From Rhodospirillales bacterium (GTDB taxonomy: Bacteria > Pseudomonadota > Alphaproteobacteria > Rhodospirillales > Casp-alpha2), in NCBI GenBank assembly GCA_023145215.1, contig JAGLED010000001.1, forward strand, positions 217,776-281,775: 64,000 bases of DNA, written 5' to 3'. The translations under genes were made by a program, and so were the position numbers. Shown piece by piece: positions 1-64,000 of this stretch. Position 1 is the stretch's first letter. Every line of letters starts with the position of its first letter. The notes beneath the pieces were generated by a model that saw nothing but the letters and a program-made list of their open reading frames with translations, made no database searches and was not told the DNA's origin.

Positions 1-1
1 T

Positions 2-109
2 CTGTTCGTTGTCCGGCGCAACGTTGAGTTGATGGGCGGAACGATCACAATTCAGAATCGCACCGAGGGTGGCCTCGACGTCATCATCGAACTCCCTGCA
101 TCATCCTAA
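2..109 (+). CDS. C-terminal fragment of a sensor histidine kinase/HATPase-type protein (truncated by window edge)
   Basis: Frame 2 reads LFVVRRNVELMGGTITIQNRTEGGLDVIIELPASS*, resembling the end of HATPase_c domains (MGGTI...G..V.IELP). Confidence 0.55.
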   Translation: MFVVRRNVELMGGTITIQNRTEGGLDVIIELPASS

Positions 110-273
110 CCATCTGATAATAAGTAATTTTTTTCTGTGACATTGCTGTGACGCCGACAACGGCGATGTCCCTTCTTTGTCGCAACACGGGCGCCAGGGG
201 TTGCTCTACCGTCTTTGCATGTCCCGGACATGAGCGGCCTGACCGAGCGGGACCGGATCAATCGGAGACAGTC

Positions 274-732
274 ATGAAAGAACTGAAACCGCAGGAATGG
301 AGCCCCACCGATGCTAAATGGAAGCATATCTGCATCCTCGCAGTTGGAGTTGCAGTCGCAACCTTGCTGGCCTTCCGGCCGGCGTACCCAGACTCGAATG
401 GGATGGTCGGCGTGTACAGTGGTCTTTTCACCCACGGCACGAAAGGCCGCGCCAACGTCCTCGCCAGTCCCGAATTGGCTGAAGTACTCGAAAGCCTATC
501 CGATGGTGATGTGAAGAAGATCACCATTCCGTCGCCGCAGCCCAATACCGACGTCGTGACGTATCGGGTGCAACCCAAAAGCACGTTCCAGGTCGGTGAG
601 CGCGATTGCCGGACACTGACCATCCGCGCCGCCGACGAAACGTCCGTCAGCGAAACATTCCGTATCGCCTGCAAACGTAAAGACGGGGCATGGCAGGTTG
701 GAACCGCGCCACCGACGGGCAACGACTCTTAA
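274..732 (+). CDS. membrane-anchored, surface-antigen-like hypothetical protein
   Basis: ORF 148..732, internal ATG at 274 (MKELKPQEW...); one N-terminal TM segment, then a C-terminal pattern (DCRTLTIRAADETSVSETFRIACKRKDGAWQV) like 17-kDa surface antigen C-termini. Confidence 0.5.
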   Translation: MKELKPQEWSPTDAKWKHICILAVGVAVATLLAFRPAYPDSNGMVGVYSGLFTHGTKGRANVLASPELAEVLESLSDGDVKKITIPSPQPNTDVVTYRVQPKSTFQVGERDCRTLTIRAADETSVSETFRIACKRKDGAWQVGTAPPTGNDS

Positions 733-770
733 TTCATAAAAGACCAAGACTACCGTTGGAGGGAGTTACA

Positions 771-1208
771 GTGAGAAAATACCCGATGATACTTATCGCC
801 GTTACAGCACTCAGCCTACAAGGCTGCACAGGCGTCGGCTTGACCATGCTTGGCGTCGGCGCCGGCACCGCGACCAGCGCCGGTGTCAACCATACGCTGA
901 GCGGCATCGCTTATAAGACATTCACCGCCGAACTCGAAGACGTGCGAAGTGCCACCAAGACCGCACTTTCGGACATGGCCATGGAACTCAAGACCGATGA
1001 AAAAACCGAAACCGGTTACAAGATTGAAGCCAAGGCGCGTGAACGCACGGCAGAGATCGAACTTGAGGCTTTGACGCGGGCAACGACCCGCATGCGCGTC
1101 ACCGTCATCGAGTCCGACGGTTTCTTCCGCGACAGCGCAACGTCTACGGAAATCATCATCCAGACTGCACAAAGCGTCGACGCTCAGGTCGCTGAACGAC
1201 GCAAATGA
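771..1208 (+). CDS. DUF3568-like lipoprotein
   Basis: GTG start at 771; signal peptide with lipobox SLQGC; body resembles DUF3568 (GVNHTLSGIAYKTFTAELEDVRSATKTAL). Confidence 0.6.
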   Translation: MRKYPMILIAVTALSLQGCTGVGLTMLGVGAGTATSAGVNHTLSGIAYKTFTAELEDVRSATKTALSDMAMELKTDEKTETGYKIEAKARERTAEIELEALTRATTRMRVTVIESDGFFRDSATSTEIIIQTAQSVDAQVAERRK

Positions 1209-1255
1209 TCGTCGAATTTTCTGAACCCTGAAGCCAACGCTAAAGGAGGTAACCC

Positions 1256-2317
1256 ATGAAACGCATTTACACCATATCGACCGCAGCCGTGCTGGCGCTT
1301 CTTATGACGCCCACGCTCGCTCAATCGCAGACGGCCGGCAACGACGGCGACGATCCCGTGATTACGGACGGCACCGGCGGCACCAATGCTGGCGTTACGG
1401 ATGACAGTTCCGGCGGTGACAACCCGGATACTGCAAGTGGCGATGGCGACGCCACGGGCGGCACGGACAGCGCTTTGAACGAGGGTGCGTATGATGCCCT
1501 TTCCCCGGGTGGCCAAAAGATCGCCAAAGCATTGGCCGAGCAGCAGCCGGAACCCGTCGATAGCAGCGAAACCGATACCGCTGACGACACCAGCACGGCG
1601 GCGGCCACGGACGGCACCGCCACGGATGGCACTGCGGCGGACGGGGCCGCAACGGGCGGCGCGGCAACAGCAACCGCCGAGCCTCTCACCCTCGATGATA
1701 TCGCTGCCGCCAAACAAGACGGCCAAGGTTGGGGGCAAATCTTCAAGGATATGCAGGCAGATGGCCTAACCACCGAGAAAAACCTCGGCCAGGTCATCTC
1801 CAAGAGCAATCGCCGGCAAGTCGCGGCGACGGACACCGGTACGACGGAGACGGACGTGAGCGGCTCGACCGCGACGGAACCCACCACCGCCACGTCCACG
1901 TCTTCCGCCGTGAGCTCCCAGCCCCGGGTCCGTCGGCCGGTTGTCATCTCACTTGGCAATGGTGGCACCATGACCATCGGCGGCAGCAACGGCAACGCGT
2001 ATGGCCGTACGTCGACGAAGGTCAATGGCACGACGGCGCGCGGAAACAAATCCAGCAATGCCGGCGTGACAGCGTCGGGTAACCGTGGCGGCGGGAAAGC
2101 TTCTTTCGTCACCGGCAATGGCGGTAGCGGGAACAGCCACGGGAACGGCAATGCTTATGGTCATGCGAACGCCGGCTCCACCGCAGGGAATTCCGCAAGC
2201 GCCGGCATTGTATCCGCCGCGGGCGGCAACGCAGGTGCACAGGCATCGCAGGCCGGCGTTACCGCTGCTGGCGGGAACGGCAACGGCAACGGCAAAGCCA
2301 AAGGCCATAACAAGTAA
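1256..2317 (+). CDS. secreted low-complexity protein, Gly/Asn/Ala/Thr-rich
   Basis: Signal peptide MKRIYTISTAAVLALLMTPTLAQS; Thr/Asp/Gly-rich repeats; short ordered block DIAAAKQDGQGWGQIFKDMQADGLTTEKNLGQVISKSNRR; Gly/Asn/Ser-rich C-terminus. Confidence 0.6.
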   Translation: MKRIYTISTAAVLALLMTPTLAQSQTAGNDGDDPVITDGTGGTNAGVTDDSSGGDNPDTASGDGDATGGTDSALNEGAYDALSPGGQKIAKALAEQQPEPVDSSETDTADDTSTAAATDGTATDGTAADGAATGGAATATAEPLTLDDIAAAKQDGQGWGQIFKDMQADGLTTEKNLGQVISKSNRRQVAATDTGTTETDVSGSTATEPTTATSTSSAVSSQPRVRRPVVISLGNGGTMTIGGSNGNAYGRTSTKVNGTTARGNKSSNAGVTASGNRGGGKASFVTGNGGSGNSHGNGNAYGHANAGSTAGNSASAGIVSAAGGNAGAQASQAGVTAAGGNGNGNGKAKGHNK

Positions 2318-2351
2318 TTCGGTTTCTCCATCCCCTGTCCTGGGATATCTC

Positions 2352-2381
2352 GGGGTGGCGCGTGCGCCACCCCATTTTTTT
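2352..2381 (+). terminator. Rho-independent terminator
   Basis: GGGGTGGCGC-GT-GCGCCACCCC perfect 10-bp stem followed by ATTTTTTT, just after the 1256..2317 ORF. Confidence 0.9.
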
Positions 2382-2542
2382 CGAATGAAGAAGGTGCCGG
2401 GGCTTCGAAAGAAAACAAAAGCGCGCCGCCCGTTCACTCTATGCAGGTGGCCTAAGAGGCGCGCATGGCCGAGTTTTCATTTTAACGCGGTATCACCCTG
2501 CACGCACAGCGCCCAGAATAAAAATGAACCGGAGAAGATGAT

Positions 2543-2618
<76 letters not shown>

Positions 2619-2845
2619 GCACCAGATTCGTCGACCGGCTGAAACACCCGACCAACGGGCGCGGAATATCGGCCCCCGACCCTTTTCTGTCAAGTCGATA
2701 TCGGCATTCGGCCCCGCCTCATACAGGTTTTCCAAAACTGCCGACGCTTGCACCAACGCATCCCGGGAATTACTTTACCTTGCGCGAAATACCACCGCCC
2801 CAAGCCGGGGGCATGTACGCGGACACGCCAACGGAGAGCACGCAC

Positions 2846-3145
2846 ATGGATGTTATCGCCGGCCCGGCATTGGGTCTCATCTACCACCTGATCGGGCTCT
2901 ACACCTGGGTCGTGATCATTTCGGTCATCATGAGCTGGCTGATCGCTTTCAACGTCATCAATCTCTCGAACCAGTTCGTGCGCATGATCTACGACGTGGT
3001 GACCCGCCTGACCGAACCGCTGCTGGCACCGATCAGACGGTTCATGCCCGACTTGGGCGGCGTCGATATTTCACCTGTATTGCTGATTCTGCTTCTTTGG
3101 TTTGCCAAGGATGTCATCGCACGGCTCGCGATGCGCATTGGTTGA
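2846..3145 (+). CDS. YggT family integral membrane protein
   Basis: MDVIAGPALGLIYHLIGLYTWVVIISVIMSWL...LTEPLLAPIRRFMPDLGGVDISPVLLILLL, typical YggT motif. Confidence 0.9.
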   Translation: MDVIAGPALGLIYHLIGLYTWVVIISVIMSWLIAFNVINLSNQFVRMIYDVVTRLTEPLLAPIRRFMPDLGGVDISPVLLILLLWFAKDVIARLAMRIG

Positions 3146-3455
3146 CGTCCCGGACCCATTTCAGTTGATCGATGGCGGTCTCGATGTCCGGCTCAGGGTT
3201 ACACCGAAGGCGTCGCGGGACGCAATCGGCGATCTCGTCGCCGACGGGCAAGGAAATGGCGTGATCAAGATTGCCGTCACCGCCGTTCCCGAGAAAGGTA
3301 ACGCCAACGCTGCGGTCATCAAACTACTGGCAAAAGCATGGCGCTTACGCAAGAGCGACATGGAGATCGTGCAGGGCGCGACGGACCGCAACAAGGTACT
3401 GCGTATCACCGGCGATGGCCGGGAAATTCTGGCGAAGCTTCGGGCGTTCGTGTAA
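3138..3455 (+). CDS. DUF167 (YggU) family protein
   Basis: LRVTPKASRDAIGD...VTAVPEKGNANAAVIKLLAKAWRLRKSDMEIVQGATDRNKVLRI; overlaps the YggT gene end; TTG start inferred. Confidence 0.85.
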   Translation: MVDVPDPFQLIDGGLDVRLRVTPKASRDAIGDLVADGQGNGVIKIAVTAVPEKGNANAAVIKLLAKAWRLRKSDMEIVQGATDRNKVLRITGDGREILAKLRAFV

Positions 3456-3485
3456 CGAACATCCAGGCTGGGAAGGGAACAGGAA

Positions 3486-4385
3486 ATGAGCGATGCCAAG
3501 ATTATCGACGGCAAGGCGTTTGCCGCAGGATTGCGGGAGCAAGTGGCGGCCGAGGTCGCCCGTCTCTCCAAGGCTCACGGCATCAAACCATGCCTGACGG
3601 TGATCCTGGTCGGCGAGGACCCGGCGAGCCAGGTCTACGTCCGCAACAAAGGCACGCAAACCGAAGAAGCTGGCATGACGTCCGTGACGCATCGGCTTGA
3701 CGCATCGACGCCTGAAGACGAGCTCTTGGCGCTGATCGAAAGTCTCAACAAAGACCCTGGGTGCAACGGCATTCTGGTGCAGTTGCCGCTGCCGGGTCAC
3801 ATCGACGAAAGCAAGGTGCTCGCGGCCATCGACCCCGACAAGGACGTGGACGGATTCCACGTCATCAACGTCGGGCGGCTCTGGACGGGTCAGGAGGCCC
3901 TTGTCCCCTGCACGCCATACGGCTGCCTGTTGATGCTGAAGGATCACTTCGGCGGCAATCTCTCCGGCAAGCGCGCCCTGGTGCTCGGCCGCTCCAATAT
4001 CGTCGGCAAACCAATGGCGGCATTGTTACTGGGCGAGAGCTGCACGGTATCCATCGCGCACTCGCGCACCCAGGATCTCGCCGAACGCTGCCGAGAAGCG
4101 GACATCCTCGTTGCCGCCGTCGGCCGGCCCGAGATGGTCCAGGGCGACTGGGTCAAGCCCGGTGCCGTGGTGATCGATGTCGGGATCAATCGCGTACCCG
4201 CGCCCGAAAAAGGCGAGGGGAAAACCAAGCTTGTCGGCGACGTGGATTTCGCCGCGGCGTCGAAGATTGCGTCGGCGATTACCCCGGTCCCGGGTGGTGT
4301 GGGGCCGATGACCATTGCCTGCCTGCTCAGGAATACCGTCGTCGCCGCATGCCTTCAGAACGGCATCGACGCCCCCGATATCTGA
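3486..4385 (+). CDS. folD: bifunctional methylenetetrahydrofolate dehydrogenase/methenyltetrahydrofolate cyclohydrolase
   Basis: Family motifs [59 protein letters not shown]. Confidence 0.97.
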
Positions 4386-4591
4386 ACCATACCGGCGTCT
4401 TTACGCGCGCCGGCAAAGGTCTATAATTTTCTGGCCTATCCAAGTGCGGCTTGGGTTCCGCCGGTTTTCGCCGGGCCTGGACCGAGCGCCGTTATGAGCC
4501 GATTACGGCGGACACCCGAGGACTAAAAGCCTAGAGGGGTTGGAGGGGCGTGCTGGTGCACGCCTTCGAACAACAGACCTCAGGGATCGTC

Positions 4592-5449
4592 ATGACCTTA
4601 ACCGCATTCTTCCTCGTCCTCGCCGCCGCATTCTGTCATGCGACATGGAACTTCTTCGTCAAGCGCCTGAACGGCGGCGCCGAACTGGCATGGCTGCTGT
4701 CGATTGTCGCGAGCGTCCTATACATGCCGGTCACGCTGTACGTGATCGTCGTCGACAGGCCGACGTTCGGATGGCTCGAGGTCGGGTTCATCGTCGGCAG
4801 CGCGGCGATTCACCTGGGCTACTTCCTTTTGCTGCAGGCAGGTTACCGAAACGGCGATCTGTCGCTTGTCTACCCCACCGCCCGTGCGACGGGCCCTTTG
4901 CTCTCGGTGACCCTGGCCGTCGTATTACTTGGCGAGAACGTCTCGCTGCAGCTCGCACTGGGTGCGGCCATTATCATCTTTGGCGTTGTCAGCCTGACCG
5001 GGGGATTTTCAAAACGTCCCGACAACTTCCGCACGTCGTTGATGTTCGGAATCGGTTCCGGCACGTTCATCGGCTGCTACACGGTTTGGGATGCGTACGC
5101 GGTATCGACCGTGATGATCTCGCCGCTGATCCTGGAAATCACCGGCATGGTCTGCCGCGCCGTGATGTTGACGCCTGTCGGGATCAGACGACTTGAGCTC
5201 GTCAAGACGTTCTGGAAAGAACAAAAGCTGGGCATCTTGGTGATCGCTACCGTTAGTCCCCTTGCGTACCTGCTTGTTCTTTACGCCATGACGTTCACGC
5301 CGGTCGTTTATGTCGCGCCGCTGCGCGAAAGCAGTGTCTTGTTGACCGTTCTGATGGGGAGCATCCTGCTGCGCGAAGGCGATCTCAAACGCCGCCTCGG
5401 TTGGGCGCTTGTCATCATGGTCGGCGTCACGCTGTTGGCGACGGCGTAA
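4592..5449 (+). CDS. DMT/EamA family transporter
   Basis: About ten hydrophobic segments; EamA-like repeats (FCHATWNFFVKRLNGG; VVLLGENVSLQLALGAAIIIFGVV). Confidence 0.85.
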   Translation: MTLTAFFLVLAAAFCHATWNFFVKRLNGGAELAWLLSIVASVLYMPVTLYVIVVDRPTFGWLEVGFIVGSAAIHLGYFLLLQAGYRNGDLSLVYPTARATGPLLSVTLAVVLLGENVSLQLALGAAIIIFGVVSLTGGFSKRPDNFRTSLMFGIGSGTFIGCYTVWDAYAVSTVMISPLILEITGMVCRAVMLTPVGIRRLELVKTFWKEQKLGILVIATVSPLAYLLVLYAMTFTPVVYVAPLRESSVLLTVLMGSILLREGDLKRRLGWALVIMVGVTLLATA

Positions 5450-6673
5450 TCATCTTCGTCCGCCGGCAAGCTTCGTGCTTGCCGGGTCGGCGCGCAGCAA
5501 AGCCATCGCGACGACACCAAGTGCCGGGCCGATGGCAAGCGGCGCCATCGCCCATTGCCATCCGACCGCGTCGGCAAACACCGGCAACGCGTGTATGGTG
5601 ATCAACGTGAGCGAAAAGCCAACCGATGTCTGTATCGTCAACATGGTGCCGACATAGCGCGGATCGGCGAGTTCGATCACGCACGATGAGAACTGCGCCG
5701 AATCGGTGACCACCGTCGCCCCCCAGATCAGGCAGATCAGCACCATGACCGCCGGCACACCGCCGTAAAAGAAGCCGACCGTCGCCGCGCATGTTCCGCT
5801 GATCGCCATCGCGCCGATGGTGAGTGTCGTGCGCCCCATACGGTCGGCGAAGGCGCCCCCCAACATGGATCCGACGCCCCCTGACGCGATGATCAGGAAC
5901 GTTGCCGCCCCAGCCCAGAAGATCGGGTTGCGCATGCCGCTCTCGGTGAAGCTGGCCGCCAGATAGAACCCGATCCAGCCCCACATGGCATACAGCTCCC
6001 ACATGTGACCGAGATATCCCAGATTCGCCAGTCTAAGCGGGCGATTGCGCCATGCCTCCAGCATCGCATGCGGGTTGAACGGCGCCGCAGCCCCCAGGCC
6101 CGGCCCGGGCCGGCATTGCAGGATCAATAACGCCGACAAACCTGCCGCCATGGACGCCGCGATCATCGTGAACCGCCAATCCACCCCGCCCGCAACATTA
6201 AAAAGATGGGGCAGCGCGGATCCCAGCGTCAACGCACCGACCAAAAGTCCGACCAGAAATCCGGTATCGCCGCGCGACCAAGACGACGCCAGTTTCATAC
6301 CGACGGGATAGATACCCGCCATGCACACGCCGGTGATGAACCGAAGCACAATGACGAGAAACGAGTTCGGGTCGATACCGAGAACCGCGGCGTTGGCCGC
6401 CGCCGCGACGATGGCGGAAATCGCGAAAAGACGTGTCGGTGGCATTCGGTCGGGTAGCGTCAGCAAGGCGCTCACGAGAGTCCCTGCGACAAAACCGATC
6501 GAGACCGCGCTTGTATAAAGAGAGGCCTGCACGTCCGAAATGCCGGCTTCGACCTTCAGCTGGGGGACGATCGCACTCGCGGAAAACCAAAGCGACAAGG
6601 CCGAGACTTCCGCCAATGCCAGCAGCATCAACGAACGTCGCTTTTCGGCGTGGTCGAATTCATCATCAGCCAT
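5450..6673 (-). CDS. MFS transporter
   Basis: 407 aa, ~12 TM segments, MFS-like motifs (SALLTLPDRMPPTRLFAISA; GGAFADRMGRTTLTIGAMA). Confidence 0.88.
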   Translation of the reverse strand: MADDEFDHAEKRRSLMLLALAEVSALSLWFSASAIVPQLKVEAGISDVQASLYTSAVSIGFVAGTLVSALLTLPDRMPPTRLFAISAIVAAAANAAVLGIDPNSFLVIVLRFITGVCMAGIYPVGMKLASSWSRGDTGFLVGLLVGALTLGSALPHLFNVAGGVDWRFTMIAASMAAGLSALLILQCRPGPGLGAAAPFNPHAMLEAWRNRPLRLANLGYLGHMWELYAMWGWIGFYLAASFTESGMRNPIFWAGAATFLIIASGGVGSMLGGAFADRMGRTTLTIGAMAISGTCAATVGFFYGGVPAVMVLICLIWGATVVTDSAQFSSCVIELADPRYVGTMLTIQTSVGFSLTLITIHALPVFADAVGWQWAMAPLAIGPALGVVAMALLRADPASTKLAGGRR

Positions 6674-6766
6674 TGAATGGCTTTAGAGCAATTACGGGGA
6701 TGCGCCAAGCTCATGTCCCTTGCGACCCCCTTGGCGTCAGCCGCAATAGGGTGTAAACCCCGCGCC

Positions 6767-7873
6767 ATGACGAGCATGGAAACCGACGAACGTATCGATC
6801 TGGTGGGGCTGAGCCGCGAGGAACTCGTGGATGAACTTGCGCGCCTGGGCGAAAAACCGTTCCGCGCCAAACAACTCTGGCACTGGATCTATCATCAGGG
6901 CGAAACAGATTTCGCCGAGATGACGACGCTGTCGAAGGATTTTCGCGTCAAGCTCGCGGCGACTCACAAGGTGTCCCGCCCGGGCGTCGCCACCGAGCAG
7001 ACGTCCATCGACGGCACCCGCAAATGGCTGTTCCGCCTTGCCGACGGCAAGGAAGTTGAAACCGTGCATATTCCCGAAGAAGACCGGGGGGCGGTTTGTG
7101 TTTCCAGCCAGGTCGGCTGCACCCTCGCGTGTAAGTTCTGTCACACCGGCACCCAGCCGATGGTGCGCAACCTGACGGCGGGAGAGATCGTCGGGCAGTT
7201 CATGGCGGCGCGTGACAGTTACGGCGAGTGGCCGTCGCCCAGCGATGGAAATCGAAACCTTTCGAACATCGTGATGATGGGGATGGGCGAGCCGCTCTTT
7301 AATTACGAGAACGTCGCCAAGGCGTTGACCATCGTGATGGACGGTGACGGCATCGCACTCTCCAAACGCCGGATTACACTCTCGACATCCGGGATCGTGC
7401 CGGAGATCGAACGGTGCGGCGCCGAATTGGGCGTCAATCTCGCCATTAGCCTCCACGCTGTCCGGGACGACCTGCGCGACGAACTGGTTCCCATCAACAA
7501 GAAATGGCCGATCGCCGAATTGCTGGATGCATGCCGGCGATACCCGACGTCGTCCAACGCCCGGCGCATCACGTTCGAGTATGTCATGCTGAAGGGCGTC
7601 AACGATTCCGACGCCGATGCCCACGAACTCGTCCGGATGCTGAAGGGCATTCCGGCCAAGATCAACCTGATCCCGTTCAATCCATGGCCCGGCGCGGTGT
7701 TCGAGTGTTCGTCCAACAACCGCATTCACCGGTTTGCCGAGATCGTCAACGAAGCCGGTTATTCGTCGCCGGTGCGCACCCCGCGCGGCCGCGACATCAT
7801 GGCCGCCTGCGGGCAACTCAAATCCGCATCCGAGCGGGCGCGAAAATTCTCCGAGCGCGCGCAAACCGCCTGA
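6767..7873 (+). CDS. rlmN: 23S rRNA (adenine2503-C2)-methyltransferase, radical SAM
   Basis: [13 protein letters not shown] radical-SAM CxxxCxx[22 protein letters not shown]-terminal [14 protein letters not shown]. Confidence 0.97.
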
Positions 7874-7936
7874 ACCACGCTGTTTGGTATTGAATTTGCT
7901 TCTCTTCCTCTGACGACCAGAAGAGGAGCCGCCGTC

Positions 7937-8416
7937 ATGTTCGATAAAACCCAGCCCGCCGCGGCGTCCGCCGCCAACCTTCCGGATGCCATGTCCGGCA
8001 AATTCAAAAAACCGGAACTAGACAAGGAACCCGCCTGGAAAAGCGCATTCAGGCAGACTCTGGAAGAAATACGGGACAAGGGCTTCAGCGCATACGCGGA
8101 AGAAATCAACGAGAAGAAGCTTGAAGAGCTTCGCGAAAAAATTCTTGCCGCAATGGGACTTAGCGAGGACGACCTTGAAAACATGAGCTCTGAGCAACGC
8201 GGGAAGATCGAGAAGATGATTGCGCTCGAGATTCAAAAACGCCTCGCCGCGGAGGACGCGCTCGAGAACGGCAAAAAGGGCGTGGACGCGTCAGGGGACG
8301 GTCTTGCCGAACAGATTCGTTCAGCGCCGAACGGCCTTGGCGCCGGTGTACTGCTGATGCAGCAAGTCGATCCTCAACCGGCGCGGACGACGGAAAAAGA
8401 AGACGGGGCCGGGTAA
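7937..8416 (+). CDS. hypothetical protein, helical/charged
   Basis: 159 aa intact ORF with helix-forming composition and upstream purine-rich RBS (agaagaggag). Confidence 0.5.
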   Translation: MFDKTQPAAASAANLPDAMSGKFKKPELDKEPAWKSAFRQTLEEIRDKGFSAYAEEINEKKLEELREKILAAMGLSEDDLENMSSEQRGKIEKMIALEIQKRLAAEDALENGKKGVDASGDGLAEQIRSAPNGLGAGVLLMQQVDPQPARTTEKEDGAG

Positions 8417-8519
8417 TTTCTGCCTACTGCCCGGCATAAATATTACGGATTCTTTGCGAAACGCGGGAATCCGGCGTATTACTTTTGGTGGTGTTGTATC
8501 AGAACGACGTAGGCGGGAC

Positions 8520-8876
8520 GTGAACTTTCAACCTTCCCCTTCCGACGCGATCAGCGTGTCTTTCAGCCGCGAGCCGGTCACGGTGCGTCTTGGCGAAACC
8601 GTATTGGTGGAAACCGATGCGGCGATCATTCTCCACGAACCGGGACATCCGGATCGCCACTATTTTCCGCGCATCGATGTGAAGATGGGGTTCCTCAAAC
8701 CGTCCGAGAAATCGACAGTCTGCCCGCATAAGGGGACGGCGTCATACTTCGATATCGAGGCCAAGGGCATCCACCGGACCAACGCCGCGTGGTCCTATCC
8801 GGCCGCGAAGTTGGGCGTTGCCGAAATCGGCGGATATATCGCGTTTTATGACGACCCCGATATCAGCATTTCCTGA
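8520..8876 (+). CDS. DUF427 domain protein
   Basis: YFPRIDVKMGFLKPSEKSTVCPHKGTASYFDIEA...AWSYPAAK...GYIAFYDD is the DUF427 signature; GTG start inferred. Confidence 0.88.
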   Translation: MNFQPSPSDAISVSFSREPVTVRLGETVLVETDAAIILHEPGHPDRHYFPRIDVKMGFLKPSEKSTVCPHKGTASYFDIEAKGIHRTNAAWSYPAAKLGVAEIGGYIAFYDDPDISIS

Positions 8877-8955
8877 CGTCTTTCCCTTTAAGCTTTTCTA
8901 AAGATCGGCGCGTGTTCAATGGCCTCATCGTTCATGTGAGGGGGAACCGACACCG

Positions 8956-9210
8956 ATGCTCCTGGACCCTGCGACGTTTGAGAAGTTGGCCGAACGGCTG
9001 AGCGGCGATGCGAATGCGGTGAAGGCCGCAACGGCCGGCATGCCACAGTTGCCTGACGACGATACGATGCAACCGATCCCGCCGGAGCGTGCGCAGGTAC
9101 TGCTGTCGTTCGGTTTGACGGACCGGGATCTCGATTTCATGGGCGACGAACAACGCGCCATGGTTGACGAGGTCGTCGACCGGGTTCTTGCCGTTCAATC
9201 GCTGGCCTGA
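8956..9210 (+). CDS. small hypothetical protein
   Basis: 84 aa ORF, acidic, between DUF427 and argG. Confidence 0.45.
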
Positions 9211-9301
9211 ACAAGCGACACCCCCGATCCCGCTTTACGAAGCGCCGCGGATCAATATACTGCGCCCGCTTTTCCAACATCGGACCCGAGAGCGCACGCG
9301 C

Positions 9302-10507
9302 ATGTCTAATGAAGTCAAGAAAGTCGTCCTTGCCTATTCCGGCGGCCTCGATACCTCCGTCATCCTGAAATGGCTCAAGGATACCTACAACTGCGAGGTC
9401 GTGACCTTCACTGCCGACCTTGGTCAGGGCGAGGAAGTCGAGCCGGCGCGCAAGAAGGCCGAGATGCTTGGCATCAAGGAAATTTATATCGAGGATCTGC
9501 GCGAAGAGTTCGTCCGGGACTATGTCTTTCCGATGTTCCGGTCGGGTGCGATCTACGAAGGTACGTACCTTCTTGGCACCTCCATCGCGCGCCCGCTGAT
9601 CGCCAAACGCCAGATCGAGATTGCACGTGAAACCGGCGCCGACGCCGTTTCCCACGGTGCGACCGGCAAGGGCAACGACCAGGTCCGCTTCGAACTCGGC
9701 TATTACGCCCTTGAGCCCAATATCAAGATCATCGCCCCCTGGCGCGAATGGGATTTGACCAGCCGAACCAAGCTCATCGAATACGCGGAAAAGAACCAAA
9801 TCCCGGTCCCGAAAGACAAGCGGGGCGAAGCGCCGTTCAGCCAGGATGCCAACCTTCTGCATATCTCATCCGAGGGGAAAATCCTCGAAGATCCCTGGGT
9901 GGAGCCGGACTACGACCTGATCCTGTCGCGCATGGTCACTCCGATGGCGGCACCCGATACCCCGGAAGAGATCACCATCGACTTCGAAAAGGGCGATCCG
10001 GTTGCGGTCAACGGTGAGAAGATGACCCCGGCGACGTTGCTGGCGAAGCTCAACGAGATGGGCGGACGTAACGGCGTCGGTTGCATTGACATCGTCGAGA
10101 ACCGTTTCATCGGCATGAAATCCCGGGGCGTTTATGAAACACCAGGCGGAACGGTCCTGTTCCACGCGCATCGCGCCATGGAGAGCATCACCCTCGAAAA
10201 GGGTGCCATGCACACCAAGGACGAGTTGATGCCGCGCTATGCGGAATTGCTCTACAACGGGTTCTGGTTCGCCCCCGAGCGGGAGATGCTGCAGGCCGCC
10301 ATCGACAAGGCGTCCGAACGCGTCAACGGGACCGTTCGCCTCAAACTCTACAAAGGCAACGTGATCGTCACCGGCCGCAAGTCGCCGAATTCGCTTTATG
10401 ACGAAGCGATGGTGACGTTTGAAGAAGACGATGTTTACGACCAGCGAGACGCGGCAGGCTTCATCCGCCTGAATGCCCTGCGGCTGCGGCTACTCGGCAG
10501 AAAGTAA
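9302..10507 (+). CDS. argG: argininosuccinate synthase
   Basis: [52 protein letters not shown]. Confidence 0.98.
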
Positions 10508-10602
10508 CCCTGCTTCGGAGCGTTTCAGCTGGATTAGCCGGCCAAACAGCCCGGAATGCGCCACTTCAGCGATATAAGTTGACCGTTAAACCTATTTTTT
10601 GC

Positions 10603-10619
10603 ATGGTTATGTTAACCAT
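10603..10619. promoter_or_regulatory. 17-bp perfect inverted repeat, candidate operator
   Basis: ATGGTTA-TGT-TAACCAT, 20 bp upstream of the 10639 ORF. Confidence 0.35.
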
Positions 10620-10638
10620 ATAAAAAGGGGGCGCGGAA

Positions 10639-10848
10639 ATGGCTGCTTTGAAAGTTATACTTTATTTTCTGTCCGGGTTCTGCGTCATCGCCGGGGCGAT
10701 TTGCGTCGGAATTTTCTTCCATAACGGCTCGATACAGGCACTGGGCAGCGGGGCCATGCTCGGCTGCATCGGCCTCGCCGGCCTTCTTCTGTCGATCTTC
10801 TTCGAACCGATTGTACGTGCTTTCAGGGACGAACGCGCCCGCAGCTGA
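10639..10848 (+). CDS. small two-TM membrane protein
   Basis: 69 aa with two hydrophobic helices; RBS-like AAAAGGGGG upstream. Confidence 0.55.
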   Translation: MAALKVILYFLSGFCVIAGAICVGIFFHNGSIQALGSGAMLGCIGLAGLLLSIFFEPIVRAFRDERARS

Positions 10849-10855
10849 CGCCGGC

Positions 10856-12292
10856 TCAGCCGTGGAACGACCGTAGCGTCGGATCCCGCTCAATCCAGTA
10901 GGTATAGAGCGCCACCGGCGCGAGCGTCAGATCGACGCCCTTCATCGCCGCGTTGCGCGCCACACTGCCGGTCAGCACATAGGTGGTCGCCGCCTGATTG
11001 TTCTCGCGCACGAAATTGACCATCTGCTCCGGCCGCGTATCGGTCCGCACGTATGCGTTGGCCCAATCCAGGTCATAGACATGATCCGGCTTCCCCGTTT
11101 CGGGGTGAAGGGTCAGCAAATCGACAGCCCCACCGCGCCAGCTCGCGTAGTAAAGATTCTCGATCGCCTTAGACCCAAGCCATTGCGAAACCAGCGCCGT
11201 CTCCGCGAGACGTTGAAAGAACTGGTCCGACGGCGGCACCGGCGCGAACAAGGCGGCATACAGGGACGGGCTGGTCAGGTAGACCTTGAAGAACACCTGG
11301 CGCTGGAACGTTTTGGCGTCCCGGTCGACCCGATTGATCCGCCGGATCAGGAATGCCTGTTCCAGATAGTCGAGATATTTGCGCAACGTGTTCTTGGCGA
11401 TACCGGTCGCTTTCGCCAGATCGTCCATCGACACTTCCCGCGCCGTGTTGAAGGCAAGCAGGCCGAACAACCGGTTCAGTTCCTGCGGATCGTTAACGCC
11501 GGCCAGCGACGCGAGGTCCTTGTGCAACACCCGGTCGGCGACCCCGTCGCGGACAAATGCGGGGGCCGGCACTCCGTCCTTGCCGCTGAGTATCCCCTCC
11601 AAAAACCCGCCGAAATTAACGTAACGGTGGAATTCCTGATTGAGCGCCGGTAACCCGTTCGGCGCCAGTGTCATCGCGCCGCCATCACCGTCTTTACCGT
11701 CACCGCCGAACAGTTTCTCTTCGGTCCCGCGAAACCGGAGAAACTCGAGGAACGTCAATGGCGGCAGAACGAACACCTCCATCCTGCCATCCATGACACT
11801 GGTGCCGCTGACGATGGAGGGCGATGCCGATGAGACCGCGCCGACGATCTTGGCCCGTGGGCGCATTTCCGACAGGCGCAACAACTGCTTTTCCCAATCC
11901 CGGGCGTACTGCACCTCGTCGAAGAAAATATAGATCTCTGCGTCGGGGCCGTGGCGGTAGCGGCGGCAAAACATCTCAAACAGGATTGCAAGATCGGCCG
12001 CCGTATAGCTCGGCGTCGTCAGTGAGCAGTAAAGGATGCTGGTCGACTTGACGCCCTGCTCGACAAGCTGCGCCACCATTTGGCGCATCATTACCGTCTT
12101 GCCGGCACGGAGCGGCCCGGCCAGGACGTTCACCCGGCTTGTCCCGGACGTCATCACCCGGTCATAGAACGCCGGAAAGAAAGCGCGTTTCGGCGGATTC
12201 TTGAAGGCGACCCGGGTCGAGTCCTTGAATTCCCACCATGGATTGTCGAAGGCGAGTCGATGAAAAAGGTCGTTGTCGGTGATGGTATGCAT
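10856..12292 (-). CDS. AAA ATPase with DUF4143-like C-terminal region
   Basis: Walker A GPLRAGKT, Walker B IYIFFDEVQYARDWE, winged-helix stretch (SMDDLAKATGIAKNTLRKYLDYLEQAFLIRRINR), PD-(D/E)xK-like C-terminus. Confidence 0.85.
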   Translation of the reverse strand: MHTITDNDLFHRLAFDNPWWEFKDSTRVAFKNPPKRAFFPAFYDRVMTSGTSRVNVLAGPLRAGKTVMMRQMVAQLVEQGVKSTSILYCSLTTPSYTAADLAILFEMFCRRYRHGPDAEIYIFFDEVQYARDWEKQLLRLSEMRPRAKIVGAVSSASPSIVSGTSVMDGRMEVFVLPPLTFLEFLRFRGTEEKLFGGDGKDGDGGAMTLAPNGLPALNQEFHRYVNFGGFLEGILSGKDGVPAPAFVRDGVADRVLHKDLASLAGVNDPQELNRLFGLLAFNTAREVSMDDLAKATGIAKNTLRKYLDYLEQAFLIRRINRVDRDAKTFQRQVFFKVYLTSPSLYAALFAPVPPSDQFFQRLAETALVSQWLGSKAIENLYYASWRGGAVDLLTLHPETGKPDHVYDLDWANAYVRTDTRPEQMVNFVRENNQAATTYVLTGSVARNAAMKGVDLTLAPVALYTYWIERDPTLRSFHG

Positions 12293-12451
12293 GGGTCCCC
12301 GTTCTCATACCTGCCGACGGCTACACTCTGAGCCCGCGTTGGTCCGGGACCCGTCTCACGCAATGATGGTCAATCACGTGATCTTATTATATTAGATCGA
12401 AGAATTGACCTTATTTGGCGATGCTGTCAAGTGCTTATTACGCAAGGGTTT

Positions 12452-13048
12452 TCATGCAATCAGCGCATGAACCCTGCGTTGCAGTTCCGGCACCAAATCC
12501 GACTCGAACCAAGGGTTTTTTCGTGCCCAGCCTGTCGTTCTCCAGCTCGGATGGGGTGTCGGGATGACAGCCGGCCCGTATTCGCGCCATGCCCGCACGG
12601 TTTCGGTCATTGTTCGCTTCCGCGCATCCCCCAAACAGAATGTCTGCGCGTGCATCCCAACCAACAAGGTCAACTCGACGCCCTTAAGATGGGCACGTAA
12701 CAGGCCGTGCCACGTCGGCGCACATTCCGGACGCGGCGGCAAATCGCCCCCTTTGGGGTCGCGCCCTGGATAACAGAACCCGGTCGGCATGATCGCGATC
12801 TTCGATGTGTCGTAAAAGACGTCCTTATCCAGCGCCAGCCAGTCCCTCAATCGGTCGCCTGAGGGATCGTTCCAGGGGATGCCGGTTTCGTGAACCTTGG
12901 TCCCGGGCGCTTGTCCGATGATCAAAACACGGGCCGTTGTGCTGATTCGCACCACTGGCCGCGGGCCGAGCGGAAGGTGTTCGCTGCAGATGTCGCAAGC
13001 GCGGACCCGGGCAAGTAACGCCTCCAAACTTTCCTGTACTTGTGTCAT
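12452..13048 (-). CDS. uracil-DNA glycosylase family protein
   Basis: RVLIIGQAPGTKVHETGIPWNDPSGDRLRDWL and PTPHPSWRTTGW match UDG-superfamily motifs. Confidence 0.85.
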   Translation of the reverse strand: MTQVQESLEALLARVRACDICSEHLPLGPRPVVRISTTARVLIIGQAPGTKVHETGIPWNDPSGDRLRDWLALDKDVFYDTSKIAIMPTGFCYPGRDPKGGDLPPRPECAPTWHGLLRAHLKGVELTLLVGMHAQTFCLGDARKRTMTETVRAWREYGPAVIPTPHPSWRTTGWARKNPWFESDLVPELQRRVHALIA

Positions 13049-13101
13049 GATGGTCACATACCACATATGTAATGGTGAGCACGCCCGCTATTTGAGGGAA
13101 A

Positions 13102-13962
13102 ATGAGCACGTCTGCGGACCAAAATCCGATTAAACGCGTCATTGCGGTCGCCGCGATGTTGGCACTTTTGGCCGTCGTTGCGCTGCTGTACGCGTGCACG
13201 AGCGATCAGACCGCTGCGGTCGAAAGCCCCGAAGAAGTGGCGGCGCTGCCGCCGCTGGTGGTGGAAGAGATTCACCGCGACCTCGGATATCCGTTAGACA
13301 GCGTGGCGACGAACAAAGCCGTCCCCGCCTTGTTCATCGACTCATTGGACTTGAATCTCAACCGGATTCGCAACGTCGAAGACAAGAAGACCACCTTCTT
13401 CCGCATTATGTTACCTCATATCGCACGTGAGAATGACCGCATCCGCGCCGAGCGCGCGAAAATACAGGACAATCCAGACGACGTCCCAGCGTCGTTGTAC
13501 GAAAAGTACAACGTGGAGCCCGGCGACGTGAAGGAACTGCTGCGACGCGTCGATGTGATTCCGGCCTCGCTCGTCCTCGCACAGGCGGCGCTGGAGAGCG
13601 GATGGGGCACGTCGCGGTTCGCCCGCAAGGGGAACAATTTTTTTGGGATGCGGACCTATAACGAAGACGTCAAGGGCCTTGACCCAAAAGAGGCCGAAGG
13701 CTTCAAGGTCATCAAGTTCAAGAATATCGGTGCCAGCGTCCGGGCCTACATGAAGAACCTCAACACCCATAACGCCTACAAGAATTTCCGCCAACACCGC
13801 GTGGAGCAACGCGCATCCGGCGGCACGCCGAAGGGCCGCGGCCTGACGAACTATCTGACGGCCTATTCGGAAATCCCCGAGAAATACGGCGCCAGGCTTC
13901 GGGGCATGATGGACCGCAACAATCTCGATCGCTTCGACGGCGTCCGCGTCGCCGACAATTAA
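13102..13962 (+). CDS. Bax-like glucosaminidase-domain protein
   Basis: VIPASLVLAQAALESGWGTSRFARKGNNFFGMRTY...GASVRAYMKNLNTHNAYKNFR. Confidence 0.9.
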   Translation: MSTSADQNPIKRVIAVAAMLALLAVVALLYACTSDQTAAVESPEEVAALPPLVVEEIHRDLGYPLDSVATNKAVPALFIDSLDLNLNRIRNVEDKKTTFFRIMLPHIARENDRIRAERAKIQDNPDDVPASLYEKYNVEPGDVKELLRRVDVIPASLVLAQAALESGWGTSRFARKGNNFFGMRTYNEDVKGLDPKEAEGFKVIKFKNIGASVRAYMKNLNTHNAYKNFRQHRVEQRASGGTPKGRGLTNYLTAYSEIPEKYGARLRGMMDRNNLDRFDGVRVADN

Positions 13963-14693
13963 ACGGCGCTCAACAACTCATCGACATACGCCGGCACCAC
14001 GTCCCCCGCCGGACCATAACGCGTCTCGGCAAACGATGTCGCGCCGACGGACGGCTCCAGGTTCAACTCGACCGAATGGCCGCGGCCGTAATGCCGAACG
14101 ACCTCGACGAACCCCGCCGCCGGGTAAACGTTTCCCGATGTGCCGATGGACATGAACAATCCCGCCCGCGCCAAGGCCTGCTCGATCTCGTCCATCGACA
14201 GCGGCATTTCACCGAACCACACCACGTGCGGGCGCAATCCCCCGTCCCGCCCGCACGACAGGCACTTCAGCGCGATGGAGAGATCGTGTCGGCATTCAGT
14301 AATGTCGCCGCATTCCTCACAGCGTGACTTCAACAACTCTCCATGCATGTGAATGAGATTGGCTGAACCGGCACGCTCATGGAGATCGTCGATGTTCTGG
14401 GTGACGATCAGCACCCCGCCGGGCCAGTCCCGTTCCAGCCGCGCAAGCGCAACGTGTGCCGGATTCGGCTGCACATTTGCGTTCAGCAATCCCTGTCTTC
14501 TCGCATTGTAGAATGCGTGCACGCGCGCCGGGTCGCGTACGAACGCCTCCGGTGTCGCGACATCCTCGATCCGCACCTTCGACCAGATCCCATCGGCATC
14601 TCGAAATGTCTCTAGACCGGATTCTTTGGATATGCCGGCGCCGGTCAAAACGACAATGGGGTTGGACGGATCGATCACTGGCATTGTGGACAC
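13959..14693 (-). CDS. cobB: Sir2 family NAD-dependent deacylase
   Basis: GAGISKESGLETFRDADGIW, TQNIDDLHERAGS, HGELLKSRCEECG, LRPHVVWFGEMP. Confidence 0.95.
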   Translation of the reverse strand: MSTMPVIDPSNPIVVLTGAGISKESGLETFRDADGIWSKVRIEDVATPEAFVRDPARVHAFYNARRQGLLNANVQPNPAHVALARLERDWPGGVLIVTQNIDDLHERAGSANLIHMHGELLKSRCEECGDITECRHDLSIALKCLSCGRDGGLRPHVVWFGEMPLSMDEIEQALARAGLFMSIGTSGNVYPAAGFVEVVRHYGRGHSVELNLEPSVGATSFAETRYGPAGDVVPAYVDELLSAV

Positions 14694-14772
14694 CTCTCAG
14701 TTAATACTTCCCCGAAGAACGGTCATGATAATCGTGTCGATGCCGTTTCCAAGTAGCCGGAGTTCGATTTCG

Positions 14773-15258
14773 ATGGTGCGTGTGCTGTTCGTCTGCCTCG
14801 GCAACATATGCCGGTCCCCGACGGCCGAGGGTGTGTTCCGCGATCTGGTGCGCCGTGAGGGGCTAAGCGAACGCATTGAGACAGACTCATGCGGTACGGG
14901 CGGCTGGCACATCGGCAACCCGCCGGATAGCCGCGCCTGCGCCGAAGCCGAACGCCGCGGCATCGATCTTAGCGACCTTCGCGCACGCCAGATAAAAGAG
15001 AGCGACTTCGAGGCGTTCGACTATGTTCTCGGCATGGACGACCGCAACATCGCCAACCTCGAAGCGATGTGCCCGGCCTCCTACAAAGACAGAATCAAAT
15101 TGTTTTTGAGTTACGCGTCCGACGTCGGGCGTCATGACGTGCCGGATCCGTACTACGGCGGCCCGGACGGCTTTCGAGATGTTTTCGACATGATCGACAA
15201 GGCGTCGCGGGGCCTTCTTGCCGACATCCGAACAAGGCATCCAGATGCCCTCGGCTGA
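14773..15258 (+). CDS. low-molecular-weight protein-tyrosine-phosphatase
   Basis: VLFVCLGNICRSPTAEGVF (CxxxxxR) and DPYYGG. Confidence 0.95.
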   Translation: MVRVLFVCLGNICRSPTAEGVFRDLVRREGLSERIETDSCGTGGWHIGNPPDSRACAEAERRGIDLSDLRARQIKESDFEAFDYVLGMDDRNIANLEAMCPASYKDRIKLFLSYASDVGRHDVPDPYYGGPDGFRDVFDMIDKASRGLLADIRTRHPDALG

Positions 15259-16093
15259 CCTTGAAGCACGCATCGCTGCCGCACTCGGCAGCCCGGTCAA
15301 CTCCCTTCATCCGATGGGCGGCGGATGCGTTGCCGATGTCCGGCGCGGCCAACTGGGTGATGGACGAAATATCGTCGTCAAATGGGGTGGGCGTTCGCTG
15401 GCCCTGGAAAGCCGCATGCTGGAACGGCTTCGCAAGGCCGGGATGCCGGTGCCGGAGGTCTATCACGCCGAGGACGATATGCTGGTGATGTCCTGGATCG
15501 AACACGGCGGCCCGATCGATCGGGATGCGGAAGAAAACGCTGCGGATTTGATCGCGCATCTGCATAACCAGACTGCGGCGCGTTTCGGTTACGAAGAAGA
15601 CACCGTGATCGGGGGCTTGCACCAACCAAATCCCGAAACGACGAGCTGGCTGGATTTTTTCCGCGACCACCGCCTGCTATACATGGCGAACGAAGCATTG
15701 TTGGCCGGCCGCCTTTCCGGGGAGACGTATGACCGGATCGAGACCCTGGCCGGCCGGCTGGATAACTGGATCGACGGCGATATCAAGCCGTCCCTAGTTC
15801 ACGGCGATCTCTGGGGCGGGAACGTCCTGGCACTTCCGGGCCGCATCGTCGCGCTCGTCGATCCGGCCATTTACTATGCAGACGCAGAGATCGAGCTGGC
15901 ATTTTCGACGCTGTTCAACACGTTCGGTGAACGGTTCTTTTCGCGATACGAGGAATACAGACCGCTCGCCCCCGGCTTCTTCAAGGAACGTTGCGAACTC
16001 TATAACCTCTACCCGTTGCTGGTGCACGTCCGCCTGTTCGGCGGTAGCTATGCCAACACGGTTGCGGGCACGCTCTCGAGGTTCGGATGCTGA
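15245..16093 (+). CDS. fructosamine kinase family protein
   Basis: VVKWGG...MSWIEHGG...GGLHQPNP...LVHGDLWGGNVL...DPAIYYADAEIELA. Confidence 0.92.
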   Translation: MPSADLEARIAAALGSPVNSLHPMGGGCVADVRRGQLGDGRNIVVKWGGRSLALESRMLERLRKAGMPVPEVYHAEDDMLVMSWIEHGGPIDRDAEENAADLIAHLHNQTAARFGYEEDTVIGGLHQPNPETTSWLDFFRDHRLLYMANEALLAGRLSGETYDRIETLAGRLDNWIDGDIKPSLVHGDLWGGNVLALPGRIVALVDPAIYYADAEIELAFSTLFNTFGERFFSRYEEYRPLAPGFFKERCELYNLYPLLVHVRLFGGSYANTVAGTLSRFGC

Positions 16094-16731
16094 TCATCTT
16101 TGACTGCGACGGCGTGCTGGTCGACAGCGAGATCATCGCCAACCGGGTGCTCGCGGCGCTGCTCAGCCGGCACGGGTATCCCATCACGGCAGGCGAATGC
16201 CGCGCCAAGTTCCTGGGCCGCACCATTCCCGGCGTCATCAAGATGGTCGCGGACGAAGGTGTCGTACTTCCCGACGATTTCGAAACGTTGCTTCGCGATA
16301 AAGACGTGGAAGCCTTCGCGACCGAACTCAAGCCGACGCCGGGCATGCGTGACGCATTGGAACAGCTCACGCATCTTCCGAAGTGTGTGGCCTCCTCTGG
16401 CAGCCCTGAGAAGATCCGGCGCAACCTGGAGACCACCGGGCTGCTCCGTTTTCTGGACCCGCATCTGTTCTCCGCCCGGGACGTCAAGAATCCGAAGCCT
16501 GCGCCGGACCTTTTCCTGATGGCGGCGTCACGCATGGGCGAAGGAGCGGACCGGTGCACGGTCATCGAAGATACCCCGCTCGGGATCGAGGGCGCCAAAC
16601 GTGCCGGCATGCGGGCGCTCGGCTACATCGGTGGGTCGCACCGCGTCCCGGCCGACGAGAAAATACTGCGCGATGCCGGCGCCGACTTGGTCTTTGCCGA
16701 TATGGCGCAGTTACCCCGGCTGCTTGGCTAG
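16087..16731 (+). CDS. HAD family hydrolase
   Basis: LIIFDCDGVLVDSE, CVASSGSPEKI, VIEDTPLGIEGAKRAGM. Confidence 0.93.
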   Translation: MLIIFDCDGVLVDSEIIANRVLAALLSRHGYPITAGECRAKFLGRTIPGVIKMVADEGVVLPDDFETLLRDKDVEAFATELKPTPGMRDALEQLTHLPKCVASSGSPEKIRRNLETTGLLRFLDPHLFSARDVKNPKPAPDLFLMAASRMGEGADRCTVIEDTPLGIEGAKRAGMRALGYIGGSHRVPADEKILRDAGADLVFADMAQLPRLLG

Positions 16732-17267
16732 ATTTCCGCCAGTTCGTAATCGACCAACGGTTCGTACATCGCTCCTTCACGGGCGAGGTGCGAACGAAAA
16801 AGCGTGAACTTGTCGACGGTGAACGCCGGGATCGAAAGCGTGTCGTGGCTTTCGATCCACTGACCGACGTCCGTCGCGCGCGCCTGCTTCAGTCGCGCCA
16901 GGGTAATATGCGGCTTGTACTTCCGCGTCTCTCTTTCAAAGCCGGCCTTGACCGCGGCGCTCTCCACCCGGCCGTGAAGATATCCCAGCGTCGTATTGCC
17001 CTCGATCCCCGCCCAGATCGATTTGATCTGCGAGCCGCGTTCGAAGTACCCGAAACCGTCGCACTTCAGGTCGAACGGCGGGATGTTGATTTCCGATAGT
17101 TCCTGATCAAGGTCCTGCGCCTGCGCCCGGTCGGTCTCGCCGCAGAAAAACAAGGTGATATGCATGCCCTCGGGCCTGACCCAGCGTGCACCGCGCACGC
17201 CGGACGACACCCGGACAAGCGCATCGCGGATAAAATCGGGCACGGGAATGGCGACAAAAAGTCTCAT
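16728..17267 (-). CDS. thpR: RNA 2',3'-cyclic phosphodiesterase
   Basis: RLFVAIPVP, two HxTx motifs (HITLFF, HITLAR). Confidence 0.93.
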   Translation of the reverse strand: MRLFVAIPVPDFIRDALVRVSSGVRGARWVRPEGMHITLFFCGETDRAQAQDLDQELSEINIPPFDLKCDGFGYFERGSQIKSIWAGIEGNTTLGYLHGRVESAAVKAGFERETRKYKPHITLARLKQARATDVGQWIESHDTLSIPAFTVDKFTLFRSHLAREGAMYEPLVDYELAEI

Positions 17268-17273
17268 ATCTGA

Positions 17274-18314
17274 TCACGGCGCCGGGTTTGGGATATCGTT
17301 GTGAATCTCGTCGATGCCCGCAAGCACCTCAGCGCTCAGCGTCAGATCCTCGGCGCTCAGATTGACGGCAAGCTGGTCTTCGGTCGTGGCACCGATAATA
17401 TTCGATGTCAGGAATGGCCGCGTGTTGACGAACGCAATCGCCATCGCCGCCGGTTCCAGACCGTGGTCGCGGGCGAGCCGCACGTATCTCTCCGTCGCCT
17501 CGATCCCACGCGGTTTGAAGTTTCGCGTGAAGCCCGGAAACAATTTCAGCCGGCTGCCTTCGGGCAAGGCACCATCCAGATATTTGCCGGTCAATGCCCC
17601 GAATCCGAGAGGGGAGTAGGCGAACAATCCAACATCCTCACGCAACGCAATTTCCGAGAGTCCGACCTCGAAGGTGCGGTTCAGCAGGCTATAGGGATTC
17701 TGAATGGCACAGATTCGCGCCGGCGTATTTCCCGCTGTTTCCAGGTGTTTGAGCACACCCCACGGCGTTTCGTTCGAGACACCGAAAGAGCGGATTTTCC
17801 CGGCATCGATCTGCGCCTGCATGGCGTCGACAACCTCCGAGATCGGCGTCCAGTCGGCGTCCGATGCGTCGCCCGTATACCCGAGCTTGCCGAAATAGTT
17901 GGCCGACCGTTCGGGCCAGTGGGTTTGATATAGGTCGATGTAGTCGGTACCGAGTCGTTTGAGGCTGTTGTCGACAGCGGCCGCCACCTGGTCCTTGGTG
18001 TACTTCAGACCCCCGCCCCTGATATGCTCGAACCGCCCACCGGGGCCGGTAATCTTGGTGGCGATCACGACATTCTCGCGGTTCCCGCGCGCCTTAACCC
18101 AATTTCCTAGATAGCGCTCACTCAACCCTTGGGTCTTTGGGTCCGCCGGAAACGCGTACATTTCGGCGCTGTCGAAAAAATTGACCCCGTGATCCGCGGA
18201 CATATCCAGCAAACGGAACGCGTCCGCTTCTGAATTCTGACAGCCAAACGTCATGGTCCCCATGCAGATTCGGCTGACGCGAATGCCGGTTCTGCCGAGT
18301 TCGTTGAATTGCAT
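17274..18314 (-). CDS. aldo/keto reductase
   Basis: LGRTGIRVSRICMGTMTFG, FFDSAEMY, YIDLYQTHWPE, Tas-like overall. Confidence 0.93.
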   Translation of the reverse strand: MQFNELGRTGIRVSRICMGTMTFGCQNSEADAFRLLDMSADHGVNFFDSAEMYAFPADPKTQGLSERYLGNWVKARGNRENVVIATKITGPGGRFEHIRGGGLKYTKDQVAAAVDNSLKRLGTDYIDLYQTHWPERSANYFGKLGYTGDASDADWTPISEVVDAMQAQIDAGKIRSFGVSNETPWGVLKHLETAGNTPARICAIQNPYSLLNRTFEVGLSEIALREDVGLFAYSPLGFGALTGKYLDGALPEGSRLKLFPGFTRNFKPRGIEATERYVRLARDHGLEPAAMAIAFVNTRPFLTSNIIGATTEDQLAVNLSAEDLTLSAEVLAGIDEIHNDIPNPAP

Positions 18315-18402
18315 GAGCTAACCTTTCGGGGAGATGCGAGAAGAAACGGCCCCTTCAATTTGGAGACCCTGACAAAGACCTGTCAAGAAATCCCGGCGAA
18401 CC

Positions 18403-19521
18403 TCAACCGAACGTCAGCAGCACGCCCGTATAACCATAAAGCCGGTCGTTCGAGATTTCTCCACCGGCGTAAAATCCAATCACCGGCAGCCCTTCAAGAC
18501 CTTCGGAAATCATCTCGGCTTCGGCCGATTCGCTGCCGAACATACCGGGGCCGCGTGCGACGCACGAGATATAGACGGCGCCCCGCGCATCGCCGGGCAT
18601 GCGCTTCTTGACGTCGTCCAGCATACGTTTCAGATCCTTCTGCGCGCTCATGGGATCGCGACGCACGAACATGATGCGATCGCCCGGGGCGATTTCGGTG
18701 GCGACCCCCAGCAATCCGTTCTGCGGATCGATGGCCATAAGGTTGCGCACCATGTAGTCGGCACCGTCGTTGGCACCGGATACGGGAAAAGCCACGTGGA
18801 CGTACCCGGCGACACGCTGGAGGTCATGTGCCAGCATTTCGCCGATATCTTCCTTGAACACGTCGAGCGCCGGCCGGCCATCTATTTCGGCGATGATATT
18901 TCCCTCGCCTGCGGTGATCTCGTGGCTCGGTCCGAGTGGGCTGCAGCCTTGGGTCAGCCCGACCGTGACCGGCACGTCCGGCGAGAACAGCACGCCCGAA
19001 ACCCCGCCACCGCCCATGTCCGCGGCCAGTTGGTGCTGCGTCGAACGCGAGCAGGTCAGTCCGCCGACGAGATATGCGCCGGAACGCTTGGCCAACGTTT
19101 CTATCAGCTCGGCAAGAGCAGGGGTCGTGCCGTCGGCGTGAACTAGGCCACACACCGGATTGACCGTTTCCGCCCAACGCATCAACTCGTCCGGCCAGCG
19201 GTCGGGGATCGGGGTTCTGGCAATAAGCCGGTAGGCATCCGAGCCGACATCGATCACCATCGCGGTCGCTGCCGGACGATCGAATGCGGATTTCTCATTG
19301 GCGACAACCCCAAGACCGAGTGTCCCGACCCAGGTTTCGATCCCCGTTGCTGCCTTGAGGCCGTCGGCGATCACCGGGAAGTCGTCCGCGAATGCGTCCG
19401 TCAGATAGAGCACCCCGAGCCCGCCGCCGGGCTCCGACGCCGGGCACAGGCCCGCCGCAAGCTCACGAACCAACTCCGCCGGATCCAGTGCTTCCGAATA
19501 AGCGACCGGGAATGCGGTCAT
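18403..19521 (-). CDS. FIST N- and C-terminal domain protein
   Basis: LVGGLTCSRSTQHQ...TQGCSPLGPSHEITAGEGNIIAEIDGRPALDVFKEDIG...GFYAGGEISNDRLYGYTGVLLTFG. Confidence 0.88.
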   Translation of the reverse strand: MTAFPVAYSEALDPAELVRELAAGLCPASEPGGGLGVLYLTDAFADDFPVIADGLKAATGIETWVGTLGLGVVANEKSAFDRPAATAMVIDVGSDAYRLIARTPIPDRWPDELMRWAETVNPVCGLVHADGTTPALAELIETLAKRSGAYLVGGLTCSRSTQHQLAADMGGGGVSGVLFSPDVPVTVGLTQGCSPLGPSHEITAGEGNIIAEIDGRPALDVFKEDIGEMLAHDLQRVAGYVHVAFPVSGANDGADYMVRNLMAIDPQNGLLGVATEIAPGDRIMFVRRDPMSAQKDLKRMLDDVKKRMPGDARGAVYISCVARGPGMFGSESAEAEMISEGLEGLPVIGFYAGGEISNDRLYGYTGVLLTFG

Positions 19522-20184
19522 TCAGCCCTGTCCTTTCGCTTGCCGTATACGGTCGATCAATGCCTCGACCTTGGGCATGACCCTTTCGACAATGACATCT
19601 ACGCCTGCGGGCGTCGGGTGTATGCCGTCATCCTGATTGAGCGACGGCGTCCCGGCGACACCGTCAAGAAAGAAAGGATAGAATTCAACGTCAAATTCAT
19701 TGGCGAGCCGCCGGTACATGGCATCGAACTCGCGTGCGTAATCCTCTCCCATATTCGGCGGGGCTTTCATGCCGGCAAGAAGTGTCGGAATTTTTTTGTC
19801 GGCGAGTAACGTCAGCATGGCCGCCAGATTCGCATATGCGTTTTCAGGGTCGAGGCCGCGAAGGGCATCGTTGGCGCCGAGTTCCAAGATTACGCCGTCG
19901 GGATTGTCTCCGATCGCCCACCCGAGCCGGGCACGCCCGCCTGCCGTGGTGTCGCCGGAAACACCGGCGTTTTCGACCCGGATGTCGTACCCGTGCTTAC
20001 GCAGCGCCGCTTCCAGTTTTGCAGGAAAAGCGTCTGTCGCGGCCAGCCCGTAACCCGCCGAAAGACTATCGCCGACGACGACGAGAGTGAGATCTTCCGC
20101 AGCCCGGGGCGCCACGCCGGGTGCACTTGTGAGACCAGCGCACAGCAGCACTGTTGCAATTGTTCGTCTGAGCCACATATCCAT
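19522..20184 (-). CDS. SGNH/GDSL arylesterase (TesA-like)
   Basis: VVVGDSLSAGYGL, ELGANDALRGLDP, DGIHPTPAGVDVIVE; start among several M codons is uncertain. Confidence 0.92.
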   Translation of the reverse strand: MDMWLRRTIATVLLCAGLTSAPGVAPRAAEDLTLVVVGDSLSAGYGLAATDAFPAKLEAALRKHGYDIRVENAGVSGDTTAGGRARLGWAIGDNPDGVILELGANDALRGLDPENAYANLAAMLTLLADKKIPTLLAGMKAPPNMGEDYAREFDAMYRRLANEFDVEFYPFFLDGVAGTPSLNQDDGIHPTPAGVDVIVERVMPKVEALIDRIRQAKGQG

Positions 20185-20258
20185 GGGGTGCCTGCGTTTC
20201 GGATTGATGGCCATCCGTAACATATAGGCACGATCACCGACAATTGAACGAATGCGAC

Positions 20259-20957
20259 ATGCCAGATCCGCTTATTTCTCTAAATCGCGCCGAACTGACA
20301 CTGCCGAGTGACGCAGGTCCGGTTGAAATCCTGCGTGGCATCGATCTCGACGTGAACATCGGCGAGACGGTGGGCATTGTCGGGCCGTCAGGATCCGGGA
20401 AGACATCACTGCTGATGATCATTGCGGGGCTTGAGCGCGCCACGGCAGGCGAGGTCACGATGAATGGCGTCGGGTACGGCAATCTAAGCGAAGACGCACT
20501 GGCCAAAATGCGCGGCGAAAATATCGGGATCGTGTTTCAGGATTTTCACCTGATCCCGAACATGACCGCGCTGGAGAACGTCGCATTGCCACTCGAACTC
20601 GCGGATGTGCCCGACCCGTTCAAGCGTGCGGGAGAGGCCCTGGACGAAGTGGGGCTTTCGCACCGGCACACCCACTATCCGGGTCAGTTGTCGGGAGGCG
20701 AACAGCAGCGCGTCGCCCTCGCCCGCGCGCTCGGTCCGAAACCGACCCTGATCCTTGCCGACGAACCGACCGGGAACCTCGACGGGGACACCGGCGAGAA
20801 GATCATGGACTTGATGTTTTCCGTCCACGCACGGCATGGCACGACACTGATCCTCGTCACCCATGAGGACAGACTCGCAGCAAGGTGTGCCCGCCGTGTC
20901 GCCATGGCGGACGGCGGAATTGTCAACGACGTTCAACAATCCCAAGCGGCGGACTGA
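20259..20957 (+). CDS. ABC transporter ATP-binding protein (YbbA-like)
   Basis: GPSGSGKTS Walker A, LSGGEQQRVALARAL signature, LILADEPTGNLD; adjacent FtsX-like permease. Confidence 0.95.
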   Translation: MPDPLISLNRAELTLPSDAGPVEILRGIDLDVNIGETVGIVGPSGSGKTSLLMIIAGLERATAGEVTMNGVGYGNLSEDALAKMRGENIGIVFQDFHLIPNMTALENVALPLELADVPDPFKRAGEALDEVGLSHRHTHYPGQLSGGEQQRVALARALGPKPTLILADEPTGNLDGDTGEKIMDLMFSVHARHGTTLILVTHEDRLAARCARRVAMADGGIVNDVQQSQAAD

Positions 20958-20960
20958 CGC

Positions 20961-23489
20961 ATGGATTTGGCGCCATACCGCCTGGCATGGCGGATCGCCC
21001 GGCGTGAGTTACGTGGCGGGCTTTCCGGGTTTCGCGTTTTCATGTTGTGCCTTGCGCTTGGCGTTGCGGCGATTACCGCCGTCGGCTGGACGTCGTCGGC
21101 GATCGTCGGCGGCCTCGCGGCGGACGCGAGAAAGCTGCTGGGCGGGGACATGGAACTTCGCCTGGTGCATCGCGAAGCATCGGATGAGCAGCTCGCATAT
21201 CTCGAGGCGAACAGCCGTCAGCTCTCCCACACCGTGCGCCTGCGCGCCATGGCGTCGGCACGCGATAATGCGGCACGCACGCTTATAGAGCTCAAATCCG
21301 TCGACGACGCTTATCCTCTCGTCGGCGCCATGGCCCTAACGCCAAAGCTTTCCCGAAACGACATGTTCCAGGCAAGCGGCACGAGCCCCGGTGCCGTCGT
21401 CGACGCCAACCTTTTAGACAAGCTGGGAATCGGTGTCAGCGACAAGCTCAAGATCGGCAAGGCTGAATTCACGGTCAATGCCGTGATCGAGAGCGAACCC
21501 GACCGGGTCACCAGCGTCATCAATTACGGTCCCAGGGTCATGATATCCGAAACCGATCTGGCGGCGACGGGACTGGTTCAGCCGGGTAGCCTGATCCGAT
21601 ACTACTACCGGGTTCTCTTCCAGCCGGGCACAACGCCGGTGCAATGGCGGGACTCGCTCAACCAGACGTTCCCTGATGCCGGGTGGCGGGTGCGCGCGGC
21701 AAACGAAGCCGCGCCCGGCGTCAGACGGTTCATCGAACGCCTGACACTGTTCATGAGCTTTGTCGGCTACACGGTGCTGCTGGTCGGCGGCGTCGGCATC
21801 ACGCGCGCGGTCAACGCCTATCTGGAAAGCAAGAGCCGTACGATTGCGACGCTCAAATGCATGGGTGCCGAGGCCGGCCTGATCGTCAGAGTGTACTTGA
21901 TGCAGGTCCTGATACTGACCGGTGTCGCGGTCCTCCTGGGGCTGATTGCCGGCATCGCCTTACCGATGTCGGCGCTTTTTACTGTTACCGACTTGCTCCC
22001 CGTGCAGCCAGTCATCGCCCTTCATCCACATGCCCTTATAACGGCGGCGGCGTTCGGCGTTCTGACATCAATCACGGCCGCCCTGTGGCCGCTTGGCCGC
22101 GCCCGCGAAGTCCCCGCGCGCGATCTGTTCCGGGCCCAGGCCGCGCCGCTTTCCGTTTCGCCCCGACGGGTGTATCTGCTTTGGATCGGCATCGGCCTTT
22201 CCTTGCTCGTCGGTCTCGTCTTCCTGACGGCGACGGAAAAATGGTTCGCGCTCTGGTTCGTCGTCGGCGCCATGATCACGGTCGGGTTGCTTCGCATCGC
22301 CGGGTCCCTTCTGATCCGGTTCAGCAAACGCCTGCACCCGACGAACGCGATCCTGCGTCTGGTGATCGCCAACATGCACAGACCGGGATCGGCGACGCAG
22401 GGGGTGGTGCTGTCGCTTGGTCTCGGCCTCGCGGTGCTCGTCGCGGTCGTTCAGATCGAAGGCAACATCACCCGCCAGATCGAAGAGCGTCTTCCCGAGG
22501 AAGCCCCCGCCTATTTCTTTATCGACATTCAGCCGGGGCAGGTTGAAGCCTTCGACCGCCTCGTCAACGGCATCGACGGGACCAGCGACCTGAGACGCGA
22601 ACCGGTGGTGCGCGGCCGGATTGTCGAGATCGGGGGTAAGCCGGTGAGCGAGGTCAATGTCGCTTCGGAAAGCCAGTGGGCCGTGCGGGGCGACCGGGCG
22701 CTGACGTCCACGGCCGAGATGAAACCAGACACCGAGATCGTCGCCGGTGAGTGGTGGCCCGCAAATTACAGCGGCCCGCCCCTGATCTCGCTTGACGACG
22801 GCCTCGCCAAAGGCTTTGGCGTCGGCGTCGGAGACACGCTGACGATCAATATTCTGGGACGGCGCATCACGGCAACCATCGCCTCGTTACGCGAGATCGA
22901 TTGGCAATCTCTCCGGTTCGACTTCGCCGTGGTGTTGTCACCCGGCGTGTTGGAAGGCGCTCCGCACACGCACATCGCCGCGGTCCACGCGACCCCGGCG
23001 GCGGAAGCCCCATTGGAAAAAGCCGTCACTGACGCCTTCGACAATGTCTCTGCGATCCACGTGCGCGAGGCGCTCGCCGCCGCGCGCGATCTGATGGAGG
23101 GGATCGGCATCGCCATCCGCGCAGTCGCGGGTCTGACGGTCGTCGCCGGCGCGATCGTGCTGGCGGGCGCTCTCGCGGCGGGGCAACAGCGACGCCGCTT
23201 CGATGCCGTCGTTTTCAAGGTCTTGGGCGCGACCCGCATGCGGATCGCGTTGACGTTTGTTCTCGAATACGGCGCTCTCGGTCTGGTAACCGCGATTTGC
23301 GCGCTCGGCGTCGGGACGCTGGCGGCATGGGCGGTCGCCGAGTTCCTGATGCATCTGAAATGGACCTGGCTGCCCGGCGAGGCCGTAGCAACCCTGGCAC
23401 TGGCGCTTTTGGCGACTATTTTACTCGGACTTTCCGGTTCGTGGCGGATCCTGGGGCTGAAGACCGCCCCTTACCTCAGAAATGACTGA
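20961..23489 (+). CDS. FtsX-like ABC transporter permease (YbbP-like)
   Basis: 842 aa with FtsX-type TM blocks; paired with the upstream ATPase and GDSL esterase as in ybbAP-tesA. Confidence 0.93.
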   Translation: MDLAPYRLAWRIARRELRGGLSGFRVFMLCLALGVAAITAVGWTSSAIVGGLAADARKLLGGDMELRLVHREASDEQLAYLEANSRQLSHTVRLRAMASARDNAARTLIELKSVDDAYPLVGAMALTPKLSRNDMFQASGTSPGAVVDANLLDKLGIGVSDKLKIGKAEFTVNAVIESEPDRVTSVINYGPRVMISETDLAATGLVQPGSLIRYYYRVLFQPGTTPVQWRDSLNQTFPDAGWRVRAANEAAPGVRRFIERLTLFMSFVGYTVLLVGGVGITRAVNAYLESKSRTIATLKCMGAEAGLIVRVYLMQVLILTGVAVLLGLIAGIALPMSALFTVTDLLPVQPVIALHPHALITAAAFGVLTSITAALWPLGRAREVPARDLFRAQAAPLSVSPRRVYLLWIGIGLSLLVGLVFLTATEKWFALWFVVGAMITVGLLRIAGSLLIRFSKRLHPTNAILRLVIANMHRPGSATQGVVLSLGLGLAVLVAVVQIEGNITRQIEERLPEEAPAYFFIDIQPGQVEAFDRLVNGIDGTSDLRREPVVRGRIVEIGGKPVSEVNVASESQWAVRGDRALTSTAEMKPDTEIVAGEWWPANYSGPPLISLDDGLAKGFGVGVGDTLTINILGRRITATIASLREIDWQSLRFDFAVVLSPGVLEGAPHTHIAAVHATPAAEAPLEKAVTDAFDNVSAIHVREALAAARDLMEGIGIAIRAVAGLTVVAGAIVLAGALAAGQQRRRFDAVVFKVLGATRMRIALTFVLEYGALGLVTAICALGVGTLAAWAVAEFLMHLKWTWLPGEAVATLALALLATILLGLSGSWRILGLKTAPYLRND

Positions 23490-23617
23490 AATTAAAAGAT
23501 TTCCGAAGGCATTCCATACATGAATTTTTCGTAAGGTTACGGGGTACCAGTTGCAAACAGAGCCCCGAGTACCCTATTTTACTGCAGTATCAACATCTTG
23601 AATCATAGGAGATTCAA

Positions 23618-24352
23618 ATGGCTCTCGGACCTAACAACCGTTTCGGTGCCCGCGCCGGGCGGATGACCCATTCGCAGGCTTATGACGCATCGATCGACAT
23701 GGGTCTGCGCAAATACATGCTGGGTGTCTACAACTACATGACGCTCGGCGTGGCCATCACAGGACTGATGGCCTATGTCGTCTCGACGCAGCCGGCCGTG
23801 ATGCAGGCGATCTTCGGCACCGGCCTCGCGTGGGTCGCCATGCTGGCCCCGCTTGCCTTCATTCTCGTGCTGAACTTCGGCATCCATAAGCTAAGCGCGT
23901 CGGCGACACAGTTACTGTTCTGGGCGTTCGCCGCCGTGATGGGCGTGTCGTTGTCGACGATCTTCGTCGCTTATACGGACGCGTCGATTGCCCGTGTGTT
24001 CTTTATCAGCGCCGGTGCGTTCGCTGGTCTCAGTCTTTACGGCTACACCACGAAGCGCGACCTGACGGGCTGGGGCTCGTTCCTGGTGATGGGCTTGATC
24101 GGCATTATCATTGCCAGCATCGTCAACATCTTCCTCGCCAGCTCGGCGCTGATGTTCGCGATTTCCGTCATCGGTGTGCTGGTCTTCGCCGGCCTGACTG
24201 CCTACGACACGCAGCGGATCAAATCGCTGTATTACGAAGGCGACAGTTCCGAAGTCATGACCAAGAAAAGCGTCATGGGCGCGCTGACCCTTTATCTGGA
24301 CTTCATCAACCTGTTTCTGATGTTGCTGCACCTGTTCGGCAATCGCGAATAA
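23618..24352 (+). CDS. Bax inhibitor-1/YccA family membrane protein
   Basis: LRKYMLGVYNYMTLGVAITGL...GLTAYDTQRIKSLYYEG...ALTLYLDFINLFLMLLHLFG. Confidence 0.95.
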   Translation: MALGPNNRFGARAGRMTHSQAYDASIDMGLRKYMLGVYNYMTLGVAITGLMAYVVSTQPAVMQAIFGTGLAWVAMLAPLAFILVLNFGIHKLSASATQLLFWAFAAVMGVSLSTIFVAYTDASIARVFFISAGAFAGLSLYGYTTKRDLTGWGSFLVMGLIGIIIASIVNIFLASSALMFAISVIGVLVFAGLTAYDTQRIKSLYYEGDSSEVMTKKSVMGALTLYLDFINLFLMLLHLFGNRE

Positions 24353-24379
24353 CAAGGACCAGGATCACGAAATACAAGA

Positions 24380-24410
24380 CCCCCGGCGCAATGCGCCGGG
24401 GGTTTTCTTT
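24380..24410 (+). terminator. Rho-independent terminator
   Basis: CCCCCGGCGC-AAT-GCGCCGGGGG followed by TTTTCTTTT, 27 bp after the Bax-inhibitor ORF. Confidence 0.92.
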
Positions 24411-24470
24411 TGGCCCCGATGCATCGATTTATTCGTCTTCAACCGATTGCAAAGGTCGGGCTTTCCCCCG

Positions 24471-25898
24471 TTATCTAAGGCTCGCGGAATCAGTGCCGCC
24501 GGTCGGATGCCAAGTGAACCGGATGCAGGTTCCCCTGCCTTCATCGCCGGTGATGGAAATCGTCCCGTTATTGCTTTGTACCAGGCGCTTGGTAATGGCC
24601 AGGCCCATACCACTCCCTTCAATGACGTCGCGCGGCTTGAGCGTCTGAAACATATCGAATACCCGTTCGCGGTATTTGAGCGGAATGCCCGGACCGTCGT
24701 CACACACGGTGAAAGCATGGCCCTTAAACAGTTTCTCACACGTGATTTCGATACGTCCGCGTTCACCGTCGTGGTGCTTCACGGCATTGTTGACCAGATT
24801 GAAGAAAACATGCGCCAGCGGCGTTTTCGGTGAATAGACGATCGGCATATCCTCAGCCACGACGACGTCGAACCCGGCGGGAAGATGCAGATCCTCTTTC
24901 AAGTCCCGCAACAGTTCGCCGACGTCGACGGTTTCAAACGGGACTTCGGCGCGCCCTGCGCGGGAATAGGCGAGGAGATCATCGAGAAGCGACTCCAACC
25001 TTGTGATCCGGCGCCGCATCATGCGGATGTGCTCACGAGAATCTTCAGTTAGGGCGGCGCCTGCATCTTCCTCCAGCCACGTGGCAAGATTGTCGATCCC
25101 GCGCAGCGGCGCCTTGAAGTCATGCGATGCGACATAGACGAAACTGTCCAGGTCGGCGCGCTCCTGTTCCATCCGTGCAATCGCATCCGCCAACCGGATA
25201 CGTGCTTGTTCGACAGCCCGGAACACCCGCCCGATATCCCCGTCCGCATCGATTTGCACCGGTTCGTTGAGCTCTCCCTCGCCAATGCGGATAATTTCCG
25301 TCGACAACCGTTCGACATTTGCCGTGATGACGCGAAGCACACGAAGATAAAGAACGACCATGAAAAGAATACCGGACAGCAAGACGCCCGACACCACGAT
25401 CGCCCCCCACAATGCGAACGATTCCTGACGATCCCGGTAAATCGACGAAATCCTGTCTTTAAGCGCAGACAAGGCCAGTATCTGATTTAACAACCTCGAC
25501 AGCGCCGCGCGTTTCGCTGCCGCAGCCCGCGCCGGTTCGGGTATCGTACTTTCGATCCGTGTCAGCTTGCCGAATACCGAACCCAGGGTCGTGAGCCGCG
25601 TTTGAAGCTCCGGCAACAGACGTGCGGCTTCCGGGTCCTTGACCGGCACGCGCTCCAAAAACACACCCAGACTCTCGTGCCGGTCCTGCCATTGCTTCAG
25701 GGCTCTTGGCGTGCCGGTCGCAAGGTACTCTGTTGTCAGATATTGAAGGTCATTAAGGCCGTTGCTCAGTTCCTCGGCGACCCGGCTTTCGCGATCCAGA
25801 TTAAAATACATCTGCAGGACCGCAAAACCGACAGACGCAATCACCAGCACGGTGGCGATTCCGCTGGCCGCGACTTTCCTGACCTGACGACGCATCAT
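24471..25898 (-). CDS. transmembrane sensor histidine kinase (HAMP-HisKA-HATPase)
   Basis: Two TM segments, HAMP-like linker, H-box YVASHDFKAPLRGIDN, N-box FFNLVNNAVKHHD, G boxes CDDGPGIP and GSGMGLAITKRL. Confidence 0.95.
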   Translation of the reverse strand: MMRRQVRKVAASGIATVLVIASVGFAVLQMYFNLDRESRVAEELSNGLNDLQYLTTEYLATGTPRALKQWQDRHESLGVFLERVPVKDPEAARLLPELQTRLTTLGSVFGKLTRIESTIPEPARAAAAKRAALSRLLNQILALSALKDRISSIYRDRQESFALWGAIVVSGVLLSGILFMVVLYLRVLRVITANVERLSTEIIRIGEGELNEPVQIDADGDIGRVFRAVEQARIRLADAIARMEQERADLDSFVYVASHDFKAPLRGIDNLATWLEEDAGAALTEDSREHIRMMRRRITRLESLLDDLLAYSRAGRAEVPFETVDVGELLRDLKEDLHLPAGFDVVVAEDMPIVYSPKTPLAHVFFNLVNNAVKHHDGERGRIEITCEKLFKGHAFTVCDDGPGIPLKYRERVFDMFQTLKPRDVIEGSGMGLAITKRLVQSNNGTISITGDEGRGTCIRFTWHPTGGTDSASLR

Positions 25899-25905
25899 GG
25901 CGGCA

Positions 25906-26907
25906 TTATTTGATCAATTTAACGGCAGCGGGCGCAACCGACGATAACGGCCCTGCATCGATCGCATCCAGGAAATCGGGAACACTGGTACCGCTGGCGT
26001 GCCCTTTTTCGATCAGCCATTGGGCTTCCTGCTCCATCAAGCTGACAAGGTTCTGCAAGATTGTGACCTCCAGAACGTATTTGCTCCATGTTTCCCGGAC
26101 GAACGCCGGATCAAGCCGGAAACGCGCTGCGATAATATCTTGTGCCTCTTCCGGATTCTCCGAGGCAAAACGCTCCGCGTCCAGCAAAGCTTCAAGCACG
26201 GCGCGAGCTTCGCTCTGATGGGTTTCGATCCAGTTTCCCATGCCGACCAGGACGAAGTGATAATAATAACTGTCTTGCTCCGGCAGCATGATAAAATTGT
26301 CGCCCAGGAGTTGCTTGGATTTATAGACAAAAGGCTCCCAAACCATCGCGGCGTCGATCGCGCCTTTTGCAATCTCGTCGACAATGTCCGGCGCACGCAG
26401 ATTGACGATTGTCAGATCGGTCTCGGCAAGGCCGTTGATCGCGAGAATCTCGCCCAGGAAGAACTCGCCGATACCACGCCGCGTCACGCCTATCCGCTTT
26501 CCGGTGAGGTCCTCGATATGTGCGATGCCCCGATCCTTGCGTGCGAACAGGTTCGCCGAATTGGTCCGCGAAATTGAGGCGATCAGCTTAAGACCGTGAT
26601 GCATCATCAGGTTCGAAACGAAAGCGAACTCGGAGCTGTTGCCAAGGTGAATTTTGCCGGCGACTAGTGCTCGGGAAGCGCTCACGCCCGACGAGAACTC
26701 AAGCAACCTGACGTCAACGCCGCGTGCTTCGAAAAACCCCTTCTTGTCGGCAATCCACATCAAATGACCGGTGGGGGTCGAGCCGATAATGACCTCCTCG
26801 GCACACGCACGGGTTGGCGCGAGGCTTAAGGCGGTCAGTGCAACGACGAACGCCGTCATAATCCTGAAAGTCCCGGACGGCATAAAATGATAAACGAACG
26901 GCATCAT
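25906..26907 (-). CDS. NMT1/SsuA-like ABC-type solute-binding protein
   Basis: Signal peptide; IIGSTPTGHLMWIADKKGFFEARGVDVRLLEFSSGV...GKIHLGNSSEFAFVSNLM; ORF tool start is 26940, internal M at 26907. Confidence 0.88.
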   Translation of the reverse strand: MMPFVYHFMPSGTFRIMTAFVVALTALSLAPTRACAEEVIIGSTPTGHLMWIADKKGFFEARGVDVRLLEFSSGVSASRALVAGKIHLGNSSEFAFVSNLMMHHGLKLIASISRTNSANLFARKDRGIAHIEDLTGKRIGVTRRGIGEFFLGEILAINGLAETDLTIVNLRAPDIVDEIAKGAIDAAMVWEPFVYKSKQLLGDNFIMLPEQDSYYYHFVLVGMGNWIETHQSEARAVLEALLDAERFASENPEEAQDIIAARFRLDPAFVRETWSKYVLEVTILQNLVSLMEQEAQWLIEKGHASGTSVPDFLDAIDAGPLSSVAPAAVKLIK

Positions 26908-27030
26908 TACTGGATCTTCGGGCAGCTCCGGTTCTGTCAAGCATCGTAACCACTCGATCTCTGGTCGTCGACACCCGTTAAGTTAGGCCTGCAACCCAAA
27001 CCGGCAGACGCTGGCGCAACCACACCAGGC

Positions 27031-27939
27031 TCAATACAGTTGAAACTGCACGGGCACCGAGAGGGTCAGCTTGTCCTGGGCAAAGTCATTGGGAAGCGGC
27101 GGCAAGGGCGCAGCGCGTGTGATCATCCTGATCACCTCCTCGTCGAGCGCCCGAAAGCCGGTGCCCCGCTGGATGCGGGCCGCCATGACATCGCCGCCAC
27201 GGTTCATCGTGAAAGTCAGCACCGCCGTCCCTTCCTGGCGACGCCGACGCGCCGCCGACGGATACTCTTTATGCTGTTCCAACCACGCCTGTAACCGGGC
27301 GAAATAATTGTCCGCAGAACCGGGACGCCCCCCGGAGGTCGTATTTGCTCCATGCCCGACGTGTGCGGCGTTTTTCGTACCGGATTTGCCCGCCGACCCG
27401 GCGACTGTGGCTGTGTCCGTCGACGGCTGTGTCTGAGGCGGTTCCGTAGAGGCGACGTCCTCAGGTGCCGCAGCCTCCGACGCTGTTAACTGTGTTGCGG
27501 CAGGGACCGGTTTTGCGATTTCCGACTTCGCTTCACGGGGCGGCGTCGGTTTTGTCGGCACCTGTGCCAGTTCCATTTTCGGCGTCACTTCGGAAACGGG
27601 TACGGCTTCCGCACTCGGCGGTGCCACGGCTTCGACTTCCTGAGGATCATGTGGTTCGACCGCTTCCAATGGCGCCTTCACCTCGGCGGTTTCTGCGGTC
27701 GGCGGCGCCACCGGTTCGACGACGGCTTTTTCGGGTGCGTCAACGGCCTTGGCCGTCGGCGGCGTAACCGCCGTTGCACCGGGCGCACCGCCTGCCATGC
27801 CGAACGATACATCCATCCCGCCGACGCCCGGATTTGCGGCGCCGCTTCGCGTCGGTTCCCAGAGCAGCAGAATCAACGATCCATGCACCACAGCCGCAAC
27901 GAAGACCGCCGCCAGCCAGTGTCTGCGACGGATGCTCAT
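27031..27939 (-). CDS. TonB family energy transducer
   Basis: N-terminal TM, Pro/Glu/Ala-rich linker, C-terminal YPSAARRRRQEGTAVLTFTMNRGGDVMAARIQRGTGFRALDEEVIRMITRAAPLPPLP. Confidence 0.93.
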   Translation of the reverse strand: MSIRRRHWLAAVFVAAVVHGSLILLLWEPTRSGAANPGVGGMDVSFGMAGGAPGATAVTPPTAKAVDAPEKAVVEPVAPPTAETAEVKAPLEAVEPHDPQEVEAVAPPSAEAVPVSEVTPKMELAQVPTKPTPPREAKSEIAKPVPAATQLTASEAAAPEDVASTEPPQTQPSTDTATVAGSAGKSGTKNAAHVGHGANTTSGGRPGSADNYFARLQAWLEQHKEYPSAARRRRQEGTAVLTFTMNRGGDVMAARIQRGTGFRALDEEVIRMITRAAPLPPLPNDFAQDKLTLSVPVQFQLY

Positions 27940-28349
27940 GGTGCCGACTTCGCAGATGTCAGAAGTTTGACCTTTTCCGCGCCCGCCGCCTTAAGCGCTT
28001 CCATCACCCGGATCACGTCCATCGCCGGCGCGGCGCCATCGGCCTTTACATGCACGAGCTTGTCCTCAGCACTTCGAACCGCGTCGCTGATCCGCGCCTC
28101 TAGGTCAGCGAGGACAACCGCTTCACCCCCCAGAAGCAAGCGCCCGTCTTTCGCGATTAAAATCTCCACCCGTTGCCCGCCCGCGTCCTTTTCACTGTCG
28201 GACACAGGCGGCTCGATCTTGATCGGATCGGTCTTCGAAAGCTGACCGGCCACCATGAAAAAGATCAGCAACAGAAACACCACGTTGATCAGCGGCATCA
28301 CGCGCTGATCCTCGTCCGGTCGTCGGCGTTTCGGTTGACCGAAAACCAT
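27936..28349 (-). CDS. ExbD/TolR family protein
   Basis: RVMPLINVVFLLLIFFMVAGQL; overlaps tonB start. Confidence 0.93.
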   Translation of the reverse strand: MVFGQPKRRRPDEDQRVMPLINVVFLLLIFFMVAGQLSKTDPIKIEPPVSDSEKDAGGQRVEILIAKDGRLLLGGEAVVLADLEARISDAVRSAEDKLVHVKADGAAPAMDVIRVMEALKAAGAEKVKLLTSAKSAP

Positions 28350-28783
28350 TAGCGCGCGACCGCCGGCACGATGAAGGAGACATCTCGCCCCCCTACCGCC
28401 GCGATCCGGTCGATCAACGCGACCGCCCGTTGAAGCGGCACGCCCGGTGCCGGCTTTATCAATACCGTCTGCGCCGGATCGGCTCGGAAACGTTGGCGCA
28501 ATGTCTTCAGCACGTCGTCGTCGCTCATCACCCGGCCGGAAAGCCTGAGATCGTCGGCCTGGAGTTCGACCAGCATCGCACCCGTCATTCCGCCCGCGCC
28601 GCCGGCCTTGGCGACGTTCAGTTCAAGGGTCCGCCAGGTCATAAACGAAGACGCCAACATGAAAAACACCAACAGGATGAACACCACATCGATGAGCGGT
28701 GTCATGGAAATGATCGCCGAACGGCGCATGGTTTCAGTCCGCGCCAATGCGCCGGGTACTGCGCCCGGCGTCGCCATAATCAA
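28349..28783 (-). CDS. second ExbD/TolR family protein
   Basis: ISMTPLIDVVFILLVFFMLASSF. Confidence 0.93.
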   Translation of the reverse strand: MIMATPGAVPGALARTETMRRSAIISMTPLIDVVFILLVFFMLASSFMTWRTLELNVAKAGGAGGMTGAMLVELQADDLRLSGRVMSDDDVLKTLRQRFRADPAQTVLIKPAPGVPLQRAVALIDRIAAVGGRDVSFIVPAVAR

Positions 28784-29504
28784 TTGCCGGAAGCCGCGAC
28801 AGATCCTTTGTAAACACGTACTGGATCGCGTCGGCCATGGCGAGTTCGGTACGCTCCGTTATCCGCTCCAACCAATTGAAGACAGCCACGGTCGGGATCG
28901 CGACCGCCAATCCCACGGCGGTCGTCAACAAGGCTTCCCAGATACCGCCCGACAATACGGACGGATCGACCTGACTGCCCGCGGCCTCCATTTGCTGGAA
29001 CGCCGTGATCATGCCAAGCACCGTGCCGAACAGGCCAAGCAGCGGCGCCAGGCTGGCGATCACCTCCAACGGTCGGAGATACGTCCTCATCGCCTCGACG
29101 CGGCGTTTCCCAAATCGCTCGGCTTCGGCGCGAATACTTTCGCCCGTGAGATCGCCCCGGATATGCCCACGCAAAGCGACAGCGAGCGTCTGCGCAACCG
29201 GGTTCTTGTCGCCCTGCACGCACGCCAGAGCTTCCAGCGGTTTGCCGAGCCGTGTGAGTTTTACGGCGCGTTCGACATTGATCAGACGCGTCGCCCGTAC
29301 GGACCGGAATTGCCAGAGTTTCAGCACCGCGATCGCCATCGCCATAACGGACATCCCGATCAACACGGCCACTACCGGTCCGCCCAGAACGAGCATTTCC
29401 CAGGCCCGGGCCAGGATGCCGGCGCCCGGATCGGCGGCCATTGACGGCAGCGCCACGGCGTCAACGGTAGGGGTCGGCGGTTCCTGCATGATGTTCTCCA
29501 GCAA
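28734..29504 (-). CDS. ExbB/TolQ/MotA proton-channel family protein
   Basis: LEVIASLAPLLGLFGTVLGMITAFQQM...LLTTAVGLAVAIPTVAVFNWLER. Confidence 0.93.
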   Translation of the reverse strand: MLENIMQEPPTPTVDAVALPSMAADPGAGILARAWEMLVLGGPVVAVLIGMSVMAMAIAVLKLWQFRSVRATRLINVERAVKLTRLGKPLEALACVQGDKNPVAQTLAVALRGHIRGDLTGESIRAEAERFGKRRVEAMRTYLRPLEVIASLAPLLGLFGTVLGMITAFQQMEAAGSQVDPSVLSGGIWEALLTTAVGLAVAIPTVAVFNWLERITERTELAMADAIQYVFTKDLSRLPAIDYGDAGRSTRRIGAD

Positions 29505-29505
29505 C

Positions 29506-29988
29506 TTATTTGATGAACTCGATCCGCCCCAACGACGATGTCTTTGACATCGCCAGGCAGGTGGCCGGGGCCTGGCCGCTGCACGCCCTGATATCGTTTA
29601 GGAGGATATGTTGGATGGTGTCGCAACCGAGGCCCGTGACGTCGAACAGCTTGACCCGCGTCTTACCGGCCGGCAGGGGACCGCCTTCGACGACAACCCT
29701 ATTGGCGATGACACCGGTTTTGTCGAAGAAAACCAGGTCCGGTTTAAAACTGCCGATCGCGACCGAGGTCTTGTTTCCGAACACCATAAAGACGCGGCAG
29801 CCCGTGCCGGCCGGTTCGACTTTATTCAGTTCCAGAGTGAGTTCACCATCCGCATAGGCGACACCTGTCGCCGACATGATCATTGCATATGCAACGAATA
29901 TCCCAGCTATCGGTTTCAACACAGTGATCGCGCCCCGTTCGTTTTCTGCCGTCGCGTCTGCAGGAACCGTGTTCGGCATAACGGCCAA
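29506..29988 (-). CDS. small secreted hypothetical protein, first gene of the TonB operon
   Basis: N-terminal hydrophobic signal (GIFVAYAMIMSATGVAYA); mature part ELTLELNKVEPAGTGCRVFMVFGNKT... with four Cys; start codon uncertain. Confidence 0.65.
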   Translation of the reverse strand: MAVMPNTVPADATAENERGAITVLKPIAGIFVAYAMIMSATGVAYADGELTLELNKVEPAGTGCRVFMVFGNKTSVAIGSFKPDLVFFDKTGVIANRVVVEGGPLPAGKTRVKLFDVTGLGCDTIQHILLNDIRACSGQAPATCLAMSKTSSLGRIEFIK

Positions 29989-30149
29989 TTATTCGTTCCC
30001 GTCCCTCGTTCTTCGAACGACCAAACCTGACGGATCTTCATCGGGCGCGTGGCGGCTGCTCGCCTCGCCCACACCCTCCGCGACAAGATCGTCGTCATCA
30101 GGATTTGCAATCGTCATCCATCACAAAAAAAGGGCTTTTGCCCATTTTC

Positions 30150-30170
30150 TGCGAATGATTATTAATATCA
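30150..30170. promoter_or_regulatory. Fur-box-like sequence 1
   Basis: TGCGAATGATTATTAATATCA; matches site 2 except at one position. Confidence 0.6.
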
Positions 30171-30280
30171 CTCCTCCGTGTAGCCGTTCCACTCTCGTGA
30201 CGTTTGCGCGTTCATCAATCACTTTTGTGAAATCGTCACCGCCCTCAGCCGGCGGGCATCGGCATCAGGCCTTGCTTAAT

Positions 30281-30303
30281 TGCGAATGATTATTACTATC
30301 ATA
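30281..30303. promoter_or_regulatory. Fur-box-like sequence 2
   Basis: TGCGAATGATTATTACTATCATA, resembles classical Fur box halves (AATGATTATTACTATCAT). Confidence 0.65.
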
Positions 30304-30379
30304 ATGCGGCGGCCCTGCAGGAACTACCGTCTGAGAAATCACAAAATACTTTTGGGACAATACGAGCGGAACGGGCGAA

Positions 30380-31399
30380 TTGAGCCATCGGAATGTGAAA
30401 TCGAACCTGTCACGGTGCCGCGACGACCAGCCACCGGTTCATGAAGACGCCGTGGCGGACGGCATGCATACGCAGGTCGCGCGCGATATCGGACGCGAAC
30501 ACGAGACCGTGACGTCGCATATCGGTGAAACCAGCGTGGTCATTCATCCGGGTTTCAACAACTCCCGTTGTCACGGCGGTCTTCGCGTGCACGCGGCCGA
30601 CAAAATGGAAACACATGATCTCAACATGGAGACCAAAGTCCAGGCGGCGCTCACGATTGCGGTATTCCTGGAAGGCGTGGTGACCATGGAGTTGGACGGG
30701 AAACGCATCGCGCTTGGAAACAGCGACGGTCCAAGCGGTCACGTGTGGGTGGTGTCGGCGCAATGTTCGAGCCGTTCTGTCTCCCAAGAAGGGGCACGCG
30801 TCCGCATGGTGCTTGTATCGGCACCCAGGCGGTGGATCGAGCAATATCTAAACGGATCACCGGGCGACAACCAGATCGCACGATGGTTGTGCTCACACGG
30901 GGAAGAGACCCGTTGGACGCCGTCAAAAAGAGTCCTGGCCCTCTGCGAGCAGATTCTCAATCCGCCGCGCGCCCCTCTTGCAATCCAACGCATGCGCATC
31001 GAGAGCAAAGCCCTCGAAATTTTTTCGGAAGGCCTCGCGACCATTGCCGGTGTTTCGGAAGCCGAGCTGTCCACCGGATCCGTGCGCGCGATCGGGCGCG
31101 CCCAGACGATCCGGCGTTATCTCGTCGACCACATCGACGAAGATCTCTCTCTCAAGGACATCGCCAGGGAAGTCGGGTTCAGCGTCGAGTCCATGCAACG
31201 CGCCTTCAAGACCGCTTACAACAGCACCATTGGCGAGTTCGTTCGTGAGTACCGGTTGCATCAGGCCCGTCAGGCGCTGATCTCGGAAGGCATCAGTGTC
31301 AGCGAGGCCGCTTACAGAGCCAGGTACGCCAATCCGGCCAATTTCTCGACGGCATTCAAACGTTTGTTCGGTGTCGCACCGTCAATGGTTCGGGCGTGA
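30380..31399 (+). CDS. AraC family transcriptional regulator
   Basis: C-terminal AraC HTH (EDLSLKDIAREVGFSVESMQRAFKTAYNSTIGEFVREYRLHQARQAL...YANPANFSTAFKRLFGVAPS); TTG start at 30380 uncertain. Confidence 0.93.
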   Translation: MSHRNVKSNLSRCRDDQPPVHEDAVADGMHTQVARDIGREHETVTSHIGETSVVIHPGFNNSRCHGGLRVHAADKMETHDLNMETKVQAALTIAVFLEGVVTMELDGKRIALGNSDGPSGHVWVVSAQCSSRSVSQEGARVRMVLVSAPRRWIEQYLNGSPGDNQIARWLCSHGEETRWTPSKRVLALCEQILNPPRAPLAIQRMRIESKALEIFSEGLATIAGVSEAELSTGSVRAIGRAQTIRRYLVDHIDEDLSLKDIAREVGFSVESMQRAFKTAYNSTIGEFVREYRLHQARQALISEGISVSEAAYRARYANPANFSTAFKRLFGVAPSMVRA

Positions 31400-31498
31400 G
31401 CTGATGCCAGGCGTCTGAATACGAAAGGCGGTGGCGACGAACGGCAAGGCCTTCATGCTATCAGCGCCTTTGGGTAGGGAAATTGCAAGGTGGAGGAG

Positions 31499-31574
31499 TG
31501 GTGCCGCTTGTCAGACTTGAACTGACGACCCCATCATTACGAATGATGTGCTCTACCAACTGAGCTAAAGCGGC
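31499..31574 (-). tRNA. tRNA-Thr (anticodon CGT)
   Basis: Reverse complement GCCGCTTTAGCTCAGTTGGTAGAGCACATCATTCGTAATGATGGGGTCGTCAGTTCAAGTCTGACAAGCGGCACCA folds as a cloverleaf. Confidence 0.94.
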
Positions 31575-31647
31575 CCACGGGCGCGTTCGTGCGCGCGAAA
31601 ACTACACCGAACGTCTTAACTGTCAAGAACTGAGATTTCGTTAAGGC

Positions 31648-32784
31648 TCAGATCAGCGACGTATCACCATCATAAGCGGTAACATACCACGATTCCGGCG
31701 CCGCGAGGGTGTCTGCCAGTCCCGGGGAGAGCGCCTTAAAAAAGAACGGGAACGTCGCCATCGGTCGCGACATCGGCTTGGTTTTCATCACTTCGGCGCG
31801 CACCCCCTGAGGCAGGCCGATCACTTCCAAGACATGGCATTTTTTCGCCATGGCGTATTCGTAAGCGCCGGCCAGCAAGGATTTCAATACCGCCGGGTCA
31901 TCCCCATCGATGAACAGATCGGCGATTTTCATCCGCTTGAGTCCAATCGCCGGCGCGTCTTCGCGCACCAGAACCGCATACCCCTTGAGGTCCCCCCCCT
32001 CGTCAAACCGCAGGAACCGCACGTCGTCTTTCGCCGCGCCCAGGGAAAAATACCATTTGAGCGTCGCCGCATCCCGGCTCGCCAGCATGACGCCCGGCAG
32101 TTGTTTCTTGCGCCGCGCCCAAAGATCGTCGAAGGCCGCGTCGACGGCGCCGAGCCCAACCGGCGTAATCTTATCCAGCGCGCCGTATGGCCGCCGCCCG
32201 GCAAGCCGCATCGAAAAGTCGAGCGGCACCGAACCCAACAGGCCCAGCATACCGGCGACGAAAGGCCCTTTGCCCTTCTTGCGGAACGCCGCCTTCAGGA
32301 ACCCGGGCGCGTCTACGACCCAGTATAGTATGTCGCCGTAACCGGGCTGCGGCATCTTCGAGCCGCCGAACGCAAGGCAGCGCTTACCCGCCGGCGGGTT
32401 CGCCGACGAAATCAGAACCACGTCGACATTGTCCTGACCAAAGAATGCCTCGCAAAGGCGCGGTGTCTCGGTCCGGTAATCCGCATCCAGCGCCCACGCC
32501 CGCGCGCTTGAGATCAGCACAGGTTTGCCGTCGAGCCAGGACACCTGGGGAATGTTGCCGAAAAAACCTTTGATCGACCCGGCGTCTTCGAGGACCCAAC
32601 CGAGCGCCACATCTTTTGCATGATGGGCGAGTGCAGGATTGTCGACCCACAGTCCGCGCCAGTGCCTGATAACGGCTTCCGGCCCGTCGGGCATCACGAG
32701 CCCGAGCGCTGCTAGAAAATCGGTAATCGCGGGGGCGTCATCGACGGTTGCGGCGCGCAGCGCCCCCTTCTGTTCGCTCGACAT
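31648..32784 (-). CDS. GNAT-like acyltransferase-fold protein
   Basis: ATVDDAPAITDFLAALG start and ARAWALDADYRTETPRLCEAFF pattern typical of GNAT; 378 aa. Confidence 0.65.
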   Translation of the reverse strand: MSSEQKGALRAATVDDAPAITDFLAALGLVMPDGPEAVIRHWRGLWVDNPALAHHAKDVALGWVLEDAGSIKGFFGNIPQVSWLDGKPVLISSARAWALDADYRTETPRLCEAFFGQDNVDVVLISSANPPAGKRCLAFGGSKMPQPGYGDILYWVVDAPGFLKAAFRKKGKGPFVAGMLGLLGSVPLDFSMRLAGRRPYGALDKITPVGLGAVDAAFDDLWARRKKQLPGVMLASRDAATLKWYFSLGAAKDDVRFLRFDEGGDLKGYAVLVREDAPAIGLKRMKIADLFIDGDDPAVLKSLLAGAYEYAMAKKCHVLEVIGLPQGVRAEVMKTKPMSRPMATFPFFFKALSPGLADTLAAPESWYVTAYDGDTSLI

Positions 32785-32786
32785 GG

Positions 32787-33623
32787 TCAGTCACCCAGAA
32801 AATAACGGAGTTGATAATTACCCCAATTGGCGAGCAGATGATCGCGCCGGATATCGAACGCAGACGCACCGGTCCGGTTAGCACCACGATGACCCGTCAG
32901 GAAAGACGCATAGCCCGCATCCGCCGCCATCGCGGGGTGCCGGTCCGGGTCATAGTCGATCCCGGCACGGCCGAACGGGCAGCAAAAATGCCGGCAAGGT
33001 ACGCCGGTCCCGCGCTCGATCGCTTCCCGCGACCTCACCAGTTCCCCCATCGCATCCTGATCCGACAGATCCTTCAGGTGGACATGCCCGACGCTGTGCG
33101 AGCCGATGGTCATACCCGCTTCCGTCATGACGCGGCAATCATCCCAGGTCAGGAACTCCATCAACCTTTCACCGTCATCGTAAAAAGCCAGCAGGCGGTC
33201 GCGATCCGTATCGATATCTGTGCCGATGTAACCGGTTGCGACAAAAAAAGCCGCGACGGCATTCTCGGCCGCCAGGATCGGCACCGCGTTCTCGATCCAG
33301 TTCTTGAAGCCGTCATCGAACGTGATGCAGATATAGCGGCCGTCGATCGGCGCCCTGGACGAAATCATCTCGATCGCATCGTCTATGCCGATAATCTCGC
33401 CGATGGTTTTGAAATAACGTATCTGCCGTTCGAAACCGGCGCGTTCATCGTCAAAGACATGATGGTAATAGGGGAACCGCACCCAATCGGATCTCCGTGT
33501 GGGCGACCGGGTCATGGAGAGGCCGGCGATCGCCGCCGCGCGGCCCGCGTTTCGCAGTCGTTGCGCCGCACTCTCCCCGGCCATGAAGGCGCGGTAGGTA
33601 CGGATCGGCTGATGCGTGGTCAC
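32787..33623 (-). CDS. polysaccharide deacetylase family protein
   Basis: RYICITFDDGFKNWIENAVPILAAENAVAAFFVATGYIG...MTIGSHSVGHVHL. Confidence 0.92.
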   Translation of the reverse strand: MTTHQPIRTYRAFMAGESAAQRLRNAGRAAAIAGLSMTRSPTRRSDWVRFPYYHHVFDDERAGFERQIRYFKTIGEIIGIDDAIEMISSRAPIDGRYICITFDDGFKNWIENAVPILAAENAVAAFFVATGYIGTDIDTDRDRLLAFYDDGERLMEFLTWDDCRVMTEAGMTIGSHSVGHVHLKDLSDQDAMGELVRSREAIERGTGVPCRHFCCPFGRAGIDYDPDRHPAMAADAGYASFLTGHRGANRTGASAFDIRRDHLLANWGNYQLRYFLGD

Positions 33624-35089
33624 GTCTTTGTCGTCGCGGCGCGTGCATGCACGGACGCCGGCGTCACGTCGGCCGCCACCGCGGCAACGTCACTGGCATC
33701 CGGGTCCTTTGGACCGGTGGTCGCGGCGCGGTCATCGCCTTCCAGCGCGGACCCCGATTCCGCGAATGACGGCTTCGGCAGGCCCGAGATATGTGGCGGC
33801 GTCCGCCAAGTATAACTGTCGAACGCATTGCAGTTCCCGCAATGTGACGTCCAGACCGCAACGGCGTTGCCGCATTCGCCACAGACCCATTTCTCATCCC
33901 CAGGCGCACTGCCGGCACGGACCAGCCATTCGCGCGCCTTCGTGAGATCGCCGTTTTCGCGTTCTTCGAGTTCCGCCATCATCCGGCAAATCCGCGCCTG
34001 CGGCTCCAACCCGTCACCGGCACCGGCTTCTTGGAGATGCTTGCGCGCTTCGCCCCACAACTCGGCACCCAGCGCAGCGCGCGCGAGCGCGACATGGCTT
34101 TCCGGGTGATCACTGTTCACGGCGGCCAGTTTCTCGCTGGCCTTGACCCGCGCAATACCGTCCGGCGCCTTGCGCGCGTCCCAGTAAGGTTCAAGCAGGT
34201 CGGGGTGCGGTGTTTTCGCCCAAGTCTTCTCGGCCACGCTGGTCGCCTTGCGATGCTGGCCGTCCGCAGTATATCGGCGGACCAGGGCGACCACCGCCGG
34301 GATCAAATCAGGTGCCATATCCGCCGCCGATTTGAGCTGTTTCAGCGCCTTCGCGCTGTCACCCGCATCCTCGGACTCCTTTGAGAGTTCAAAAGCGATC
34401 ACGGCACGGCGCCGCTCGGCTTCGGGTTTTTCCAGAAGCCGCTTTTTAGCCATGTCGTCGTTCGTATCGGCAGCGCTGAGCCAGGCGCCGCTGCCGGATT
34501 GCAGTTCAAACAGCGTCGCCGCGACCCATTCACTGCCGGGCTGCATCCGATGCGCTGCCTCGGCAAGTTCGAGCGCGCGCGACTTGTTGCCCGCCTTGAC
34601 CGCCTGCGTCAGCAACCCGCGCAAGCCCAGAAACTTGGTCTCCGGGTCGTCCAGCATATCGGTGAAGAACTTTTCGGCGGCCTTCTCATCCCCGTCCAAC
34701 TGCGCCGATTGCGCCGACAGAAGCCGCGTCAGCGGCGCCGAGTCCGACAAGAGCGCTTCCGCCCGGCGGGCCTGACGCCGCGCTTCAGGTGCGTCCCCGG
34801 CGGCGACCGCGACCATGCCACTGGAAAGCGCCGTATAGCCTTTGCGCTGGCGCCGTTCCTTCATTGCCGTGGTGATTTCACCCGGGACGGCACGCAGAAA
34901 CCGCCAGAAGCGGTACAGTCCGGCAGTCAGCGCGGCGAACAACAGGACCGCCGCCATCATCACGCCGACCGAAGTGTCGAGCCGCCAGCCCTGCCATTCG
35001 AGCGTTACATCGCCCGGATTCTGCACGAACCAGACCACGCCGAGCACGACGAAACAAAGAAACGCCAGGAAGAATATCCAACGCCACAT
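33620..35089 (-). CDS. hemY: HemY-like TPR membrane protein with C-terminal zinc-ribbon-like motif
   Basis: MWRWIFFLAFLCFVVLGVVWFVQNPGDVTLEWQGW; TPR region; CGECGNAVAVWTSHCGNC. Confidence 0.88.
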   Translation of the reverse strand: MWRWIFFLAFLCFVVLGVVWFVQNPGDVTLEWQGWRLDTSVGVMMAAVLLFAALTAGLYRFWRFLRAVPGEITTAMKERRQRKGYTALSSGMVAVAAGDAPEARRQARRAEALLSDSAPLTRLLSAQSAQLDGDEKAAEKFFTDMLDDPETKFLGLRGLLTQAVKAGNKSRALELAEAAHRMQPGSEWVAATLFELQSGSGAWLSAADTNDDMAKKRLLEKPEAERRRAVIAFELSKESEDAGDSAKALKQLKSAADMAPDLIPAVVALVRRYTADGQHRKATSVAEKTWAKTPHPDLLEPYWDARKAPDGIARVKASEKLAAVNSDHPESHVALARAALGAELWGEARKHLQEAGAGDGLEPQARICRMMAELEERENGDLTKAREWLVRAGSAPGDEKWVCGECGNAVAVWTSHCGNCNAFDSYTWRTPPHISGLPKPSFAESGSALEGDDRAATTGPKDPDASDVAAVAADVTPASVHARAATTKT

Positions 35090-35108
35090 GGCTTTTTGTC
35101 CTTCCCCG

Positions 35109-36374
35109 TTACTTTTCGAGCCCGGCCAGCGCGGCGGCGTGCATGGCATCGAGTGCGCGCTCCGCCGACGCCCGAGCTTTTGCGTCCAGAAGCCAAGGCT
35201 CCAGCATCGCCTTCGCTTCACCGTCGATCGTATCGGCCAGCGCGGCACCCGTTTTCGCAGCCGCGCTCACGTCTCTGTTCGCCAGATCCTGCTCGATCCC
35301 GGCGACCGCGTCTTCGACCGGATTGCCCGACGCACCGTCTGTGCGCCGGAGCGAAACCAGGGCCGAGAGCCGTCCGGTCGCCTGCTCCAACCAATCGCCG
35401 TTACCGACCCGCGCCTGCGCGACGATGTCGCCGGCGATGGCGGAAAATTTCGATTGCAACTCCTCAACGGTCGGCAGGCCCGTTACGGACGCATTTTCAA
35501 GGCGGCTTGCCGCCGCGGTGACTTCGGTATTGCCCTCTGCGACAGAACGCAATGCATCCAATTGTCCGGCATAAGGTCTTCCGGAAAGCACCGCGTCGCG
35601 AAGCTGCGCGATTGCCAGGACAACGCCAGATCCCGCGGTCCCGGGCCCCTTGTTGGCAATATTCTCCACCTTCTCGGACAAAGCCGCGACTTCCCCCGTG
35701 GTCTCGCGATCCTTTTTCTCGAGCCCGTCGATACGTGACAGGATTGGCTCGAGATCGACGGTAGCGCCGGAATTGTTAGTGACAGCACTGGCCAGCGTGC
35801 GCACTTCCGCAAGACGGCTTTCAAGGTCGTCGATACGCGCCAAAGCCTTGTCGAGTTCCGCCTGAACCCGCGCCTTTTGGTCCTTGAGGGCCGCCATCAC
35901 GCTGTCCGTGCCACCCGCGTCGGCCAGAGACTTCTCCAGTGACGCGACGCGTTCGCTGAGCAACTCGACCGGTGTGGGCTGATTGTCGTCTGCTTTCTCG
36001 TCCGAGCCCCCATAACCCGGCAATTTCGCCAGATACGGCTCGACCTCGGGCAGCCATAGGTCGCGGGTCACGTACCCACCGCCACCCAGAAGGATGACCA
36101 GCACCAAAAGAAACAGAAATGCGCGGCCGCCGCCCGAGGATTCGTCATCGGATTTCTGATCCTGCGGCTTCGATCCACCGGCACCGGGCACCGAGCTCGA
36201 TTTCGTGCCGGACGCGGGCTTGGCTTCGTCTTTCTTGGAAGCGGATTTCGTATCCACCGCGCCGGACGAAGATTTCGCTGGTGTTTCGTTGTTCGTCTCG
36301 GGCTTTTTTGTGTCGCTTGCCGCTTTTGCGGGCTTCTTATCCGACTGTTTCGCCGGGTCCGATGGCTCAGCCAT
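35109..36374 (-). CDS. mitofilin/COG4223-like inner-membrane protein
   Basis: Low-complexity N-terminus, one TM, coiled-coil, C-terminal helical domain; lies between hemY and hemD. Confidence 0.85.
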   Translation of the reverse strand: MAEPSDPAKQSDKKPAKAASDTKKPETNNETPAKSSSGAVDTKSASKKDEAKPASGTKSSSVPGAGGSKPQDQKSDDESSGGGRAFLFLLVLVILLGGGGYVTRDLWLPEVEPYLAKLPGYGGSDEKADDNQPTPVELLSERVASLEKSLADAGGTDSVMAALKDQKARVQAELDKALARIDDLESRLAEVRTLASAVTNNSGATVDLEPILSRIDGLEKKDRETTGEVAALSEKVENIANKGPGTAGSGVVLAIAQLRDAVLSGRPYAGQLDALRSVAEGNTEVTAAASRLENASVTGLPTVEELQSKFSAIAGDIVAQARVGNGDWLEQATGRLSALVSLRRTDGASGNPVEDAVAGIEQDLANRDVSAAAKTGAALADTIDGEAKAMLEPWLLDAKARASAERALDAMHAAALAGLEK

Positions 36375-36410
36375 GGGGTATCCCTCTATTGTTCGCCAAA
36401 GTAGCGCCGG

Positions 36411-37127
36411 TTAACCGTAACAAGACCGGACCGCTTCCAGCAAGGACTCCTGATCCGGTTGCTCTGCGACAATCACGTCTTCCCAACCCTCGCCGGCTGC
36501 CTCGAGGACGTTCTTCGACAGGGCAAAAAGCGTCAGCGCGCCCATATGGTCGTCCAATTCCGCAGCTGAAAGAAGGTGCCGGAAATGGGCGGCCGTCCTC
36601 GGTGAATACAGGACCGCGCCATCGACAACGCCGTCCCTGATTGCCTCGACCGCTTCCGGCGGCAGTTCGGTCGCCGTTCGCGCTTCATATAGCATTTCCC
36701 GCCACACCTTGTAGCCCTGAGGCTCCAGCATCGCCGCCAGATCGCCGGCGCTTACCGAGCCGGCGGCATGCAGCAGCACACCGCCTTTCGGATTACATTT
36801 CTGCGCCGCCAGCTTCGCCAGATCATCGACATCGCCACCGGCGCTCGACACCGAAAGGAACCCGAGCTCCGTCGCCGTTTGCGCCGTCGCATCGCCGACG
36901 GCGAGGCAAGGGATGTCCCGGCGCTCGGTACGTTTGGCCAATGCCCGGGCGCCATTGGCGCTGGTCAGCAGCATCGCCTGTACGGTTTCGACATCGAGCT
37001 CCGGGCCCTCCAGGTATTCGATGTCCAGGAGCGGCGCGGCAACGCTGTCGATACCGAGCGCATCGAGGCGGCGGATTAACGGTGCCGCATCGGCTTCGGG
37101 TCGGGTGATCAACAGGGTCGGCATCAA
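36411..37127 (-). CDS. hemD: uroporphyrinogen-III synthase
   Basis: LLITRPEADAAPLIRRLDALGIDSVAAPLLDIE...LLTSANGARALA; ATG overlap with hemC end. Confidence 0.93.
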   Translation of the reverse strand: MMPTLLITRPEADAAPLIRRLDALGIDSVAAPLLDIEYLEGPELDVETVQAMLLTSANGARALAKRTERRDIPCLAVGDATAQTATELGFLSVSSAGGDVDDLAKLAAQKCNPKGGVLLHAAGSVSAGDLAAMLEPQGYKVWREMLYEARTATELPPEAVEAIRDGVVDGAVLYSPRTAAHFRHLLSAAELDDHMGALTLFALSKNVLEAAGEGWEDVIVAEQPDQESLLEAVRSCYG

Positions 37128-38089
37128 TCAGGCTCGTCGAAGAATCCGGGCGCGGCCCGGGCGCGCAGTTCCTCGCCCGCATCGCGTCCCATCGCCTCGG
37201 CATCCGCGGCGGCGCCCTCGCGCTCGGCGCTCAGGACCTCCGAGCCGTCGGGGCGGAATATCATGCCCTTCAGGACGAGCCGGTCACCGGTCAGACGCGC
37301 CAGGCCGGCGATCGGCGTCCGGCACGAACCGTCCAGTGCATCCAGCAGCGCACGCTCGCACATGACCGTCGTGTGCGACATCGGGTCGTTGAGCGCCGCC
37401 AGATATCCAAGCGTTTCCGCGTCATCGGCACGGCAGGTGATACCAATGGCGCCCTGCGCACACGCTGGGAGAAAGACATCCGGCTCGATGATTTCGGTGG
37501 CGACATCGCGGCAGCCGAGCCGGTCGAGCCCGGCGAGGGCGAGAAACGTCGCATCGAACTCACCCGCTTTCAGCTTGCCGAGCCGTGTCTGGACGTTTCC
37601 CCGAATCACGCCGATATCGAGGTCCGGGCGCATGCTGAGAAGCTGCGCCTTGCGGCGGATCGACGCGGTGCCGACCCGCGCGCCCTTCGGCAGGCTCTGG
37701 AGTGCCGGCACGGTGTAACTGATAAAGGCGTCACGCACATCGGCGCGCGGCAGCACACAGCCGATGGCCATGCCGTCTGGCAGCCAGGTTTCAAGATCCT
37801 TCATGGAATGCACGGCCATATCGATGCGCCGGTCCATCAACGCACGATCCAGTTCTTTGGTGAACAAACCCTTCCCGCCGATTTCAGAAAGCGGCCGATC
37901 GAGCACCACGTCACCTGTGGTTTTGACCGCATCGATCACGAGACGGCCGTCTTCGGCCAGATCCGGATAAATGCCCCGCAGCATCTCCGCCGCCTGCTCG
38001 GTCTGCACCATGGCAAGCGGGCTCGAACGGGTGCCGATGATCAATCTTCTTGGTGTTTCGGTCATGCTTCGATCGTCGTTTATAATCAT
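37124..38089 (-). CDS. hemC: hydroxymethylbilane synthase
   Basis: IGTRSSPLAMVQTEQA, VHSMKDLETWLPDGM, CAQGAIGITCRADD. Confidence 0.97.
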   Translation of the reverse strand: MIINDDRSMTETPRRLIIGTRSSPLAMVQTEQAAEMLRGIYPDLAEDGRLVIDAVKTTGDVVLDRPLSEIGGKGLFTKELDRALMDRRIDMAVHSMKDLETWLPDGMAIGCVLPRADVRDAFISYTVPALQSLPKGARVGTASIRRKAQLLSMRPDLDIGVIRGNVQTRLGKLKAGEFDATFLALAGLDRLGCRDVATEIIEPDVFLPACAQGAIGITCRADDAETLGYLAALNDPMSHTTVMCERALLDALDGSCRTPIAGLARLTGDRLVLKGMIFRPDGSEVLSAEREGAAADAEAMGRDAGEELRARAAPGFFDEPD

Positions 38090-38168
38090 TTGCCTTCGGC
38101 AAGCAGCGGCTTGGCCTTTGACGCGCCCGAGAGTAAAGTCCCGCCCCGCCGAGCGAAAGGGCTAAGAC

Positions 38169-39221
38169 GTGATTGTTTTGGGGATCGAAACCAGTTGCGA
38201 TGAAACTGCGGCCGCCGTCGTCGACAGCGACCGCCGCATTCTTTCGAATGTGGTTCTATCGCAGATAGACGATCACCGCCCGTTCGGCGGCGTGGTCCCC
38301 GAGGTCGCGGCCCGCGCACACATGGAACATACCGACCACGTCATCGCCGAAGCGCTGGAGAAAGCGGGTGTCGCGTTCGCCGATCTCGATTGTATCGCGG
38401 CAACGGCGGGACCGGGCCTGATCGGCGGTGTGCTGGTCGGCGCGATGTCGGCGAAAGCGATCGCGCTCGCAACCGGCAAACCGTTCGTCGCCGTCAATCA
38501 CCTTGAAGGGCATGCCCTGACCGTGCGGCTTACCGACGACGTTGCCTTTCCGTACTTGCTGCTTTTGGTGTCGGGTGGTCACTGCCAGTTGCTCATCGTC
38601 GAAGGCGTCGGCCGGTACAAGCGGCTTGGGACGACCATCGACGATGCGGCGGGCGAAGCTTTCGACAAGACAGCCAAGATGCTGGGGCTTGGATATCCAG
38701 GCGGTCCGCTGATCGAGAAAGCCGCCGAAGGCGGCGATCCGAAAAAATTCAATTTCCCCCGTCCGATGAAGGGGCGTCCCGGCTGCGATTTCTCGTTTTC
38801 GGGTCTGAAAACCAGCGTCCGCCGCGCGACGGAGACACTGGAAGGGACGCTCGAAGAAACGGTCTCCGACCTTGCCGCCTCGTTCCAGACCGCGGTCGCA
38901 GAGACGCTCGTCGCACGCACCCGCAACGCCGTCGATATGGCGCGGGCCTCACATCCCGACATCGAAACCCTCGTCGTTGCCGGCGGTGTCGCCGCCAACA
39001 AGGCCATTGGCGTGGCGCTGAGCGATCTTGCGGCACAAACCGGCATGCGCCTGGTCAAACCGGCACCGGCGCTATGCACTGACAACGGCGCGATGATCGC
39101 CTGGGCAGGGCTTGAACGGTTTCGCCTCGGTCAGACCGACCCCCTCGATTTCAAGGCCAGGCCGCGCTGGCCGCTCGACCCGGACGCCCCGGCGGCGGCG
39201 TTCGCGGGCGTGAAGGCTTGA
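38169..39221 (+). CDS. tsaD: tRNA N6-threonylcarbamoyladenosine biosynthesis protein
   Basis: [59 protein letters not shown]. Confidence 0.98.
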
Positions 39222-39270
39222 GCCGTCTCTGCGGGTGACAGCCCCCGTCGCTTCGCCTACAAATGCGGTC

Positions 39271-40269
39271 ATGAGTGCCTTTCAGAACGTTACGGTCGTC
39301 GGCGCCGGAGCCTGGGGGACGGCGCTGGCCGCGACGGCCCGCCGCGCCGGGCGCACCACCCGTCTGTACGCCCGAGAAACCGAGGTCGCCGACGCGATTA
39401 ACGCGGGGAAGGGCAACACCGTCTATCTGAAGGACGTCCCGCTGCCCGACGGGATTGTCGCCAGCGCGGACCTTGGCGATGCCGTCAAGGATGCCGAAGC
39501 GGTGATCCTTGTCGTTCCGGCACAGTTCCTTCGCCCTACGGCAGAGGCGCTCATCAGGGTATTGCCAAAAGGTGCGCCGGTCGTGCTCGCCGCCAAGGGG
39601 ATCGAGCAGGGCACGCAAAAGCTGATGAGCGAGGTCGCCGAAGAAACGCTGCCCGACTACCCGATCGCCGTGCTGTCGGGCCCGTCCTTCGCCGCCGAGG
39701 TTGCGCGCGCCCTGCCCGCCGCGCTGACCCTTGCGAGTACCGATGAAGCCCTCGGGAAACAACTTATCGATACCCTGGCGGGACCGACGTTCCGCCTTTA
39801 TCAGTCGAGCGATCTGATCGGTGCCGAGATCGGCGGCGCGGTCAAGAACGTGCTGGCCATCGCGTGCGGTATCGTCGAAGGTCGTGGGCTCGGCGATAAC
39901 GCACGCGCCGCGCTGATCACGCGGGGGTTGGCGGAAATGGTCCGTCTCGGTCTTGCCAAGGGTGCGACCCGCCAGACCATGATGGGGTTGGCCGGCCTGG
40001 GCGATCTCGTGCTGACCTGCAATGCCATGCAGTCGCGTAATTTCTCGTTCGGCTACGCGCTCGGTCAGGGCAAGACACCTGAAGACATCCTCGCGGACCG
40101 GGTCGCCGTCACAGAGGGCGTTACCAGCGCCGTCTCGGTGACCGAACTCGCCAAATCGATCAGCGTCGAGATGCCCATCTGCGATGCCGTTCATGCCATC
40201 GTTCACCAAGGCCGCGACATCGATACGGCGATGACGATGTTGATGGCGCGGCCGCTGACGTTCGAATAA
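39271..40269 (+). CDS. gpsA: glycerol-3-phosphate dehydrogenase (NAD(P)+)
   Basis: VVGAGAWGTALAATARRAGR, LSGPSFAAEVA, AIACGIVEGRGLGDNARAALITRGL. Confidence 0.97.
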   Translation: MSAFQNVTVVGAGAWGTALAATARRAGRTTRLYARETEVADAINAGKGNTVYLKDVPLPDGIVASADLGDAVKDAEAVILVVPAQFLRPTAEALIRVLPKGAPVVLAAKGIEQGTQKLMSEVAEETLPDYPIAVLSGPSFAAEVARALPAALTLASTDEALGKQLIDTLAGPTFRLYQSSDLIGAEIGGAVKNVLAIACGIVEGRGLGDNARAALITRGLAEMVRLGLAKGATRQTMMGLAGLGDLVLTCNAMQSRNFSFGYALGQGKTPEDILADRVAVTEGVTSAVSVTELAKSISVEMPICDAVHAIVHQGRDIDTAMTMLMARPLTFE

Positions 40270-40287
40270 GCAGGAAGGAAACCCCCC

Positions 40288-40572
40288 ATGCATTTCGTTA
40301 TCTATTGCCTGGACAAGGACGGCCACGCCGATGTGCGGACCGAGAACCGTCCGCAACATGTCGAATACCTGAAAGCGAGCGCCGACAAGATCGTCTGCGC
40401 CGGACCACTTCTGACGGATGACGGCGAGGGCATGATCGGCTCGACCCTGGTGATGAAGTTCGCCGACCGATCCGAGGCCGAGGCGTGGGCGGCGAACGAC
40501 CCTTATGCAAAAGCCGGCCTGTTCGAAAGCGTCGACATCCGCCCGTGGAAAAAAGTCTTTCCGGCGGACTGA
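40288..40572 (+). CDS. YciI family protein
   Basis: R.EHVEYLK-like RPQHVEYLKAS, GSTLVMKFADRSEAEAWAANDPYAKAGLFESVDIRPWKKVF. Confidence 0.92.
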   Translation: MHFVIYCLDKDGHADVRTENRPQHVEYLKASADKIVCAGPLLTDDGEGMIGSTLVMKFADRSEAEAWAANDPYAKAGLFESVDIRPWKKVFPAD

Positions 40573-40587
40573 AATATCGGAGACAGC

Positions 40588-41001
40588 ATGAAATACTGGT
40601 TGATGAAGACGGAACCTGGCTCGTGGTCCTGGGAAGACCAACTCAAGGTCGAGAAAGAAGGCTGGGACGGCGTGCGCAACTACCAGGCCGCCAACAACAT
40701 GAAAGCCATGAAGAAAGGCGACCGGGCGTTCTTCTATCACTCGGTGAAAGAAAAGAGCATCGTCGGCATCGTCGAGATCGTCGACGAGTATCATCCCGAC
40801 CCGACTGATAAATCCGGCCGGTTCGGCATGGTGTCGGTCAAGGCCGTTGAAACGGTGCCGAAGCCGGTATCGCTGGCCGATATCAAAAGCGATCCGCGCC
40901 TCTCCGAATTGGCTCTCTTGAAACAGTCACGACTTTCGGTGCTGCCGATCGATGCCAAGTCGTGGCAAATCATCTGCGGCATGGGGGGTGTGAAAGCATG
41001 A
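40588..41001 (+). CDS. EVE domain-containing protein
   Basis: YWLMKTEPGSWSWEDQ...GVRNYQAANNMKAMKKGDRAFFYHS. Confidence 0.95.
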   Translation: MKYWLMKTEPGSWSWEDQLKVEKEGWDGVRNYQAANNMKAMKKGDRAFFYHSVKEKSIVGIVEIVDEYHPDPTDKSGRFGMVSVKAVETVPKPVSLADIKSDPRLSELALLKQSRLSVLPIDAKSWQIICGMGGVKA

Positions 41002-41330
41002 GCGGGACGAAACTTTGTGCTATCGACGACATTCCCGAGAACGGCTCAGCCGGTTTCCTCGTCGAGATGAATGGAAAGAACGTCCACATCATGGCGATCC
41101 GCAAAGAGGGCGAGGTTTATATCTATGAGAACGAATGCCCGCATATCGGCGTGCCACTCGACTTCCGCCCCGGTGAGTTCCTGGATGCGGACAACGAATA
41201 CATCATGTGTTCGACGCACGGCGCGCTTTTCGTGATCGAAACCGGCGAATGCATTGACGGCCCCTGCTTTGGCGACCACCTGATTCAGATCAATGCCGAA
41301 GTCCGCGACGGCAGCGTTTACTTGGCCTAG
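40998..41330 (+). CDS. Rieske [2Fe-2S] domain protein
   Basis: CPHIGVPLDF...YIMCSTHGALF, CxH...CxxH. Confidence 0.93.
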   Translation: MSGTKLCAIDDIPENGSAGFLVEMNGKNVHIMAIRKEGEVYIYENECPHIGVPLDFRPGEFLDADNEYIMCSTHGALFVIETGECIDGPCFGDHLIQINAEVRDGSVYLA

Positions 41331-41335
41331 CCGGT

Positions 41336-41358
41336 CGTCTGTCAAAGCTTGACAGACG
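41336..41358 (+). terminator. hairpin after the Rieske gene, possible terminator
   Basis: CGTCTGTCAA-AGC-TTGACAGACG perfect 10-bp stem directly after the TAG stop; only a weak T-rich tail. Confidence 0.5.
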
Positions 41359-41478
41359 GCGGGTTTCGTCCCTTTGGGCACTTGGCATTGAACCGAACAT
41401 TGCCGATAATCGGCCCCAACGCGGGGAAAACCCCGTTTGCGACAAAACGAACGCACAGGATCAGGGAGAAGTATCCAA

Positions 41479-43425
41479 ATGAGCGATGTACATATTCATC
41501 CGGTTCCCGCCGAGTTCGCCAAATCCGCGCACATCGACAAGGCTAAGTACGAAGAGATGTACAAGGCCTCGGTCGAGGACAATGAAGGTTTCTGGGCGGA
41601 ACATGGCAAGCGTATCGACTGGATCAAACCATACACCAAAGTCAAAGACGTCAATTTCAACGCGCCGGGCGTTTCGATCAAATGGTTCTATGACGGCACG
41701 TTGAATGCCTCTGTGAACTGTCTCGACCGGCATCTGGAAAAACGCGGCGACCAGACGGCCATCATCTGGGAAGGCGACGAGCCGACGGATGACGAGCACG
41801 TCACGTACAAAGATCTCTACGAACGCGTCTGCCGCTTGGCCAACGCCATGAAGGCGCGCGGCATCAAGAAGGGCGACCGCGTCACCATTTACATGCCGAT
41901 GGTCGTCGAAGCCGCAGTCGCGATGCTGGCCTGCACACGCATCGGCGCCATTCACTCCATCGTTTTCGGCGGGTTCTCGCCGGACAGCCTCGCGGCCCGC
42001 ATTCAGGGGTGCGACTCCAACTGTGTGATCACGGCGGACGAAGGTGTCCGCGGCGGCCGCAAGATTCCGCTGAAGGCAAACACTGATGCGGCCGTCAAGG
42101 AATGCCCGTCCGTCGAGACGGTCTTCGTCGTCAAGCGCACCGGTGGTGACATCCACATGGAGGATGGCCGGGACGTCTGGTACGAGGAAGCCTGTGCCGC
42201 CGCCGACCCCGTGTGCGAACCGGAAGAAATGAACGCCGAAGACCCGATGTTCATTCTGTACACGTCGGGTTCCACGGGGGCGCCCAAGGGCGTGCTTCAC
42301 ACGACCGGCGGTTACATGGTCTATGCGTCGATGACGCATCAATATGTCTTCGACTATCACGACGGCGAGATTTACTGGTGCACGGCGGACGTCGGCTGGG
42401 TCACCGGCCACAGCTATATCGTTTACGGCCCGCTCGCCAACGGGGCGACGACGTTGATGTTCGAGGGCGTGCCGAACTATCCGTCGATGTCGCGCTTCTG
42501 GGATGTCTGCGACAAGCACAACGTCAATATCTTCTACACGGCGCCAACAGCGATCCGCGCCCTGATGCGCGAAGGCGACGACCCGGTCACGAAGACATCC
42601 CGGAAGTCGCTCCGCTTGCTGGGTTCGGTTGGGGAACCGATCAACCCGGAAGCCTGGGAATGGTATTATCGCGTTGTGGGCGACTCGCGTTGCCCGATCG
42701 TCGATACATGGTGGCAGACGGAAACCGGTGGCATTCTGATCACGCCGCTTCCGGGGGCCATCGACCTTAAACCCGGTTCCGCAACCAAACCCTTCTTCGG
42801 GGTGAAGCCGCAGATCGTCGACAACGAAGGTGGCGTCCTCGAAGGCGCGACGGAGGGCAACCTCTGTCTGATCGACAGTTGGCCCGGCCAGATGCGGACC
42901 GTGTATGGCGATCACGAGCGCTTCGAGCAAACATACTTCTCAACGTACAAAGGTAAGTACTTCACCGGTGACGGCTGCCGCCGCGACGAAGACGGGTACT
43001 ATTGGATCACCGGCCGCGTCGACGACGTTATCAACGTTTCCGGGCACCGCATGGGCACGGCGGAAGTTGAAAGCGCACTCGTTGCCCATTCCAAGGTTGC
43101 CGAGGCGGCCGTCGTCGGGGCGCCGCACGATATCAAGGGGCAGGGGATTTACGCCTACGTCACCCTCAATGCCGGGGAAGAGCCATCCGACGAGTTGAAG
43201 AAGGAACTCGTCCAATGGGTCAGAAAAGAGATCGGTCCGATCGCCTCTCCCGACTGGCTGCAGTGGGCGCCTGGCCTGCCGAAGACCCGGTCCGGCAAGA
43301 TCATGCGCCGTATCCTTAGAAAGATTGCGGAAGACGAGTTCTCCAATCTGGGGGATACGTCGACACTCGCCGACCCGGCGGTCGTCGATGACCTGATCGA
43401 CAACAGACAAAACAGACAGGATTGA
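41479..43425 (+). CDS. acs: acetyl-CoA synthetase
   Basis: [66 protein letters not shown]. Confidence 0.98.
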
Positions 43426-43451
43426 GCGACTGCTCGAACGGAAAATATCAA

Positions 43452-43479
43452 GGGGGGCCTTTGGCCCCCCCATTTTTTT
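43452..43479. terminator. terminator between convergent genes
   Basis: GGGGGGCC-TTT-GGCCCCCC followed by CATTTTTTTA. Confidence 0.88.
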
Positions 43480-44878
43480 AAGCCGCGTCTGAACTCATCA
43501 TTTGCTGCACCCGCATCAGGTTCTTGGCGATCACCTCGGCCCGCTTCTTCTGACCGCTCGTTTTCCGGTAAATCTGCACCGCGCCCTGGAAATAGTACGC
43601 TGCCTCTTCCAGCAGGTATTCCTCTTCCGTTTGCTTGGCGAGGGCGAAGCATGCCGCCCCCAGGTTGTTGGCGGTCTGCGCCCATAGCAGCGGCTGGGTT
43701 TCGCGTTTTCGAACTTCGAGAACTTTCCTGAACGTCGTGATCGACTGCTGCAGAATTTCATTGGCACGGCCATGACCGCCGAGCGCCATCTGCGCAACAC
43801 CGTAATGGTTCATCACCTCTGCCCAGCGCTCGGGCATGGTGCCGCGGTCATAGACCGTCAACGCCTCTTCGAACGCGCTGGCGGATGATTTGAGGTGGGC
43901 CTGCGCCTGGGCCGCCTGAACGGACGCTAATTTATAGTACGCCATGGCACGGCGCATATGCGCGAGTGCCCAGTCGTTCGCATGCGCATCGCGGCTCAAT
44001 GTGTTGGCGATGCCCTCATAACGTTTGATCGCTGCGAGCAGGGGCTCCGGCGTTCGGTTATTCTTGGCATCCGCCTCCTGAATCAAACCCATGTGCGTGT
44101 TCACCACCGCCCACGTCATCGGCGCCGTTTGCATGTCGATCAGTTTCTCTGCGGCTTCATAATGCTGCATCGCATCGGCGAACACTTTCTTGGCACCGAA
44201 GCGGTAATTGGTCGCGAAGGCATTCCCAAGCGCGTTCTCGATCATGATGCGGCAGTCTTCGGGGGCGTCGGGCGGCAACGCATCCAGAATCTGTGTGGCG
44301 TCCTTTAATTGCACGACCAGCTGCTCAGCGAGGGTCTTTCGCGAACCCCGGGCCACCGGCAGCAGCGCCGCAAGCGTGACGGCGCGGACTGTCGCACCCG
44401 CCTGATCCGGCAGCGGCACCGGCAGGTCGAGCGTATCGATCATACCGAATGTACCGGGCTGGCCGTCCTGGACACCGGTCTGGGTAAGGAAATGCAACTT
44501 GGCAACGGTGCCCATGTCTTCCATCTCGCCCCAGATCAGCAGGTCGGCGTCTTCGTCGTTTAGAAGTGTGCGTCCTTCTTCATGCGCCATCAGCAAACGT
44601 TCGATCTGGCCCAGCCGCAAATTCTGACGCAACGTGACATCCGCGGTCACGGTCTCGATGGCGCTTTCCTGAGACAGCATGCCGGCAAGGCGCTCGGAGA
44701 CTTCCTTGCCGCCGGAGCCGAACAAATTGATAAGCAGCACCTTGCCCGCACCGCTGTCACCGGATGGCCGAAATCCACCCGTGGACTGCGAGCGCCCGCG
44801 CCGCTTTTTCTTTTTGCGCCGGCCGCCGCCTGGCACAAAGCTCCTCAGGATACTTGAAAACAACCCCATTTTCGCCAC
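43478..44878 (-). CDS. TPR-like repeat protein with polybasic N-terminus
   Basis: GGGRRKKKKRRGR N-terminus; repeated helical pairs (AMQHYEAAEKLI..., AFEEALTVYDR..., YYFQGAVQIYRK). Confidence 0.7.
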   Translation of the reverse strand: MAKMGLFSSILRSFVPGGGRRKKKKRRGRSQSTGGFRPSGDSGAGKVLLINLFGSGGKEVSERLAGMLSQESAIETVTADVTLRQNLRLGQIERLLMAHEEGRTLLNDEDADLLIWGEMEDMGTVAKLHFLTQTGVQDGQPGTFGMIDTLDLPVPLPDQAGATVRAVTLAALLPVARGSRKTLAEQLVVQLKDATQILDALPPDAPEDCRIMIENALGNAFATNYRFGAKKVFADAMQHYEAAEKLIDMQTAPMTWAVVNTHMGLIQEADAKNNRTPEPLLAAIKRYEGIANTLSRDAHANDWALAHMRRAMAYYKLASVQAAQAQAHLKSSASAFEEALTVYDRGTMPERWAEVMNHYGVAQMALGGHGRANEILQQSITTFRKVLEVRKRETQPLLWAQTANNLGAACFALAKQTEEEYLLEEAAYYFQGAVQIYRKTSGQKKRAEVIAKNLMRVQQMMSSDAA

Positions 44879-45020
44879 CCGGGACCGCGGGCCGTTGACG
44901 CCCGCAAACGCTGTTATATTAACTGCCGGTACTTTCGTGCCGGAGCAGACGTCTATTTTGAAACGATGATAGTGCGGTGTCTATATGACCGCAATCTGAC
45001 AACGGCCGCCGTTCGGCGCA

Positions 45021-45206
45021 TCAGAAATCGATGCAGCGGCCTTTCTTTTCCCAGTCCCCGTAACGGGTCGGCTCCGGCCCTTCAGGACCGCCGATCTCGC
45101 CGCTCTCCGGCGTTACTTCGGCGGCCGCGTTTTTTAGGTCGTTATTCCCGGTTTTCTGCGGGTTATCCTGTTTTTCAGGTATTTGTTTTTCTTCTTCGGC
45201 CATCAT
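45021..45206 (-). CDS. DUF1674/SDHAF4-like small protein
   Basis: C-terminal [25 protein letters not shown]. Confidence 0.92.
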
Positions 45207-45315
45207 TAAATTTCCGTCATCATTTCGGGCGCTATTGCATTGCGTTGAATGTGAAATAATTCAAACAGGCGCTTTCAGCAAGGCGCGCAACATATCTGGA
45301 TGCGGAGAAACGCAA

Positions 45316-46170
45316 TTGAACTGGCTTAAAACCTCGATCCTGCTGGCAGGCCTGACGGCGCTGTTCATGGGTGCCGGTTACATGCTGGCCGGTGAAGGCG
45401 GGATGATCATCGCGCTCGCTGTTGCCGTCGGGATGAACGTGTTCGCCTATTGGAACGCGGACAAGCTCGTGCTCCGTATGTACAATGCACGCGAGGTCAC
45501 CGAGCGCACCGCCCCCGGCTTTTACGGCATCGTCAAACAACTCGCCAACCGTGCCGAACTGCCGATGCCGAAAGTCTATATTATCGAGAACGACCAACCC
45601 AACGCCTTCGCAACAGGCCGAAATCCCGAGAACGCGGCGGTCGCGGCGACGACCGGCCTTTTGAAGATTCTGTCACACGAAGAGATCGCCGGCGTCATGG
45701 CGCATGAACTGGCGCACGTCAAAAACCGCGACACGCTGATCATGACCATTACCGCGACGATCGCCGGAGCGCTCTCTATGCTCGCCAATTTCGCCTTGTT
45801 CTTCGGCGGCAACCGGAACAATCCGCTCGGTATCGTCGGCACCATCGCGTTGATGATCCTGGCGCCCGTCGCCGCCATGCTGGTGCAGATGGCAATCTCG
45901 CGCACACGTGAATATGGGGCGGACGCGGGCGGCGCGGAAATCTGCGGAAACCCGATGTGGCTGGCCAGCGCCCTTCAGAAACTAGAGCAGGGCGCACAGT
46001 CCGTCGACAATACGGTGGCCGAAGACAACCCGGCGACCGCGCATATGTTTATCGTCAATCCGCTGCATGCGCGTTCGATGGACAATCTCTTCTCGACGCA
46101 CCCGAACACGGCCAACCGGGTCCGGAAACTGCGCGAAATGGCCGGCGAGCCTCAACGCCCCTGGGGATAA
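45316..46170 (+). CDS. htpX: M48 zinc metalloprotease
   Basis: [53 protein letters not shown] start inferred. Confidence 0.96.
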
Positions 46171-46196
46171 CGCCGCGCCTGTTCACCTGCATGCAG

Positions 46197-46229
46197 GGGA
46201 GCAGGAAATAGTTTTTTTTACCTGCTCCC
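46197..46229. terminator. inverted repeat between convergent htpX and cysNC
   Basis: GGGAGCAGG-N15 (T-rich loop)-CCTGCTCCC. Confidence 0.45.
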
Positions 46230-46236
46230 GTGCCGC

Positions 46237-48090
46237 TTAATCCCGAGCCAGAAGAGCCAGGACGAGATCGGCCGCCGCCTCGGGATCGGTGGTATCCGCA
46301 TCGATTCTGAGTTCCGGCGCTGCCGGCGGCTCGTACGGCGACGATATACCGGTAAAGTTCGCGATCTCTCCCTTGCGGGCGCGGGCGTACAACCCCTTTG
46401 GGTCGCGCGCCTCGCACGTCGCAAGCGACGCATCGACGTGAATCTCGAAAAATTCACCGGGCTGCAGCAGGTCGCGGGCCATGTCACGGTCGCTTCTGAA
46501 CGGTGAGATCGCCGAAACGAGGACGATCATGCCCGCATCGACGAACAGCTTCCCGACTTCGGCAATCCGGCGAATGTTCTCGACCCGGTCGGCATCCGTG
46601 AAGCCAAGATCCCGGTTGAGGCCGTGCCGAACATTGTCTCCGTCGAGCATATAGGTGTGCCGCCCGGCAAGATGCAGCTTCTGATCGACGATGTTGGCGA
46701 CGGTCGACTTGCCGGCGCCGGAAAGGCCCGTAAACCATAGCACCGCGGGCTTCTGACCAAGCGCGTCGGCGCGCACGTTTTTATCGAGGCTGAGCTTTTG
46801 CTTGGTCAAATTGAGTGCCCGGCGAAGCGCGAAGTCGATCATGCCGGCGCCGACGGTTTCGTTTGTCTCGCGGTCGATGAGGATGAAAGCGCCGGTCTCG
46901 GGGCAGTCCTGGTAAGCGTCGAACGCGACGCGGCGGTCGAAGCTGAGGTTACAGACCGCGACGTCGTTGAGCTCGAGCGTCTTCGCCGCGACATGCTCCA
47001 ACGTATTGATGTTTATGGTGTGTTTCAGGTCGGTGATCGATGCGCGGGCCGCCGCCGTCGCCAGTTTGAGGTGGTACTGACGGCCCGGAATCATTGGATT
47101 CTCGGACATCCAGACGACGTGTGCCTGCACCTGGTCGGCGGTCTGCATGGCGCTATCCGCATGACGGATCACATCGCCGCGCGCGACGTCGACATTATCC
47201 GTGAGGGTCACCATCACGGCCTGCCCCGGCACCGCCTGGGTGAGCTTTTCGCCTTCGGTTTCAATGCTTTCGATCCGCGTCGCCGCCCCATCGGGCTCGA
47301 TCCGGACGGCATCGCCCGGCTTGAGGGCGGCCCCCGCAACGGTGCCGGCAAAGCCCCGGAAGTCGCCATCCGGGCGGCACACCCACTGCACCGGCAATCT
47401 TGCGCCGGTCCTGTTTTTTCCTGCATCGACCTGCACGGTTTCCAGAAAATCGAGCACGCATTTACCATTGAACCACGGCATTTGCGCCGATTTGCCCGTC
47501 ACGTTGTCCCCGTTGAGCGCCGAGACCGGCACGGCGGTCACGCTTTCGAAATCGAGGTTGTCGGTGAACTGGAGATAGCCCGTCTCGATGTCGCGGAAGG
47601 TGTTTTCGGCATAGCCGACGAGATCCATTTTGTTCACGCACAGAAGGACGTGACGGATACCGAGCAGATGCGCAATGAAGGTGTGCCGGCGGGTCTGGGT
47701 CAGGATTCCCTTTCTGGCATCGACGAGGATCACCGCCAGCGATGCGGTCGAGGCGCCGGTCACCATGTTGCGGGTATACTGTTCGTGGCCCGGCGTGTCG
47801 GCGACGATGAAGCCGCGCTTTTCGGTCTGGAAGTAGCGGTAGGCGACATCGATGGTGATGCCCTGTTCACGTTCCGCCTCGAGACCGTCGACGAGCAGCG
47901 CGAAATCGATACCGCCCTTCACCGTGCCGAAGCGTTTACTGTCGTCTTCGAGCGCCAGCATCTGATCGTCATGGATCAGGTGCGTGTCGCTGAGCAGCCT
48001 GCCGATCAACGTCGACTTGCCGTCGTCGACGCTGCCGCATGTCAGAAAACGCAAGAGCCCCTTGTCCGCCATGTCCGGCATGTCCGCCAT
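46237..48090 (-). CDS. cysNC: sulfate adenylyltransferase large subunit/APS kinase fusion
   Basis: N-terminal EF-Tu-like GTPase ([36 protein letters not shown]) plus C-terminal kinase ([18 protein letters not shown]). Confidence 0.97.
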
Positions 48091-49007
48091 CAGAAATACC
48101 CCTCGCGTTTTTTCTTTTCCATGGACGCGGCCTGGTCGAAATCGATGATCCGCCCCTGGCGTTCCGAGTTCGTGGCGGCGCGCGTCTCGGCGATCACCGC
48201 GTCAATGTCGGCGGCGTCTGACCTGACCGCCGCCGTCAAAGGATAGCACCCGAGGGTGCGAAAGCGGACCATCTCGGTGCGAACCGTCTCGCCGGGCCGG
48301 ATATCGAGGCGGTCGTCGTCGGCCATGATGAGCTGCCCGTCGCGTTCGACCACCGGCCGCTCGGCGGCGAAGTACAGCGGCACCACGGGAATGCTTTCGG
48401 CCCGTATATAATTCCAGACGTCGATTTCGGTCCAGTTCGACAGCGGGAACGCACGCACGCTTTCCCCCGGTTTGACGCGGCAATTATAGAGGTTCCACAG
48501 TTCCGGGCGCTGACGGCGCGGGTTCCATCCGTGATTGACGTCGCGGAACGACATCACCCGTTCCTTGGCGCGCGACTTTTCCTCGTCCCGCCGGGCGCCA
48601 CCGATCGCGCAGTCGATCTTGTGCAACGTCAGCGCCTGCTTCAACGCTTCGGTCTTCATCACGTCGGTATGCACGGTCGCACCGCTTTTTATCGGGGAGA
48701 CGCCGCGCTTCAGACCGTCCTCGTTGACATGCACGATCAGGTCGAGACCGAGGTCGCGGACCCGCGCGTCGCGAAAGGCGATCATCTCCTTGAACTTCCA
48801 CGTGGTGTCGACATGCAGAAGCGGGAACGGCGGCTTCGCCGGGTGGAAGGCCTTCATCGCCAGATGCAGCAGCACCGACGAGTCCTTGCCGATGGAATAC
48901 ATCAATACCGGCCGTTCGAAAGACGCGGCGACTTCACGCAGGATATGGATCGATTCCGATTCGAGGCGCTGCAGATTGGTGAGACTGTTCATGCGGAGAT
49001 ATTTCAT
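48090..49007 (-). CDS. cysD: sulfate adenylyltransferase subunit 2
   Basis: [49 protein letters not shown]. Confidence 0.97.
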
Positions 49008-49104
49008 TTAACGACGATTTCATTCCCGGGAAACATAGGCGAAGTTCGGCCCGCCGGAAACACCGGCGTGCCGCGACAGTGGGTGAAAGCAGGGCGGCGA
49101 TACG

Positions 49105-49800
49105 TCAGCCGGCCTCAGAGGATTCGTGGATACCGCATTCGGTCTTCGACGTGCCGCGCCAGCGGCCGGCGCGAACGTCCTCTCCCGGACGGACGGCCGA
49201 CGTGCAGACCGCGCAGCCGATGCTCGGATATCCCTTCTCGGTGAGCGGGTGGCGCGGCAATCCGTGACGGTCCAGGTACTCATAAATCTCGTCCGCGCGC
49301 CATTGCACCAGCGGATTGACCTTGATGCGGGCGCCGTCCTGTTCGAAGTACCCAAGCGTTGCCCGCCCATGACCGTGATGCCGTTTGCGGCCGGTGAAAA
49401 GTGCGTTGAAGCGCATGACCGCTTGTGCGAGGGGGCGGGTCTTGCGCAGATCGCAGCATCCGTCCGCATCCCGGGACCACATCATCCCATCCGGATCGCG
49501 GGCGATCAGTTCACTGGCGATCGGCTGAATGGTGCGGACGTCTTCGAGCCGCAAACGTTTGATCAGACGGTCACGATGCTCCAGCGTCTCGTCGAAGTGT
49601 TTCAGCGTATCCAGAAAAAGCACCGGCGTCTGCCGGTCCGTTTGCGCGATCAGATGCAATAGAACCGCCGATTCGGCGCCAAAGGATGACACCGCCGCAA
49701 TCCTAGAAGGAAACAGATCGCGGATCGCCACCTGAACGATGTCCAAGGCCGATGCGTCGTGGTATTTTTCGTTAAGTGTATCGGCGGTATGAGCGTTCAT
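49105..49800 (-). CDS. cysH: adenylylsulfate (APS)-type reductase
   Basis: SSFGAESAVLLHL; CC...CxxC set (DGCCDLRKTRPL, GCAVCTS) indicates the [4Fe-4S] APS reductase class; C-terminal KTECGIH. Confidence 0.94.
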   Translation of the reverse strand: MNAHTADTLNEKYHDASALDIVQVAIRDLFPSRIAAVSSFGAESAVLLHLIAQTDRQTPVLFLDTLKHFDETLEHRDRLIKRLRLEDVRTIQPIASELIARDPDGMMWSRDADGCCDLRKTRPLAQAVMRFNALFTGRKRHHGHGRATLGYFEQDGARIKVNPLVQWRADEIYEYLDRHGLPRHPLTEKGYPSIGCAVCTSAVRPGEDVRAGRWRGTSKTECGIHESSEAG

Positions 49801-49820
49801 GTCGTATGCCTTTGTTTTCA

Positions 49821-49930
49821 AACGTTAAGAGCATTAACACATATAAAATATGTTATTGTATTATTTATACGTTAAACAAATGTTATATAATATAAAATAC
49901 CAAATATTTAATGTATTTTTAATTGTTTTG
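49821..49930. promoter_or_regulatory. extremely AT-rich control region between divergent cysH and rsmB
   Basis: Contains ACATAT-AAA-ATATGT (49839..49853) and AACA-AA-TGTT (49876..49885) dyads. Confidence 0.55.
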
Positions 49931-50009
49931 CTGCCCCGGGTATGCCGGGGTACCTACGCACCTCACCCGCGGCCGATGACCGCCGAATAAGCCCTCGATA
50001 GCCAAAGGA

Positions 50010-51341
50010 ATGAGCCCGGCGATGCCCTCCGACCAGAAGTTCTCACGCCACGACGATGCATTGATGTCCCGCCTCGCGGCGTTCGAGGTGATATCGGACG
50101 TGCTGCGCCGCGGACGCCCTCTCGACGACGCGCTTGCGGCAAGCCGGGCCTACGGCGCCTTGGATCCGGCGGGCAAGGGCTTCGCGGCGTATCTGGTGCG
50201 CACCGCGCTCCGCCGTCTGGGACAGATCGATGCCCTGATCCAGCATTGCGTGCGTGAGCCGTTGCCCCGCAAGGCGAAGCCCGTTTACGACGTCTTGCGG
50301 GTCGGGGTCGCGCAGCTGATGTTTTCGGCGACCGCCGACCATGCGGCCGTCGACACCACCGTCGATCTGTGCCGCACGGTCAATCAGGTGCCGTTCGCCA
50401 AACTGGTCAACGCCGTGATGCGCCGGCTGCAGCGTGAGGGCGACGCGCTCCTCAAGGCGCAGGACGAATCGGCGATCAACACCCCCGCCTGGCTCATGGA
50501 GAGCTGGAAGACCGCCTACGGGGCCGACACCGCGGCCGCCATCGCCCGTCAACATCTTGAGACACCGCCCCTGGACCTGAGCGTCAAGTCGGACGCGCCG
50601 ATGTGGGCCGAAAAGCTTGGCGGCGAAGCGATATTCGAGGCCACGGTCCGGCTCGCCGAAGCCGCCGACGTCACGCGGCTCGACGGATTCGAAGACGGCG
50701 CCTGGTGGGTGCAGGACGCGGCGGCGCGGCTGGCCATCGGCGTTCTCGGCGACGTCAGCGGCAAGCGCGCTCTCGATCTCTGCGCCGCGCCCGGCGGCAA
50801 GACCCTCGATCTGTGCGCCGCCGGCGCCGACGTGACGGCCGTCGATATTTCGGAAAAACGTCTTCAGCGGGTCAGCGAGAATCTCAAGCGCACCGGCCTC
50901 AGCGCCCGGACCGTCGCCGCCGATGTCAGAACGTTCGTGCCGGACGCCCCGGCCGAGATCGTGGTGCTCGACGCGCCATGTTCGTCAACCGGGACGCTTC
51001 GGCGTCACCCGGATGTCGCGCATCTGAAGTCGCCGGAAGATATCGATAAACTCGCCGGCGTGCAGGCCGCGTTGCTGGATGCCGCCGCCGCGATGACGGC
51101 ACCCGGCGGCACGCTCCTCTATGTCACCTGCTCGTTACAGCCGGAAGAGGGCGAGGATGCGGTCGAGGGGTTTCTGTCGCGCACGCCCGCGTTCCGGCGC
51201 AACCCGGTGACGGCTCAGGACGTTTCGGGATTGACGGCGGCGGTGACGCCCACCGGCGATTTCAGGACGTTGCCATGTTATATGTCCGATATCGGTGGGA
51301 TGGACGGTTTCTTCGCCGCCCGTCTCGTCCGGGCGGCATGA
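50010..51341 (+). CDS. rsmB: 16S rRNA (cytosine-967-C5)-methyltransferase / NusB-RsmB family
   Basis: NusB-like N-terminus; LDLCAAPGGKTLDLCAAGADVTAVDIS; LDAPCSSTGTLRRHPDVAH; VTCSLQPEEGED. Confidence 0.95.
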   Translation: MSPAMPSDQKFSRHDDALMSRLAAFEVISDVLRRGRPLDDALAASRAYGALDPAGKGFAAYLVRTALRRLGQIDALIQHCVREPLPRKAKPVYDVLRVGVAQLMFSATADHAAVDTTVDLCRTVNQVPFAKLVNAVMRRLQREGDALLKAQDESAINTPAWLMESWKTAYGADTAAAIARQHLETPPLDLSVKSDAPMWAEKLGGEAIFEATVRLAEAADVTRLDGFEDGAWWVQDAAARLAIGVLGDVSGKRALDLCAAPGGKTLDLCAAGADVTAVDISEKRLQRVSENLKRTGLSARTVAADVRTFVPDAPAEIVVLDAPCSSTGTLRRHPDVAHLKSPEDIDKLAGVQAALLDAAAAMTAPGGTLLYVTCSLQPEEGEDAVEGFLSRTPAFRRNPVTAQDVSGLTAAVTPTGDFRTLPCYMSDIGGMDGFFAARLVRAA

Positions 51342-51413
51342 AGGTTGCCTTCGATTTGACAAAAAGCGGCCGCAGTTTGGGCCGGAGTCGCAACGTGGGG
51401 AGAGACCGCATCG

Positions 51414-52916
51414 ATGTATGACGTGTTGCCGGCCGGCATGCGCGAGCTGATTTTCCGCTCCGCCGTATACGACTGGCTGCTGCCGTCGCGCCCGCCCGCC
51501 AGCGTTCGTGCGCCCCAGGGGATCAGAGGTCTCGGCGCCGCGGCGGCCTGGGGCGCCGACCGTCTCGCCCTGCCCGGCCCAGGCACACCCCGTCATATCC
51601 GCGACGACTTCCGGCAACTCGACCCGGCCACCACCGCCGCCGACGATACGTGGCCCGGAATCCGCGACTGGATCCGGGCGCACCGCCGATGGGCGCCTGA
51701 AACCTGGCGCGCCGACATCCTTGCCGAACGTATTACCCGCTGGCTTTCCGTGTTCGATATCATCGGTCCGGGGATCGACCCGGCGGACCGAGAGTTGTGG
51801 GCGGCCGAGATCCTGCGCGAGGCCCGCCACCTGAACCGGGCGCCGCTCGACGGGATCGCACCGTGGCGGCGGATCGTCGTGCATCAGGCGCGTATCAACG
51901 CGGCCATTGCATTGCCGGAACTGGAATCCGGCCTGCAACGCCGGCTTAGCGATTTCGGCCAGGATGTCGACCGACAGATCCTCGGCGACGGCGGACACAT
52001 CGAACGCGCGCCGGCGCGCGCACTCGCCGTACTGGCCATGCTGACGGAAGTCCGCGACGCCCTTCTGGGTCATCACATCGAACCGCCGGCGGCACTGATA
52101 TCGGCGATGGACAGGATGGTCCCGTTCATCAAGGCACTGCTGCACGGCGACGGCGGGTTCGCGCTGATCGGCGGTGCGACCGCCAACACGCCCGACGTGA
52201 TCGACGCCGTCATTCAGGCATCCGGCAGCAAGGGCCGGGCCATGGCGAGCGCACCGCATTCCGGTTTTCACCGGCTCCGCGCCGGACAGACGACGCTCAT
52301 CGCCGATTGCGGCCGCACGCTCGCGGGCGGCATTTACCGGGCACCGGCCAGCTTCGAACTCAGTGCGGGCAAGGTCCGTCTGATCGGCAATTGCGGCACC
52401 CGGCTGACCGACGACAATGCACGCGGCCAATGGCTCAACGCGCTCGGCTCGACCGCTGCGCACACGGCACTGGTGATCAATGACAAGGATGCGGGTGCGG
52501 TCACCGACGCCCATGTCGACCGGCGCGACCACGACGGCGCGCGCCTGATCGAGATGAGCCACGACGGCTATGTGACCGAGACCGGGATTCGGCACGCCCG
52601 CACGGTCTATCTCGATGCGAGCGGCAGCGACGTGCGCGGCGAGGATGTCCTGACGGGCGGCGGCTCGCAGCCGTTCTCGGTCCGTTTTCATCTTTATCCC
52701 GATGTCCGTGCGTCTATGGTCGCGGGCGGCGGCGAGGTCATTGTCAAACCGCCGCGCGGCCGCGGCTGGCGCTTTACGACGCGCTATCCGGTCCGGCTTG
52801 AGGACAGCGTCAGTTTCTTCGACGGGCGCCAGCACCGGACACAGCAGATCGTCATTCTGGGAAACCACGAACCCAACAAGACCGTCGTCAAATGGCGGTT
52901 CGCAATCGATAACTAG
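51414..52916 (+). CDS. heparinase II/III family protein
   Basis: DWIRAHRRWAPETWRADILAERITRWLSVFD...HSGFHRLRAGQTTLIADCG; C-terminal beta-rich region. Confidence 0.9.
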   Translation: MYDVLPAGMRELIFRSAVYDWLLPSRPPASVRAPQGIRGLGAAAAWGADRLALPGPGTPRHIRDDFRQLDPATTAADDTWPGIRDWIRAHRRWAPETWRADILAERITRWLSVFDIIGPGIDPADRELWAAEILREARHLNRAPLDGIAPWRRIVVHQARINAAIALPELESGLQRRLSDFGQDVDRQILGDGGHIERAPARALAVLAMLTEVRDALLGHHIEPPAALISAMDRMVPFIKALLHGDGGFALIGGATANTPDVIDAVIQASGSKGRAMASAPHSGFHRLRAGQTTLIADCGRTLAGGIYRAPASFELSAGKVRLIGNCGTRLTDDNARGQWLNALGSTAAHTALVINDKDAGAVTDAHVDRRDHDGARLIEMSHDGYVTETGIRHARTVYLDASGSDVRGEDVLTGGGSQPFSVRFHLYPDVRASMVAGGGEVIVKPPRGRGWRFTTRYPVRLEDSVSFFDGRQHRTQQIVILGNHEPNKTVVKWRFAIDN

Positions 52917-52941
52917 AGTTGCCTCTCACAAGGTAACGTTG

Positions 52942-53087
52942 CCCCCTCACCTGTCCTCTCCCCCATGAATGGGGGGAGAGGGACTCACGGACTCCTGTTT
53001 CTCTTTTCGTGGCATCCGGGTGGACGTCTGTAATTGCGTCAGGGTTCGTCTCCTCCGCGTCAGCGGGGGAGAGGACAGGTGAGGGGG
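52942..53087. repeat. long composite inverted repeat (23-bp perfect arms)
   Basis: Left arm CCCCCTCACCTGTCCTCTCCCCC (52942..52964), right arm GGGGGAGAGGACAGGTGAGGGGG (53065..53087), 100-nt spacer. Confidence 0.92.
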
Positions 53088-53765
53088 TTATTCACAAACG
53101 AACAAGGTGAGATCGGGCCGCGCGTCGATCAGCAGCGACACCGGCAGTCGCGGCGTCGGCGGGTTGGACCGTGCGCGCTCGAACGCCTCGATCTTGGCGG
53201 CGCCCGTCACATGAAGAAAGAGTTTCGAAATCTTTATAAGTTCCAAAAACGTCAGACTGATCCGCCCATGAGGCGCCGAAGGCGCCTCGCTTGAAATGAC
53301 GGCGAAGCCGTCCCGCTCGAATCTTTCCGGGTTCTCCGCCGGAAACAACGATGCGATATGTCCATCCGGTCCCATCCCCAGATAAGCGACGTCGGCCGGC
53401 AGAAAATTCGCCAGCCGACGATCGGCCGCCGCAAGTGCATGTTCCAGATCGACGTCACCCTGCCACAGCGGAACAAATCTTGCCCCGGTTGCACCCTGGT
53501 CGAGAAAGCAGCGTTTGACCAGCCCGGCGTTGCTGGCCGAATCATCGATGGCGACCCGGCGGTCGTCGACCAGCGTCACGTCGACCCGCGCCCAGTCGAT
53601 GGGCTTCGCCGCCAGCAAGGGCAGTACTTTTTCCGGAGAACGCCCGCCGGAAAGCGCCAGGGTCGCGCGTGCTTTTTTATCGAGCGTTTCGACGACCGCC
53701 GCGCCAAGGGCATCGGCAAGAGCGGCCGCGCAGGCCTCGGCATCGGGAAAATCGAAACGGTTCAA
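53088..53765 (-). CDS. pgl: 6-phosphogluconolactonase
   Basis: LALSGGRSPEKVLPLLA, VDVTLVDDRRVAIDDSASNAGLVKRCFL, YLGMGPDGHIASLFP; TTG start overlapping the upstream TGA (TTGA) inferred. Confidence 0.9.
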   Translation of the reverse strand: MNRFDFPDAEACAAALADALGAAVVETLDKKARATLALSGGRSPEKVLPLLAAKPIDWARVDVTLVDDRRVAIDDSASNAGLVKRCFLDQGATGARFVPLWQGDVDLEHALAAADRRLANFLPADVAYLGMGPDGHIASLFPAENPERFERDGFAVISSEAPSAPHGRISLTFLELIKISKLFLHVTGAAKIEAFERARSNPPTPRLPVSLLIDARPDLTLFVCE

Positions 53766-55039
53766 AGGTTCCAGCGCCGGACACCGGGCGGCATTTCGAT
53801 GTGCCGCCACATCCCCTTCAGATCGGCGATCAGCCCGTTGTCGGTGACCTGCGCCCCCAGCACCTCGGCAGTGAACTCGCAATAAGCTTCGTGCCGGACC
53901 GCACCGACGATGCAGTCCGCAGGCGCAATTTCGTTCAGCACGGGATGAAGGTTCAGCCCGTATTCCTTTTGCGCTTCGTCCGGGTCGGCGCACGGATCGT
54001 GCACGTCGACATGGTGGCCCATGGCGGTGAGATGGCGGACGAGGTCGGCGGTCTTCGAGTTCCTGAGATCGGGAACATTTTCCGTGAACGTCAGACCCAG
54101 CATCAGAATGCGCGACGGCGTGCGGCCCAGATGCTTGTTGATCTGCTCAGCGATGAAACCGGACATCCCCTCGTTGATGCGCCGCCCGGACAGGATCACT
54201 TCGGGCTCGTGGCCGAGACTGCGCGCCAGGTGGGCGAGATAGTAGGGATCGACGCCGATGCAGTGGCCGCCGACAAGTCCCGGCGTGAACGGCAGGAAGT
54301 TCCATTTCGTTTTCGCCGCCGCCAAAACGTCATGGGTCGACAGGCCGATCTTGTTGCAGATCATGGCGAGTTCGTTGACGAAGGCGATGTTGATGTCGCG
54401 CTGGGCGTTTTCGATCACCTTGGCCGCTTCGGCCGTCTTGATGTCCTTGGCGACGAAGATATTGCCGTTGGTCACGTGACCGTAAATTGTCGCCAGCCGT
54501 TGGGCGACGTCGGGGGTCTGGCCGGACACCACCTTGGTGATGCGTTCGACCGTGTATTCTCTGTCGCCCGGATTGATACGCTCGGGCGAATACCCCAGAA
54601 AGAAATCCTCGCCGCAGATCAGGTTCGACGCGGCTTCCATGGCGGGGCCGCAAAAATCCTCGGTGATGCCGGGGTAGACCGTGCTTTCGAAGACGACCAC
54701 GTCGCCTTTCTTGAGAACCCTGCCTAGCGTCGCGCACGCCGCGGTCAGCGCCCCCAGGTCGGGTTTGTTCTCTTCGTCGACCGGTGTCGGCACGGTGACG
54801 ATGTAGACGCTCGCGTCCCGGATATCCGCGGCGGCGTCGGTGAAGGTCATGGTGCTGGCCCGCAGCATCGCCGTATCGACCTCACCGGAGCGGTCGACAG
54901 CCCGTTGCAGCTCGGCGATTCGGGATTTTGAGACGTCGAACCCGGTCACCGGATAACTCCTGGCAAGCGCAAGCGCCAGCGGCAGCCCGACATAACCGAG
55001 CCCGATCACAGCGATTTTCTCGTTGGCGCCCTTGGCCAT
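53762..55039 (-). CDS. nucleotide-sugar (UDP-HexNAc-type) dehydrogenase, WecC/TviB family
   Basis: IAVIGLGYVGLPLALALARSYPVTGFDVS, ESTVYPGITEDFCGP, GYSPERINPGD, FTPGLVGGHCIGVDPYYLAH. Confidence 0.94.
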   Translation of the reverse strand: MAKGANEKIAVIGLGYVGLPLALALARSYPVTGFDVSKSRIAELQRAVDRSGEVDTAMLRASTMTFTDAAADIRDASVYIVTVPTPVDEENKPDLGALTAACATLGRVLKKGDVVVFESTVYPGITEDFCGPAMEAASNLICGEDFFLGYSPERINPGDREYTVERITKVVSGQTPDVAQRLATIYGHVTNGNIFVAKDIKTAEAAKVIENAQRDINIAFVNELAMICNKIGLSTHDVLAAAKTKWNFLPFTPGLVGGHCIGVDPYYLAHLARSLGHEPEVILSGRRINEGMSGFIAEQINKHLGRTPSRILMLGLTFTENVPDLRNSKTADLVRHLTAMGHHVDVHDPCADPDEAQKEYGLNLHPVLNEIAPADCIVGAVRHEAYCEFTAEVLGAQVTDNGLIADLKGMWRHIEMPPGVRRWNL

Positions 55040-55256
55040 GACGTTCCGTTTCCCCCGGCGGCGCGTGGATTGCGTATTCGACGTTCGCCCAAACCTAAGA
55101 CCGGAGGTTTGTTTGTGCACGATTTTTCTGGCATTAACAGCAAAACTGCGCGGGCTGGCCGGCGTTCCGCGCTTGGATTTGCGCCGGGGCCGTGGGAAAT
55201 ATCCGCATGACACGCAGCACATACCGACGACCCACCGGGCAAAAGGCGCGGATTCG

Positions 55257-56684
55257 ATGACCGAAAACGGCAAAATCGTGCCCGTGATCCTGTCGGGCGG
55301 CGCCGGGCAAAGGCTTTGGCCGTTGTCGCGCCAGCAGTATCCCAAACAGTTCCTCAATCTCGCCGGCGACGAGAGCATGCTGCAGGACACCATCCGGCGG
55401 GTCAGCGGCGCGGACTTCGAAGCGGCAATGTTCATCTGCAACGACGAACACCGTTTCCTGGTCGCCGAACAGGCGCGCGCCATCGAATACGCGCCCCGCG
55501 CCATCGTGCTCGAGCCCGAAGGCCGCAACACCGCGCCGGCGGCGGCCTTGGCGGCGCTGATCCTGGTTCGGGACAACCCCGATTCGCTCATGCTTCTGGC
55601 GCCGTCGGATCATGTCATCGAGGATTCGGAGGCCTTCCGGGCCGCCGTAACGGCCGCCCTGCCGGCTGCCGAGGCGGGCCGCTTCGTCACCTTCGGTATC
55701 CGTCCGACACGCCCGGCGACGGGCTATGGGTATATCCGCGCGGGCCTGCCGCTCGACGGCATGCCGGGCTGTGTCGATATCGGGCTCTTCGCCGAAAAAC
55801 CGGACCGGGCGACGGCGGAGACGTACCTCGCCGATGGCGGATACTGCTGGAACGCCGGGATCTTCCTGTTCCGGGCGGCGGCGTATCTCGACGCGCTCGA
55901 GAAGCTTCGCCCGGATATTCTGAATGCCTGCCGCAACGCGGTTTCGGGCGGGCGCGACGACATCGATTTCTTCCGTCCCGACCCCGAGGCGTTCGCCGAA
56001 TGCCCCTCGCAGTCGATCGACTACGCGGTGATGGAACACACCGACAGCGGCGCGATGGTGCCGGTCGACATGGGCTGGAACGACTTGGGTTCGTGGGACG
56101 CGCTGTGGCAGATCGGCGAGCACGACGAGAGCGGCAATGTTATTTCCGGCGACGTCGTCGCGCACGAGACGTCGAATGCGTATCTGCATTCGACGGGGCC
56201 GCTGCTGGCCGCCGTCGGCGTCGAGGACATCCTGCTGATCGCCACGGATGACGCCGTGCTGGCGGTCGCCCGCGACAAGGTCGAGGCGGTCAAGGACGTG
56301 GTCCAGATGCTGAAACAGAGCGGCCGCTCCGAGCATCTGCATCACGATCGGGTCTACCGGCCGTGGGGCTGGTACCAGTCGCTCGACATGGGCGAGCGGT
56401 TCCAGGTCAAGCATCTGATGGTCAAGCCAGGCGCCGGGCTCTCGCTGCAGTCGCACCAGCACCGCGCCGAGCATTGGGTCGTGGTCAGCGGCACCGCGAA
56501 AGTGACCCGGGGAGACGACATCCTGACGCTGTCGCCGAACCAGTCGACCTATCTGCCGGCCGGCACGAAACATTCGCTTGAGAACCCCGGGGACGTGCCG
56601 CTCCGGGTCATCGAGGTGCAGACCGGCAGCTACCTCGGCGAGGACGACATCGTCCGCTACGAAGACCGCTACGGACGGGCCTGA
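55257..56684 (+). CDS. mannose-1-phosphate guanylyltransferase/mannose-6-phosphate isomerase
   Basis: VILSGGAGQRLWPLSRQQYPKQF; C-terminal cupin (YRPWGWYQSLDMGERFQVKHLMVKPGAGLSLQSHQHRAEHWVVVSGTAKVT). Confidence 0.95.
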   Translation: MTENGKIVPVILSGGAGQRLWPLSRQQYPKQFLNLAGDESMLQDTIRRVSGADFEAAMFICNDEHRFLVAEQARAIEYAPRAIVLEPEGRNTAPAAALAALILVRDNPDSLMLLAPSDHVIEDSEAFRAAVTAALPAAEAGRFVTFGIRPTRPATGYGYIRAGLPLDGMPGCVDIGLFAEKPDRATAETYLADGGYCWNAGIFLFRAAAYLDALEKLRPDILNACRNAVSGGRDDIDFFRPDPEAFAECPSQSIDYAVMEHTDSGAMVPVDMGWNDLGSWDALWQIGEHDESGNVISGDVVAHETSNAYLHSTGPLLAAVGVEDILLIATDDAVLAVARDKVEAVKDVVQMLKQSGRSEHLHHDRVYRPWGWYQSLDMGERFQVKHLMVKPGAGLSLQSHQHRAEHWVVVSGTAKVTRGDDILTLSPNQSTYLPAGTKHSLENPGDVPLRVIEVQTGSYLGEDDIVRYEDRYGRA

Positions 56685-56751
56685 GCGGCGCCGCCTGGGA
56701 TTGAAGATTTACCGCTCAAACATCTGTAAAAAAATAAAAATCCGGCCTTGC

Positions 56752-56809
56752 GTTCAAGAAATGAACTTGACGTTCAGGCATTGAACGCAGTACTGTTCGA
56801 TTCGTGAAC
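56752..56809. promoter_or_regulatory. array of six GTTCA/TGAAC half-sites (three tandem 5-5-5 palindromes)
   Basis: GTTCA-AGAAA-TGAAC (56752), GTTCA-GGCAT-TGAAC (56772), GTTCG-ATTCG-TGAAC (56795); first four half-sites exactly 10 bp apart. Confidence 0.75.
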
Positions 56810-56916
56810 GCGGGCTGACCCGGTGGCTGTTTTCCGGGGCTTTCCGAGGGATATTGACCGGGGCGTTTCAGAGACTCTTCAGGGGCCTCAAGCAGACATC
56901 TTCGACGGGACGAAAA

Positions 56917-56935
56917 CGGGCGGCAGCGCCGCCCG
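56917..56935 (+). promoter_or_regulatory. perfect GC hairpin in the leader of the wHTH gene
   Basis: CGGGCGGC-AGC-GCCGCCCG, 17 nt before the GTG start at 56953. Confidence 0.55.
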
Positions 56936-56952
56936 GCGGCGGGATTCAAGCA

Positions 56953-57609
56953 GTGTCTAAAATCAAGATCGAGACGTCGGACATGGACAACGAGGCCAAG
57001 ATCACCCTCGGCCTCCTCAACATGGTCCACGACAACGCTCAGGCCTCGCAGCGTTCGATGGCCGACGGCCTCGGCATCGCGCTCGGCCTCGCCAACGCAT
57101 ACCTCAAGCGCTGCGTCAAAAAAGGCCTGATCAAGATCAGCCACGCGCCCGCCAACCGCTATGCGTACTATCTGACACCGCAGGGCTTCACCGAGAAATC
57201 CAGGCTGACGGCCGAGTTCCTGTCGCAGTCGTTCAACCTGTTCCGCCACGCCCGGACCGCGGGTGCCGACATGTTCGGCAAGTGCCAGTCGCGCGGCTGG
57301 ACCCGTATCGCATTGCTCGGCGCCGGCGACCTTGCCGAAATCTTCACCCTGTCGGCGCGCGATTTCGACATCGAACTGGCGGGCGTCATCGCCGATCTTC
57401 CGAATGCCAGCGAGTTCGCCGGCCTGCCGGTGATCCCGCCCGCCGCCTGCGAGCAGGCCGACATTGACGCCGTGATCGTCTGCGATATCTCCAACCCACA
57501 GGCCGCCTTCGACCGGGCGCTGACGCTGTTCGCACCCGATCGCGTACTGGCGCCGCGCTTTTTAGGGGTGGTCCGGCCCGATGAGATCGCGGCAGGAGCG
57601 GGCGAATGA
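56953..57609 (+). CDS. winged-HTH protein with C-terminal Rossmann-like domain (putative glycan-locus regulator)
   Basis: wHTH segment (ITLGLLNMVHDNAQASQRSMADGLGIALGLANAYLKRCVKKGLIKI), then IALLGAGDLAEIFTLSARDFDIELAGVIAD...DAVIVCDISNPQAAF; GTG start inferred, ATG at 56983 also possible. Confidence 0.8.
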   Translation: MSKIKIETSDMDNEAKITLGLLNMVHDNAQASQRSMADGLGIALGLANAYLKRCVKKGLIKISHAPANRYAYYLTPQGFTEKSRLTAEFLSQSFNLFRHARTAGADMFGKCQSRGWTRIALLGAGDLAEIFTLSARDFDIELAGVIADLPNASEFAGLPVIPPAACEQADIDAVIVCDISNPQAAFDRALTLFAPDRVLAPRFLGVVRPDEIAAGAGE

Positions 57610-58109
57610 CGTATTGGTGCGCCGTCAACACGCAGGTCAACGCCGAGGACAAGGCCGTCTTCCATCTGATGCGTCAGGGCTTCAAGGTCTTGCTGCCGAA
57701 GCACCTCAAACGGCGCTCGCACGCCCGCAAGGTCGAGTGGGTGCCCAGGCCGTTGTTCCCAGGCTACCTGTTCGTCGAGATCGACCCCGAGCGTTCGCCG
57801 TGGCGCGCGATCCGTTCGACCGTCGGCATTTTCGATGTGATCCGCTTCGGCGAGAAACCGGCGCCGATCCCGAACGAGGTGATCGACGAAATCAGGGCGC
57901 GCCAGGACGAGAACGGCCTCGTGAAGACCCACGACGGGACCAATTTCAAACCGGGCGACGCGGTACGCGTGCTGCAGGGCGCGCTCGGTGAATTCGAAGC
58001 TCTTTTCGAAAGCACGGACGACCGCAACCGGGTCACCGTGCTGTTGAACATGCTCGGCCGCCAGGTGCGCGCCCGGGTCAGCAAAAACGCCGTGTTCGCC
58101 GCGATCTAG
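57606..58109 (+). CDS. NusG/RfaH-like specialised transcription antitermination factor
   Basis: YWCAVNTQVNAEDKAVFHLMRQGFKVLLPKHLKRRSHARKVEWVPRPLFPGYLFVEIDPE plus KOW-like FKPGDAVRVLQGALGEFEALFES; 4-bp overlap with upstream gene. Confidence 0.92.
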   Translation: MTYWCAVNTQVNAEDKAVFHLMRQGFKVLLPKHLKRRSHARKVEWVPRPLFPGYLFVEIDPERSPWRAIRSTVGIFDVIRFGEKPAPIPNEVIDEIRARQDENGLVKTHDGTNFKPGDAVRVLQGALGEFEALFESTDDRNRVTVLLNMLGRQVRARVSKNAVFAAI

Positions 58110-58207
58110 CGCGCGCACGCACGGCCGTTATCCGTTTCCGCACTCGGGGGCTTTTCACCCGGAGTGCGGTAGCATGTCTGAAACACGTCAAAGAATCCGG
58201 AGTTTCC

Positions 58208-59239
58208 GTGAACGCTGAACCTTCCTCCCCGGGCGCCGGGCGCCTCGTCACCATTTTCGGCGGTGCCGGCTACATCGGCCCGATCGTCGCCAAACGCCTC
58301 CTGCGCCAGGGCTACCGGGTGCGCATTGTCGATATGTTCCTTTACGGCACCCAGAACGTGCTGCTTGGTCTGTTCGACGAGCCGGGTCTTGAGGTGCTGA
58401 ACGGCGACGAAGGGAAAAGCGACGTGCTGGACCGCGCGCTTGAGGGCGCCACCGACGTGGTGATCCTGGCCGGCCTGGTCGGCGATCCGATCACGAAGAA
58501 GTATCCCGAAGCCCATCAGGCGGTGAACGAAGACGGCATCGCCGGCATCATCGACGCGCTCGATGGGCGCGGTCTGAAGCGCGCCATCTTCGTTTCGACG
58601 TGTTCCAACTACGGCCTGATCCCGGAGGGCACGCTCGCCGACGAGGGCTTCGAGCTCAATCCGCTGTCGCTTTACGCCAAAGCCAAGGTCGGGATGGAGA
58701 AGAAGCTTCTGGGCCTCGAAGGCAAAGTCGATTTCGAGGGCGTGGCACTCCGCTTCGCGACCGCGTTCGGCCTGGCGCCCCGCATGCGGTTCGATCTGAC
58801 GGTGAGCCAGTTCACCCGCGAGATGTACCTGAAAAACGATCTCCTGGTTTACGATCCCGACACCTGGCGGCCTTATTGCCACGTGCAGGATTTTGCCGAG
58901 GTCATCCAACGGGTCCTCGAAGCGTCCGCGGACAAAGTCGCCTTCGACGTCTTCAACGCCGGCGGCGACGCCAACAACTTCACGAAAAGGATGATCGTCG
59001 AGGCGATCCAGAAGCATATTCCGGACGCGCCGGTGGATTATCAGGAGCACGGATCGGACCCGCGGAACTACCGCGTCGACTTTTCCAAGATCCGCGAACG
59101 GCTCGGCTTCACGCCCCGCTACACCGTCGAGGACGGCATCCGCGAATTGATCCGGGCGCTGGATCAGGACCTGTTCGCCGACGTCGACGCGCGCACCAAT
59201 TTTTACGGCAACTACGAGATCGACTACCCGGCGAAATGA
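58208..59239 (+). CDS. NAD-dependent epimerase/dehydratase
   Basis: TIFGGAGYIGPIVAKRLLRQGYRVRIVD, FVSTCSNYG, YAKAKVGMEKKLL; GTG start. Confidence 0.93.
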   Translation: MNAEPSSPGAGRLVTIFGGAGYIGPIVAKRLLRQGYRVRIVDMFLYGTQNVLLGLFDEPGLEVLNGDEGKSDVLDRALEGATDVVILAGLVGDPITKKYPEAHQAVNEDGIAGIIDALDGRGLKRAIFVSTCSNYGLIPEGTLADEGFELNPLSLYAKAKVGMEKKLLGLEGKVDFEGVALRFATAFGLAPRMRFDLTVSQFTREMYLKNDLLVYDPDTWRPYCHVQDFAEVIQRVLEASADKVAFDVFNAGGDANNFTKRMIVEAIQKHIPDAPVDYQEHGSDPRNYRVDFSKIRERLGFTPRYTVEDGIRELIRALDQDLFADVDARTNFYGNYEIDYPAK

Positions 59240-60447
59240 CCGCGCCGCGCAAAATCTGCGTCGTCACCGGGACCCGCGCCGAGTACGGTCTGATGTACTG
59301 GCTGATGCGCGAGATCGAGCAAGACCCTGCGCTCGAACTTCAACTGATCGTCACGGGCGCGCACCTCGAGCCCCGCTTCGGCAATACCGTAGACGTGATC
59401 GAGCGCGACGGCTTCAGGATCGATGCCCGCGTGCCGATCGATCTATCCGACGACACGCCGCGCGGGATCGTCAAGTCGACCGCGCTGGCGGCAAGCGGCA
59501 TCGCGGACGCCTTCGAAACGCTGGCGCCGGACATCGTGGTTTTGCTGGGTGACAGGTTCGAGATTTTCGGCGCGGCCCAGGCAGCGATGATCACGCGCCG
59601 TGTCATCGCACATCTATACGGCGGCGAGGTTACGGAAGGCGTGATCGACGACCCGATCCGTCACGCCATCACCAAGATGTCGCATCTTCATTTCACATCG
59701 GCGGCGTCCTACCGCGACCGGATATTGCAGATGGGCGAGTCTCCCGCCCATACCTTTAACGTCGGCGCGATCGGTCTGGACAACATCGATATGCTGGATC
59801 TGCTGGACCGTGACGCGCTTGGGGAAGATATCGGCCTCGATCTCGGCGGCGGCTATTTTCTAGTCACGTACCACCCCGTCACCCTGAACGACAGCGTGCC
59901 AGAAGCCGGGGCGCAGGCGCTGGTTCAGGCACTCGATGCGTTCCCGGACAAGAAGGTGATCGTCACGGGGGTGAACGCGGATAGCGGTAACGCCGCCATT
60001 CGCCGGGTCTTCGAAAACTTCGCCATGGGCAACGCCGGACGCGTCCTGATGATCACGTCGATGGGGCAACGCCGTTATTTGAGCGCGATGAAACACTGCG
60101 ACGCCGTCGTCGGCAATTCGTCGAGCGGCATCGTCGAGGCGCCGTCGTTCGGCGTGCCGACCGTCAACATCGGCGACCGGCAGAAAGGCCGCCTGCACGC
60201 CGCGTCCGTAATCGATTGCGCCGAGGACGCCGCATCCATCGCGTCTACGCTCCGTCATGCGACCGGCGAAGCGCACCGCAATGCCGCCCGTCAAGCCGTC
60301 AGCCCGTTCGGCGTGCCCGGCGTTTCAGCGCGCATCAAGCGCGTGCTGGCGGAGACGCCGCTGCACGGCATTATCATGAAAAAATTCGTCGATCTGCCGC
60401 TCGTTGCGGCGGAGGCCGACGATTCTCGGATCAGGGAAATCAGCTGA
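59236..60447 (+). CDS. neuC: UDP-N-acetylglucosamine 2-epimerase (hydrolysing), NeuC-like
   Basis: ICVVTGTRAEYGLMYWLM, LGDRFEIFGAAQAAM, HLYGGEVTEGVIDDPIRHAITKMSHLHF, GNSSSGIVEAPSFG. Confidence 0.93.
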   Translation: MTAPRKICVVTGTRAEYGLMYWLMREIEQDPALELQLIVTGAHLEPRFGNTVDVIERDGFRIDARVPIDLSDDTPRGIVKSTALAASGIADAFETLAPDIVVLLGDRFEIFGAAQAAMITRRVIAHLYGGEVTEGVIDDPIRHAITKMSHLHFTSAASYRDRILQMGESPAHTFNVGAIGLDNIDMLDLLDRDALGEDIGLDLGGGYFLVTYHPVTLNDSVPEAGAQALVQALDAFPDKKVIVTGVNADSGNAAIRRVFENFAMGNAGRVLMITSMGQRRYLSAMKHCDAVVGNSSSGIVEAPSFGVPTVNIGDRQKGRLHAASVIDCAEDAASIASTLRHATGEAHRNAARQAVSPFGVPGVSARIKRVLAETPLHGIIMKKFVDLPLVAAEADDSRIREIS

Positions 60448-60448
60448 C

Positions 60449-61519
60449 ATGGCCGTGTTCATCATTGCCGAAGCAGGGGTCAATCATAATGGCGATATGG
60501 CGCTGGCGCGCGGCCTGATCGACGCCGCCTGCGCCGCCAACGCAGACGCGGTCAAGTTCCAGACGTTCACCGCCGAAGAGGTGACGATCGAAAGCGCACC
60601 AAAGGCGAACTATCAGATGGAACTGACCCGACCGGACGAATCGCAACTCGACATGATCCGCACCTTCCAGCTCAGCCGCGAGGCGCATTTCGAGTTAACG
60701 GCGTATTGCGCCGAGAAGGGCATTCGCTTCATGTCGTCTCCGTTCGATATCGACAGCCTGCATTTCCTGACGGACCGGCTCCATCTCGACATACTGAAGA
60801 TTCCGTCCGGCGAGCTGGTCAACGGACCGATGCTGATGGCGGCCGGCACATCGGGCTGCGATATCATTCTTTCGACCGGCATGGCGGATATGGCGGAGAT
60901 TGAGACCGCGCTGGGCGTCCTCGCCTACGCCATGACCGGCGGCGACGAACCGGCACCCGGCGCGTTCAAGGCGGCTTTCGATTCCGCCGAGGGTCAGGAT
61001 CTCCTGCGCCGGAAAGTATCGCTACTGCATTGCACCACCGCCTATCCGACCCCCTATGCGGATGTGAACCTGCGCGCGATGCATGCCATCAAGGATGCGT
61101 TCGGGCTGCGGGTCGGTTATTCAGATCACACGCCGGGCATCGTCGTTTCGACCGCCGCCGTGGCTATGGGCGCGCAGATCATCGAAAAACACTTCACGCT
61201 CGACCGTTCGCTGCCCGGCCCCGATCACAAGGCTTCGCTCGAACCGGACGAATTGGCCGATCTGGTCACTCAGGTCCGACAGGTCGAAGCGGCGCTCGGC
61301 AACGGCGAGAAGCGGCCTTGCCCGGCAGAGATCGAGAACACCGACATCGCCCGAAAAAGCCTTGTCACCACCCAGCCCATCAAGGCCGGCGAGCCATTCA
61401 CGGCGGACAACCTCGGGATCAAGCGTCCGGGCTCGGGCATTTCGCCGATGAAATACTGGGACTGGCTGGGCAAACCGGCGCCGCGCGATTTCGACGCCGG
61501 CGTACTGGTCAGCGAGTAA
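60449..61519 (+). CDS. neuB: N-acetylneuraminate synthase family protein, NeuB-like
   Basis: IIAEAGVNHNGDMALARGLIDAACAANADAVKFQTF, SDHTPGIVVSTAAVAMGAQIIEKHFTLDRSLPGPDHKASLEP; C-terminal SAF-like domain. Confidence 0.95.
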   Translation: MAVFIIAEAGVNHNGDMALARGLIDAACAANADAVKFQTFTAEEVTIESAPKANYQMELTRPDESQLDMIRTFQLSREAHFELTAYCAEKGIRFMSSPFDIDSLHFLTDRLHLDILKIPSGELVNGPMLMAAGTSGCDIILSTGMADMAEIETALGVLAYAMTGGDEPAPGAFKAAFDSAEGQDLLRRKVSLLHCTTAYPTPYADVNLRAMHAIKDAFGLRVGYSDHTPGIVVSTAAVAMGAQIIEKHFTLDRSLPGPDHKASLEPDELADLVTQVRQVEAALGNGEKRPCPAEIENTDIARKSLVTTQPIKAGEPFTADNLGIKRPGSGISPMKYWDWLGKPAPRDFDAGVLVSE

Positions 61520-61531
61520 CGGGGTTCGACC

Positions 61532-62248
61532 ATGAAAGAGCAGCACTTCCTCGACCCGAACACGATCACGCCGGACAACGTGCCGCGCGTCGACTATCAC
61601 ATGCACACGGATTACACCGACGGCCGCCACAGCGCCGAGGACATGCACGCCGCCGCCGTCGATTGCGGCCTTGAGGCGATCCTGTTCAGCGAGCACGCGC
61701 GCAAAAGCAGCGGCGAGTGGTTCGGCGAGTTCGCGGCGCGTATCCGCGCCCTGCCGCAGGACGAGTGCCGCGCCTTTGTCGGTACCGAATGCAAGGCCGA
61801 CGGTTTCGGCGGCGAGATCGATACCGCACCTGAGGTTTCCGACCATTGCGACCTGATCATGTGCAGCGTCCACCGGTTCCCGGACGGCCAAGGCGGGTTG
61901 CGCGAATTCAGGGATGTGCCGGCAGACGAGGCGCTCGATATCGAATACCGCCTGTCGCTGGCGGTGCTGGAGAACCCCGAGGTCGACATCCTGGGCCACC
62001 CGTTCGGCATGTCGTTGCAGCGCTACCGGAACGACCCGGGCGAAGAACGTTGGCGCGCGGTGATCGAAAAGGCGGCCAAGCACGATGTCGCCATAGACAT
62101 CAGCGGGCGCTACCACCCGAACCTCTGGCAGCTGATCGAATGGTGCCGCGATGCCGGGACGAAAGTCACACTGGGGTCCGATGCGCACCACGTCAACGAG
62201 GTCGGCCTGATCACCCGAAAACTTCAGGGCGAGGAGCGCAGCGCGTGA
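61532..62248 (+). CDS. PHP-domain phosphoesterase-like protein
   Basis: VDYHMHTDYTDGRHS, ILFSEHAR, GHPFGMS, TLGSDAHHVNEVG. Confidence 0.88.
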   Translation: MKEQHFLDPNTITPDNVPRVDYHMHTDYTDGRHSAEDMHAAAVDCGLEAILFSEHARKSSGEWFGEFAARIRALPQDECRAFVGTECKADGFGGEIDTAPEVSDHCDLIMCSVHRFPDGQGGLREFRDVPADEALDIEYRLSLAVLENPEVDILGHPFGMSLQRYRNDPGEERWRAVIEKAAKHDVAIDISGRYHPNLWQLIEWCRDAGTKVTLGSDAHHVNEVGLITRKLQGEERSA

Positions 62249-63282
62249 CGCACCGCGTTCTGGTCACCGGTGCGGGCAGCGGCGTCGGCAACGGTATCGT
62301 CAAGGCGTTGCGCCTTGGCGGCCTGCCGCTGACCGTTATCTGCAGCGATATCGCACCGCTGAATGTCGGCTTGTTCCGTGCCGACGAGACCGTGATCTGG
62401 CCGAAAGTAGAAGCGCCGGAAGCCCTCGACACCATCACCCGGAGCCTCAAGGAACGCGCCGTCGATATCGTACTGATCGGCTCCGAATACGATCTCGCGT
62501 TTTTTGCCGAACACCGGGACCGGATTGAAAGCGAGACCGGCACCCGCATCGTCGTTTCTCCTGCCGAGACGATCCGCATGGCCAACGACAAATGGCTGAC
62601 GTCGCGGTTTCTGGTCGACAACGGTCTCGCACATCCGAAAACGTTCCTGGCCGAAAGCCTCGACGATGCGCTGGCGGCGGCGGCGGAACTCGGTTACCCG
62701 CTTATGCTCAAGCCCCGCGTCGGGACGTCGTCCCGTCATGTCCACGTGATCCGCGATGAAGCATCGTTGAAGCAGATTTATCCGGGCGTCCCGGCGCCGA
62801 TCGTGCAGGAATTGCTGGATACCCCGAGCGCGGCGTTCAAGAACGAATATACCGCGACCGTCTTCAAGACCGCGTCGGGCGGCGTACTCGGTCCGTTCGT
62901 CGCCCGGCGCACCCTCAAGGGTGGCGATTCCTGGAACCTCGAGGTGGCCCCCTTCGAAGCCGTGCATCCGTTGTTGCTGGATGTCGCCAATGCGCTGCCG
63001 GCGATGGGCACCTTGAACGTGCAACTGGTCCTGACCGATCGCGGGCCGGTGCCGTTCGAAATCAACGCCCGCTTTTCCGGCACCACGGCGGTGCGCGCGC
63101 ACTACGGCTTCAACGATCCCGACATGGCCGTCCGCCATTTCCTTTTGGGCGAGGACCTGGACCTGCCGGTAATCGGCAAGGGTCTGGCGCTCCGGTATAT
63201 GGAAGAAGTATTCATCGACGGCGTCGACGCCGCGAACGCCGCCGACGGTTTCGGCAAGGGCGTGGTGCACGCATGGTTCTGA
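62245..63282 (+). CDS. ATP-grasp domain protein (CarB/PylC-like)
   Basis: RVLVTGAGSGVGNGIVKALRL, NDKWLTSRFLVDNGLAHPKTFLAE, GYPLMLKPRVGTSSRHVHVI, PFEINARFSGTT; GTG start overlaps previous TGA. Confidence 0.9.
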   Translation: MTHRVLVTGAGSGVGNGIVKALRLGGLPLTVICSDIAPLNVGLFRADETVIWPKVEAPEALDTITRSLKERAVDIVLIGSEYDLAFFAEHRDRIESETGTRIVVSPAETIRMANDKWLTSRFLVDNGLAHPKTFLAESLDDALAAAAELGYPLMLKPRVGTSSRHVHVIRDEASLKQIYPGVPAPIVQELLDTPSAAFKNEYTATVFKTASGGVLGPFVARRTLKGGDSWNLEVAPFEAVHPLLLDVANALPAMGTLNVQLVLTDRGPVPFEINARFSGTTAVRAHYGFNDPDMAVRHFLLGEDLDLPVIGKGLALRYMEEVFIDGVDAANAADGFGKGVVHAWF

Positions 63283-64000
63283 ACCGCGTCCTCGTCACAG
63301 GTGCGTCGGGAATGGTCGGCGCCCATACCTGCGAAGCCCTGGCGGCGCGCGGGATCGGAGTCGTCGCCACGTCGCGAAGCCGACCCTCGGATTTACCCGA
63401 TGGGGCGGACTGGATCGCGTTCGATCTCGCGGACCGGAACTCTACCGGTGACTACCAGGCCGCGTTTGGCGATGTGGACGCCGTCGTCCATTGCGGTGCG
63501 TTCGTGCCGCGCCCGGGCCTTGCCTCCGACGCGCGCACCATGATCGACGTCAACGCTGGCGCCTGCCACACCCTCGGCTCATGGGCGCAGAATGTCGGCG
63601 CGCATATGGTCTATATTTCAGGCGCTGCGGTCTACGCCGACCCGGATGCACCGGCGATCACCGAAAGCGCACCGACCGGCTACAACAACGCCACCGGTCT
63701 TTACGGTGCCAGCAAGCTGATGGGCGAAATGGTGTTCGCCGATCTTGCCCGTCAGGGTTTGACGGTGACCTCGCTCCGCGCGTCGGCGGTTTATGGGCCC
63801 GGCCTGCCGGACGGCAAGATGATTCCGAAATTCCTCAAGGCGGCGGCTGGCGGCGAGACCATCGCGCTCAGCCCGCCGGTCGATGACCGGGTTGATCTGG
63901 TGTTCGCCGGCGATGTCGCGAAAGCGGCCTGCCTGGCTATCGAGCGCAAGCAGGCGGGCGTCTTCAATATCGGCGCGAATGTTCTGCACAGTGTCACCGG
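63273..64000 (+). CDS. NAD-dependent epimerase/dehydratase (truncated by window end)
   Basis: MVLNRVLVTGASGMVGAHTCEALAARGIGVVATSR...YISGAAVYADP...LYGASKLMGEMVFADLARQGLTVTSLRASAVYGPG. Confidence 0.93.
   Translation, partial: MVLNRVLVTGASGMVGAHTCEALAARGIGVVATSRSRPSDLPDGADWIAFDLADRNSTGDYQAAFGDVDAVVHCGAFVPRPGLASDARTMIDVNAGACHTLGSWAQNVGAHMVYISGAAVYADPDAPAITESAPTGYNNATGLYGASKLMGEMVFADLARQGLTVTSLRASAVYGPGLPDGKMIPKFLKAAAGGETIALSPPVDDRVDLVFAGDVAKAACLAIERKQAGVFNIGANVLHSVT

Follow-up and report, generated by a model that had tools for sequence, protein, structure and literature searches.

Three tandem palindromes of the form GTTCA-N5-TGAAC, lying within 58 bp in front of a wHTH gene at a surface-glycan locus, are probably operators through which the MarR_EPS-like protein encoded downstream represses its own promoter. 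For this joint reading of the sequence data we estimate a probability of roughly 80%. It rests on the sites, their conservation, their association with the gene, the geometry of the promoter and the glycan context. In the window, by which we mean the whole 64-kb stretch of DNA that was analysed, all six half-sites of the preliminary description were recovered (GTTCA 56752, TGAAC 56762, GTTCA 56772, TGAAC 56782, GTTCG 56795 and TGAAC 56805), and they do pair into three tandem palindromes on the + strand. The upstream palindrome, O1 (GTTCAAGAAATGAAC, 56752..56766), and the core palindrome, O2 (GTTCAGGCATTGAAC, 56772..56786), are exact matches, and the downstream one, O3 (GTTCGATTCGTGAAC, 56795..56809), has one mismatch. 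O1 is retained in the closest congeners (L033 and L034), and the core position of O2 is conserved across loci.

The clustering of the sites is unusual. At up to one mismatch the dyad occurs exactly three times in the window, always inside the 58 bp, compared with about 1.6 occurrences scattered over 64 kb in shuffled sequence, and none of 150 Markov-1 simulated windows held two such dyads within 60 bp. Across the 2.3-Mb assembly (66% complete) the exact dyad is found only at O1 and O2. With one mismatch allowed it is found at 52 places in the genome, and no second cluster of three is present among the matches listed. Near the dyads, Rfam returned a single chance-level match that scored far below its gathering score.

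The dyads are embedded in a predicted promoter. The predicted -35 element TTGACG (56767..56772, + strand) abuts O2 and shares one base with it, and the predicted -10 element TACTGT (56791..56796, + strand) follows after 18 bp. At 74 of the 99 dyad-bearing loci TTGAC directly abuts a dyad in the same way, and TAnnnT comes after an 18-bp spacer, at the same offset as in the window. The aligned logo of these 74 loci reads cTTGACGTTCA-N5-TGAAC[GA]NNNTANNNT, in which an 18-bp spacer with the dyad inside it separates a -35 element from a -10 element whose first T and A each reach 91% and whose last T reaches 64%. This conserved geometry places O2 in the promoter spacer, O3 over the end of the -10 element and the predicted start, and O1 upstream, and transcription in the window would be expected to start near 56803. 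A generic sigma-70 scan did not call the promoter, as its consensus is too strict for this one. Diverged gammaproteobacterial members carry TATAGT immediately before the dyad. A second dyad often accompanies the core one. In 41 instances it is 22-23 bp downstream, over the -10 element and start, and in 24, many in Hyphomicrobiales, it is 24-28 bp upstream. All of these arrangements overlap the promoter, which argues for repression. The same features characterize a MarR-type autoregulatory operator, a palindrome that overlaps the regulator's own predicted promoter and is conserved with the gene.

In the proposed mechanism, one regulator dimer would bind each GTTCA-N5-TGAAC dyad. With O2 in the spacer of the operon's sigma-70-type promoter and O3 over the -10 element and start, the bound protein would keep RNA polymerase out and hold the operon of the regulator and a NusG paralog repressed, and O1 would be an additional site upstream of the -35 element. 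Release of the regulator, perhaps through a ligand of its Rossmann domain, would allow both proteins to be made, and the NusG paralog may then help polymerase through the long nonulosonate/glycan operon. The binding by the wHTH protein, the repression, the ligand and the antitermination step are inferred. An experimental precedent is RtrC of Caulobacter crescentus, a MarR-like wHTH protein that recognizes a pseudo-palindromic site, regulates itself negatively and represses when its site overlaps the -35/-10 region (PMC9648850), although RtrC is not the same protein, has more than a hundred sites in its genome and is likened here by site position and autoregulation, not by motif sequence.

The wHTH protein could instead bind the same sites but activate, and a MarR-type precedent exists in ExpG/MucS of Sinorhizobium meliloti, an activator of exopolysaccharide II genes whose binding sites are short palindromes at polysaccharide promoters, its own among them (PMC1403797). 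This comparison is made without reference to site sequence, and ExpG/MucS differs in being linked to phosphate control. Activation could proceed by MerR-like remodelling of the spacer, in keeping with the position of O2, or from O1 as an upstream activator site, in keeping with the O1-type sites found upstream of the -35 element in many loci. However, MerR promoters typically have spacers of 19-20 bp; here the spacer is 18 bp, which is near optimal, and the protein matches HTH_24/MarR_2 rather than a MerR-family HTH. A protein at O3 and at the 41 corresponding sites over the -10 element and start would also block polymerase, and the RtrC position rule predicts repression (PMC9648850). Hence, we regard activation as improbable, if still the most serious competitor of repression. 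ExpG/MucS is not known to have a Rossmann domain or a NusG partner.

Conservation of the dyads upstream of orthologs had been set beforehand as the test, a lack of it counting against a function. From 60 relatives and a public genome collection we obtained 102 distinct wHTH loci and scored the zone from -300 to +10 relative to the wHTH start. The outcome was the opposite of a refutation: an exact dyad is present at 87 of the 102 loci and a dyad with at most one mismatch at 95, compared with only 17 exact dyads in the other 846 kb of sequence at these loci, which favours a function. Several of these 17 are themselves operator-like, lying before NusG-first operons (L074, L096) or straddling a start codon (L073, L089, L112). 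Diverged relatives such as L101 and L106 have a poor palindrome at most.

The array also follows the gene at the level of whole genomes, in which the paired-dyad pattern and the protein were both searched (199 genomes in the order, 241 in the class). In the order, 48 of 84 carriers of the wHTH gene have a paired-dyad array and none of 115 non-carriers does (Fisher p 2e-23), so the paired pattern is missing from some carriers. At class level the figures are 29/58 and 3/183 (Fisher p 4e-18). A hand count from the tables puts a wHTH gene directly downstream of 50 of the order's 53 arrays and of 27 of 40 at class level; ten of the remaining class-level arrays are located elsewhere in genomes carrying it. 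One genome (G642) has three paralogous wHTH genes (contigs C7, C75 and C141), each with its own paired operator. Thus the proposal that the dyads are a regulatory site is borne out by their conservation at some 100 loci of the wHTH gene, and the wHTH-Rossmann protein encoded next to them remains, as first suggested, the best candidate ligand, given that the box follows its gene and that arrays are rare without it.

We consider it very unlikely that the operon falls by chance under another regulator, for example LexA or Rex, to which the sites would belong. The sequence GTTC...GAAC does resemble LexA half-sites, and a Rex structure (3wgh) ranks first among the fold matches to the wHTH-Rossmann model, but neither box fits. 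The alphaproteobacterial LexA box is a direct repeat, GTTC-N7-GTTC, whereas the repeat in the window is inverted, and the Rex box is TTGTGAA-N4-TTCACAA, whereas the half-site in the window is GTTCA with a 5-bp gap. Moreover, the array tracks the wHTH gene, including its duplications.

The candidate ligand of O1-O3 is encoded at 56953..57609 (+ strand, GTG start) and matches HTH_24 (4.5e-9). Its wHTH is homologous to TIGR04176 MarR_EPS (E 3.7e-17 over residues 16-93), with a score of 62.3 bits that is under the curated 88-bit cut-off. At 218 aa with a Rossmann-like second domain, it is not a short stand-alone protein of about 105 aa. An AlphaFold model (mean pLDDT 82) shows the wHTH (helices 8-27, 33-40 and 44-56), a long helix (76-113) and the Rossmann-like domain. 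Conservation within the protein is highest in the wHTH, including its recognition helix, and HTH_24/MarR_2 matches are found in all or nearly all members. As a sign of a Rex fold with an NAD(H)-binding Rossmann domain, the Foldseek match to 3wgh is weak (E 3.6e-4, TM 0.31, rmsd 19.6). Rex shares the wHTH and Rossmann architecture but has a different operator and no sequence similarity in a PDB search with the wHTH profile, which returned nothing significant.

The dyads lie, as described previously, between an algA-type gene, here a mannose-1-phosphate guanylyltransferase/isomerase gene that ends at 56684, and the wHTH gene. Downstream, all on the + strand, a gene for an RfaH/UpxY-like NusG paralog overlaps the end of the regulator gene (57606..58109; NusG N-terminal domain 4.6e-19; 124 bits against the RfaH model, below its cut-off of 144.5), followed by an NAD-dependent epimerase/dehydratase (58208..59239; Epimerase 3e-27), a NeuC-type UDP-GlcNAc 2-epimerase (59233..60399; TIGR03568, 447 bits, over cut-off) and a NeuB-type nonulosonate synthase (60440..61519; TIGR03569, 461 bits, over cut-off). 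These genes identify a nonulosonate/surface-glycan locus. A NusG paralog at the start of a surface-glycan locus is also seen in the UpxY/UpxZ and RfaH capsule-locus systems. In the window, however, it is paired with a candidate wHTH repressor and its operator, whereas the partner of UpxY is UpxZ, and RfaH genes are mostly located away from their targets. One operon would then combine a promoter-level repressor candidate with a NusG-type antiterminator, giving simple two-step control of glycan production.

Since a NusG paralog gene directly follows the regulator at 76 of the 102 loci, and RfaH reads the ops hairpin in the non-template strand (PMC7593976), the palindromes might alternatively be RNA or non-template-DNA hairpins read by the NusG paralog. 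We consider this as remote as control by LexA or Rex and reject the NusG paralog as the ligand: transcription is predicted to start downstream of both O1 and O2, about 10 loci have an exact palindrome but no NusG paralog in the DNA taken around the locus, and the box is retained at canonical MarR_EPS loci. A separate, strong inverted repeat without a T-run (CCGCACTC...GAGTGCGG, 58138-58169), lying after the NusG paralog and before the first glycan gene, could be an antiterminator target. The predicted operon leader (56810-56952) is about 150 nt, clearly longer than in many orthologs, where no more than about 80 nt separate the dyads from the start codon.

Helical phasing, which the preliminary description had taken as a sign of an oligomerising array, did not hold up. 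The first four half-sites are indeed at exact 10-bp steps, and the fifth and sixth are off this register, 13 bp after the fourth and then 10 bp further. Both the four regular steps and the 20-bp spacing of O1 and O2 are confined to this genome and two congeners, three genomes of one genus, in which the -35 box happens to fill a 5-bp gap (TGAAC-TTGAC-GTTCA). Adjacent half-sites do read as a palindrome in either register, but the second register is produced by this TTGAC. The three genomes share identical half-sites and promoter elements and differ in the spacers within O1 and O2. Outside them, dyads corresponding to O1 and O2 are mostly 24-34 bp apart, with 27 bp (about 2.6 turns) a common value. 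With the upstream spacing off the helical repeat elsewhere, conserved phasing and oligomerisation are unsupported; dimers may still cooperate in the ordinary way. The conserved unit is instead a 15-bp dyad against the -35 element, which a second one usually accompanies at a distance of 22-23 bp on the downstream side or 24-28 bp on the upstream side.

Secondary double sites are present at nonulosonate and surface-glycan genes in several other genomes that carry the wHTH gene. Three of these carriers (G155, G243 and G195) have them at a LegC/LegB gene pair, and LegB was confirmed as the partner in G243 and G195. In G232 they lie at RmlD/PseB, in G124 at formyltransferase/NeuB-type genes, in G187 at genes for a hexapeptide transferase and a CMP-sugar transferase, and in G294 at a sulfotransferase gene. 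For G111, the gene examined at the secondary site had no family match, and the set also includes unassigned sites in G085 and G214. These sites suggest that the wHTH protein probably has a small glycan regulon, a claim of moderate strength given the small number of sites and their reading by eye. The resulting proposal of a regulon of nonulosonate and other surface-glycan operons is testable.

The box extends to the wider family. Canonical short MarR_EPS genes (TIGR04176, about 105 aa, no Rossmann domain) share the homologous wHTH and the glycan-locus context, and 25 of 29 sampled in Gammaproteobacteria have the exact box upstream, compared with 4 exact dyads in the remaining 82 kb of sequence; at four of the 29 loci the exact box is absent. 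Over-cut-off stand-alone loci from a phylum sample carry it in 10 of 12 cases. MarR_EPS genes of the short kind usually have a single box, whereas the Rossmann-bearing regulator of the window has two or three. In eight genomes of another alphaproteobacterial family (L179, L180-L186) a MarR_EPS-like wHTH begins an open frame of about 700 aa; in one of them (L179:1474-3285) its fusion partners are ATP-sulfurylase and APS-kinase domains, and the product is apparently a self-regulating enzyme. All eight have GTTCA-N4-TGAAC upstream, with a 4-bp gap (in three of the eight twice, about 48-49 bp apart), and none has the 5-bp-gap dyad upstream at up to two mismatches.

That the half-site is kept across differing partner domains links it to the wHTH and not to those domains. 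We lean towards the view that GTTCA is one half-site code for the whole MarR_EPS-type superfamily across Proteobacteria, whatever is joined to the wHTH: nothing (short MarR_EPS), a Rossmann sensor (the window) or an ATP-sulfurylase/APS-kinase enzyme. The gap would go with the architecture, 5 bp in general and 4 bp in the enzyme-fusion group. The sequence could then serve to predict surface-glycan, nonulosonate and perhaps sulfate-activation regulons across hundreds of genomes. In the open-access literature searched we found neither a description of the GTTCA-N5-TGAAC box nor a DNA target for MarR_EPS-type regulators, although subscription journals could hold one. Such regulators, which have been little studied, occur in many proteobacterial genomes, and a likely target sequence and promoter layout can now be given for them; with the same putative switch before MarR_EPS-type genes across many Proteobacteria, targets become predictable from sequence.

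Arrays in genomes without the wHTH gene were found in G091, G212 and G292. In G091 a double GTTCA/TGAAC array (L153:3001-3045) precedes an HxlR-type regulator gene by 47 bp, and a similar site may thus serve another winged-helix family. G212 and G292, which belong to one genus, have a different, paired GTTCG/CGAAC form with a 4-bp gap between dyads (L154 and L155, near 3001), close to genes resembling a transporter operon, and these sites probably belong to an unrelated regulator.
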